DNA from: Acidobacteriaceae bacterium
GTDB taxonomy: Bacteria; Acidobacteriota; Terriglobia; Terriglobales; Acidobacteriaceae
Length of the DNA: 38,679 nt
Assembly (NCBI GenBank): GCA_003131315.1
Contig: PKUV01000170.1
Span: 56,042 to 94,720, forward strand
Direction of reading: 5' to 3'
Shown here piece after piece: positions 1-38,679 of the stretch; position 1 is the stretch's first letter, and every line of letters begins with the position of its first letter. The position numbers and the translations under genes are program-made. Under the pieces are notes generated by a model, which searched no databases, was not told the DNA's origin, and saw nothing but the letters and a program-made list of their open reading frames with translations.

Positions 1-434
1 GGCAGCTTCGAGGGCCGTCTTGCGAGACCGGCACAACTCTAAACTGCCCCAATCAGATCTCCATTGTCGCGCTGGATGGATTGGAAGTCTGTGATTCGGC
101 TCACAAGTGGTTTGTGATGAAAAAGGTCAGGCGTCGGATTGCAGAAGTGGGAACGCTCGCGGCATCCTACGTCTCGAAACGCGCGACACTCGGGGCAGTC
201 TGGCGGCGCGAAGCGAAAGTCCCATTGTGCTATCAGACCTCCGGCCCACCCTTCGCGAAAAGCACGCGAAGGATGGGGCACCCCCCTGCATGGTTGTGCC
301 GGCGGAGGGCGGGCCACCCGCCAACGCGTTCACGCTCTGGCATCGAGACTATGACAATATCGTCTATGATCTTCTGATGCAGCAATAGCGCCAGCCGCGC
401 CGGGCCGATGTGTTTCCCCGCCCCCGAGAAATTA
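1..434. other. Stretch upstream of dnaB without a recognisable gene
   Basis: Several overlapping open frames exist on both strands, but none has a credible ribosome site, a recognisable domain or a consistent coding pattern. I see only a palindromic repeat (245-277) and GC-rich short inverted repeats. It could hold the decayed end of a gene lying outside the window. Confidence 0.5.
245..277. repeat. Palindromic intergenic repeat with 13-bp arms
   Basis: CCCACCCTTCGCG (245-257) faces CGCGAAGGATGGG (265-277) across a 7-base loop; one arm position does not match. It is followed by GC-rich sequence and no T tract, so it looks like a dispersed repeat rather than a terminator. Confidence 0.6.
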
Positions 435-463
435 TTTGCTTTTTGTTCGCCCTGTGACATACT
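435..463 (+). promoter_or_regulatory. Possible dnaB promoter
   Basis: TTTGCT (435-440), a 17-base spacer and CATACT (458-463) form a moderate sigma-70-like pair. It would give a leader of about 110 bases ahead of dnaB that includes the tandem palindromes at 538-580. Sequence match only. Confidence 0.3.
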
Positions 464-537
464 GCGTTGCGAGCGTCGGGTAAACCGACGCATCTCAGGT
501 GCCGAAAAAAATCAATTTCGGACCACGTTTTCCGTCT

Positions 538-580
538 GTTCCACAGGAGGAACCTTTGTTCCACAGGCGGAACAAAGGTT
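538..580 (+). promoter_or_regulatory. Tandem palindromes and perfect 12-bp hairpin just before the dnaB start
   Basis: GTTCCACAGG(A/C)GGAAC occurs twice, at 538-553 and 558-573, exactly 20 bases apart; each copy is itself an inverted repeat. Overlapping them, AACCTTTGTTCC (551-562) and GGAACAAAGGTT (569-580) form a perfect 12-bp stem with a 6-base loop, ending 3 bases before the ATG at 584. The only strong Shine-Dalgarno match, AGGAGG (545-550), lies directly 5' of this stem, so it is about 33 bases from the ATG in linear sequence but 3 bases away if the stem forms. It could also be a protein operator. Confidence 0.6.
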
Positions 581-583
581 ACG

Positions 584-1972
584 ATGCAACGCACTCACTT
601 AAACATCGTGGCGACTCTGGAAACCACCATCGGCCGTCTCCCGGCGAACATTGAAGCCGAGCGCTCCATCCTGGGCGCTGTCCTGCTCGACAATCACGCC
701 TTCAACGACGCCGCCGAGCACCTTAAGCCCGAAGACTTTTCCATCGACTCGCACCGGCGCATCTATTCGCGCATGATGGATCTGGCCGAATCTTCGCGGC
801 CTATTGACATCATTACGCTGGTTGAGGAGCTGGAGCAAAAAAAGGATCTGCAAGCGGTCGGCGATGTCGGCTACATTTCCGGGCTGCTTGACGGCGTGCC
901 CGACCGGCCTTCCATCGAGCATTACGTTCGAATCGTCCGCGACAAGGCTATTCTGCGCGGGCTGATCAACGTGGCCAATGCCGCCATCGCTAAGGCCAGC
1001 GAGCAGGCTGAACCCGCCGACGAAATTCTCAACGACGCGGAAGCCGCCGTCTTCCAGCTCTCCGAGAAGCGGATTGGCAAGGGCTTTCAGGGAATCAAGG
1101 AGATTGTCCGCAACTCTTTTGGCTCGGTGGACGCTTTGCTGCAACGCGGGCAGCGCATCACCGGGCTCGCCACGCACTACACCGAGCTTGACGAGAAGAC
1201 CAGCGGCTTCCAGAAGGCCGACCTGGTCATTCTCGCGGCGCGGCCTTCCATGGGCAAGACTGCGCTCGCCATGAACATCGCCGAGAACGCCGCCATCGAC
1301 GACGGCAAGGTAGTCGGCATCTTCTCGCTCGAAATGTCTAGCGAGGCGCTGCTGCAACGGCTGCTCTGTTCTCGCGCGATTGTCGATGCGCACAAGATGC
1401 GCACCGGCTCGCTCTGGGGCGACGACATGAAAAAAATCGTCCGCGCCATGGAGGAACTCTCCAACGCCCTCCTGTTCATCGACGACTCGCCCGGCATTTC
1501 CCTGAGCGAAATGCGCGCCAAAGCCCGCCGGCTCAAACAGTCGCAAGGACGCCTTGACCTGCTGGTCGTCGACTACCTGCAGCTCATGTCCGGCGGCAGC
1601 AAGCGTTTCGAAAACCGCACCCAGGAAGTCTCCTCCATCTCGCGCGGACTGAAAGCCATCGCCAAAGAACTCCAGGTCCCCGTCCTCGCGTTGTCGCAGC
1701 TCAGCCGCGCTCCCGAAAGCCGGGGCGGCGACCACCGGCCGCAGCTCTCCGATCTGCGCGAATCCGGGTCGATCGAGCAGGACGCCGACGTCGTCATGTT
1801 CATCTTCCGCGAAGAGCTCTACAAGCAAGACGACCCCGACCTTAAGGGCCGTGCCGAAATCATCATCGCCAAGCAGCGTAACGGCCCCATCGGCAAGTTC
1901 AATCTCGCGTTCTTGCACAATTCCACGCGCTTCGCGAACCTGCTCGAAGGCAACAACGAACCCGGCGAGTAG
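584..1972 (+). CDS. dnaB: Replicative DNA helicase DnaB
   Basis: Hexameric 5'-3' helicase that unwinds DNA at the replication fork and works with the primase encoded at 11866-13851. The 462-residue product is of normal length. The N-terminal DnaB domain begins at RLPANIEAERSILGA (about residues 18-32). The RecA-like core carries Walker A ARPSMGKT (219-226), Walker B LLVVDYLQLM (about 326-335) and the downstream LSQLSR and SDLRESGSIEQDAD motifs. No intein is present. An in-frame ATG at 467 would add 39 residues encoded by the hairpin leader, with no family resemblance, so ATG 584 is preferred. That start lacks a normally spaced ribosome site (see the hairpin at 538-580). The stop is followed by dispersed repeats. 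Confidence 0.96.
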   Translation: MQRTHLNIVATLETTIGRLPANIEAERSILGAVLLDNHAFNDAAEHLKPEDFSIDSHRRIYSRMMDLAESSRPIDIITLVEELEQKKDLQAVGDVGYISGLLDGVPDRPSIEHYVRIVRDKAILRGLINVANAAIAKASEQAEPADEILNDAEAAVFQLSEKRIGKGFQGIKEIVRNSFGSVDALLQRGQRITGLATHYTELDEKTSGFQKADLVILAARPSMGKTALAMNIAENAAIDDGKVVGIFSLEMSSEALLQRLLCSRAIVDAHKMRTGSLWGDDMKKIVRAMEELSNALLFIDDSPGISLSEMRAKARRLKQSQGRLDLLVVDYLQLMSGGSKRFENRTQEVSSISRGLKAIAKELQVPVLALSQLSRAPESRGGDHRPQLSDLRESGSIEQDADVVMFIFREELYKQDDPDLKGRAEIIIAKQRNGPIGKFNLAFLHNSTRFANLLEGNNEPGE

Positions 1973-1987
1973 GCCGGGTTGATCTTG

Positions 1988-2070
1988 CGTAGGGACAGCC
2001 GCCCTCGCCGCTTGTAGAGACCGGGCTTGCCCCGTCTCCGGAGACACGCTCCCGGGCGTCCGGCCCCGCC
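1988..2070. repeat. Decayed dispersed repeats after dnaB
   Basis: The stretch begins with CGTAGGGACAGCCGCCCTCG, the left half of the palindrome found intact at 4419-4446, and continues with a degenerate GAGACC...GGGCTTGCCCCGTCTC unit related to 27062-27083. The remaining space to 2436 holds no gene that I recognise. Confidence 0.6.
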
Positions 2071-2436
2071 TAATGAACTCCGCCAAATCCCGACACCCCC
2101 GGAGACCTCTACCCTGTGGAAAAGTTTGTGGATGACAAGAACGGACCCCGGAATCCAGCCACACCGACCGGCCGGTTGGGATATTTCAGCGCCGTCTCGG
2201 CCTTCCTAAAGCTATGTTTCTAAGTTGGTTAACTCTCGGTTGCACGGCAATCGTCGGAACCGCTTGCGAATCAGCACTTTCGTCACGAAATCTGAGATTT
2301 GCACATAATCCGAAAGGCTGTAGCCCGCATCCCCAGCGGCTGGCGCTCGCGTAAACCGTCCCGCAGAAGCCTCCCAGGCTGCGCCAGCACCAGCGATATA
2401 CTGCGAGGCATCTCCGCAGACAGAAATGAGGGAATC

Positions 2437-2772
2437 GTGAAGAAGATCACACTTGCTATCCTGCTGCTGATCTCGGCGTTGGCCTGGGCCGGGGGAGATC
2501 CCAACCCCGCCGACTACACCATCAACGTCCACGTCAGCTCATCCCGCGTGGACATTAAGTACGGCACTCAAGGATTGAACGTTGTTATTGACGGAAAGAA
2601 GTATGAACTGCGGTCTGAGCTGGTCATTAACCGAGTATTGGCACTCGGCGACTACAAGGCGAAGCTCGTACAAGACCAGCACAAGACCACGTACGATTCC
2701 CTTCACGTCTACGAGTTCTTGTTCCCCGACAAGAAGACAAGAAAGTTCGAGGTCGTCGGGCAGACGGAGTAA
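2437..2772 (+). CDS. Small secreted hypothetical protein
   Basis: A 111-residue product starting at GTG 2437, with TGAGGG about 5 bases upstream as ribosome site. Residues 1-18 (MKKITLAILLLISALAWA) form a clear signal peptide with a likely cut after AWA. The mature part, beginning GGDPNPADYTINVHVSSSRV, is rich in alternating hydrophobic and polar residues, suggesting a beta-sandwich or barrel in the periplasm or outside the cell. Near the end FPDKKTRKFEVVGQTE has no motif that I recognise. The frame extends upstream to 2299, but that part is signal-less and unlikely to be translated. Family unknown; the function is not assignable from sequence alone. Confidence 0.7.
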   Translation: MKKITLAILLLISALAWAGGDPNPADYTINVHVSSSRVDIKYGTQGLNVVIDGKKYELRSELVINRVLALGDYKAKLVQDQHKTTYDSLHVYEFLFPDKKTRKFEVVGQTE

Positions 2773-2846
2773 CAGCACCGCAAGCCGGTGACTCACCTCA
2801 CACCCGTCGCCTTCCCACGTCCCCGTTATTCGGCGACTACGGAGCT

Positions 2847-2868
2847 GCGTCACAACCAACTGTGACGC
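2847..2868. repeat. Perfect 8-bp inverted repeat between the secreted protein and amt
   Basis: GCGTCACA (2847-2854) and TGTGACGC (2861-2868) flank a 6-base loop. There is no T tract. It could be a protein binding site or a weak structural element. The rest of 2773-3156 has no convincing gene. Confidence 0.45.
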
Positions 2869-3156
2869 GCCTCATGGCGGGAGTGCGTGCCAAGACATAC
2901 CCTCTTGCAGAAAGGAGGATCTGGAGGTCCTCATAGTCTGAGTCAGCGTGCCGCCGGAGAGCGCTGGCGTTTTCTTCACTTCCAGCCCGGCAGCACACAC
3001 GAGTTCCTCGTCTTCACTTTTCTAGTCATCGAAGAATTCCGCACCGGTCCGGCCATTCGCGCCTCGCCGGCCTATGAAGTTGCGGAAGAACTCGGTTTCT
3101 TGATTCGGACCGCAGACTCTTAGCCTTTTAACCTTTTCTCACTGGAGAAACTTTTT

Positions 3157-4410
3157 ATGCTGCATCTCGATACTGGTAATACAGGTTTCATGATTCTATG
3201 CACCAGCCTGGTCATGCTGATGACACCCGGCCTCGCATTTTTTTATGGCGGTCTGGTCGGGCGCAAGAACGTGCTCGCCATCATGATTCAGAGCTTTGTC
3301 TCGATGGGCTGGACGACGGTGATCTGGTATTTATACGGCTATTCACTGTGTTTCAGCGGCGACTGGCACGGGGTCATCGGCAATTTCCACTACGCATTTC
3401 TGCGCGGGGTCGGTCTCACTACCCCGTCGCCGAATGACACGATCCCGGCATTTGTGTTCATTGCGTATCAGATGATGTTCGCCATCATCACTCCCGCGCT
3501 CATCTCGGGCGCGTTCACCAACCGGGTCACCTTCAAGGCGTACATGCTGTTCCTCACCGGTTGGCTGACCTTCGTCTATTTCCCCTTCGTCCACATGGTT
3601 TGGGGTGGGGGCATGCTGCAGAAATGGGGCGTGCTGGATTTTGCGGGCGGCATCGTGGTGCACAACATCGCAGGCATCGCCGCTTTGGCTTCCGTGCTCT
3701 ACGTGGGGAAGCGTCGCAGGGCGGATCCCGGCCCCCACAGCATCCCGCTCGTTGCCCTGGGAACCGGCCTGCTGTGGTTTGGATGGTACGGCTTTAACGC
3801 GGGCAGTGAAATGCGCGTCGATTCGGTGACCGCCACCGCATTTCTTAATACCGATTTGGCAGCCTCGTTTGCGGCCGTCGCCTGGTTGCTGGTGGCATGG
3901 TTCAACGAAAAAAAGCCTAAGTTCCTCGGCTTGCTGACGGGAGCGGTTGCCGGACTGGCGACCGTCACTCCCGCGGCCGGGTATGTTTCTCCCACCACCG
4001 CGGTCATCATCGGCTTAGTTGCTGGAGTGGTTTGCTACTACGCCGTCGAGATGAAAAACAAACTGCACTGGGATGATGCGCTGGATGTTTGGGGAGTCCA
4101 CGGTGTAGGCGGTTTCCTCGGCATCGTCATGCTGGGAATCTTCGCCAACAAGCAATTTAATCCCGCCGGAGCAAACGGACTGCTCTACGGCGATCCGACG
4201 TTCCTGCTGAAGCAAGTCGTGGCGGTGACGTTCTCGTCGGTATGGGCGTTCGTGTTTACCTACGCGATGTTACGCATCATCGATATGTTCACGACCGTGA
4301 AAGTCGACGAGATGAGCGAGGAAATCGGCCTCGATGAATCCATCCACGGCGAACATGCCTACGAGGAGGCTCCCGAGCACGACGATCTCCTTCATACCGG
4401 CGTACGCTAG
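3157..4410 (+). CDS. amt: Ammonium transporter (Amt/MEP/Rh family)
   Basis: Trimeric inner-membrane channel for ammonium. The 417-residue protein has about 11 hydrophobic segments. Diagnostic sequences include MLMTPGLAFFYGGLVGRKN near the N-terminus, FPFVHMVWGGG, the first pore histidine in VVHNIAGIAAL, GLLWFGWYGFNAGS, and the second pore histidine in WGVHGVGGFLG. The cytoplasmic tail (DMFTTVKVDEMSEEIGLDES) has the usual PII-contacting pattern. A GGAG ribosome site sits about 11 bases before ATG 3157. No signal peptide is evident; the first segment starts at once. No glnK/PII gene lies next to it, which is unusual because amt is often paired with one. Uptake under nitrogen limitation is the expected role. 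Confidence 0.95.
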   Translation: MLHLDTGNTGFMILCTSLVMLMTPGLAFFYGGLVGRKNVLAIMIQSFVSMGWTTVIWYLYGYSLCFSGDWHGVIGNFHYAFLRGVGLTTPSPNDTIPAFVFIAYQMMFAIITPALISGAFTNRVTFKAYMLFLTGWLTFVYFPFVHMVWGGGMLQKWGVLDFAGGIVVHNIAGIAALASVLYVGKRRRADPGPHSIPLVALGTGLLWFGWYGFNAGSEMRVDSVTATAFLNTDLAASFAAVAWLLVAWFNEKKPKFLGLLTGAVAGLATVTPAAGYVSPTTAVIIGLVAGVVCYYAVEMKNKLHWDDALDVWGVHGVGGFLGIVMLGIFANKQFNPAGANGLLYGDPTFLLKQVVAVTFSSVWAFVFTYAMLRIIDMFTTVKVDEMSEEIGLDESIHGEHAYEEAPEHDDLLHTGVR

Positions 4411-4418
4411 GGAAACTC

Positions 4419-4446
4419 ACGTAGGGACAGCCGCCCTCGGCTGTCC
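4419..4446. repeat. Palindromic repeat family B, intact intergenic copy
   Basis: CACGTAG precedes GGACAGCC (4425-4432), GCCCTC (4433-4438) and GGCTGTCC (4439-4446): a perfect 8-bp stem with a 6-base loop. Related copies lie at 1988, 14905, 21083 (inside nadD), 21551, 27193 (inside the acyltransferase gene) and 27994. This is the reference copy for the family. Confidence 0.85.
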
Positions 4447-4503
4447 AGCGGAGCGCAGCTTGGCCTCGCCTCTAGTACCGTGACCGCGTGTGATGAGTCA
4501 TAC

Positions 4504-4539
4504 GGTGGAGGGACGGGCGGGGACGCCCGGCTCTCCACC
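4504..4539. repeat. Nested inverted repeat after amt
   Basis: GGTGGAG (4504-4510) pairs with CTCCACC (4533-4539), and inside it CGGGCG (4514-4519) pairs with CGCCCG (4524-4529) around a GGGA loop. A related unit is at 35024-35055. The remaining sequence to 4663 has no gene. Confidence 0.65.
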
Positions 4540-4663
4540 AGCAAGCTTGGATCGACAGCAGTAACAATCACGCGGTCGCGGCACCAGCGCCATCACCGTG
4601 AGGAACTTCGGTTAGCCCCTGATGTAAACGGCTCACGTCCTCCCAAAACGGTGCCGGACTAAT

Positions 4664-5413
4664 TCAATGCCGGGGCCCAAAGTGATAGCTGGCTTGAGTC
4701 GTCGTGACAGACGGCTTCCCGTCAACCAGTTGCGGCTCATACACATCCTGCTTCACGGCAGCAACGACAGGACTAATGAACGGTTCATCGCCACCGACAA
4801 CCTTGACATCCTGAACTTTGCCGTCCGCGCCAATGGTAATGGTCAGATACACTGACCCCGACTTGCCCGCTAATTCTGGAGGCAACTGCGGCTCAACGCC
4901 GGACACCTTGCGAGGCGCGAGCACCAACACACCCTTGTCGTTCACAACACCAGTCCGAAACTCTGGCCGATAGGGAATCGATGACATGCAGTCCACGCGT
5001 CCCTTAGTTTCGCCGCCTTTCCCCTCCAGTGAGAAGTGAAACCCCAATTGGCTCTCGACTCCGATCGCAGCTCCATTGAGCAGGTACGGGCGGAAGCGGA
5101 AGTCTCGAAGGGCATCCACACTGGCAGCTACAAGCAAGGGGTCGCCTTCGACAGGCGCACTCAGTACGACCTTTCCGGTTTCATCGACGTCGATCTTGAA
5201 AATCACGTCGCCTTGAATTCCCTTCCTCATGGCCTCTTCGGGGTATTCTGGCATCGTTTTGCGTTCGACCAGTCCAAGCATCACTTCGCCAGGAACGCCG
5301 ATCATCCGTAGGCGAGGGGGCTGAACCGGTGATTGAGTATCAGCACTATTTTGGGCGAACCCCATCGTAGCGCAACACGCGAGTAGTGCGACCATCGTCC
5401 TGATTCGCGACAT
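4664..5413 (-). CDS. Secreted protein with two TonB C-terminal-like domains
   Basis: A 249-residue product; ATG at 5413 follows a strong AGGAGG site. Residues 1-20 look like a signal peptide (MSRIRTMVALLACCATMGFA). Two repeated domains follow: about 55-130 (PEYPEEAMRKGIQGDVIFKI, then DETGKV, FRFRPYLLNG) and about 172-246 (PQLPPELAGKSGSVYLTITI, then GADGKV, YEPQLVDGKP). Both match the TonB C-terminal fold pattern of P-x-(Y/L)-P, GxV.hxhxhxxxGKV and F.P...dGkp. Unlike true TonB there is no N-terminal transmembrane anchor with a proline-rich spacer, so energy transduction is not assured. It lies 95 bases downstream of lepA on the same strand. Confidence 0.8.
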   Translation of the reverse strand: MSRIRTMVALLACCATMGFAQNSADTQSPVQPPRLRMIGVPGEVMLGLVERKTMPEYPEEAMRKGIQGDVIFKIDVDETGKVVLSAPVEGDPLLVAASVDALRDFRFRPYLLNGAAIGVESQLGFHFSLEGKGGETKGRVDCMSSIPYRPEFRTGVVNDKGVLVLAPRKVSGVEPQLPPELAGKSGSVYLTITIGADGKVQDVKVVGGDEPFISPVVAAVKQDVYEPQLVDGKPSVTTTQASYHFGPRH

Positions 5414-5508
5414 GCAACCTCCTACCGGTAACCCGTAGAGACGCGGGGCTTGACGCGGCTCTTGTGCACTCGGGGCGTTGGTTCCGCGTATGGAAACCGT
5501 GCAACCGC

Positions 5509-7317
5509 CTAGCTGCTGCCTTCCCCCACCTTCAGCACCGCCAGAAACGCTTCCTGCGGAATATCCACCCGCCCGATGCGCTTCATCCGCTTCTTGCCTG
5601 CCTTCTGTTTTTCCAGCAGCTTGCGCTTGCGCGAAATGTCGCCGCCGTAGCACTTGGCGATCACGTTCTTGCGGATTGCCGGCACGGTTTCGCGGGCAAT
5701 GATCTTCGCCCCAATCGCCGCCTGAATCGCCACCTCGAACATCTGCCGCGGGATCAGTTCTTTCATCTTCGCTGCCAGCGCCCGCCCGCGATCGTAAGCA
5801 AAGTCGCGATGGATGATGGTCGACAACGCATCGACCGGCTCGCCCGCGACCATGATGTCGAGCTTGGACATCGGCGACACCCAGTTGCCCGACAGATGAT
5901 AGTCGAGCGAAGCGTATCCCCGCGACACCGACTTCAGCCGGTCGTAAAAATCGAGCACGATTTCATTCAGCGGCAGCTCATACTGCAGCATCACCCGCGA
6001 TGAGCTGACATATTCAAAACTCTTCTGCTTCCCCCGCTTTTCCTCGACCAGTTTCAGAATGCCGCCCACATATTCCTCGTTGGTCAAAATCACCGCGAGA
6101 ATCACCGGCTCTTCCACCTTCGCGATCTCGCTAACATCGGGCCAGCGCGAAGGATTATCCACCTCGATCACCTCTCCGTCCGTCTTGGTGATCTGGTAGC
6201 GCACGCCCGGCGCCGTCGTGATCAGGTCGAGATTGTACTCGCGCTCCAGCCGTTCCTGGATAATCTCCATGTGCAGCAGCCCCAGAAAGCCGCACCGGAA
6301 GCCGAATCCGAGCGCCACCGAACTTTCCGGCTCGAAGAAGAATGACGAATCGTTCAGCCGCAATTTTTCCAGCGCCTCGCGCAACTGCGTGTGTTCGTGC
6401 GCGTCCACCGTGTACAGGCCCGCGAAAACCATCGGCTTGATTTCCTCAAACCCCGGCAATGCCTGGATCGCGGGACGGTCGTCGTCTGTGATGGTGTCGC
6501 CGATCTTCGTGTCCGCGACGTTCTTGATATTCGCGATGATGAATCCAACTTCGCCCGCCACCAATTCGTCGATCTCCACCGGTTTCGGCGTGAGCACGCC
6601 CAGAGTTTCCACCTGAAAAACGTGCCCGTTCGACCACAGCCGGATTTTCTGCCCCTTGCGCAACCGGCCCTCGAACACGCGCGCCAGCACCACCACGCCC
6701 CGATAAGGATCGAACCACGAATCGAACAGCAAGGCTTGAAGGTGCCGCTCCGGTGCGCCCTTCGGCGGCGGAATCCGCTTCACCACCGCCTCCAGAACGT
6801 CCGGCACGCCCTGCCCAGTTTTCGCGCTGATCAGCAACGCATCCGTCGCGTCCAGGCCCACCGCGCTCTCGATCATCTCCTTGGTGCGCTCAACGTCGGC
6901 GCTCTGCAAGTCGATCTTGTTGATTACCGGGATAATTTCGAGGCCATGATTGATCGCCAGGTAAGAGTTCGCCAGCGTCTGCGCTTCCACCCCCTGCGAA
7001 GCGTCCACCACCAGCAACGCGCCTTCACACGCGGCCAGCGAGCGCGAGACCTCGTAGGAAAAATCCACATGCCCCGGAGTGTCGATCAAGTTGAGCTGGT
7101 AAGTCTGTCCATCCTGCGCGGGATACATCATGCGGACGGCATGAGCCTTGATCGTAATGCCGCGCTCGCGCTCCAGGTCCATCGAGTCCAGAACCTGCTC
7201 CTGCATCTCGCGCATGGCGAGCGACCCGGTAAGCTCCAGCAGCCGGTCGGCCAGCGTGGATTTCCCGTGATCAATATGCGCAATGATCGCAAAATTGCGG
7301 ATGCGAGCGGCTTCCAT
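5509..7317 (-). CDS. lepA: Elongation factor 4 (LepA), ribosomal back-translocase GTPase
   Basis: A translational GTPase that acts on stalled or mistranslocated ribosomes. The 602 residues match the usual length. Visible motifs: G1 AHIDHGKST (residues 13-21), [11 protein letters not shown] (G2 region), [12 protein letters not shown] (G3), NKIDLQSAD (G4). The C-terminal LepA domain ends in [20 protein letters not shown], the family signature. ATG 7317 begins [20 protein letters not shown], so no upstream extension is needed. No Shine-Dalgarno site is seen; a TGCTAGAAT promoter element lies only 11 bases upstream, suggesting a very short leader. Confidence 0.97.
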
Positions 7318-7328
7318 GTGATAGGTCG

Positions 7329-7337
7329 ATTCTAGCA
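7329..7337 (-). promoter_or_regulatory. Extended -10 promoter of lepA
   Basis: On the minus strand TGCTAGAAT reads as an extended -10 (TGnTAnAAT type), ending 11 bases before the lepA ATG. No good -35 is evident. Transcription would begin about 5 bases before the start codon. Confidence 0.45.
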
Positions 7338-7404
7338 GGCGGTGCGGCGGGTGAGAGGTTGCGTGGCGAATGTTCCACGTGAAGTTCCCGGTGTGATCTT
7401 AGAC

Positions 7405-7438
7405 AAGGATTGAACAAGGACAGAATCCTTGCTATACT
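7405..7438 (+). promoter_or_regulatory. Promoter and likely operator of VapBC module 1
   Basis: TTGAAC (7410-7415), a 17-base spacer and TATACT (7433-7438; TGC precedes it, an extended -10) form the best sigma-70 promoter in the window. A 7-bp inverted repeat, AAGGATT (7405-7411) and AATCCTT (7424-7430), spans the -35 and spacer, as expected for an autoregulated antitoxin. The predicted start of transcription falls at the ATG at 7446, so the mRNA may be leaderless. Confidence 0.7.
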
Positions 7439-7445
7439 TCTGGTC

Positions 7446-7745
7446 ATGGCTAAAGTTACGAGCAAACTCCAGCTCACGCTGCCGAAGGCGATCGCCGACC
7501 AATACAAGATTCGTCCGGGGGACAATCTGGACTGGCTGCCTGCCGGCTTGGCGATTCGTGTGGTCAAGCGGGGCGCGGCGGAAGCGGCCGAGCCCGCAAC
7601 AGTAAAAGAGCGGCTCCAGCTTTTCGACCAGGCGACGGCCCGGCAGCGCAAGCGGCAGGGGTCCGGCAAGAGGCGGCCGGTTGCCGGTTCTCAAACCCGG
7701 GGTTGGACCCGCGAGGAGCTCTACGAGCGTGGCCTATCTCGTTGA
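7446..7745 (+). CDS. AbrB/MazE-fold antitoxin (VapB-like), module 1
   Basis: A 99-residue protein. The N-terminal half (KVTSKLQLTLPKAIADQYKI, then RPGDNLDWLPAGLAIRV) is a swapped-hairpin AbrB DNA-binding domain. The C-terminal half is basic and flexible and probably wraps the toxin. Its end overlaps the PIN-domain gene by 17 bases, the classic antitoxin-first arrangement. It likely binds the inverted repeat at 7405-7430 and represses its own operon, relieved when free toxin is in excess. ATG 7446 is chosen because the domain begins at once and the promoter ends 7 bases before it; an in-frame start at 7410 would lie inside the promoter. Confidence 0.85.
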   Translation: MAKVTSKLQLTLPKAIADQYKIRPGDNLDWLPAGLAIRVVKRGAAEAAEPATVKERLQLFDQATARQRKRQGSGKRRPVAGSQTRGWTREELYERGLSR

Positions 7746-8160
7746 CACGAACATTCTGGTCTACCGTTTCGATGCGCGCTTTCCCGAGAAACAGGCCGCG
7801 GCAGGCGACCTTTTGCGCAAAGGCCTGACCGAGGACGCAGTCCGCATTCCACATCAGGCACTGCTGGAATTTGTTGCAGTGGTAACGCGCGTTCGCGCCG
7901 GTTCCAGGTCGCTGCTTGCGCCTGACGAAGCTCGCCGTGAGACCGAGGAGTTGATGGCCCAATTTCCAGTACTCTTCCCGAACGCGGCCTTGGTGCGCAC
8001 GGCGCTGCAGGGTGCCGCTGCCTACCAGCTTTCATGGTTCGACGCTCATCTGTGGGCCTACGCCGAACACTACGGTCTGGAGGAGATCGTCTCCGAGGAC
8101 TTCGAACATGGGCGGTTGTATGGCAGCGTCCGGATTCGGAATCCATTTCGGCGAGGGTGA
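7729..8160 (+). CDS. PIN-domain ribonuclease toxin (VapC-like), module 1
   Basis: A 143-residue PIN nuclease that in this family cleaves tRNA or rRNA and stops growth when not held by its antitoxin. The four acidic residues of the active site are visible: D6 in LVDTNIL, E47 in LLEFVAV, D105 in SWFDAHLWA and D124 in SEDFEHG. GTG 7729 is chosen because MAYLVDTN is the normal family start; GAGGAG lies about 10 bases before it and it overlaps the antitoxin gene by 17 bases. The catalytic set is complete, so the toxin is probably functional. Confidence 0.87.
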   Translation: MAYLVDTNILVYRFDARFPEKQAAAGDLLRKGLTEDAVRIPHQALLEFVAVVTRVRAGSRSLLAPDEARRETEELMAQFPVLFPNAALVRTALQGAAAYQLSWFDAHLWAYAEHYGLEEIVSEDFEHGRLYGSVRIRNPFRRG

Positions 8161-8245
8161 CTCCGGCCTGAGGGACCCTGCATTATTATTGAAAATAAGG
8201 GACTTGCTATTTCGCTGACAAGTAACGAGTTGTTCGCTTCGGAAA

Positions 8246-8274
8246 TTGCATCAATCCTTCGCATGGTGTAATCT
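8246..8274 (+). promoter_or_regulatory. Promoter of the first NYN gene
   Basis: TTGCAT (8246-8251), a 17-base spacer and TAATCT (8269-8274). Transcription would start near 8281, giving a leader of about 60 bases that contains two hairpins (8296-8309 and 8313-8333). Confidence 0.5.
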
Positions 8275-8312
8275 CAAGAAGGTAGTAACGACTCCCCGGC
8301 AATAGCCGGTTT

Positions 8313-8343
8313 GGGCAATCTATAGGATTGCCCTTTGACTTTT
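8313..8343 (+). terminator. Terminator-like hairpin directly before the first NYN gene
   Basis: GGGCAATC (8313-8320) and GATTGCCC (8326-8333) form a perfect 8-bp stem with a TATAG loop, followed by TTTGACTTTT up to the ATG at 8344. A smaller hairpin, CCGGC-AATA-GCCGG (8296-8309), precedes it. It could end VapBC transcripts, or attenuate transcripts from the promoter at 8246-8274. Confidence 0.55.
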
Positions 8344-8994
8344 ATGGCTACACTTCCGCGCGCTTCGCGGGTGATTGTTTATATCGACGGATTCAACCTC
8401 TACTACGGCGTCCTCAAGTTTTCGAAAGACAAGTGGCTCGATATCGAGCGCCTGTTCACGCTCCTGCGGCCACACGACACCATCCACAAAATCAGATACT
8501 TCACTGCCCATTCGTCGGATGGAAAAAGCAGCGATCAACTCGCCTACCTTAAGGCCATCGCAACGCGGCCGCTCGTGAATGTGGTTCTCGGACGATATAA
8601 GAACAAAACCGTGAAGTGCCAGGTCCTGCCCGCCTCATGCTCAGTGCGAGAGAAAGATCGTTTTTTCAAAATCCCCGAGGAAAAAAGAACGGATGTCAAT
8701 ATTGCAGTTTCGATGCTGGATGACGCGTATCAGGATCTATGCGATCACTTGATTTTGGTAAGCGGAGATTCAGACTTGGTTCCCGCAGTAAACATGGTGA
8801 AAACTAGATTCCCCGCCAAAATCGTGACTGTCTACGTTCCGAGTCGCAATCCGATTCGAGGTGCGGCAGTCGAATTGCGCGCTGCCGCCGACAAAGACCG
8901 TGACCTGCCGCTGAACCTGCTTAAGCACGCGCAACTCCCAGCCAGCATTCCCGATGGGTCCGGGGGATTTATCACTAAGCCAACTTCTTGGTGA
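8344..8994 (+). CDS. NYN-domain (LabA/DUF88-like) putative ribonuclease
   Basis: A 216-residue PIN-like nuclease. Conserved acidic positions: D15 in IVYIDGFNLYYG, D117 in KRTDVNIAVSMLDD, and D142/D144 in LVSGDSDLVPAV; these form the metal-binding active site in this family. The C-terminus ends ITKPTSW, matching HKPATW in the second, interrupted NYN gene at 29916-30539. ATG 8344 is preferred to TTG 8335; no strong ribosome site is present because a hairpin fills the leader. Base composition here is more AT-rich than in lepA or rpoD, which hints at acquisition. NYN proteins are linked to RNA turnover; the target is unknown. Confidence 0.85.
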   Translation: MATLPRASRVIVYIDGFNLYYGVLKFSKDKWLDIERLFTLLRPHDTIHKIRYFTAHSSDGKSSDQLAYLKAIATRPLVNVVLGRYKNKTVKCQVLPASCSVREKDRFFKIPEEKRTDVNIAVSMLDDAYQDLCDHLILVSGDSDLVPAVNMVKTRFPAKIVTVYVPSRNPIRGAAVELRAAADKDRDLPLNLLKHAQLPASIPDGSGGFITKPTSW

Positions 8995-9041
8995 GGCTCT
9001 TCCCGTGACAGAAACCGCCTTCTGCTCAAGAACGGCCGACG

Positions 9042-9068
9042 CTGCCGCAAGAACACGACTTGCGGCAG
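9042..9068. repeat. Perfect 10-bp inverted repeat after the NYN gene
   Basis: CTGCCGCAAG (9042-9051) and CTTGCGGCAG (9059-9068) flank a 7-base loop, followed directly by a smaller CCATC-TGC-GATGG hairpin. No T tract follows, so factor-independent termination is uncertain. It may protect the NYN transcript's 3' end. Confidence 0.6.
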
Positions 9069-9137
9069 TCCATCTGCGATGGCAGTATGGGCGAGTCGGG
9101 CCAACGGGGAGCTATAGCGCAAGGAGCGGATGACGAG

Positions 9138-9638
9138 ATGTCCAAACGGTTCGTATTCCAAAACTACTGGTGGCTTGCATTTGCCGTCGTGGTGGCCGCA
9201 ATCGCGGTCGTTGTCAAGTCAGGTGCAACAGATCGCGGAAGCCTGATAGCCACCACTCTCGGTACCGCTCTCTCATCTTGTTATTTCGTGCAGAAACAAA
9301 AGCTCGATGAATTGAGACTCTTCAACGAGCTGTTCACAAACTTCAATTGTCGTTACGACACGATGAATGCCAAGCTCGAAGATATACTCGCAGCCAATGG
9401 AACGATCGACGCTGAACCGAAAAAGATTCTTGTGGACTACTTTAATCTTTGTGCAGAGGAATACCTCTTCTTTAAGGAAGGTTACATTCATCCGAAGGTT
9501 TGGCAGTCTTGGTGCCGCGGCATGCTCTATTACCTAAGAAACGATCGCATCCGAAAGATATGGGACGAAGAAATGATTTCGGGTTCCTACTACGGTCTGA
9601 CAGTCGACACTATTGAGCAGGGCACCGCCGAGCGTTAG
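9138..9638 (+). CDS. Hypothetical membrane protein with two N-terminal helices
   Basis: A 166-residue protein. Residues about 9-26 (NYWWLAFAVVVAAIAVVV) and about 33-50 (GSLIATTLGTALSSCYFV) are membrane segments joined by a short loop. The soluble remainder is mostly helical, with the aromatic-rich stretches VDYFNLCAEEYLFFKEGYI and VWQSWCRGMLYYL. These resemble a helical hypothetical family with a conserved NLCxEE and VWxxWxxGM core that I cannot name with certainty. AAGGAG lies about 11 bases before ATG 9138. Function unknown; it shares the AT-richer composition of the NYN gene upstream, so the two may have arrived together. Confidence 0.7.
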   Translation: MSKRFVFQNYWWLAFAVVVAAIAVVVKSGATDRGSLIATTLGTALSSCYFVQKQKLDELRLFNELFTNFNCRYDTMNAKLEDILAANGTIDAEPKKILVDYFNLCAEEYLFFKEGYIHPKVWQSWCRGMLYYLRNDRIRKIWDEEMISGSYYGLTVDTIEQGTAER

Positions 9639-9739
9639 GCTGTGCATGTTTTCAGTCAACCGAGTTCGATACCGCGTTGCCCTGCTCTTTAACAGCCGGC
9701 CTTGCCTCACGCTTCGCGCACTTGAAACGATGGGCACCA

Positions 9740-9766
9740 TAAGAAAGGGCGCGATTACTCGCGCCC
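9740..9766 (-). terminator. Intrinsic terminator of rpoD
   Basis: On the minus strand GGGCGCG-AGTAAT-CGCGCCC (9747-9766) forms a perfect 7-bp stem followed by TTTCTTAT, 44 bases past the rpoD stop codon. Confidence 0.75.
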
Positions 9767-9809
9767 GTGAGTTCTTTATCCGATCTCTTCCGCGTCTCAA
9801 TGGTGGGTG

Positions 9810-11504
9810 TTAGTCCCGAACTCCGTCCATGAACGCCCGCAGCTTTCGCGAGCGCGATGGATGGCGCAGCTTTCTCAGCGCCTTGGCCTCAATTTGCCGG
9901 ATGCGCTCGCGTGTTACCGCGAACGATTGGCCGACTTCCTCAAGCGTGTGTTCGGAGCCATCTTCGAGCCCGAAGCGCATCTTGATGACTTTTTCTTCGC
10001 GCGGTGTCAGCGTACGCAGCACCTGCGAAGTCTGGTCTTTGAGGTTGACGTTGATCACCGCCTCAGCCGGCGAAACCACCGCCCGGTCCTCGATGAAGTC
10101 GCCCAGGTGCGAATCTTCCTCTTCGCCGATTGGCGTTTCGAGGGAGATCGGCTCCTGCGCAATCTTCAGCACTTTGCGGACTTTTGCTACCGGGATATCC
10201 ATCCGCTTGGCAATTTCTTCCGACGTTGGTTCGCGTCCCAGTTCCTGCACCAGCTGCCGCGAAGTGCGGATCAGCTTGTTGATGGTTTCAATCATGTGCA
10301 CCGGGATACGAATCGTACGCGCCTGATCCGCGATGGCGCGGGTAATTGCCTGCCGAATCCACCACGTGGCATAAGTCGAGAACTTATACCCACGGCGGTA
10401 TTCGAACTTGTCCACGGCTTTCATCAGGCCGATGTTGCCTTCCTGAATCAGGTCGAGGAACTGCAAGCCGCGATTGGTGTACTTCTTCGCAATCGAAACC
10501 ACCAGACGCAAGTTCGCTTCGATCAGCTCGCGTTTGGCGTGCTCGGCGTCCATGTCGCCCTGGATGATCTCGCGCTGCGTGCGCTTGAGCTCCTGGAACA
10601 ACAGGCCCGCTTCCACTTCGAGCTTTTCGAGCTCTCCGCGGACCGCGCGCGACTGCTTCTTATATTCCTTGCGCTGTTCTTCGCTGCGCGTCGCCTCGGC
10701 CCTCTTCTCCAGATTCTGGATCTGACGGTCGAGCGAGCGCATCCCGTCAACCGTGCGGTTCACGCGGTCAATCAGGCGCTTGCGTTCGTTGTTGGTAAAG
10801 CCCAGCTTCCGCACCGCGATCGACGTGCGCACAATCGCGTGCGCCAGGTGGAAGCGGTACCGGCGATGGTCGCGCGGCCGCTTCTTCACGTTCACCGCCG
10901 CCAGCTTTTCCTGGAGCGGCGCCACCTTTTTGTAAAGCTTGTCGAGCGCGTTGATCTTGCCGAGGAATTCTTTCAGGCGGTTGTCGACGATCTCTTCCGT
11001 GATTTCCTCTTCGTCGAACGTCACCAGCTCTTTGATCGAGCGGACGCCCTTCTCGAGGTCCTCGCCCAAAGCGAGGAGTTCACGAATCACAATCGGCGAG
11101 CGCGATAGCGCCTTCAGAACCCGGTTTTGTCCCCGCTCGATGCGTTTGGCGATTTCCACTTCGCCTTCGCGCGTAAGCAAGGGAACAGTGCCCATCTCCC
11201 GCAAATACATGCGGACGGGATCGTTGGTTTTTTCCAGGGCGCCGGGGGTTAGGTCGAGTTCGACGTCCTCGGAGCCCTCTTCCACTTCTTCGAATTTTTT
11301 TTCCAGATCGGTCGAAGGCCCCTTCGAGCTTTCGAGTACATCGATTCCTTGTGTCCCGATCGTGGTTAGCAGATCTTCCAGGTCTTCAGGAGAGTGCACA
11401 TCGTGCGGGATAAGGTCGTTGACCTGGTCATAGGTCAGATATCCCTTCTCTTTGCCTGCGTCGATCAGCTTTTTTATGTCGTCGTACTTGTCATCAAGTG
11501 CCAA
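9810..11504 (-). CDS. rpoD: Housekeeping RNA polymerase sigma factor RpoD (sigma-70)
   Basis: Primary sigma factor of 564 residues. Region 1.1 occupies about 1-55 ([20 protein letters not shown]). Region 1.2 begins at [20 protein letters not shown] (95-113). A long charged non-conserved insert fills about 150-315. Region 2 (324-408) includes the core-binding [20 protein letters not shown] and the -10-recognising [20 protein letters not shown]. Region 3 lies at about 409-490. Region 4 (500-550) has the helix-turn-helix [20 protein letters not shown] that reads the -35. It lies downstream of dnaG as in the classical macromolecular-synthesis operon, but a 361-base gap with its own promoter separates them. 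No good Shine-Dalgarno sequence precedes ATG 11504. Confidence 0.97.
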
Positions 11505-11601
11505 GCCAGATTATCCTCAAGACGCCGCCGGTTCGCGGACGCCAAATTATTCAGCGGTGGGAGTCGGTACGGAGTTGTGCGCGAGGCACACAAGCTTCAG
11601 A

Positions 11602-11610
11602 AGTATAGCA
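11602..11610 (-). promoter_or_regulatory. Extended -10 promoter of rpoD
   Basis: The minus strand reads TGCTATACT, an extended -10 like those of lepA and VapBC module 1, about 100 bases before the rpoD start. No clear -35 is present. It would let rpoD be transcribed apart from dnaG. Confidence 0.5.
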
Positions 11611-11775
11611 CGCCGACCGCTGTTCTAGCCGACGCAAGTCGAAGTTTGCGCCTGTTTGCCGATTGCCCTCAGCCGCCCGTATCTCTTTTTCCGCTAGTTC
11701 TTTAGATGGCGCTCGACCCCATTTCGTTCCAAAGTTAAGGCGCCGGCGGCGAAACTCCAATCTCCGGCCTGGGCG

Positions 11776-11847
11776 CCTCAGCCCCTAAAGGGGCATCTGA
11801 TTTCGACGACTTGGCGGTATCGCTGAAGCGATACCCTGATACGAACC
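11776..11847. repeat. Partial copy of the composite repeat family C
   Basis: It contains AGCCCCTAAAGGGGCATCTG and the palindrome TATCGCTGAAGCGATA followed by CCCTGATACGAA. The same modules in the same order occur at 14738-14811 and 15590-15672. This copy lacks the terminal inverted repeats and ends 18 bases before the dnaG stop codon. Confidence 0.8.
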
Positions 11848-11865
11848 GTGCTTGCCCAAGCGCTG

Positions 11866-13851
11866 TCAGGATGCCCGGCTGGCCGCCTCCCCCAGTCCCG
11901 GATCCATCAGGGCCCGCTTGAAGCGAACCTTTTCCTGCAAAAGCGCTTGTCTTTCCTCCAGGGGGAGCCCTGGGCGCTGCAATCCGAGCTGCACTTCCTC
12001 CAGCCGCCGCCGCAGATAAATCCTCCGCAAAGCCCGCACCGCGCCCTCCACGGTCTCGGGTGTCAGAGCTTCCTCCTCGTGCATCAGGATCGAGGCCAAC
12101 AGCCGCCGGTCTTCTTCCGTCTTTGGCAGCGCCATGACATCCGCTGTCTCGGTCCCAGCTCCCAGCAAAGCCTCCAGCAACGACTGCGAAGCCAGCCCCT
12201 CATACAGCTGCTCCGATTGCAGCGCATATTGCGCCTGCCGGGCCGGATCGAATTCCTCATCCGTTCCTTCGCGAGCCGAACTCCGCGCTCCACCGGCCTG
12301 CATCTCGGTAGCCGAAGCCAGCGCCCGGATCAGGACGCGTTCCGCACCGGTGATCTGCGCCTCAGCCGTGGCCTTGACCTGGGTCGCGGAGCGCGTGGTG
12401 GCTGCATGCTTCAATTCCTGGCGCAGCACCGCGGAATCAATTCCCAGCTTCTGCGAAATCTCCAGCGCCAGTTCATCGCGCACGATCCGGCTCGGCACCC
12501 GCTGAATGTGCGGAAGAAGATGGTTAACGGCCTTGACCTTGCTCTCCGAGTTCCGCGCCGGAAACATTGCGCGCGCACGGTCGATCAGATAGTCAAAATA
12601 TTTCTGCGAGTTCTTGAGCGCCGCGCCATAAGCGTCCTTGCCTTTGCGCCGGATGAACAGATCGGGATCGAATCCCGTCTCAAGCGTGAGAACCCTAATG
12701 TTGAATTCTTCTTCGACCAGCAACCCGAGTGTCCGCTCCGTAGCGCGGGCCCCGGCCGTGTCGGGATCGAAATTGACCACCACATTCTTCGAGAATCGCC
12801 CCAGTAATTTCGCCTGCAGCTCGGTGAACGCCGTGCCCGAGCTTGCAATCACATTGTGGAAGCCGGCGGCGTAGACCGAAATGCAATCCATCTGCCCTTC
12901 GACCAGGATGGCATACTCGAGCTTACGAATCGCTTCTTTCGCGTTGTCCAGATTGAACAGCACCCGCGACTTCGAGTAAATCGGAGTCTCCGGAGAATTC
13001 AGATACTTCGGCCCCGCCTTCTCATCGGTAGAAAGCGTGCGTCCCGTGAAGGCAATTACTTTGCCCTGGTCATTACAGATCGGGAACATCACGCGATTGC
13101 GGAATTTGGAGTAGATGGCGGCGGGCTGCGAGCTGCGAGCTACGAGCTGTGGGCTCTCGCTGTTCGCTATTCGCTGTTCGTCGTTCGCGGCGGAGATCTC
13201 TACTGCATTGTCATCCTGAGCGGAGCGAAGGACCTGCTTTCCCTCCGAGCTGCGAGCTGACGGCTGCGAGCTTTCCTTCCACGAAAATAGCCCACTCTCC
13301 CGCAGCAGTTCCTCGTCGAACTCACGGCGTAGCGCGTCGCGGAGCAGGAAGCCGGAGTCGGGAGCGTAGCCGATGCGAAAGCGGGCGATCATCTCGTCAT
13401 CGAGTCCGCGCCCCTTGAGATATTCGCGGGCATTCGCGCCTTCGGGACGCCGCAGACAGTCCTGGAAAAACGCGGTAGCGCGCACATGCACGTCCAGCAG
13501 TGCCATGCGAACCTGAGCGTCGCGAGCCTCCGCCGGGCTGGAGAAGCTGACCTTGGGCATCGGCACGCCGAGCTTCTGAGCAACCAGCCGGACGGCTTCC
13601 GGGAAGGTGATGTTCTCGACCTTCTGGATGAATGTAAAGACATCCCCCGACTCTCCACAGCCAAAGCAGTGATAAAACTGCCGCGTGGCATGCACCGAAA
13701 ACGAAGGCGTCTTCTCGGCATGAAACGGACAAAGCCCCGAAAAGTTCTGCGCCCCAGCCTTCTTCAGCTTGACGTAGTCGCCGACGATGCGGACGATGTC
13801 CGCCTGCTGCTTGAGGGTCTCTTTGAAGTTGTCGGAGGAGGTCGAAGTCAT
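11866..13851 (-). CDS. dnaG: DNA primase DnaG with a repeat-derived insert
   Basis: Makes the RNA primers for replication and partners DnaB. The product has 661 residues. The zinc-binding domain carries C41, H44, C62 and C65 (CPFHAEK, CFGCGESGD). The catalytic part resumes at YSKFRNRVMFPICNDQGKV (from about 247). The Toprim motif LVEGQMD is at 316-322, and the second acidic motif is in VVVNFDPDTAGARAT. The C-terminal third is the helicase-interacting region. Residues about 193-245 (SSQPSARSSEGKQVL to VARSSQPAAI) are absent from ordinary DnaG and are encoded by dispersed repeats (13117-13281) placed exactly in the interdomain linker. ATG 13851 has no strong ribosome site; CATAAT at 13878-13883 may be its -10. 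Confidence 0.96.
   Translation of the reverse strand: MTSTSSDNFKETLKQQADIVRIVGDYVKLKKAGAQNFSGLCPFHAEKTPSFSVHATRQFYHCFGCGESGDVFTFIQKVENITFPEAVRLVAQKLGVPMPKVSFSSPAEARDAQVRMALLDVHVRATAFFQDCLRRPEGANAREYLKGRGLDDEMIARFRIGYAPDSGFLLRDALRREFDEELLRESGLFSWKESSQPSARSSEGKQVLRSAQDDNAVEISAANDEQRIANSESPQLVARSSQPAAIYSKFRNRVMFPICNDQGKVIAFTGRTLSTDEKAGPKYLNSPETPIYSKSRVLFNLDNAKEAIRKLEYAILVEGQMDCISVYAAGFHNVIASSGTAFTELQAKLLGRFSKNVVVNFDPDTAGARATERTLGLLVEEEFNIRVLTLETGFDPDLFIRRKGKDAYGAALKNSQKYFDYLIDRARAMFPARNSESKVKAVNHLLPHIQRVPSRIVRDELALEISQKLGIDSAVLRQELKHAATTRSATQVKATAEAQITGAERVLIRALASATEMQAGGARSSAREGTDEEFDPARQAQYALQSEQLYEGLASQSLLEALLGAGTETADVMALPKTEEDRRLLASILMHEEEALTPETVEGAVRALRRIYLRRRLEEVQLGLQRPGLPLEERQALLQEKVRFKRALMDPGLGEAASRAS
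13117..13281. repeat. Composite repeat block inside dnaG
   Basis: Three repeat types are stacked. GAGCTGCGAGCT-like units occur at 13126-13156 and again at 13245-13276. A TTCGCTATTCGCTGTTCGTC-type unit lies at 13162-13190, related to 25481-25504. Between them is TGTCATCCTGAGCGGAGCGA (13209-13228), a dispersed repeat known from many GC-rich bacteria. The block is about 165 bases, keeps the frame and contains no stop in the dnaG frame. Confidence 0.8.
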
Positions 13852-14056
13852 TGGGGGCGCACACGAGTCCCGTAGTGATTATGAGGGTGGAAGGGGCCGA
13901 GGGGAAGATGGCAGGGGCGGGATTGCTGTGGGAAAGGTGTGAAAGAAAAGGATCTTCTGTTGAGAGCGGAGGAAAAAGCCTCGTATCCAACTCTGCTCTA
14001 CAACATGTTTCCGTTGCTCATGCTGAGAGGGCGGGGGTACTCCAGGCGAGGGCTGC

Positions 14057-14097
14057 AAAAAACAAATGCGGCCTGGGCCAGCCACCCGGGCCGCATT
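14057..14097 (-). terminator. Intrinsic terminator at the end of the candidate RNA
   Basis: On the minus strand AATGCGGCCCGGG (14097-14085) pairs with CCCAGGCCGCATT (14077-14065) with one mismatch and a 7-base loop, followed by TGTTTTTT. No protein gene on the minus strand lies upstream within reach, so something non-coding is probably being terminated. Confidence 0.7.
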
Positions 14098-14290
14098 GTT
14101 ATCGCGGACGTTCTGACTGCCGTCTTTCGCCTGGGCGAAAGATCATCGCGCAGCGGCACTCGTGAAAGTGCCATGCGGCGATGCTCACCTGAGGCTTGCG
14201 CTTCAGGGTTACGATTCAGCGCTTCCATCCCTCTTGGAAGAAGGATTTCTGAGGAGGCCGCAAAGCCCGGGCACCGGCACACTGGACATG
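14057..14290 (-). ncRNA. Candidate structured RNA with intrinsic terminator, upstream of dnaG
   Basis: No gene is seen between 13852 and 14954. Read on the minus strand this part can fold into strong consecutive stems. ATCCTTCT-TCCA-AGAGGGAT is 8 bp including one G-U. A longer arm pairs CATCGC with GCGATG, then GCA with TGC, and closes with GGCACT-TTCACG-AGTGCC. TCTTTCGC-CCAG-GCGAAAGA is a perfect 8-bp stem. It ends in a terminator: 13-bp arms with one mismatch (14065-14097), then TGTTTTTTGC. I tried to match it to 6S RNA, RNase P, SRP RNA, tmRNA and common riboswitches and could not. It may be a stand-alone small RNA or a leader that ends prematurely before dnaG. The 5' end is a guess. Confidence 0.4.
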
Positions 14291-14303
14291 CGCCGAATTT
14301 CCC

Positions 14304-14332
14304 CCGGTGATTCACTCTCGAGAAATCACCGG
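14304..14332. repeat. Perfect 9-bp inverted repeat upstream of the candidate RNA
   Basis: CCGGTGATT (14304-14312) and AATCACCGG (14324-14332) around an 11-base loop that itself contains CTCGAG. It could be the first stem of the RNA on the minus strand or an operator. Confidence 0.5.
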
Positions 14333-14534
14333 CAACGCTGAACCCTTGTCGGAACAGATTCAGAACATCTCACGCTTTTGACTGCAAGCACTTTGCGGGA
14401 GCGGGAAAATTAACGCAACGGCAAACTGCGGATGCACTGTGTAAAAACTGTGGAGCGGAGAAACTTCCTGTGGAAAGGAAAGGAAAAGTGTATTTTTATT
14501 CGCGCGGCGACGCGGCGGGCGCCCTCGGCGGCTG

Positions 14535-14833
14535 AACAGGCTGCGGAAAAAGTCGATCTTCGATGCCCAGCCCCTAAAGAGTGTTCGTGAGAACTGGGTC
14601 GTCCCTCCGGGACTTGAATCATTTCTTCCACTTTTCCCCAGCGCTGAAGCGCTGGGCTAAGCTGGTTCGCCCCTGCCGGGGCTGAATTCCGGATTCGCTC
14701 TACCACCAGCCGGTCCGCGAGGCCGGTTCTCACGCACGCTCCTAAAGGGACATCTGATTTCGAAGAACTTACGGCATCGCTAAAGCTAAAGCGATACCCT
14801 GATACGAAACCCGAGTTTCCCCGCAGCCTGCGA
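14535..14833. repeat. Long copy of repeat family C, with an internal insertion
   Basis: It begins AACAGGCTGCGGAA and ends in CCGCAGCCTGCGAA, imperfect terminal inverted repeats. It has the same internal modules as 15558-15696 (AAGTCGAT, CAGCCCCTAAAG, GGGACATCTGATTT, AAAGCGATACCCTGATACGA). A different repeat is inserted within it: 14640-14690 carries AGCGCTGAAGCGCT, then GGGCTAAGCTGGTTCGCCCC, which reappears inverted at the right edge of the window (38648-38679). Confidence 0.75.
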
Positions 14834-14904
14834 AGTCGTGCCCTTCCCAAAAACATGCGTGAATCAGAATTCTTTCAGCAGCCGGTGGCGGGCTTCGCGC
14901 GCCT

Positions 14905-14931
14905 GGACAGCCGAAGGCGGCTGTCCCTACG
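14905..14931. repeat. Repeat family B, inverted intergenic copy before ruvA
   Basis: GGACAGCC (14905-14912), GAAGGC, GGCTGTCC (14919-14926), then CTACG. Same orientation as the copies inside nadD and the acyltransferase gene, but here upstream of the ruvA start. Confidence 0.85.
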
Positions 14932-14941
14932 TGGACTGCCG

Positions 14942-14947
14942 TACAAT
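14942..14947 (+). promoter_or_regulatory. -10 element immediately before ruvA
   Basis: TACAAT ends 7 bases before the ruvA ATG (14955), so transcription would begin at or next to the start codon. No Shine-Dalgarno sequence is present. The -35 region falls inside the family B repeat. Confidence 0.4.
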
Positions 14948-14954
14948 AGGCGCG

Positions 14955-15545
14955 ATGATTGCGCATCTTCGCGGAACGCTGCTGGCGAAGCGTCCGAACC
15001 AGGCGATCGTGGAAACGCACGGGGTCGGCTATGACGTTGCGATCAGCGTGCCGACGTTCACGGAGATGCCGGCGGCAGGCGCTGAAGTCGCGCTCCACAT
15101 TCACACGCACGTTCGCGAGGATGCGCTGAGCCTGTACGGATTTTTGCGTCTTGCCGAAAAACAGCTTTTTGAGAAGCTGCTGACGGTCAGCGGGATTGGT
15201 CCGAAGCTGGCGATCACGATCCTGAGCGGCATGCCGGTCGACGAGATGGTGGGCGCGATTCGCGGAGGCGACCTGGCGCGGCTCACTCGCATTCCAGGAA
15301 TCGGCAAGAAGACAGCGGAGCGCATGGTGCTGGAGCTGCGCGACAAGCTGGCGGCGCCGGCTGGAGCGTCCGAAATGAGCGCGGCGCTGGCGAGTCCGGT
15401 GGAGGAAGACGTTATTTCCGCGCTGGTAAATCTGGGCTATCCGCGCGCGGCGGCGGATAAAGCGCTGCTGGCGGCGCGGGGCGGGAAGAGTCCTCAGAGT
15501 TTTGATGTGCTGTTTCGCGAGGCGCTGGGATCGCTGTCGAAGTGA
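14955..15545 (+). CDS. ruvA: Holliday junction branch-migration protein RuvA
   Basis: A tetrameric junction-binding protein that loads the RuvB motor (encoded at 36229-37272, about 20 kb away instead of adjacent). 196 residues, normal length. Domain I is an OB fold (MIAHLRGTLLAKRPNQAIVE...). Domain II has two helix-hairpin-helix motifs: LLTVSGIGPKLAITILSGMP and LTRIPGIGKKTAERMVLELR. Domain III is the RuvB-binding tail (EEDVISALVNLGYPRAAADK). ATG 14955 gives the canonical MIAxLxGxL start; the frame extends upstream to 14838 through a repeat and is not used. Confidence 0.96.
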   Translation: MIAHLRGTLLAKRPNQAIVETHGVGYDVAISVPTFTEMPAAGAEVALHIHTHVREDALSLYGFLRLAEKQLFEKLLTVSGIGPKLAITILSGMPVDEMVGAIRGGDLARLTRIPGIGKKTAERMVLELRDKLAAPAGASEMSAALASPVEEDVISALVNLGYPRAAADKALLAARGGKSPQSFDVLFREALGSLSK

Positions 15546-15557
15546 TTTCACGCCAGG

Positions 15558-15696
15558 TTCAGGCTGTGGAAGAAGTCGATATTCGACACGTCAGCCCCTG
15601 AAGGGGCATCTGATTTTCCGTAGAGACGGGGAAAGGGTTTTCGGCATCGCTAAAGCGATACCCTGATACGAAGCCCGAGCTATTCCGCAGCCTGAA
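15558..15696. repeat. Repeat family C, complete copy with terminal inverted repeats
   Basis: TTCAGGCTGTGGAA (15558-15571) and TTCCGCAGCCTGAA (15683-15696) are 14-bp terminal inverted repeats with one mismatch. Inside are CAGCCCCTGAAGGGGCATCT and CGCTAAAGCG palindromes. At about 139 bp without coding capacity it resembles a miniature transposon or REP-like element. It fills the ruvA-dipeptidase gap and ends with TTATCCACG-like sequence outside. Confidence 0.8.
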
Positions 15697-15757
15697 GTTA
15701 TCCACGCGCGGTAAGTCCACGTTCACTGCTGTGTTACATCGAACCCTGGGAGGTTTT

Positions 15758-16924
15758 GTGCGCAGACGGCCGGTTCAAATCACGTTGCTGGTCATGTTCA
15801 TCGTGGTCGCGTTCTTCTTGACGATCCCGCGACTGGTGGACGAGCAGCAGAACAAGCTGGTGAAGATGCCGCCGTACAGGGCATCCGAGCGGGCGCTGAA
15901 TCTGCACAAAGAGCTCACGATCGCCGATCTTCACGCCGATTCGCTTTTGTGGGGCCGGGATCTGCTGGAGCGCAGCATCTACGGGCAGGTGGACATTCCG
16001 CGCCTGGCGGACGGCAACGTTGCATTGCAAGTGTTCTCGCTGCCCACCAAGAGCCCGCACGGGTTGAACATTGAGAGCAATGAAGACAAGAACGATGACA
16101 TTTTCTGGCTGGCGATTGTGGGTCGCTGGCCGCCAGCAACCTGGAACAGCCTGACGGAGCGGGCCTTGTATCAGGCGCGGCGTCTGCATCAATTCGCGCG
16201 CGGTTCGCGAGGCGGCTTTGTGGTGATTGAGAGTTCCGCCGATCTATCGAGTTACCTGGAACGGCGGCGGATCAATGGCAAGCTCACGGCTGGACTACTT
16301 TCGATTGAAGGGGCGCACGCGCTCGACGGGAAGCTGGAGAATCTCGACGTTCTGTACCGCGCCGGGTACCGGATGATGTCGCCCAGCCATTTTTTCGATA
16401 ACGATATTGGAGGATCGGCGGCGGGAGTTCATAAAACCGGCCTCACGGAAAAAGGCCACGAGTGGGTGCGGCAAATGGAAGCCCGGCACATGATTGTGGA
16501 CTTGGCGCATGCGTCGGCAAGAACGATTGAAGATGTGCTGGCGATTGCCAACCGTCCGCTGATCGTTTCCCACACGGGCGTGAAAGGTACATGCGACAAC
16601 AACCGGAACCTTAGCGACGATCAGATTCGAGCGGTCGCGGCAAAGGGCGGCTTGATCGGCATCGGGTATTGGGACACGGCGACCTGCGGCACCGATGCGC
16701 GGGCGATTGCGAAAGCGATGCGATATGTTTCCGATCGGGTGGGCGTGGAACATGTGGCGCTCGGTTCGGACTTTGACGGAGCCGTCACGGCTCCGTTTGA
16801 CACGACCGGATTGGTCGAAATCACCGACGCCATGCTGGAAGCGGGCTATTCCGAGCAGGAGATCCGGATGATCATGGGAGAAAACGTGGTGAGGTTTCTG
16901 AAGGCGAATTTGCCGGAGAAGTAG
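15758..16924 (+). CDS. Membrane-anchored dipeptidase (peptidase M19, renal dipeptidase family)
   Basis: A zinc dipeptidase of 388 residues held to the membrane by an N-terminal helix (about 7-26, VQITLLVMFIVVAFFLTIPR) with the enzyme outside the cytoplasm. Metal-binding motifs: IADLHADSLLWG (H59, D61), LLSIEGAHAL (Glu), DLAHAS and VSHTG (His), and ALGSDFDGA (Asp). GTG 15758 is preferred: GGGAGG stands 4 bases before it, while GTG 15731 has no ribosome site. The likely role is cleavage of dipeptides, including D-amino-acid or wall-derived ones. It sits between ruvA and VapBC module 2 without an evident operon partner. Confidence 0.92.
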   Translation: MRRRPVQITLLVMFIVVAFFLTIPRLVDEQQNKLVKMPPYRASERALNLHKELTIADLHADSLLWGRDLLERSIYGQVDIPRLADGNVALQVFSLPTKSPHGLNIESNEDKNDDIFWLAIVGRWPPATWNSLTERALYQARRLHQFARGSRGGFVVIESSADLSSYLERRRINGKLTAGLLSIEGAHALDGKLENLDVLYRAGYRMMSPSHFFDNDIGGSAAGVHKTGLTEKGHEWVRQMEARHMIVDLAHASARTIEDVLAIANRPLIVSHTGVKGTCDNNRNLSDDQIRAVAAKGGLIGIGYWDTATCGTDARAIAKAMRYVSDRVGVEHVALGSDFDGAVTAPFDTTGLVEITDAMLEAGYSEQEIRMIMGENVVRFLKANLPEK

Positions 16925-16969
16925 GCGGTGCGTGCCGCGCACAGGTAGCATTGTCACATTTTATCAACA

Positions 16970-16995
16970 ATGACATTATGATATGATAGTGTCAT
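16970..16995 (+). promoter_or_regulatory. 26-bp imperfect palindrome over the -10 of VapBC module 2
   Basis: ATGACATTATGAT (16970-16982) and ATGATAGTGTCAT (16983-16995) match as an inverted repeat at 11 of 13 positions. Two overlapping TATGAT hexamers (16977 and 16982) supply the -10; TTGTCA at 16951 is a poorly spaced -35. A good candidate operator for the AbrB-type antitoxin. Confidence 0.6.
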
Positions 16996-17013
16996 GTTCT
17001 TGAAGGTGTGCCA

Positions 17014-17265
17014 ATGGATACGGAAGCCCGACTGCGCGTCAATGAAAACGGCCGAGTGGTGATCCCCGCTTCTTTTCGCAAGGCGCTGGGTATCAACGCC
17101 GGCGACGAGGTGGTGCTGCGAATCGAGGATGACGAATTGCGGATCACAACACTGAAACGCCGCGTCGAGCGAGCTCAGCGGCGCATCCGACGGTACATAA
17201 AACCCGGAAGGTCGCTGGCCGACGAACTGATTGCCGAACGCCGCGAAGCAGCTAAACGTGAGTAG
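17014..17265 (+). CDS. AbrB/MazE-fold antitoxin (VapB-like), module 2
   Basis: An 83-residue protein. Residues 6-45 (ARLRVNENGRVVIPASFRKA, then LGINAGDEVVLRI) form a textbook AbrB domain; the rest is a basic helical tail (KRRVERAQRRIRRYIKPGRS) that would bind the toxin. GAAGG lies 8 bases before ATG 17014; an in-frame GTG at 17008 is the alternative. The last 8 bases overlap the toxin gene. It is not a close copy of the module 1 antitoxin. Confidence 0.87.
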   Translation: MDTEARLRVNENGRVVIPASFRKALGINAGDEVVLRIEDDELRITTLKRRVERAQRRIRRYIKPGRSLADELIAERREAAKRE

Positions 17266-17644
17266 GGTCGTGCTGGACGCTTCCGTGGTGCTGGCGTTGC
17301 TCAACAATGAGGCAGGGGCGGACAAGCTGACTCCGGAACTGTTGAGCAACGCCACCTGCAGTACGGTCAATCTTGCCGAAGTGCAAACCAAGCTCGTAAG
17401 CGCGGGCGGCAGCCCTGATGAAGCATGGGAAGATGCTCTCAGCCCCATTCGGGAGGCCGCGCCCTTCACGGGCGAGCACGCGAAAATTGCAGGAAGCCTG
17501 GTTGCCCAAACCCGCACACTCGGGTTGTCATTGGGAGACCGGGCCTGTTTAGCTCTCGGACTGGCGCTGAAGGCCCCCGTGTACACGGCCGACAAATCGT
17601 GGAAGAAATTGAAATTGGGCGTCAGGATCCATGTGATCCGGTAA
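17258..17644 (+). CDS. PIN-domain ribonuclease toxin (VapC-like), module 2
   Basis: A 128-residue PIN toxin. Active-site acids are present: D7 in VVLDASVVLALL, E41 in NLAEVQTKL, D94 in SLGDRACLAL and D112 in YTADKSW. GTG 17258 overlaps the antitoxin stop, implying translational coupling; no separate strong ribosome site is seen. It differs from module 1's toxin in length and in the surroundings of each motif, so the two modules probably do not cross-neutralise (inference). Confidence 0.88.
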   Translation: MSRVVLDASVVLALLNNEAGADKLTPELLSNATCSTVNLAEVQTKLVSAGGSPDEAWEDALSPIREAAPFTGEHAKIAGSLVAQTRTLGLSLGDRACLALGLALKAPVYTADKSWKKLKLGVRIHVIR

Positions 17645-17666
17645 TAGACGCGGGATGCGCGAGCGA

Positions 17667-17960
17667 TTAGTTGCCGACGAAGCGGAGATAGAGGTCGCGG
17701 TCGTGACGGCAGGTTTCCGCCATGTGCTTCACCTTTTCCCATGCCTCTAACTGACTGTCATCGCGCACGCGCTCTTTCGCACGATCCCATTCCTTGAGAA
17801 AGGCTTCCATCTGCAGGTGATTGAACACGGTTTTGCCGAACGGATCAATGCCGCTGAGCAGCAGGAAATCTGCATGGCTGGCGGCGGGAACCACCCCGTG
17901 CAGCATAACCCACTCGCTGCGTTCGCCGAGATCGTCTTCCAGTTTCACGACCAGGGACAT
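17667..17960 (-). CDS. Hypothetical small cytoplasmic protein
   Basis: A 97-residue product starting at ATG 17960, with GAGG about 7 bases upstream. The sequence (MSLVVKLEDDLGERSEWVML, then HGVVPAASHADFLLLSGIDP) contains no signal or membrane segment. The C-terminal half is helical and charged (FLKEWDRAKERVRDDSQLEA) and ends RDLYLRFVGN. No family is recognised. It is convergent with VapBC module 2, 22 bases beyond the toxin stop, and upstream of nothing obvious. Confidence 0.65.
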   Translation of the reverse strand: MSLVVKLEDDLGERSEWVMLHGVVPAASHADFLLLSGIDPFGKTVFNHLQMEAFLKEWDRAKERVRDDSQLEAWEKVKHMAETCRHDRDLYLRFVGN

Positions 17961-18154
17961 GGCTAGCCTCACTGAGCGATGCAATGGTACTGGCCGCAAT
18001 GTAACAGCCCCGGAGGGCGTTGTCCAAGCTGAGCCGGGTATCGAAAGTAACCCCGGATTGATCACCGGGGACAGTAGTCCCTGGGGCAGATTAAGGATTA
18101 TCTGAATAAGTCTTCGTTGGCAAGACTGGATGCTGTGAAGAAAGGTCGACCCTC

Positions 18155-18263
18155 AGCGGCTAAAGCCGCTTGTGTGACGGGTTCTAACGGCGCGGCTGAA
18201 GCCGCGCCCTTTCAAAACAAAGTCAAAATCAGAGTTTTTCAGCAGCCTGCCGCGGACAGGAGT
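18155..18263. repeat. Hairpin repeats downstream of the hybrid kinase gene
   Basis: AGCGGC-TAAA-GCCGCT (18155-18170) and GGCGCGGC-TGAA-GCCGCGCC (18189-18208) are perfect stems with four-base loops. They are followed by TTTTTCAGCAGCCTG and GCGGACAGGAGTGTCCGC (18252-18269), the last related to the arms of 36085-36190. On the minus strand these could help end the kinase transcript. Confidence 0.7.
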
Positions 18264-18278
18264 GTCCGCGCTACACTC

Positions 18279-20558
18279 TCACGCTTCGCCGACATGCGCG
18301 CTGTGCTGGAAGTGGTATTGGAGAATCTTCGCGGCCAGGGCGGGAGGCACACCCTGTCCTTGGGCTTCGACGGAGCGGACCACTTCTCCGCGACAGATGA
18401 CTTCGGTGGCCGCGAGCCCGGCAATTTCTGGCGGCAGCACGAGGCTAATTTCCAGTTGCGCGTTCGGATGAAGTAATTCCTGCGCCTGAAATAGCAATCC
18501 GGAGCGGCTGATGTTCTCGGTGGTTCCCAGGCGCCAGCTTTTTTCGCCGAGCGGACGATAGTGCAGCGGAAGATGAAGATTGAAACGGCGAGCTCGGAAC
18601 GGTGGAATTTTCTTTTCAGCAAGAACGCTTGAGTCGGCGCTGCGGGATGACATCGCGACCTCCAGGGGGATGGGCTCGGAATCCAGCACCTCGCGGACGC
18701 GGTCTTTCAGAGCGGGAAGGCTGAATGGTTTTTGGAGCAAGTTAATGCCGGCATCGAGCGTGCCGTCTTGACCAACGGCATTCTCGGTGTAACCCGACAT
18801 GTAGAGTACCCGGACGTCCGGGAGCAGCTTTGCGATTTGCGCGGCCAATTCGCGGCCATTCATCCCGGGCATAATGACATCGGTGAGCAGGAGGTCGATG
18901 GCGCCCTGGTGGCCGGCTACGATTTGCAGAGCAGCGGCACCGTCTTCGGCTTCGAGGATCTTGTAGCCCTGCGTTTCCAGATACTGGCGGGCGAGACGGC
19001 GGAGATTAATTTCATCTTCGACGAGGAGGATGGTCTCCTGCCCACGATCGGCGCGGGGAAGGCCGACGGAGTCCTGCGCGGCGGCAACGTCTTCCCGGCC
19101 ATCGACTCGCGGGAAATAGGCACGGAAGGCGGTGCCGCGCTGCGGCTGGCTGTCGACGAAGATAAAGCCTCCGCTCTGTTTCACGATGCCGTACACCGTA
19201 GAGAGGCCGAGGCCGGTGCCCTTGGCACCCTTGGTGGTGAAGAAAGGCTCGAAGATGCGCGACTGGGTTTCGTTGTCCATGCCGACGCCGGTGTCGCTGA
19301 TGGCGAGCATGACGTAGTCGCCTGCGGTGAGCGGGCTGTGAGTACGCGTGAAATTTTCGTCGAGGGTAACGTTGGCGGTCTCGATGATCAGCTTGCCGCC
19401 TTGCGGCATGGCGTCGCGAGCGTTGACGGCAAGGTTCATGATGACCTGGTCGATCTGGCCGGGATCGGCGCGGACGGCGCCGAGCGTGGGGCCTGGAACC
19501 ATGACCAGATCGATATCTTCGCCGATCATGCGGGTGAGCATTTTCAGGTTCTCGGCAACCACCTCGTTCAGGTCGAGCACCTTGGGGGCAAGCATCTGTT
19601 TGCGGCTGAAGGCCAGCAATTGCCGGGTCAGCGAAGTGGCGCGCTGCGTGGCATTGGATATTTCCTGCGCCGGCCCCCGCAGCCGGGGATCGGGTCCGAG
19701 ACGCTCGAGCAGAAACTCGGAGTAGCCGGAGATCACCATCAGCAGGTTGTTGAAGTCGTGTGCGATGCCGCCAGCGAGGCGGCCGATCGCTTCCATCTTT
19801 TGCGCTTGACGGAGTTGCAGCTCCAGCGTGCGGGTCTCGGTAACGTCTTCCATAAAAATCTCGAAGGTGCCTCCGGCTTTGCCGTTCGGAATCGAGCGCC
19901 CGGAAATGCGCGCCCCGATGGCCGCGCCATCCTTGCGCACGCAGTCGGTGGTCAGGTTGTTGAATTCTTTCCGGGCGTGAAAATAATCGGCGGTTTGGAA
20001 CCATTGCTGGGCGTCGGCGTACAGGCTTCCCAGATGGCGGCCTGTGAGCTCGGCGGCGCTGTCATAACCAAACATAGCCACCAGCGCGGGGTTTGCGTCC
20101 TGCAGGACTCCCATGGCATCGCAGCGGCAGATGCCGTAAGGCGCGTTCATCACCAGGGAGCGAAAGTTGCTCTCGGACCGGCGCAGGCTCTCCTGGGTAG
20201 CCCGGAGGGCGGCGTTGAACCAGCAGATCAGCAGGGCCACGGCGAAGAACAAGGCGAGGTGCGCGATCGCCTTGCGATACTCGCCTGGAGTCTGTTCTCC
20301 GTTGAGCGAATAGTAGGCGCTGACGGTGAGCGCAAAAGAGGTGGCGGCGAGTCCGGGCTTCCATCCTCCGTACCAGGCACTGACCATCACGGCGACGGCG
20401 AAGACGACGAGGCGGCTCTCGGCGATATCGGAGAAAAACAGTGTTGGGATCAGCGCCAGGACGGTGCTGAGGAGAGCGACTCCGTAGCGCAGGATAGGAG
20501 CGCGCGCCGGAGCTACGACCAAGCTCAAGCTGCGGATGAGGGGGAGTTTCATTCGCAT
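18279..20558 (-). CDS. Hybrid sensor histidine kinase with receiver and C-terminal PilZ domain
   Basis: A 759-residue signalling protein. Residues about 22-115 form a membrane region of four or so helices (DUF4118/MASE-like). A PAS domain follows (about 128-245). The HisKA phosphorylation site is H267 in GGIAHDFNNLLMV. The ATPase domain has the N box around N379 (NLAVNARDAMP), the G1 box SDTGVGM, FEPFFTTK and the G2 box GTGLGLSTV. The receiver domain (about 508-625) has phospho-acceptor D560 in LLLTDVIMPGMNG. A PilZ-like domain (about 654-752) ends the protein, with NISRSG matching the c-di-GMP motif (D/N)xSxxG; the upstream RxxxR motif (FRARRF here) is not clearly intact. There is no DNA-binding output domain and no adjacent response regulator. 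Start ATG 20558; ATG 20552 is equally possible. Confidence 0.93.
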   Translation of the reverse strand: MRMKLPLIRSLSLVVAPARAPILRYGVALLSTVLALIPTLFFSDIAESRLVVFAVAVMVSAWYGGWKPGLAATSFALTVSAYYSLNGEQTPGEYRKAIAHLALFFAVALLICWFNAALRATQESLRRSESNFRSLVMNAPYGICRCDAMGVLQDANPALVAMFGYDSAAELTGRHLGSLYADAQQWFQTADYFHARKEFNNLTTDCVRKDGAAIGARISGRSIPNGKAGGTFEIFMEDVTETRTLELQLRQAQKMEAIGRLAGGIAHDFNNLLMVISGYSEFLLERLGPDPRLRGPAQEISNATQRATSLTRQLLAFSRKQMLAPKVLDLNEVVAENLKMLTRMIGEDIDLVMVPGPTLGAVRADPGQIDQVIMNLAVNARDAMPQGGKLIIETANVTLDENFTRTHSPLTAGDYVMLAISDTGVGMDNETQSRIFEPFFTTKGAKGTGLGLSTVYGIVKQSGGFIFVDSQPQRGTAFRAYFPRVDGREDVAAAQDSVGLPRADRGQETILLVEDEINLRRLARQYLETQGYKILEAEDGAAALQIVAGHQGAIDLLLTDVIMPGMNGRELAAQIAKLLPDVRVLYMSGYTENAVGQDGTLDAGINLLQKPFSLPALKDRVREVLDSEPIPLEVAMSSRSADSSVLAEKKIPPFRARRFNLHLPLHYRPLGEKSWRLGTTENISRSGLLFQAQELLHPNAQLEISLVLPPEIAGLAATEVICRGEVVRSVEAQGQGVPPALAAKILQYHFQHSAHVGEA

Positions 20559-20821
20559 GGGCTCATGCTATGCGCGGACCGCGCGCAGAGCGAGTTACGC
20601 CAGTCCACCGCAGTTTCCTGGCGGCACAGTGGCCAGAGGTACACCTGCCGAGAAGAACCTGGGGGCAACGTCGAGAGAGAAGCAAAAGCCTTGTCCACAG
20701 CCTAGTCTCAGATGCCGTTTCCGCAAAACTCACTGGTACAAATCGGGGATAAGGGAACAAAGACTTGCAACACACACCGGCAAACGACGAAACTAACGGG
20801 GGCATCGTAGGGAATATCGGA

Positions 20822-21550
20822 ATGAATATCGGCTTTTTCGGCGGCAGCTTCGACCCCATCCATCGCGGACACCTGGCACTGGCCCAGGCGGCCGCCAGCC
20901 GCTACGCTCTGCGGCAGGTGCTGTTTGTGCCGGCGAATGTTCCTCCGCACAAACAGAAACAGCCGCTCACCGCGTTCATCCATCGTTATGCCATGGTGGC
21001 GCTCGCAACGCAGGACGAACGGGGATTCGTGCCGTCGCTGCTGGAGGAGCCAGAATTTACGGCTGCGAAAGTTCGCTCCGCCGGACAGCCGGGGGCGGCT
21101 GTCCCTACGTCCGGTGGCGTGAATTATTCGATCGATACGGTTCGACGCCTGAAACAAACCCTCAAAAAGTCGGACCGCCTTTTTTTTCTGATCGGAATTG
21201 ACGCCTTCCGCGACTTCGCAAAATGGCGCGAGGCGCGCGCGCTTCTGGCGGAATGCGATTTCATCGTGGCCAGCCGTCCGGGATATTCGTTGCGGGACGT
21301 GGCCGAGTCGTTGCCGGAAGATTTGCGGACTCCGGCGGCGGTGACTCGTCCGTTTCGTAAGCAACCAGCAAAAGGGGACCTCGTTCTTCCCGGGGTCACG
21401 CTGCACTTGCTTGAGGGAGTTCACCAGACCGTCTCCGCGACCGCGATTCGGGCGGCGGCAGCGCAGGGCAAGCCGCTGGCACGATGGCTGGATCCGCGGG
21501 TGGCAGATTATGTACGGAAGCACGGACTGTACCGTGGGAAGCACACGTAG
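20822..21550 (+). CDS. nadD: Nicotinate-nucleotide adenylyltransferase NadD with a repeat-encoded insert
   Basis: Converts nicotinate mononucleotide plus ATP to deamido-NAD. 242 residues. The nucleotide-binding site GFFGGSFDPIHRGHLALA covers residues 4-21; GIDAFRDFAKW (125-135) and SATAIRAA (205-212, the SxTxxR motif) complete the family signature. Between EFTAAK and NYSIDTVRRL the protein carries about 15 extra residues (RSAGQPGAAVPTSGG, 85-99) encoded by a family B palindrome. The TAG stop is supplied by a second copy of the same repeat. ATG 20822 has AGGGA about 9 bases upstream. It is followed by rsfS, a common pairing. Confidence 0.94.
   Translation: MNIGFFGGSFDPIHRGHLALAQAAASRYALRQVLFVPANVPPHKQKQPLTAFIHRYAMVALATQDERGFVPSLLEEPEFTAAKVRSAGQPGAAVPTSGGVNYSIDTVRRLKQTLKKSDRLFFLIGIDAFRDFAKWREARALLAECDFIVASRPGYSLRDVAESLPEDLRTPAAVTRPFRKQPAKGDLVLPGVTLHLLEGVHQTVSATAIRAAAAQGKPLARWLDPRVADYVRKHGLYRGKHT
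21081..21114. repeat. Repeat family B copy inside nadD
   Basis: GGACAGCC (21083-21090), GGGGGC, GGCTGTCC (21097-21104), then CTACGT, a perfect 8-bp stem. In the nadD frame it reads AGQPGAAVPT. CCGG flanks it on both sides. Confidence 0.88.
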
Positions 21551-21572
21551 GGACGGACGCCCTCGTCCGTCC
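21543..21572. repeat. Repeat family B copy carrying the nadD stop codon
   Basis: CACGTAG, then GGACGGAC (21551-21558), GCCCTC, GTCCGTCC (21565-21572). The loop GCCCTC and the left flank are as in 4419-4446, while both arms differ in matching ways so that the 8-bp stem is kept. TAG at 21548-21550 ends nadD. Confidence 0.85.
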
Positions 21573-21626
21573 AACCGAGCGAAGCTCGGCAGCGCCTGCG
21601 GGGCGGGTTACAATCAATGAGCCCGT

Positions 21627-22085
21627 ATGAAGAAAAAGGACGACCTCAAACTGCAAGTGAGTGAAGCCATCCTCGCCTGCCAAGACAAACAAGCCGACGA
21701 TGTCACGATTCTCGAACTGGAAAAAGATTCGGGAGCGTTCACCGACTACTTTGTGATGTGCAGCGGGACCAATCCTCGGCAAATCCAGGCGATTGCCGAC
21801 GCGGTGGACGAGCGGCTGGAGGCACTGGGCCTCCGCGTGACGCACTCCGAGGGCTATAAACAGGCGGAGTGGGTGCTGCTCGATTACGTGGACTTCGTCG
21901 TCCATGTTTTCTCCGAGAAAGCGCGCCAGTTCTACGACCTGGAACGCCTGTGGAAGTCGGCCAAGCGGCTGGAGCCGGCGGAATTGCTGGCGAAGCCGAA
22001 GCCGCGGCGGACTGCGGTCGTCAAACCCACAACTGGCAAAATCGCGTCCGCGACGCCCAAGAAAACGCGAAAAAAGAAGGCCTGA
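21627..22085 (+). CDS. rsfS: Ribosomal silencing factor RsfS (Iojap/YbeB family)
   Basis: Binds ribosomal protein L14 and blocks subunit joining when nutrients are low. 152 residues. The core (about 10-115) carries the signatures ILELEKDSGAFTDYFVMCSG, QIQAIADAV, SEGYKQAEWVLLDYVDFVVH and HVFSEKARQFYDLERLW. A basic tail, KPRRTAVVKPTTGKIASATP and then KKTRKKKA, extends beyond the usual domain and may contact rRNA. TACAAT (21609-21614) lies 12 bases before ATG 21627, so any leader would be a few bases long and no Shine-Dalgarno site is seen. The next gene starts 1 base after its stop. Confidence 0.94.
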   Translation: MKKKDDLKLQVSEAILACQDKQADDVTILELEKDSGAFTDYFVMCSGTNPRQIQAIADAVDERLEALGLRVTHSEGYKQAEWVLLDYVDFVVHVFSEKARQFYDLERLWKSAKRLEPAELLAKPKPRRTAVVKPTTGKIASATPKKTRKKKA

Positions 22086-22086
22086 A

Positions 22087-22920
22087 ATGTCCGCTTCGAA
22101 TCCAGCCCTGTGGGGTTCCTCTTTCCGTCTGGTGGCCGCAGAAAAGTGGAAGGCAAAATCGGCGGCGCTGGGCAACGCGGTCACACAAGCTATTGTTGAA
22201 TACTCGCGTCCGTTGCCTGACATGCGCGTTCTCGATCTGGCCAGCGGCACCGGCGAACCTGGGATCAGTCTGGCGCAGCGCGTTGGTCCCCAGGGTTCGG
22301 TCACGGCGGTGGATCAGAGTTCGGAACTGCTCGACATTGCCGCCGAGCGAGCCCGGAACAAGAAACTCCTAAACTTCACGACCCAGCAGGCCGACGCGCA
22401 CCAGCTGCCGTTTGCCGACCAGCGCTTCGATCTCGCCACCTGCCGCTTTGGGGTGATGTTTTTCAGCGATGCCCATCGAGCCCTGGCGGAACTGCGCCGC
22501 GTGTTGAAGCCCGGAGCTCGCGCCTGCTTTGCCGCTTGGGGTTCGATGGAACAACCTTATTGGCAAACCACGATGAAGATGGTGCACCAGCATGTGGGTG
22601 GAACCATGCTTCAACCTGGAGGATCGGACCCTTTTCGATTCTCGGCCGCGGGTTCTCTCTCAGACGCGCTCAGCGCTTCGGGATTTCACGATGTAGAGGA
22701 GTCGACTCGCAATCTGCCCTGGACTTGGCCGGGAGACGCGGAAGAAGTTTTCGATTACGCGTGCGCAGTGGCAGCTCCGTTCCGTCCGATGCTGGAACGG
22801 GTTGGGGCGGAACAGTGGCCGGCGATCCGCGCTGAGGCGAAGGCGGCGATCGAGCGGTATCGCGTGGGAGATGAGATCCGGTTCGGCGCCGACGTGGTTC
22901 TGGCGTCGGGAAAAGCCTGA
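22087..22920 (+). CDS. Class I SAM-dependent methyltransferase, substrate unknown
   Basis: A 277-residue Rossmann-fold methyltransferase. The SAM-binding motif I is VLDLASGTGEPGISLAQRV, the acidic motif II is SVTAVDQSSELLDIA, QADAHQLPFADQRFDLATCR follows, and FGVMFFSDAHRALAELRRVL resembles UbiE/Methyltransf_11 proteins. ATG 22087 begins 1 base after the rsfS stop, and rlmH follows 14 bases after it, so the three are probably one operon. Placement between rsfS and rlmH might suggest an RNA or ribosome substrate, but the domain type is more typical of small-molecule methylation, so the substrate is open. Confidence 0.88.
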   Translation: MSASNPALWGSSFRLVAAEKWKAKSAALGNAVTQAIVEYSRPLPDMRVLDLASGTGEPGISLAQRVGPQGSVTAVDQSSELLDIAAERARNKKLLNFTTQQADAHQLPFADQRFDLATCRFGVMFFSDAHRALAELRRVLKPGARACFAAWGSMEQPYWQTTMKMVHQHVGGTMLQPGGSDPFRFSAAGSLSDALSASGFHDVEESTRNLPWTWPGDAEEVFDYACAVAAPFRPMLERVGAEQWPAIRAEAKAAIERYRVGDEIRFGADVVLASGKA

Positions 22921-22934
22921 GTGGCGGACGCGCT

Positions 22935-23381
22935 GTGAAAATCAAAGTGGCATGGATCGGGAAGACGAAAGAGCCGGCGATCGAGGCTCTGACCGATGAG
23001 TATTTGAAACGGCTCTCGCGCTATGCCGACGTTGCGGGCCTGGCATTGAAGGACGAAGCCGCAATTTTGTCGCTGGCGAGCGGCGAGCGGCAGAAGAACA
23101 AAGAGCGGCACAAGCTGGTTCTTCTCGATTCGCGGGGGAAACAGTTTTCATCGGAAGAGCTGGCCGAGTTTTTGGAGCGCGAGCAGGTACACGCGATACC
23201 GCTGCTGTTCGCGATTGGTGGCAGCGACGGCTTCAGTGAAGAAGCGCGGCGCCACGCGGGGTTTACGCTGTCCCTGGGAAAGATGACGCTGCCCCACGAG
23301 CTGGCGCGCGTGGTTCTGGTCGAGCAGCTTTACCGTGCTTTCACCATTCTGAAGAACCATCCCTATCATTTGGGACATTAA
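22935..23381 (+). CDS. rlmH: 23S rRNA (pseudouridine-1915-N3)-methyltransferase RlmH
   Basis: A SPOUT-family methyltransferase acting on helix 69 of 23S rRNA. 148 residues, slightly shorter than usual. Motifs: N-terminal KIKVAWIGKTKEPAIEALTD and EYLKRLSRY; LVLLDSRGKQFSSEELAEFL; the SAM-binding knot FAIGGSDGFSEEARRHAG; FTLSLGKMTLPHELARVVLV; and EQLYRAFTILKNHPYHLGH at the end, where most homologues stop at YH(R/K). The start is GTG 22935. The rsfS-rlmH link is widespread in bacteria and both gene products act on the large subunit. Confidence 0.95.
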   Translation: MKIKVAWIGKTKEPAIEALTDEYLKRLSRYADVAGLALKDEAAILSLASGERQKNKERHKLVLLDSRGKQFSSEELAEFLEREQVHAIPLLFAIGGSDGFSEEARRHAGFTLSLGKMTLPHELARVVLVEQLYRAFTILKNHPYHLGH

Positions 23382-23541
23382 CTTTATGGTAACGGGGCAG
23401 GGGCCAGTCAGCCCCATTCTCGTGAGACTCAATCCCCAGCCTCGATGGACCTCTGGCAGCTTCACAGGGGCGCGAAACTGGCTTACTGTATTTGTTAACA
23501 GGCGAAACAAGTCTGAATTTGTTGGCGAGGCCCTCCCCCAT

Positions 23542-23709
23542 ATGAAAAATCCGTACGACGTACTACGAATGAAAGAGCAGGAACTGATGCGGGTCCGCAA
23601 AGAGATGGACGCTCTGAGGATCGCAGCGCGCTTGCTGGGCGCCGAGGATCCGGGCGCAGCGAACGGCGAAGGTCAGCCGAAGCTGCAACGAGTCGTCGAA
23701 ATGCCGTAG
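23542..23709 (+). CDS. Conserved-looking 55-residue helical protein
   Basis: Starts at ATG 23542 with MKNPYDVLRMKEQELMRVRK; residues about 6-35 form a heptad-like amphipathic helix (coiled coil likely), and the tail GAEDPGAANGEGQPKLQRVV is loose. GGCGAGG upstream is a weak ribosome site. A strong intrinsic terminator follows 25 bases after the stop, which supports a real transcript. No function is recognised. It comes 160 bases after rlmH, so it may be a separate unit. The frame extends to 23386, but that part lacks any support. Confidence 0.6.
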   Translation: MKNPYDVLRMKEQELMRVRKEMDALRIAARLLGAEDPGAANGEGQPKLQRVVEMP

Positions 23710-23734
23710 AAGACATACTTCCCCGTTTGACGCG

Positions 23735-23772
23735 AGGCGGACGGAAACCAAAACCGTCCGCCTTCTTCTTTG
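23735..23772 (+). terminator. Intrinsic terminator after the 55-residue gene
   Basis: AGGCGGACGG (23735-23744) and CCGTCCGCCT (23754-23763) form a perfect 10-bp stem with a 9-base A-rich loop, followed by TCTTCTTTG. Confidence 0.85.
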
Positions 23773-23829
23773 TGGAAGAAGGTTCTGCGGCGGATCTTCC
23801 TCAAAGTCTAAGTATCTTTGCATCGCGGA

Positions 23830-23922
23830 TGAATTGGTAATTTGTGATTTGTAATTGGTAATTGAAAACCGAGCGACTCCCCGGAATCAAGATTACAAAT
23901 TACAAATTGCCAATTACAAATT
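23830..23922. repeat. AT-rich inverted repeat upstream of cobO (family D)
   Basis: TGAATTGGTAATTTGTGATT begins a 34-base unit (23830-23863). The right half (23892-23922) is its approximate inverse, built of ATTACAAATT steps, so the whole can fold back on itself. The 34-base unit recurs identically at 24504-24537. The surroundings are GC-rich, so these stand out sharply. Confidence 0.85.
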
Positions 23923-23969
23923 CCTCAGCACGCTCATTCCTGTCCGCGTACAATTACAGATTCGGCCTT

Positions 23970-24506
23970 ATGTCGGATCTTCGCCGTGGTCTCATCATCG
24001 TGAATACTGGTCCGGGCAAGGGGAAGACTACTGCGGCCATGGGGACGGCGCTGCGGGCTGTTGGGCAGGGGATGCGCGTCCTGATGCTGCAATTTCTGAA
24101 GGGCTCGTGGCATTACGGCGAACTCGACGCGGTCAAAGCTTTCGGCGACAAGTTCATCCTGAAGCAGATGGGACGCGGCTTCGTGAAAGTCGGCGCCGAG
24201 AAGCCCGACCCTGAAGATGTGCGGATGGTGGAGGAGGCCTGGGCCGAGGCCGAGAAAGCGATCCAGTCCGGCGAATGGGACCTGGTGGTGCTCGACGAAA
24301 TCAATTACGCCATCAGCTACGGTATGCTGGACCCGGCGAAAGTGGTGGAGTCTCTGGCGCGGAAGCCGGAGATGGTGCACGTCATCTTGACCGGAAGGAA
24401 CGCGCATCCGACAATTGTCGAGCTTGCCGATACCGTGACTGAAATGCGCCAGGTAAAGCATGCCTACGAGAAAGGCGTGATGGCGCAGAGAGGAATTGAG
24501 TACTGA
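23970..24506 (+). CDS. cobO: Cob(I)yrinic acid a,c-diamide adenosyltransferase
   Basis: Attaches the 5'-deoxyadenosyl ligand in adenosylcobalamin synthesis or salvage (CobA/CobO/BtuR type). 178 residues. The P-loop GPGKGKTTAAMGTALRAVGQ is near the N-terminus; VLMLQFLKGSWHYGELDAVK, the acidic motif DLVVLDEINYAISYG, ILTGRNAHPTIVELADTVTE and the C-terminal MRQVKHAYEKGVMAQRGIEY all match the family. ATG 23970 begins MSDLRRGLIIVNTG; the frame runs upstream through a repeat (ITNYKLPITN) that is unlikely to be translated. TACAAT lies 15 bases before the start. No other cobalamin gene is nearby, and identical repeats bracket the gene. Confidence 0.93.
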   Translation: MSDLRRGLIIVNTGPGKGKTTAAMGTALRAVGQGMRVLMLQFLKGSWHYGELDAVKAFGDKFILKQMGRGFVKVGAEKPDPEDVRMVEEAWAEAEKAIQSGEWDLVVLDEINYAISYGMLDPAKVVESLARKPEMVHVILTGRNAHPTIVELADTVTEMRQVKHAYEKGVMAQRGIEY

Positions 24507-24607
24507 ATTGGTAATTTGTGATTTGTAATTGGTAATTTTGATCCCTTCGGTTTGGGTGTGTGGTTTAGGTTTTCAATTACCAATTACCAATTACCAAATT
24601 ACAAATT
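24504..24607. repeat. AT-rich inverted repeat between cobO and accD (family D)
   Basis: The left unit (24504-24537) is identical over 34 bases to 23830-23863 and begins with the cobO stop codon TGA. The right part (24575-24607), with AATTACCAATTACC steps, is its approximate inverse and ends 4 bases before the accD ATG. The accD leader is therefore mostly repeat. Confidence 0.85.
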
Positions 24608-24611
24608 TCCC

Positions 24612-25460
24612 ATGACTTGGTTCAAGCGACAATCCGGTGCGTTGGACACTTCGGGCGAGAAGAAAGTACGCACCGAGGGCCTGTGGGTGAAGTGTGACAA
24701 CTGCCGCCAGATTATCTGGAAGAAGGACCTCGAATACAATCTCAACGTCTGCCCGAAGTGCGACAAACACTTTCGCATCGACGCCCGCACTCGCCTGGCG
24801 CAGCTTCTCGACGACAATCGATACGACGTTTTCGACAGCAATCTCGTCTCCACCGACCCGCTGAAGTTTGTGGACCTGAAAGCCTACTCCTCGCGCCTGA
24901 AGCACGCGAAGGCCGACACCGGCCTGAAAGACGCCATCATCAATGCCCAGGGCAAACTGAGCGGCCGCCCGGTGATCGTGAGCGCGATGGAATATTCCTT
25001 TATCGGCGGGAGCATGGGAGCGGTGGTTGGCGAGGTCATTACGCGAGCGATTGAGAAGGCGATGGAAACGCGGACGCCGATCATCATCGTTTCGGCATCG
25101 GGCGGCGCACGCATGATGGAAGGCGTGATCAGCCTGATGCAGCTGGCGAAGATCTCCGCCGCGCTGGCGCGTTTAGACGCGGCGCGGGTCCCCTACATTT
25201 CGGTTTTAACCGATCCCACCACGGGCGGCGTGACCGCATCGTTTGCCATGTTGGGCGATCTCAACATCGCCGAACCCGGTGCCCTGATTGGCTTCGCGGG
25301 ACCGCGAGTAATTGAGCAGACGATCCGGCAGAAGCTGCCGCCAGGGTTCCAGCGCTCCGAGTTTCTCCTGGAACACGGAATGCTCGATGCCGTGGTCGCG
25401 CGCAAGGAGTTGAAGGGGTACATTGCGCGGGCGCTGGAATTCATGGTGCAGGCGGCGTAA
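24612..25460 (+). CDS. accD: Acetyl-CoA carboxylase carboxyltransferase subunit beta
   Basis: Transfers the carboxyl group from biotin to acetyl-CoA with AccA in the first step of fatty acid synthesis. 282 residues. The zinc ribbon has C28, C31, C47 and C50 (CDNC, CPKC). The crotonase-like core shows SAMEYSFIGGSMGAVVGEVI, IIIVSASGGARMMEGVISLM and LTDPTTGGVTASFAMLGDLN. ATG 24612 gives MTWFKRQSG; an in-frame extension to 24552 is repeat sequence (SITNYQLPNYKF). No Shine-Dalgarno site is present because the AT-rich repeat abuts the start. The accD-folC order is widespread in bacteria. Confidence 0.96.
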   Translation: MTWFKRQSGALDTSGEKKVRTEGLWVKCDNCRQIIWKKDLEYNLNVCPKCDKHFRIDARTRLAQLLDDNRYDVFDSNLVSTDPLKFVDLKAYSSRLKHAKADTGLKDAIINAQGKLSGRPVIVSAMEYSFIGGSMGAVVGEVITRAIEKAMETRTPIIIVSASGGARMMEGVISLMQLAKISAALARLDAARVPYISVLTDPTTGGVTASFAMLGDLNIAEPGALIGFAGPRVIEQTIRQKLPPGFQRSEFLLEHGMLDAVVARKELKGYIARALEFMVQAA

Positions 25461-25480
25461 AGGCAGTCGCGAGCACAAAA

Positions 25481-25657
25481 CGCTGTTCGTCGTTCGCTAT
25501 TCGCCGTTCGCGAAAACCCATCCTTTCCCTCATTGGAGCGCGTGGGGAGCCCTTTGATGTCGATCCGCCGCCGTCCGCTGAGAGAGAGTCGAAACCGGCG
25601 GCCGGACTTGCTACCCTGAATGTGCCCGCCGTCGCGAATAGCGAACGACGAACAGCG
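25481..25657. repeat. Element with perfect 24-bp inverted ends between accD and folC
   Basis: The arm at 25481-25504 (CGCTGTTCGTCGTTCGCTAT and four more bases) is exactly complementary to 25634-25657. The 129 bases between them include the upstream candidate folC start codon, and the right arm is translated if that start is used. Related TTCGCTATTCG units lie inside dnaG. Confidence 0.85.
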
Positions 25658-27050
25658 AACCGCGCCCTTGTCCTACGAAACCGCAGTCGCGCAGATGTAC
25701 GCGTTGGGCCACGAGTTGGCGCAGACGCCGTCTTACAAGTTCGACCTGGCGCACATTCGCGTGCTGCTGGCGGCACTGGGACATCCGGAAAATCGTTTCC
25801 CAACTGTGCTGGTCGCGGGCACCAACGGCAAGGGTTCGACGGCCGCCACTCTGGCATCCATCCTGCAGGCTTCGGGGCTGAAGACGGGGCTCTATACTTC
25901 GCCGCATCTGGTTCGCATTAATGAGCGGATTCGCCTCAATGGCAAACCCATCGGCGACGACGATTTCGCGATGCTCCATGACGTGGTCGACCGGACTGCC
26001 GAGCGGCTGGTGGGAGAAGGCGATCTGCCGTGGCATCCCAGCTTCTTTGAGACGCTGACCGCGATGAGCTTTGAGTATTTCGCCCGCAGCCGGCCCGACA
26101 TGGTTGTGCTTGAGGTCGGCATGGGCGGGCGTCTGGATGCGACCAACGTGGTTGAGCCGCGGCTCAGCATCATCACCGACATCTCGCTCGATCATCAGAA
26201 GTATCTGGGCGAAACTGTCGGCGAGATTGCGCGCGAAAAAGCGGGGATCATCCGACCGGGCGGGATTGTGGTTACGCTGCCGCAATTGCCCGAAGCCAAC
26301 GACGTGATCGGAAACACAATTTTGGATGTGGGCGCGCGGGCGGTGAATGCGGTGCCGTATGTGCCGCCCATCAGTGGTCAGTGGTCAGTGGCCAGTGGTC
26401 AGTGGCAACGTTATCCGCTTGAAGTGATGGGCACGCGAATCCTGGTTGAGTCGCCGCTGGTGGGGCGCCATCAGCTGCGTAATCTGGCGCTGGCGATCGC
26501 GGCGGCGGCGGAACTTCGCAACCAGGGAACGGTTCAGATCACGCCGGAGACGATCGCACAAGGTATCCGCGAAACGCATTGGCCAGGGCGCTTTCAGGTA
26601 GTGCCGGCCACGGGAGACAATCCCGAGTATGTGTTCGATGTCGCGCATAATCCGGCTGGAGCCTGGGCGCTGCGGTCGACGCTTTCGGCCGCTTACCAGA
26701 ATCCGAGAAGCGGCGACGCGGGAAACGGCCGGGAAATCACGATGGTGTTTGGCGTGATGCGGGACAAGGCGGTGGCGGAAATTACTGAGATTCTGTTCCC
26801 GATCGCCGGGCACGTGATCGTGACTCACGCCAACAACCCACGCTCGGCGAGTCCGGATGAGATTCGGCAGGCCGCGGCGCGTGTGGCGGCGGGCATTGAT
26901 ATTGAAGAAGCCGAGGATGTAGCGTCGGCCTTGGACCGAGCGCGCAAGGTTGCCGGACCAAAGCCTGCCGGACCCAGCGGCCTAGTCGTCGCTACCGGTT
27001 CGATTTACATTGTGGGAGAGGCGATGCGAATGCTCGGCGTCCGCATCTAA
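25620..27050 (+). CDS. folC: Bifunctional folylpolyglutamate / dihydrofolate synthase
   Basis: Adds glutamates to folates (and to dihydropteroate). Mur-ligase fold of 476 residues from ATG 25620, or 460 from TTG 25668. P-loop GTNGKGSTAATLASIL (67-82), YTSPHLVRINERIRLNGKPI, VVLEVGMGGRLDATNVVEPR, SIITDISLDHQKYLGETVGE and VFDVAHNPAGAWAL match the family. LSYETAVAQMYALGHEL is where homologues normally start, so TTG 25668 is a serious alternative: the 16 residues before it come from the repeat at 25481-25657. Residues about 251-262 (SGQWSVASGQWQ) are encoded by five heptanucleotide repeats (26372-26406) in a loop where extra residues are tolerated. Confidence 0.94.
   Translation: MCPPSRIANDEQRTAPLSYETAVAQMYALGHELAQTPSYKFDLAHIRVLLAALGHPENRFPTVLVAGTNGKGSTAATLASILQASGLKTGLYTSPHLVRINERIRLNGKPIGDDDFAMLHDVVDRTAERLVGEGDLPWHPSFFETLTAMSFEYFARSRPDMVVLEVGMGGRLDATNVVEPRLSIITDISLDHQKYLGETVGEIAREKAGIIRPGGIVVTLPQLPEANDVIGNTILDVGARAVNAVPYVPPISGQWSVASGQWQRYPLEVMGTRILVESPLVGRHQLRNLALAIAAAAELRNQGTVQITPETIAQGIRETHWPGRFQVVPATGDNPEYVFDVAHNPAGAWALRSTLSAAYQNPRSGDAGNGREITMVFGVMRDKAVAEITEILFPIAGHVIVTHANNPRSASPDEIRQAAARVAAGIDIEEAEDVASALDRARKVAGPKPAGPSGLVVATGSIYIVGEAMRMLGVRI
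26372..26406. repeat. Heptanucleotide tandem repeat inside folC
   Basis: Five consecutive CAGTGG(T/C) units, 35 bases in all. Because 7 is not a multiple of 3, loss or gain of a single unit would shift the folC frame. Confidence 0.9.
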
Positions 27051-27061
27051 GATCGTGTGTA

Positions 27062-27083
27062 GAGACGGGGCTTGCCCCGTCTC
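27062..27083. repeat. 10-bp inverted repeat after folC
   Basis: GAGACGGGGC (27062-27071) and GCCCCGTCTC (27074-27083) with a two-base centre, 11 bases past the folC stop. It is a dispersed repeat type with a degenerate relative near 2014-2037. It may also stabilise the folC transcript end. Confidence 0.75.
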
Positions 27084-27132
27084 ACTTCGCTCAGGCCAGG
27101 CTCTGCCCGCGAGAAAGTTTAGACAAGGAAAC

Positions 27133-27993
27133 TTGAACAAGATCGCCACAACTGCGGAGCCGGAAAAAGAGCGAGCCGAGCTGCGTCCCGCCGGAGAGCC
27201 GGAGGCGGCTGTCCCCACGTGGTCCGAGCGGCCGGCTGCTCATCCCGTCAAGCGGCATGGCTGGCTCAGCCGCCTGCGCTCGTATTTCATTCTCGATCCG
27301 CTGATCTGGGCCTACACCCTGATTTTAGGCACGCTCTCGCTGACCTGCTCGCTCTTCGACCGCAACGGGCGCATCCAGCACAATTTCGCCCGCCTCTGGT
27401 CGTGGCTCGTCATGAAGACGATCCTGTCGCCGGTGAAAGTCACGGGCATGGATAAGGATAAGATCGACACATCCAAGCCCCGAGTGTATGCGGTCACTCA
27501 TGCGTCGGCGCTCGACATTCCGATTCTCTACGTCTATTTGCCATTTCAATTCCGCATCATTTTCAAGAGCGAATTGCTCGCGTATCCATTCGTCGGCTGG
27601 CATCTGACACGCTCGGGGCAAGTCTGCATCAACCAGCAGAACCCTGCGGCCTCAATCGGCGCCATCAAGTCAGCGCTGAGGAGCCTGCGAAGTGGCATGC
27701 CGCTGGTAATCTTTCCCGAGGGCGGCCGCAGGCGAGATGGAAAGATTCAACCTCTCCTGCCGGGCGCATTCTTTCTGGCGATCAAGGCACAGGCCGATAT
27801 CGTGCCGATCGCGCTCGTCGACACGTTCGACCTGCTGCCGATGAACACCTACCACATCAAGTGCCAGCCGCTGGAGATGCGTGTAGGCGAACCGATCTCC
27901 ACGGCCGGGTTGACCGTGCGCGATACGGACGAGGTGTCGGCCAAGGTGAAGTCTGCAATCGAAGCTCTGCATTCGGCACAAAGAACCACGTAG
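27133..27993 (+). CDS. 1-acyl-sn-glycerol-3-phosphate acyltransferase-like protein (PlsC family)
   Basis: Membrane-associated acyltransferase, probably making phosphatidic acid or another acylated lipid. 286 residues from TTG 27133, which has AAGGA a few bases upstream; the frame extends to 27010 through a repeat, so the exact start is uncertain. One membrane helix lies around YFILDPLIWAYTLILGTLSL. The HX4D catalytic motif is H123-x4-D128 (VTHASALDIP), and the substrate motif is VIFPEGGRRRDGKIQPLLPG with E196. PEKERAELRPAGEPEAAVPT near the N-terminus includes a family B repeat in frame. The TAG stop comes from another copy. Confidence 0.9.
   Translation: MNKIATTAEPEKERAELRPAGEPEAAVPTWSERPAAHPVKRHGWLSRLRSYFILDPLIWAYTLILGTLSLTCSLFDRNGRIQHNFARLWSWLVMKTILSPVKVTGMDKDKIDTSKPRVYAVTHASALDIPILYVYLPFQFRIIFKSELLAYPFVGWHLTRSGQVCINQQNPAASIGAIKSALRSLRSGMPLVIFPEGGRRRDGKIQPLLPGAFFLAIKAQADIVPIALVDTFDLLPMNTYHIKCQPLEMRVGEPISTAGLTVRDTDEVSAKVKSAIEALHSAQRTT
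27193..27220. repeat. Repeat family B copy inside the PlsC-like gene
   Basis: GGAGAGCC (27193-27200), GGAGGC, GGCTGTCC (27207-27214), then CCACGT. One arm mismatch relative to the perfect copies. It reads AGEPEAAVPT in frame, nearly the peptide found in NadD (AGQPGAAVPT). Confidence 0.82.
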
Positions 27994-28019
27994 GGACAGC
28001 CGCCCGCCCTCGGCTGTCC
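27987..28019. repeat. Repeat family B copy carrying the PlsC-like stop codon
   Basis: CACGTAG, then GGACAGCC (27994-28001), a 10-base loop GCCCGCCCTC and GGCTGTCC (28012-28019). The loop is the usual one with four extra bases. TAG at 27991-27993 ends the acyltransferase gene. Confidence 0.85.
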
Positions 28020-28043
28020 GGGCGGGAATTCCGGCCAGCGTCG

Positions 28044-28073
28044 CTGACAATATCCTCCATCATCGGTCATAAT
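28044..28073 (+). promoter_or_regulatory. Promoter of the M2 peptidase gene
   Basis: CTGACA (28044-28049), an 18-base spacer and CATAAT (28068-28073) give a good sigma-70 pair; the leader would be about 25 bases, with GGAGG well placed for translation. Confidence 0.55.
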
Positions 28074-28102
28074 CTTTTGTTCGTCTTCGTACTGGAGGTG
28101 TC

Positions 28103-29896
28103 ATGAAGTCCCTAGGTCTCGTATTCTTATTTCTCGCCATGACCGTCTACGCTCAAACCACCGCCCCCACCGCCGCCGAAGCACAGGAGTTCATGAACAA
28201 GGCCGAGGCGCAGCTCTCCGACCTGAGCGTCAAGGTACAACGCGCTTCCTGGGTGCAGGAGAATTTCATCACCGACGACACGCAGGCCATGGCGGCCGAC
28301 GCGATTGATGAGGTCACCGCCGTCACGACTCAGTTGGTGGAACAGGCCAAGGGTTTTGACGGCCTCGCGCTTTCGCCGGAGCTGGCGCGAAAATTCATGC
28401 TGCTGAAGCTCTCGCTCACGGCGCCCGCTCCGAAAGATGCCACCCTGCGGCGCGAGATGACCGAGATCGGCGTATCGCTTGATGGCGACTACGGTAAGGG
28501 CAAGTACTGCCGCAAGAACGGCGAGTGTCTGGACATTACGGCGATCGAGAAGCTGATGTCCACCAGCCGCGATCCGGAAGCGCTCAAAGAAGTCTGGGCG
28601 GGATGGCACGCGATTGCGCCCCCCATGCGCCAGCGCTACTCCCGATTCGTCGATCTCTCCAATCAGGGCGCCCGAGAAATTGGATTCAAGGACGTTGGCG
28701 CCCTGTGGCGCGCCGGCTACGACATGACGCCCGAGGAATTCTCCGCCGACCTCGAGCGTTTGTGGAACCAGGTGAAACCGCTTTATCTTTCGCTGCACAC
28801 TTTCGTGCGTTGGAAGCTGGCGGAAAAATACGGCCCGACCGTCGTTCCGCCCGACGGCCCGATCCCCGCGCATCTGCTCGGCAATCCCTGGGCACAGGAG
28901 TGGGGCAATATCTATGACCTGCTCGGAGTGACGGAGGACAAAGGCGGCGTCGGCGTCAATGTTACCGAACTGCTCAAGAAGAAGAATCTCGACCCCAAGG
29001 GCATGGTGAAGTACGGCGAAGGCTTCTTCACGTCGATGGGCTTCGCGCCGCTGCCGCCGACCTTCTGGGAACGGTCGCTGTTCACCAAGCCCGCCGACCG
29101 CGATGTCGTCTGCCACGCCAGCGCATGGGATATCGACAACCTGGACGATCTCCGCGTGAAGATGTGCATCCAGGTCCGCGGCACCGATTTCGTCACCATC
29201 CACCACGAACTCGGACACAACTTCTATCAGCGCGCCTACAAAGATCAGCCGTTCATGTTTAAGAACGGCGCCAATGACGGCTTCCACGAGGCGATCGGCG
29301 ACGCCATCGCGCTGGCGATCACGCCCGAATACCTGCACAAAGTTGGGCTGCTCGAGAACGTGCCGCAGGCAAGCAACGATATCCCGGAACTGCTGAAGCA
29401 GGCGCTCGATCGCGTAGCCTTCCTCCCCTTCGGCCTGATGATCGACCAGTGGCGCTGGAAAGTTTTCTCCGGAGAGATCGCACCTGCGGACTACAACAAA
29501 TCCTGGTGGGAGCTGCGGCGGAAGTATCAGGGCGTGGCGCCTCCGATGGCGCGCAGTGAAGCCGATTTCGATCCGGGAGCGAAATACCACGTCGCAGCGA
29601 ACGTGCCCTACACCCGCTATTTCCTGGCGCACATCCTGGAGTTCCAGTTCTACCGCGCCCTCTGCCGCGAGTCCGGATACAAAGGCCCGCTGCACGGCTG
29701 CACGTTCTACGGCTCGAAGGAAGCCGGCGCGAAGTTCAACAAGATGCTAGCCATGGGCCAGAGCAAACCCTGGCCCGACGCGTTGGAGGTCCTAACCGGC
29801 GAGCGCCAGACCGACGCCGGAGCGCTGCTTGAATACTTTGCCCCGCTGAAGCAGTGGCTGGACGAGCAGAATAAGGGGAAGAAGGTGGGCTGGTAG
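28103..29896 (+). CDS. Secreted M2-family zinc peptidase (angiotensin-converting-enzyme-like)
   Basis: A dipeptidyl-carboxypeptidase-type enzyme of 597 residues. Residues 1-17 (MKSLGLVFLFLAMTVYA) form a signal peptide, so it acts in the periplasm or outside. The zinc site is HELGH (368-372) with the third ligand E396 in GFHEAIGD; NPWAQEWGNIYDLL, VVCHASAWDI, WWELRRKYQGVAPPMARSEA, and FLAHILEFQFYRAL near the end are typical of bacterial M2 proteins. GGAGG lies 5 bases before ATG 28103. It is single-domain like other bacterial homologues and has its own promoter. The natural substrate is probably peptide nutrients (inference). Confidence 0.95.
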   Translation: MKSLGLVFLFLAMTVYAQTTAPTAAEAQEFMNKAEAQLSDLSVKVQRASWVQENFITDDTQAMAADAIDEVTAVTTQLVEQAKGFDGLALSPELARKFMLLKLSLTAPAPKDATLRREMTEIGVSLDGDYGKGKYCRKNGECLDITAIEKLMSTSRDPEALKEVWAGWHAIAPPMRQRYSRFVDLSNQGAREIGFKDVGALWRAGYDMTPEEFSADLERLWNQVKPLYLSLHTFVRWKLAEKYGPTVVPPDGPIPAHLLGNPWAQEWGNIYDLLGVTEDKGGVGVNVTELLKKKNLDPKGMVKYGEGFFTSMGFAPLPPTFWERSLFTKPADRDVVCHASAWDIDNLDDLRVKMCIQVRGTDFVTIHHELGHNFYQRAYKDQPFMFKNGANDGFHEAIGDAIALAITPEYLHKVGLLENVPQASNDIPELLKQALDRVAFLPFGLMIDQWRWKVFSGEIAPADYNKSWWELRRKYQGVAPPMARSEADFDPGAKYHVAANVPYTRYFLAHILEFQFYRALCRESGYKGPLHGCTFYGSKEAGAKFNKMLAMGQSKPWPDALEVLTGERQTDAGALLEYFAPLKQWLDEQNKGKKVGW

Positions 29897-29915
29897 AACG
29901 GAGCAACAGATCGGC

Positions 29916-30539
29916 TCACCAAGTAGCCGGCTTGTGGATAGGCCCCTTGCTATCAAAGACGATTTTGGGGCACTGCGCGGCAGCAAGGTCTGCCTGTCTG
30001 ATTCTCTTGATGAATGTCGCGATTTGCTGTAGTTGCTTGCTATGACGTCCAGGGTGAGGATTAAGAATCCCGACGGGCAACTGCAACTCATCCTTAACGA
30101 TTCTCACTGGCTCGAGCAAATCTGAGTCGTTGGTGATGAGAACCGCGACATCGAATCTTCGATTGTAGGCGTCCCTGAGAAGGTGGGCAGCGAGATTCAC
30201 GTCTGAACCCTTTTCTTCGGTCTTGTCGACCCATACCTTTTAAACGGGGTTGCTCCCAGTGAGCACCATACGGCAGGAATGCGTGAGGAAGTGCCCGTAG
30301 TGAATGCTTAGGTTTGGGATTGTACGTAGCGCTCTCAGATAAATCTGCTGACGCGTTGGGGCATCAGGATCATGCGGGCGCGAACTGACGCGGGCGGTGA
30401 AATACTTGATTTCCTGGATCGAGTCTCCGGGCAGCATTACTTGACAGAGTCGTGAAAGATCCAGCCATTTGTACGGCGTGCCTCTTGCTGCGCCGTAGTA
30501 GAGGTTGAAACCGTCGATATAGACGTTCGCTTTGGCCAC
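29916..30539 (-). pseudogene. NYN-domain (LabA/DUF88-like) gene interrupted by one in-frame TAA
   Basis: Starting at 30539 the frame encodes MAKANVYIDGFNLYYGAARG and on to LTGSNPV, then a TAA (30240-30242). Reading continues in the same frame with KVWVDKTEEKGSDVNLAAHL down to IHKPATW and the stop at 29916. So this is a single nonsense codon, not a frameshift. All catalytic acids are kept: D9 (YIDGF), the Asp of KGSDVNLA, and LITNDSDLLEPV. The stop falls in the loop before the second catalytic Asp, where homologues vary. The full frame would encode 206 residues plus the stop codon position. Options are recent decay, translation as two pieces (a GTG start near 30200 exists), readthrough, or a sequencing error. 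It is paralogous to the NYN gene at 8344-8994 but closer to the KTEEKGSDVNLA subgroup. Confidence 0.85.
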
Positions 30540-30639
30540 TGTTTTATCAGTAGCTTAAGATCGTAGCATGACTAGAAAGCGCCAGTTTGAGGTTGACAGA
30601 GGTCCACTACAACGCTTAATCTTTAGTTGGAATTATCCC

Positions 30640-30661
30640 CCCTGGTCCTTCGGGATTAGGG
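30640..30661 (+). promoter_or_regulatory. UUCG-capped hairpin in the thrS leader
   Basis: CCCTGGTCC (30640-30648), TTCG, GGATTAGGG (30653-30661): 9 bp including two G-U pairs with a very stable UUCG tetraloop. It stands just ahead of the terminator hairpin at 30665-30697. Confidence 0.6.
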
Positions 30662-30664
30662 CGC

Positions 30665-30697
30665 GAGACCAACCTTAGGGTTGGTCTCAATGTTTTT
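30665..30697 (+). terminator. Terminator or attenuator upstream of thrS
   Basis: GAGACCAACC (30665-30674) and GGTTGGTCTC (30679-30688) form a perfect 10-bp stem with a TTAG loop, followed by AATGTTTTT. The flanking genes diverge, so a plus-strand terminator here would act on a thrS leader transcript or on read-through from the M2 peptidase gene 770 bases upstream. No T-box signature is seen. Confidence 0.65.
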
Positions 30698-30790
30698 GGG
30701 GTAATTCTCGCTCTACAGTCACGTCGGGGTTTGACCCTTCCTCACCTCTCCTTTAAACTCAAGAGATTCAGCAGAATACAAGGCCCATCC

Positions 30791-32737
30791 ATGTCTGACA
30801 GCATTCATGTAAAGCTCCCCGACGGCAGCACCAAGGAAGTCCCGAAAGGCACCACTGCGCTCGACGTTGCCAAGTCCATCAGCCCCCGTCTGGCCGACGC
30901 CGCTCTCGCCGCCAAGTCGAATGGCGATCTGATCGACCTCACCCGGCCGCTCGACAACGATACCGACCTGCGCATCCTCACCGACCGCGACCCGGAGGCG
31001 CTCGAAGTCTATCGTCATTCCTCCGCGCACCTGCTCGCCGCGGCCGTGCTCGAACTCTTTCCCGAGACCAAGCTCGGCCACGGTCCCGCGACCGAGAACG
31101 GATTCTTCTACGACTTTCATCGCCCGACCGCGTTCACGCCCGAAGATCTCGAAAAAATCGGAAAGAAAATGCAGGAACTCGTCCAGCAGAACCTGCCCTA
31201 CGCCCGCGAATTTCTGCCACGCAAAGAGGGTCTGGAAAAATTCAAGGCCGAAGGCGACTTCATGAAGTGCCACTTCATCGAGCAGTTCACCAAGCCCGAT
31301 GAGAAGATTTCGATTTACAAGACCGGCAAGTTCCAGGATTTCTGCCGCGGTCCCCACCTGCCTTCGACCGGGAAGATCAAAGCCTTCAAGTTGCTCAACA
31401 TCGCCGGCGCGTACTGGCTCGGAGACGAAAAGAATCCCCAACTGCAACGCATCTACGGCACGTCGTTTTTTTCGAAGAAGGATCTCGACGCCTACCTGAC
31501 CGGCATCGAAGAAGCGAAGAAGCGCGACCATCGCGTGCTGGGCAAGCAGCTCGATCTGTTTTCGATCCAGGAACTCGCCGGGCCGGGCCTGATCTTCTGG
31601 CATCCGAAGGGCGGCATCATCCGCAAGGAGATGGAAGACTGGATGCGCGAAGAGTACCTGCGCCGCGGCTACTCGCTCGTCTGCACGCCGCACGTGGCGC
31701 GCCGCCAGTTGTTCCACACCTCGGGCCACGAGGGCTACTACTCGCAGAACATGTTCGACGCCATGGAACTCGACGACGCCGAATATCGCCTCAAGCCCAT
31801 GAACTGCCCGGGCCACATCCTGATCTACAAAGATTCGCTGAAGTCGTATCGCGACCTGCCGGTGCGGTTGGGCGAACTCGGCACGGTCTATCGCTACGAG
31901 CGTTCGGGCGTGATGCACGGCCTGCTGCGCGTCCGCGGCTTTACCCAGGACGACGCCCACATCTTCTGCACTCCGGATCAGATCGAGGCTGAAATCGTCG
32001 GCTGCCTGGAGTTCGCGCTGGCCGTGCTGAAGGCCTTCGGCTTCGACCAGTTCCAGACCGAGCTTTCCACCTGGGATCCGAACGACAAGAAAAGTTTCCT
32101 CGGCACCGAAGACCAGTGGAACCTAGCCAACCACTCGCTGGAAAGCGCGCTGAAGAAGCTGAACATCGAATATAAAACCATCCCCGGTGAAGCTGCGTTC
32201 TACGGGCCGAAAATCGACGTGAAACTGGTCGACGCGATCGGACGTCTGTGGCAGCTCTCGACCGTCCAATTCGACTTCAACCTGCCGCAGCGCTTCCAAC
32301 TCGAATACGTAGCCGAAGACGGCACCCGCAAGCAGCCGCTCATGGTCCACCGCGCCCTCTACGGATCGGTCGAGCGTTTCTTCGGCGTGCTGATCGAACA
32401 CTACGCCGGAGCGTTCCCGGTCTGGCTCTCGCCGGTGCAGGTAGCGATGATCCCAATCGCCGAGCGCCATTCGGAGTACGCGGAGAAAGTCGCGTCGCAA
32501 CTGCGGGCGGCAGGCGTGCGCGTGGAAGTAGATTCCCGCAACGAAAAGATGAACGCCAAAATCCGCGAACACGCCATGCAGAAAGTCCCGTTCCTGCTGG
32601 TGGTCGGCGATAAAGAATCCGAGGCAAATAAAGTGAACGTCCGCACCCGCGGGAAAGAGAAGACGGAAGACATGGGCACGGCGGAGTTCGTGGAGAAGAT
32701 CAAGAGGCTGATTGTGGAGAAGAGCGCCACTTTGTAA
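30791..32737 (+). CDS. thrS: Threonyl-tRNA synthetase
   Basis: Charges tRNA-Thr. 648 residues, normal length. The TGS domain (HVKLPDGSTKEVPKGTTALD) comes first. The editing domain carries YRHSSAHLLAAAVLELFPET and the CHFIEQ region. The class II catalytic core includes FWHPKGGIIRKEMEDWMREE, the zinc-binding Cys in MNCPGHILIYK, YRYERSGVMHGLLRVRGFTQ (motif 2), and HRALYGSVERFFGVLIEHYA (motif 3). The anticodon-binding domain follows from VWLSPVQVAMIPIAERHSEY. ATG 30791 is the family start. In many bacteria infC, rpmI and rplT follow; here an EF-G-like gene follows instead. Confidence 0.97.
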   Translation: MSDSIHVKLPDGSTKEVPKGTTALDVAKSISPRLADAALAAKSNGDLIDLTRPLDNDTDLRILTDRDPEALEVYRHSSAHLLAAAVLELFPETKLGHGPATENGFFYDFHRPTAFTPEDLEKIGKKMQELVQQNLPYAREFLPRKEGLEKFKAEGDFMKCHFIEQFTKPDEKISIYKTGKFQDFCRGPHLPSTGKIKAFKLLNIAGAYWLGDEKNPQLQRIYGTSFFSKKDLDAYLTGIEEAKKRDHRVLGKQLDLFSIQELAGPGLIFWHPKGGIIRKEMEDWMREEYLRRGYSLVCTPHVARRQLFHTSGHEGYYSQNMFDAMELDDAEYRLKPMNCPGHILIYKDSLKSYRDLPVRLGELGTVYRYERSGVMHGLLRVRGFTQDDAHIFCTPDQIEAEIVGCLEFALAVLKAFGFDQFQTELSTWDPNDKKSFLGTEDQWNLANHSLESALKKLNIEYKTIPGEAAFYGPKIDVKLVDAIGRLWQLSTVQFDFNLPQRFQLEYVAEDGTRKQPLMVHRALYGSVERFFGVLIEHYAGAFPVWLSPVQVAMIPIAERHSEYAEKVASQLRAAGVRVEVDSRNEKMNAKIREHAMQKVPFLLVVGDKESEANKVNVRTRGKEKTEDMGTAEFVEKIKRLIVEKSATL

Positions 32738-32762
32738 TCGGCGATGCCTACGTGGGCTTTCC

Positions 32763-32791
32763 TTGAGCCGCCAAACCCCCTGTGTTAGCAT
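32763..32791 (+). promoter_or_regulatory. Promoter of the EF-G-like gene
   Basis: TTGAGC (32763-32768), a 17-base spacer and TAGCAT (32786-32791). Leader about 95 bases. Confidence 0.45.
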
Positions 32792-32891
32792 CAGAAGTTT
32801 CGCAGGCGTTGTTGGGCTGGCCTGTACCCTGTACTCATCCTCATCCCGGGCCGTATCACCCTTCCCGTAAGCCTGCGGAAGGAGACAACCC

Positions 32892-35009
32892 GTGAAAGTG
32901 TACGAAGGAGCCAATCTCCGTAACCTTGCCCTTATCGGACACGGGCATGCCGGCAAAACTACCCTGGTGTCCGCCATGCTCTACACCGCCGGAGCCACGC
33001 CGCGCCTCGGACACGTGGACGACGGCTCCGCCATCACCGACTACGACGAAGAAGAAATCGCCCGCAAGATGTCCATCTCGACCGGCATCGCTTTTGTCGA
33101 GTGGGGCAAGACGGACGCGAAGGTCAAGATCAATCTGCTCGACACGCCCGGCTTCAACATGTTCGTCCACGAAGCCAAGATGGTGTTGCCCATGGTCGAC
33201 GCCGCGTTAGTCGTGGTCGATGGCGTGGCCGGCGTCGAGGTCGTGACCCAGCGTGTCTGGGGATACTGCAACGACATCGACCTGCCGCGCATGATCGTCG
33301 TCAACCGCATGGACCGCGACCGCGCCGACGCCAGCCGCGTCCTCGAATCGCTCACCAACGCCTTCGGCCGCGCCGTCACCCCGCTGCAACTCCCCATCGG
33401 CAGCGAGAAGAGTCTCACTGGCATCGTCGATCTGGTCCGCATGAAGGCCTACACCTACGAGATGGGCGGAAACGGCAAGGGCAAGGAAGGCCCGATCCCC
33501 GCCGACATGGCCGGCGTCGCTAAGGAAGCTCACGAGCGGCTTGTCGAACTGATCGCCGAGGGCAAAGACGCGTTGATGGAAGAGTTCTTCGAAACGGGGA
33601 CGATCCCCGAGGAGCATCTGGTCCCCGCGCTGCACGAAGCCATCCGCGAAGACAAGCTTTTTCCCGTGCTCTTCACCTCCGGCCTGGGCAACATCGGCGT
33701 CGACGAACTGATGGATTTCATCGTGGACTACACGCCCGCCGCGACCGAGCATCACGCCATCACCGGCCAGCCTGCCGATGGCAGCGCCGAGTCGGCCGTA
33801 CGCAAAGGTACCGACAACGAGCCGGCTTCCGTCTACGTCTTCAAGACCATGTCCGACGCGTTCGCCGGCCGCATTTCCTACTTCAAAGTTTTTTCCGGCG
33901 TGCTCAAGAACGACGCATCGCTGCAGAACTACAATCGCAACACGCAAGAGAAGTTCGCTCACATTTCCCTGATCCAGGGCAAGCAAGCGGTTCCGATCCC
34001 GGAGCTGCATGCCGGCGACATCGGCTCGGTCGCGAAGTTGAGAGAAACTCTCACCGGCGACACGCTGGGCGATAAGTCATCGCCGATCCGCTATCCGTTC
34101 GTGCAGTTGCCCGAGCCGGCGATCACTTTCGCCATCGAGCCGAAGAGCCGCGCTGACGAAGACAAGCTCGGCGTCGGCCTCCACAAGCTGATGGAAGAAG
34201 ACGCCATGCTGCGCTTCTTCCGCGACCCGCAGACCAAGGAATTCCTGATCGCGGGCACCGGACAGCAGCACATCGAAGTCGTGGTCTCGAAGATGAAAAA
34301 GCGTTACCACGCCGAAGTGGTCCTGAAAGCGCCCAAGGTGCCGTATCGCGAAACCATTCGCGGCAAGGCCGACGTTCAGGGACGCCACAAGAAGCAGACC
34401 GGCGGCCACGGCCAGTACGGCGATTGCAAGATCAAGATGGAGCCGCTGCCGCGCGGAGCCGAATTCGAGTTTGTCAACGATATCTTTGGTGGCGCGATCC
34501 CGCGCAACTTCATTCCCGCCGTCGAAAAGGGAATCAAGGACGCCGCTGCCCGCGGCTACCTCGCCGGCTTTCCCGTCGTGAACTTTCGCGCGATCCTTTA
34601 CGACGGCTCTTACCACGACGTGGATTCGAACGACCTCTCGTTCCAGATGGCGGGCCGCATCGCCTTCCGCAAGGCCATGGAAGTCGCCAAGCCCACGCTG
34701 CTCGAACCGATCATGACCGTAGAGATCACCGTGCCCGACGAGTTCGCCGGCACCATTATGGGCGACCTCAACAGCCGGCGTGGGCGCATCCAGGGCATGG
34801 ATAACAAAGCCGGCAACACGATAGTGAAGGCCGAGGTGCCCATGGCCGAGATGCTCACCTACGGCGCCGATCTCACTTCGATGACCCAGGGCCGCGGCAG
34901 CTTCTCGATGGAAATGCATCACTACGACACCGTCCCGCAACAACTCCAGGACAAGATTATCGAGAAAGCAAAAGCGGAGCGCGGCGAGGTGAAGGAAGAA
35001 GAGGAATAG
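32892..35009 (+). CDS. Elongation factor G-like GTPase (FusA2 type)
   Basis: A 705-residue translational GTPase related to EF-G. G1 is GHGHAGKTTL (residues 16-25), G3 is DTPGFNMFVHEAKM, and G4 is NRMD where canonical EF-G has NKMD. Domains III-V are present (AIEPKSRADEDKLGVGLHKL, QTGGHGQYGDCKIKMEPLPR, and the C-terminal TQGRGSFSMEMHHYDTVPQQ). The switch region lacks the usual RGITI sequence (ARKMSISTGIAFVEW instead), which places it with the EF-G-like paralogues rather than the main EF-G, usually found in the rpsL-rpsG-fusA-tuf cluster. GTG 32892 has AAGGAG 8 bases upstream. The exact translational role of this subgroup is unsettled. Confidence 0.92.
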   Translation: MKVYEGANLRNLALIGHGHAGKTTLVSAMLYTAGATPRLGHVDDGSAITDYDEEEIARKMSISTGIAFVEWGKTDAKVKINLLDTPGFNMFVHEAKMVLPMVDAALVVVDGVAGVEVVTQRVWGYCNDIDLPRMIVVNRMDRDRADASRVLESLTNAFGRAVTPLQLPIGSEKSLTGIVDLVRMKAYTYEMGGNGKGKEGPIPADMAGVAKEAHERLVELIAEGKDALMEEFFETGTIPEEHLVPALHEAIREDKLFPVLFTSGLGNIGVDELMDFIVDYTPAATEHHAITGQPADGSAESAVRKGTDNEPASVYVFKTMSDAFAGRISYFKVFSGVLKNDASLQNYNRNTQEKFAHISLIQGKQAVPIPELHAGDIGSVAKLRETLTGDTLGDKSSPIRYPFVQLPEPAITFAIEPKSRADEDKLGVGLHKLMEEDAMLRFFRDPQTKEFLIAGTGQQHIEVVVSKMKKRYHAEVVLKAPKVPYRETIRGKADVQGRHKKQTGGHGQYGDCKIKMEPLPRGAEFEFVNDIFGGAIPRNFIPAVEKGIKDAAARGYLAGFPVVNFRAILYDGSYHDVDSNDLSFQMAGRIAFRKAMEVAKPTLLEPIMTVEITVPDEFAGTIMGDLNSRRGRIQGMDNKAGNTIVKAEVPMAEMLTYGADLTSMTQGRGSFSMEMHHYDTVPQQLQDKIIEKAKAERGEVKEEEE

Positions 35010-35023
35010 ACGAAGAAGAGTTC

Positions 35024-35055
35024 GGTGGAGAGACGGGCGCCCTTGCCCGTCCACC
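35024..35055. repeat. Inverted repeat after the EF-G-like gene
   Basis: GGTGG (35024-35028) and CCACC (35051-35055) enclose GACGGGC (35032-35038) and GCCCGTC (35045-35051). A relative of 4504-4539. Confidence 0.65.
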
Positions 35056-35086
35056 ACGAACCGCTGCCCAAAATCCAAAAAACAAA

Positions 35087-35116
35087 TTCACCCGCAGCCG
35101 GTTTCTAGCGTACCAT
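35087..35116 (+). promoter_or_regulatory. Promoter of the VOC-protein gene
   Basis: TTCACC (35087-35092), an 18-base spacer and TACCAT (35111-35116), followed by a pyrimidine-rich leader and AAGGAGG. Confidence 0.4.
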
Positions 35117-35145
35117 TCCTCTTTCTTCTTCCTAAGGAGGCACGC

Positions 35146-36081
35146 ATGTCCAAGCGGAATTCCCTGATCTGTTGCCGCTTATCCTTCGCGACACTCGTTC
35201 TCTTACTAATCTCCCGGCCCGCGATGACCCAGGAAAGCAAGAGCACAACGCTGGAGCTCGACCACGCATCGATCTGCGGATCGAATCTTGACACGCTGCG
35301 CCAGGCCTTCACCGATGTGGGCATGACTCCGGACTTCGGCGGTCCCCACGGCAACGGCATTACCCAGATGGCCATCATTGGCTTCGATGACGCATCTTAC
35401 ATTGAACTGATTGCGCCGATAAAGCCGGGCGCGACTGCGGGCTCCAATTGGGCGAAGTTTATGGCCGACGATGCGGTCACTTGCGCATGGGCGGTGGGGA
35501 CGAACGTTTTGCTGCAGGAAGTGGATCGGCTAAAGAAAGCTGGAATTCTCGTCAAGGCTCCCGAGCGTGGCAGCCGCAAGCGCCCCGACGGCATGTCCAT
35601 CGAGTGGATGACCTCCGACGTAGGTTCCGGAACCCCGGGCTCCACGCTGCCATTCATCATCGAAGACCAGACGCCGCGCGACTGGCGCGTCCAGACTTCG
35701 GCCAGCGTCAAAGGAGCGCCGGTTGCCGGCATCGAGAGCGTCGTACTGGGCGTCAACAACCTTGATGCGTCGATTGCCTTGTTCCGCAAGGCTTACGGCT
35801 GGGCCGCGCCTCTTACCGAGACGCAGAAAGACTTCGGCAAACTCGCGTACTTCCCCGGCGAGCCCGTGATTCTGGCAGCTCCCTCCGGCGGAGGTTGGCT
35901 CTCGGACCGGCTCGGCAAGTTTGGCGAGTCCCCGGTCGCCTACCTGCTCAACACGCGCGACTTCGCAGCGGCAACCAAGAAGTACAAGCTCTCCGGCACC
36001 AAAACCTGGTTCGGCCAGAGGGTCGCATGGTTGGACTCTGGCAAGCTGAAGGGCGTGCGGCTGGGAGTGATTGGGCAGTAG
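35146..36081 (+). CDS. Secreted VOC-superfamily (glyoxalase-like) protein
   Basis: A 311-residue protein with an N-terminal signal peptide (FATLVLLLISRPAMTQ), so exported. Two paired beta-alpha-beta modules follow. The first starts LELDHASICGSNLDTLRQAF with TDVGMTPDFGGPHGNGITQM and GFDDASYIELIAPI; the second starts at GIESVVLGVNNLDASIALFR with YGWAAPL. This fits glyoxalase-like VOC proteins, which bind a metal and small substrates. The His of DHASI and Glu of YIELIAP are plausible ligands. The substrate is unknown and export is unusual for the superfamily. AAGGAGG precedes ATG 35146 at good spacing. Confidence 0.85.
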   Translation: MSKRNSLICCRLSFATLVLLLISRPAMTQESKSTTLELDHASICGSNLDTLRQAFTDVGMTPDFGGPHGNGITQMAIIGFDDASYIELIAPIKPGATAGSNWAKFMADDAVTCAWAVGTNVLLQEVDRLKKAGILVKAPERGSRKRPDGMSIEWMTSDVGSGTPGSTLPFIIEDQTPRDWRVQTSASVKGAPVAGIESVVLGVNNLDASIALFRKAYGWAAPLTETQKDFGKLAYFPGEPVILAAPSGGGWLSDRLGKFGESPVAYLLNTRDFAAATKKYKLSGTKTWFGQRVAWLDSGKLKGVRLGVIGQ

Positions 36082-36084
36082 ATT

Positions 36085-36190
36085 GTGTGGGGCGGACACT
36101 CCTGTCCGCGAAAGGTCGGCGTTGAGCCGATGGCCTGCGCCATCCGCCGAAGAGGTTCCAAAGCGGCGGACAAGAGTGTCCGCCCCACAC
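36085..36190. repeat. 106-bp element with 25-bp inverted ends between the VOC gene and ruvB
   Basis: The arm at 36085-36109 (GTGTGGGGCGGACACTCCTG and five more) is inverted at 36166-36190 with one mismatch. Related arms appear near 18252-18269 and 38286-38306. It starts 3 bases after the VOC stop codon and ends 38 bases before the ruvB start. Confidence 0.85.
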
Positions 36191-36214
36191 CTAGAACCCG
36201 GAACTCAGAACTGC

Positions 36215-36220
36215 TACCAT
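36215..36220 (+). promoter_or_regulatory. -10 element next to the ruvB start
   Basis: TACCAT ends 8 bases before GTG 36229; TAGAAC (36192-36197) stands 17 bases upstream as a weak -35. Transcription would start at about the start codon, and no ribosome site is present. Confidence 0.35.
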
Positions 36221-36228
36221 CCCCTTCA

Positions 36229-37272
36229 GTGTCCGCCGCCAAAGACAATCCCAATCTGAAAGACCGCCTCGTCTCCGCTGCCCCGGTCGAGGACGATTCC
36301 TCCTTCGAGCTCAAGCTCCGCCCGCAGCGCCTCCAGGAATTCATCGGCCAGAACAAGGTCAAAGAGAATCTCGACATCGCAATCCAGGCGGCAAAGTCCC
36401 GCGGCGAGGCGCTTGACCACGTCCTGCTCTACGGACCGCCGGGCCTCGGCAAGACGACGCTGGCCAACATCATCGCCAACGAACTCGGCACCGCCTTCCA
36501 GCAGACCTCCGGCCCCACGTTGCAGATCAAGGGCGACCTGACTGCGATCCTCACCAATCTCCGCGACCGGCAGGTGCTTTTCATCGATGAAGTGCACCGC
36601 CTGCAACCCGCGCTCGAAGAGATCCTCTACTCCGCGCTCGAAGACTACAAGCTCGACATCATAATCGGCCAGGGCCCGTCAGCACGCACTCACACGATGG
36701 ACGTAAAGCCCTTCACCTTCATTGGCGCCACCACGCGTGCGGGACTGCTCTCCGCGCCCCTGCGCTCCCGTTTCGGCCTGCTGCTGCGGCTCGAGTTCTA
36801 CAACCACGACGACCTCCGCGTCATTGTAGAGCGTTCCGCCGAGATTCTAGGCGTGAGCATCGATCGTCCCGGAGCCATCGAAATTGCGAGCCGCTCTCGC
36901 GGAACGCCACGTATCGCCAACCGCCTGCTGCGCCGCGTGCGCGACTACGCCCAAGTGCGTGCCGCCGGATCCATCGATCTGCCCACCGCCCAGGCTGCAC
37001 TCAGCATGCTCGAAGTGGACCGTCACGGCTTCGACGAAGTCGACCGCAAACTGCTGCTCACCATCATCGAGAAGTACCAGGGCGGGCCGGTGGGCTTGAA
37101 TACGCTGGGCGCCGCGCTAGCCGAGGAGCCCGACGCCATCGAAGAAATCTACGAGCCTTTTCTGATCCAGATCGGCTTTCTAAACCGCACTCCCCGCGGC
37201 CGAGTAGCGACCCAACTAGCCTACGAACATTTCGGAATCACTCCCAACCGGCGCCAAAGCTCCCTCTTCTGA
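36229..37272 (+). CDS. ruvB: Holliday junction branch-migration ATPase RuvB
   Basis: AAA+ ring motor that drives branch migration with RuvA. 347 residues from GTG 36229. Visible motifs: [20 protein letters not shown], Walker [13 protein letters not shown], Walker [10 protein letters not shown], sensor 1 FIGATTRAG, the arginine finger in [10 protein letters not shown], sensor 2 [20 protein letters not shown], and the winged-helix C-terminus ending [20 protein letters not shown]. The frame extends to 36085 through the repeat element, giving [10 protein letters not shown], which is repeat-encoded and not family-like; GTG 36229 gives a normal length. There is no ruvA or ruvC beside it. Confidence 0.96.
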
Positions 37273-37365
37273 CCGAGCCATGCGAGTTGACTTCCACCGC
37301 CGCAATCTGCGTTAATCACTCTTCGTCATCATCTCCGCAGAAACGCAGCACGCACTGGAGGAATC

Positions 37366-37743
37366 ATGCGCGAAGCGATCGCCACCGAGCAGGCCCCGCA
37401 AGCCATCGGCCCGTACTCGCAAGCCATTCGAGCCCAGGGCTTGATCTTTACTTCAGGACAGATCGCCATCGATCCCGCCACCTCGCAGATCGTTGCCGGC
37501 GATGTGAGCGCGCAGACCGACCGCGTGCTCAAGAACCTCGCCGCCATTTTGCAGGCCTCGGGCAGCACTCTGGACAAAGTTCTGCGCTGCACGGTCTTCC
37601 TCAAGAACATGGGAGATTTCGCCGCCATGAACGAAGTTTATGGCCGCTACTTCAAGCAGTCGCCGCCGGCGCGCTCCACCGTCGAAGTAGCCCGGCTTCC
37701 GAAAGACGTCCTGGTTGAAATTGATGTGATTGCGCTGGCTTGA
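37366..37743 (+). CDS. ridA: RidA-family reactive intermediate/imine deaminase
   Basis: Hydrolyses enamine and imine intermediates released by PLP enzymes such as threonine dehydratase. 125 residues, normal length. PQAIGPYSQAIRAQGLIFTS, GQIAIDPATSQIVAGDVSAQ, VFLKNMGDFAAMNEVYGRYF, and PPARSTVEVARLPKDVLVEI, which holds the catalytic Arg, cover the whole trimeric fold. GGAGG lies 5 bases before ATG 37366. Confidence 0.95.
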   Translation: MREAIATEQAPQAIGPYSQAIRAQGLIFTSGQIAIDPATSQIVAGDVSAQTDRVLKNLAAILQASGSTLDKVLRCTVFLKNMGDFAAMNEVYGRYFKQSPPARSTVEVARLPKDVLVEIDVIALA

Positions 37744-37817
37744 AAAAAACTGGCGTGAAGAGACAGAATTGAAGAAGCTGATATGAAAAAGCTTACAGAC
37801 GTAAGAAAAGGGGAATT

Positions 37818-38282
37818 ATGAAAACTATCATCCTTGCCATCACACTGCTCGCCCTAGCCAGCCTAGCCGTCGCCCAGACGGCTCCAGCTCACAAGGCAGT
37901 GGCGAAGCCAGCCACCAACGCGCCCACCACGGTCACCGGCGCGCCCACCAAAACCGCCAGCGGTCTCGAATACTGGGACATCAAAGTTGGCACCGGCGCG
38001 GTCGCGCAGAGCGGACAGCACGTCAAAGTCGATTACACCGGCTGGCTCACCAACGGCAAGAAGTTCGACAGCTCGGTCGGTACCGGCCGTCCGTTTGATT
38101 TCATGCTGGGCGCCAATCAGGTCATCAAGGGCTGGGACGAAGGTGTCGCCGGCATGAAGGTCGGTGGCAAGCGCCAGCTGCGCATTCCGCCGGACCTGGC
38201 CTACGGAGCCGGTGGTTATTCGACCGTCATCCCGCCCAACTCAACCCTGATCTTCGACGTGCAACTGGTAGATGTGAAGTAG
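37818..38282 (+). CDS. Secreted FKBP-type peptidyl-prolyl cis-trans isomerase
   Basis: A folding helper for exported proteins. 154 residues: a signal peptide ([20 protein letters not shown]), a threonine/alanine-rich linker to about residue 45, then a complete FKBP domain ([73 protein letters not shown]). Aromatic and acidic residues of the active pocket are retained. GGGGA precedes ATG 37818. Confidence 0.94.
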
Positions 38283-38329
38283 CTCGTGTGGACACCGTTG
38301 TCCGCGCCGCTTTGTCCAAGCAGACAAAG

Positions 38330-38358
38330 GCCCGCAGGATTTCCACATCCCAGCGGGC
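38330..38358. terminator. Bidirectional terminator between the FKBP gene and rpmB
   Basis: GCCCGC (38330-38335) and GCGGGC (38353-38358) with partial pairing inside. The plus side is followed by TCTGATCTTCTT and the minus side by CTTTGTCTGC, so it can serve both convergent genes. Confidence 0.6.
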
Positions 38359-38368
38359 TCTGATCTTC

Positions 38369-38557
38369 TTACGCCTTAACCACTTTGCCGCTGCGCAGAC
38401 AGGAAGTGCAGACGCGAATGTGTTTGGTAGCGGCTCCCACCTTGGCGTGAACCGGGCGCAGATTGACGTTCCAGCGCCGTTTACTCACATTGTGGGCGTG
38501 GCTGATGGTGTTTCCGAACTGCGGCCCCTTGCCGCAGATATCACAAACTCGTGCCAT
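38369..38557 (-). CDS. rpmB: 50S ribosomal protein L28
   Basis: A 62-residue ribosomal protein. MARVCDICGKGPQFGNTISH is the family start and KRRWNVNLRPVH its core. Two cysteine pairs, CDIC and CTSC, indicate the zinc-binding (C+) form. The tail LRSGKVVKA is typical. AAGGA lies about 11 bases before ATG 38557. A TAAAAT -10 (38596-38601) and TTGGCG -35 (38620-38625) suggest its own promoter. rpmG does not follow. Confidence 0.96.
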   Translation of the reverse strand: MARVCDICGKGPQFGNTISHAHNVSKRRWNVNLRPVHAKVGAATKHIRVCTSCLRSGKVVKA

Positions 38558-38595
38558 AACTCTGAAATCCTTCCAGGCCTGTTGCCGAAAGATTG

Positions 38596-38625
38596 ATTTT
38601 ACAGGAATCCGGCGGATTTCGCCAA
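38596..38625 (-). promoter_or_regulatory. Promoter of rpmB
   Basis: On the minus strand TTGGCG, an 18-base spacer and TAAAAT; leader about 30 bases. Confidence 0.5.
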
Positions 38626-38647
38626 GGCAGAAAAGGCACAGGAGAAT

Positions 38648-38679
38648 CCAGCCCCGGAGGGGCGAACCAGCTTAGCCCA
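38648..38679. repeat. Edge copy of a repeat also inserted at 14650-14680
   Basis: Read on the minus strand it is TGGGCTAAGCTGGTTCGCCC followed by CTCCGGGGCTGG, matching GGGCTAAGCTGGTTCGCCCC with TGCCGGGGCTG inside the repeat at 14535-14833. It is cut by the window edge. Confidence 0.8.

Follow-up and report, generated by a model that had tools for sequence, protein, structure and literature searches.

Background

The closest described systems are the GTAG-type REPs, in which a GTAG tag is followed by a hairpin and which, in the sections of Di Nocera et al. (2013, PMC3733652) drawn upon here, are characterised by a high copy number and a location mostly 3' of genes, with the tag often supplying the TAG stop codon. 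The same sections report intragenic REPs in several species, DNA-repair genes included, and different REPs at about the same site in recB of two Xanthomonas species; where they turn to the Acidobacteria, only the TIR-type transposases of Koribacter versatilis are named. They also count RPE-4 and RPE-6 of Rickettsia conorii among the CGTC-type elements, which are said to lack a dedicated transposase. A REP orthoswitch has been described in Pseudomonas and Stenotrophomonas, with different stem variants lying beside related RAYTs; the model, as excerpted from Nunvar et al. (2013, PMC3686654), holds that old REP copies remain and decay and that new variants might partially replace the originals. 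For E. coli, an extract of PMC12306157 places REPs within 15 nt of stop codons.

The present analysis concerns a palindromic repeat in the genome of a soil acidobacterium and starts from a window, i.e. the whole stretch of DNA analysed, of 38,679 nucleotides. An initial annotation of the window had described the same palindrome in frame in nadD and in a plsC-like gene, on the same strand relative to the gene and encoding nearly identical peptides, which the sequence confirms. From comparison of the sequences, we consider it highly probable that the palindrome belongs to the GTAG-type REPs and is non-autonomous, its movement probably depending on a RAYT (IS200-like tyrosine transposase), that the copies within genes would be survivors of insertion, persisting only if they are in frame, stop-free, chemically bland and situated in tolerant loops, and, less surely, that other REP variants would later have taken the place of resident copies or settled in tandem with them, the same loops being rewritten species by species. 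Such filtering of survivors would explain the near-identical peptides in unrelated proteins. Intragenic REPs and the donation of TAG stop codons are already known, and it is the recurrent rewriting of one site that appears to be new. Among titles and the beginnings of abstracts, a coverage outside which most subscription journals lie, nothing was found on this REP family, on in-frame REPs in the Acidobacteriota or on the repeated rewriting of one protein loop.

Methods

The REP unit was represented by a covariance model (R1), which was scored on the window genome (6.0 Mb, 194 contigs); a wider search of 91 genomes employed stricter filters and an E-value threshold of 0.001. All of these are draft genomes, those of the named relatives having been assembled from metagenomes. 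Eighty stretches of DNA were fetched, 4 from the window genome and 76 from its relatives, the latter mostly representing top-scoring R1 places, with four taken for reasons connected with nadD, plsC or RAYT. Since they were picked mostly from the highest-scoring places, the relatives' stretches favour recent copies with the stem GGACAGCC.

Genes were called with a small self-made Markov gene finder trained on the DNA around all 138 copies of the window genome. The reading register was analysed with one row per host site and orientation, which left 29 of the 40 rows recorded within genes; further instances of orthologous sites (dusB, methyltransferase, MetG and MutS) were omitted, as were three secondary or partial matches, the C37 gene (doubtful start) and L294 (a contig with N). 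Another two rows, located before a TatD-like gene and split by the gene finder, do not figure among the 40. The dusB, MFS and methyltransferase genes were chosen for comparison after same-site cases had surfaced and do not constitute a random sample of genes. The trees used are poorly resolved, with 4 of 22 and 7 of 19 inner branches starred.

Structure and classification of the repeat unit

The palindromes of nadD and the plsC-like gene are parts of one 49-nt element (21063-21111 and 27173-27221, both on the minus strand); the hairpins initially annotated are present at both places, but their extents were drawn too short, as the true unit contains a second hairpin. It consists of three bases, a GTAG tag, a hairpin with a 9-bp stem and a 4-base loop, one or two further bases and a second, 7-bp hairpin. 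The tag reads GTAG, GTGG or, in some copies, GGAG, the loop of hairpin 1 is CCCT in most of 20 aligned copies, and its stem differs between copies. In the 20-copy alignment, pairing extends to 92.5% of the cells (shuffles 82.1%), the covariation score reaches 0.342 (shuffles 0.147) and the double-change cells in both hairpins number 35 (shuffles 10.6), with helix 1 paired in 99.4% and helix 2 in 83.6% of the cells. Of five measures of covariation, one does not stand out from the shuffles: the further pair types number 17 against 16.0, a value of 17 being reached by 185 of 500 shuffles.

The nadD hairpin, GGACAGCC-GGGGGC-GGCTGTCC at 21083-21104, is followed by CTACGT and reads AGQPGAAVPT, and that of the plsC-like gene at 27193-27214, which has one arm mismatch, reads AGEPEAAVPT. 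As both units lie on the minus strand, the two proteins read the complement of the REP, and their peptides are alike because orientation and register are the same.

The element conforms to the published definition of a GTAG-type REP. A 5' GT(A/G)G tetranucleotide precedes the palindrome; at least 138 copies (E<=0.01) are dispersed in the window genome, mainly extragenic and near the 3' ends of genes (23 of 138 within genes, 84 of 138 3' of a stop codon); and a RAYT flanked by the same REP is present in two congeners, G003 and G017, though not at the 11 RAYT-domain matches of the window genome itself. In a REPIN two inverted REPs form one unit, whereas the nadD and plsC copies have a single tagged hairpin and an untagged second one. 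Inverted REP pairs are present at other loci. The initial annotation had drawn a parallel with the Rickettsia palindromic elements, which stands as regards in-frame insertion into unrelated genes but not as regards class, the tag being GTAG, GTGG or GGAG and RPE-4 and RPE-6 being of the CGTC type. The likeness is one of behaviour and not of descent. The broader proposal is supported, namely that outside the Rickettsia lineage, too, genes have received in-frame insertions of a palindrome that is dispersed and looks mobile.

Abundance and phylogenetic distribution

At least 143 R1 matches at E<=0.1 and at least 138 at E<=0.01 were identified in the window genome, the counts being lower bounds from 150 scored candidates among 5009 at first look. 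Exact palindromes number 25 genome-wide, against none with a reversed-pattern control. Within the window, the 16-mer GGCGGCTGTCCCTACG occurs seven times with up to 3 mismatches, compared with an expectation of 0.51, and none of 100 shuffles reaches seven. Two REP units of the window lie outside called genes, one at 4418..4466 on the plus strand (R1 match, C42:60459-60507) and the other at 14885..14933 on the minus strand (R1 match, C42:70926-70974), and an incomplete REP hairpin, recognised by its sequence at 1985..2038 (plus strand), merges into a second GTAG palindrome (TGTAGAGAC...).

R1 matches at E<=0.01 are present in every one of the genus's 24 genomes, from 2 to at least 150 each. With the stricter filters and E<=0.001, 40 of the 91 genomes were positive: 24 of 24 in the genus, 15 of 31 in the rest of the family and 1 of 22, a weak match, in the rest of the class, with none among the 14 genomes of the order outside the family, so that beyond the family there is one weak match among 36 genomes. 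The 31 public loci found with NadD are almost all titled Acidobacteria, Terriglobia, Acidobacteriaceae, Acidobacteriales, Terriglobales, Candidatus Solibacter or Candidatus Sulfotelmatobacter.

Position relative to genes

The element is predominantly extragenic, 115 of the 138 copies of the window genome lying outside called genes. Only 23 fall within one open frame, whereas 69% of 6000 intervals drawn at random from the same DNA do so, a four-fold depletion. By contrast with about 10% of random intervals (about 14 expected), 84 of the 138 copies overlap a stop codon or lie at most 150 nt 3' of one, 61 in the orientation of the gene and 23 opposite to it. The concentration is strongest at 0-15 nt from the stop, where 30 of the 138 copies are in gene orientation (0.6 expected) and nine in the opposite one (0.8 expected). 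In 18 of 267 pooled copies (138 from the window genome and 129 from relatives, the latter picked mostly for high score) the stop codon of the gene falls exactly on the TAG of the REP tag. The nadD and plsC-like genes of the window are among them: a unit with the stem GGACGGAC at 21544..21592 (plus strand, R1 71.7 bits) gives, as read in the sequence, the TAG stop of nadD (21548-21550), and another at 27987..28037 (plus strand, R1 44.5 bits) that of the plsC-like gene (27991-27993).

Host genes and reading register

Pfam domains are present in 26 of the 28 scanned host proteins, and belong mainly to housekeeping families. In the window genome the hosts include a GHMP kinase (IspE-like), Sua5, a sigma-54 activator, MnmE, DusB, UvrD (two copies), NadD, a B12-dependent methionine synthase, an Rce1-like protease, a GAF/TonB protein, a solute-binding protein, a MutS2-like protein, a CofH/MqnC radical-SAM enzyme, an MFS transporter, a methyltransferase (PF02636), a class II ribonucleotide reductase, methionyl-tRNA synthetase, the PlsC-like acyltransferase and MutS; two further hosts (L108 and L167) have no Pfam match. 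Relatives add SelA, an FtsX-type permease, MnmG, a lipoyl ligase/transferase, a PUA/methyltransferase protein (RlmI-like) and YidC.

Copies within genes occur in both orientations and show a preferred register. Forward copies read hairpin 2 as A-E-R-S-S-A or variants in 14 of 19 cases (p 0.0004 against one third) and reverse copies as A-E-L-R-S-A or variants in 8 of 10 (p 0.003 against one third), both p values to be multiplied by three, the favoured register having been picked after inspection; without collapsing of rows the figures are 18 of 27 and 8 of 13. Five 50-nt units keep the favoured register despite a one-base shift of hairpin 1. On visual inspection the favoured readings look small and neutral, the alternatives being richer in Arg or containing Cys, Trp or Tyr. 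All 40 in-gene rows are without a stop, which is not evidence in itself because an open frame was part of recognising them. Five of the six frames of the unit consensus are open (by eye), and one forward frame of each GTAG copy contains TAG. We read the preference of register as the result of filtering after insertion; it may also be a bias of insertion itself.

The register bias (22 of 29 sites) and the near-identical peptides in unrelated proteins could be taken to indicate an element adapted to coding, i.e. a palindrome selected as translatable and spreading as a donor of protein loops, as the initial annotation had proposed. Selection for translatability is not supported, given the 115 of 138 copies outside genes and the four-fold depletion within them (23 of 138 against 69%), and the concentration 3' of stops, the TAG in one forward frame of every GTAG copy and the use of both orientations within genes further make such an adaptation quite improbable. 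Survival of those copies that happen to be bland and in frame is the simpler explanation.

The NadD loop

The nadD gene (20822..21550, plus strand) encodes a nicotinate-nucleotide adenylyltransferase (PF01467, E 1.1e-20; TIGR00482 above cut-off). Its internal REP unit, at 21063..21111 on the minus strand and hence reverse to the gene, has the stem GGACAGCC (R1 60.3 bits), is read as AAKVRSAGQPGAAVPTS (residues about 81-97) and adds about 16 residues to a NadD loop. The initial annotation had asked for a comparison with relatives, and here the insert is cleanly absent from the nearest ones, where the empty sites read APEVTAHGGVNYSIDT (G020), APEWAGGANYSIDT (G014) and AAGAEAKPGGANYSIDT (G003).

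Across the genus, 9 of 20 nadD loops contain an R1 match (the weakest two at E 0.009 and 0.014), reverse in G000, G017, G019 and G013 and forward in G018, G009, G008, G016 and G012, with stems that differ among the REP-bearing loops. The nadD of G004, at a contig end, raises the REP-bearing loops to 10 of 21, six forward and four reverse; it carries two forward hairpins in tandem, its sister G009 (99/96 support) carrying one. The loop is short in five genomes (G003, G020, G014, G001 and G010), and in six (G005, G015, G021, G007, G002 and G022) longer linkers are present without an R1 match. Three more public contigs (L391, L392 and L393) have a forward REP in nadD, the loops of L391 and L393 being identical and that of L392 having another 24-nt in-frame insert within the hairpin. 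At least seven changes of nadD state are required among 22 genomes, on a poorly resolved tree.

In the AlphaFold model of NadD (best of five, from 28 sequences) the mean pLDDT is 84.6, and residues 80-98 form the sole segment of three or more residues with a pLDDT under 50; the insert is thus predicted to fall in the single loop that AlphaFold leaves disordered. This predicted disorder, and the several congeners that lack the insert or have a decayed copy at nadD and dusB, make it unlikely that in-gene copies are retained for a useful mRNA hairpin or for the added peptide, a reading in favour of which many in-gene copies have, by eye, kept the pairing of the stem.

The plsC-like gene

The PlsC-like acyltransferase gene (27133..27993, plus strand; PF01553, E 3.3e-23) has a TTG start, and the position of its start codon is occupied by TTG, GTG or ATG in 18 of 21 aligned orthologues. 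The REP unit at 27173..27221 (minus strand, reverse to the gene, R1 39.1 bits) lies in the N-terminal part, at the same place as in congeners: 9 of the 21 orthologues have an R1 match there, reverse in G000, G020, G014, G010, G001, G021, G017 and G023 and forward in G003. No R1 match was found at this site in the other twelve, several of which have a segment of similar length that resembles, by eye, a decayed copy. A clean empty site such as those at nadD was not seen among the 21 aligned plsC orthologues.

The plsC stem is GGACAGCC in six genomes (the window genome and five congeners), mutated in some, GGGCAGGT in G017 and GGGCGGAC or nearly so in G003 and G023. In G014 a 45-nt insert lies within the hairpin. 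As G017 groups with G014 in the DNA tree (88/88), a change of stem in place would be the shortest account, the tree being weak.

One might instead see the in-gene palindromes as normal conserved stretches of protein whose likeness to the repeat is due to chance or to shared codon bias, since the peptides are simple and hairpin-less plsC orthologues have a segment of similar length. Identical palindromes are, however, dispersed outside genes, in congeners the nadD segment is missing or the repeat runs the other way, and empty sites refute this view for both nadD and dusB, so that we regard it as very improbable overall.

Variation of stems at shared sites

At dusB, 18 loops could be read from 19 matched genomes, G005 being without an anchor. 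An R1 match (E<0.05) is present in eleven (G000, G020, G014, G016, G003, G012, G010, G004, G017, G006 and G008) and a partial one in G018 (E 0.12), with no R1 match in G001, G002, G015 and G022; G009 and G023 carry a different palindrome, GGGCACGACTTTAGTCGTGCC, which in G008 lies beside the REP. Hairpin 2 and the downstream flank are similar in most REP-bearing loops and hairpin 1 varies (GGGCGGAC, GGACGGGC, GGACGGCC or GGACAGCC); in G004 and G006, two different hairpins 1 stand in tandem ahead of one hairpin 2.

Among 333 tagged hairpins in the fetched stretches, nine same-orientation pairs have a gap of at most 15 nt, two from the window genome and seven from relatives' stretches, the choice of which favours GGACAGCC. 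Opposed pairs within this distance comprise one with the tags inside and four with the tags outside at gaps of 0 or -1, the latter four probably being single units read on both strands. The excess of same-orientation pairs is absent at gaps of 16-60 nt (8 in the same orientation, 10 with tags outside). In the nine tandem pairs the 5' hairpin has another stem, with a GTGG tag in eight, and the 3' hairpin is GTAG-tagged, with the stem GGACAGCC in eight and GGACGGCC in one. Junction lengths anywhere between 2 and 14 nt speak for separate events, and the tandem pairs suggest that new REPs land just 3' of resident ones.

The stem GGGCAGGT provides a further case. In G017 it is found in nadD, plsC, the methyltransferase gene, the RlmI-like gene, one further place and on both outer sides of the RAYT, accounting for six of the 20 sampled copies (three from stretch L243) plus nadD. 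Outside G017 it occurs once each in G018 (nadD), G005, G000 (C106), G004 (near plsC) and G011. The G011 copy lies forward in the same methyltransferase gene.

Resident REPs may thus act as landing pads, where a new variant in the same orientation inserts just 3' or replaces the old copy, the tolerated loops of unrelated proteins being rewritten together; we offer this tentatively, as a possibility on the doubtful side. G017 is its best case, because four host genes carry the GGGCAGGT that flanks the RAYT and plsC elsewhere has GGACAGCC. Our confidence, initially a little greater though already short of even, was lowered because GGGCAGGT was found once each in five other genomes. Differences of stem between species could also result from independent insertion or from compensatory mutation. 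A hotspot that received insertions independently, without replacement of residents, is a serious contender, if still below an even chance: nadD and the MFS gene hold the REP in both orientations in different species, which simple in-place replacement does not give, and the seven or more changes of nadD state on a poorly resolved tree fit repeated insertion. Against a hotspot stand the dusB loops, in which most genomes have a similar hairpin 2 and downstream flank but not a similar hairpin 1, the two different tandem hairpins 1 before one hairpin 2 in G004 and G006, and the nine close same-orientation pairs with their varying junctions.

Candidate transposases

Matches to PF01797 number 11 in the window genome and 113 in the genus. 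In G003 and G017, a RAYT (164 and 167 aa, respectively) lies between inverted REP copies on both sides, its own stop being the TAG of a REP, and both proteins score above the cut-off of NCBIfam NF047646 (REP-associated tyrosine transposase); the former was spotted from PF01797 and R1 matches 150 nt apart and the latter from its nearness to plsC. The G017 RAYT is flanked by outer stems GGGCAGGT and inner stems GCCCAGAC.

A search for this REP around 39 RAYT loci (11 from the window genome and the best 28 of the genus) gave just two weak matches (E 0.0003 and 0.13), and no R1 match lies around any of the 11 PF01797 matches of the window genome. The nearest of its own RAYTs, L056 (44-49% identical), has a different GTAG palindrome on its flanks. 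In the window genome the cognate enzyme may have been lost, or may be missing from the assembly. A gene between four REPs on C37 was considered as a transposase and rejected on its sequence, which by eye is that of a metallo-hydrolase.

Comparison with known systems

Across the genus, empty sites, tandem pairs and a candidate transposase together form a record of a mobile-looking hairpin that appears to write peptides into housekeeping enzymes. Should this be confirmed, two questions would become testable: at which places RAYTs insert REPs, and with what frequency proteins outside Rickettsia gain tolerated segments from mobile palindromes.

The acidobacterial REP resembles those of E. coli, as extracted from PMC12306157, in its location just 3' of the stop codon. 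It shares with the Rickettsia palindromic elements, as these are outlined in the sections of PMC3733652 used here, the presence of in-frame palindromes within unrelated genes, and differs from them in being GTAG-type, mostly extragenic and accompanied by a RAYT in two relatives. With the GTAG-type REPs of the same sections it has in common the tag and hairpin, the copy number, the 3' location, the donation of TAG and the intragenic copies; it differs by its second hairpin, and in that several genes of one genus carry different stems in the same loop, two of them in both orientations. As in the REP orthoswitch, in the excerpted account of PMC3686654, stem variants differ between related genomes and lie beside related RAYTs, whereas here different stems occupy the same site inside coding sequence.

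Additional palindrome families

Besides the reported REP, two further families of GTAG-type palindromes were identified in the window. The second family (TGTAGAGAC.GGGCTTGCCCCGTCTC) is represented by copies at 2013-2038 and 27058-27083, the former of which immediately abuts an incomplete copy of the reported REP. The third family, with the core CGGACACTCCTGTCCG, has copies at 18246-18276, 36085-36115 and 36166-36190, and a palindrome sharing this core flanks a REP-associated tyrosine transposase (RAYT) of the same genome (locus L056).

In-frame palindromes in other coding regions

The DusB loop that holds the reported REP in several congeners was found to contain a different palindrome, GGGCACGACTTTAGTCGTGCC, in three genomes of the genus (loci L333 in G009, L336 in G023 and L339 in G008), where it is translated as GHDFSRA; a membrane protein encoded in the window's own genome (locus L108) carries a peptide resembling GHDFSRA. 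Elsewhere in the latter genome (contig C192, locus L138), two REPs in opposite orientations lie within one UvrD helicase gene, both in frame.

NadD proteins 87-88% identical to that of the window are encoded on two contigs, JADGRQ010000070.1 (L391) and JADGRQ010000071.1 (L392), of a single public genome labelled Burkholderiales, a label that perhaps reflects contamination or mislabelling.

Other repeats and an RNA match

The ORF at 23862-24506 is bracketed by an exact 34-nt duplicate (23830-23863 and 24504-24537) representing an AT-rich ATTGGTAATT-type repeat, with inverted copies close by. The 5' end of the ORF at 25620-27050 is enclosed by a perfect 24-bp inverted repeat, CGCTGTTCGTCGTTCGCTATTCGC (25481-25504 and 25634-25657), a relative of which occurs at 13165-13188. 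A 26-nt repeat (CCCCTAAAGGGGCATCTGATTT and variants) is present three times in the window, at 11778, 14735 and 15591, the similarity between the first two copies extending to 49 nt. An Acido-Lenti-1 RNA (RF01687) was detected on the forward strand at 14637-14683, with a score of 45.5 bits against a gathering score of 37, and part of it recurs in inverted orientation at the end of the window (38652-38679).
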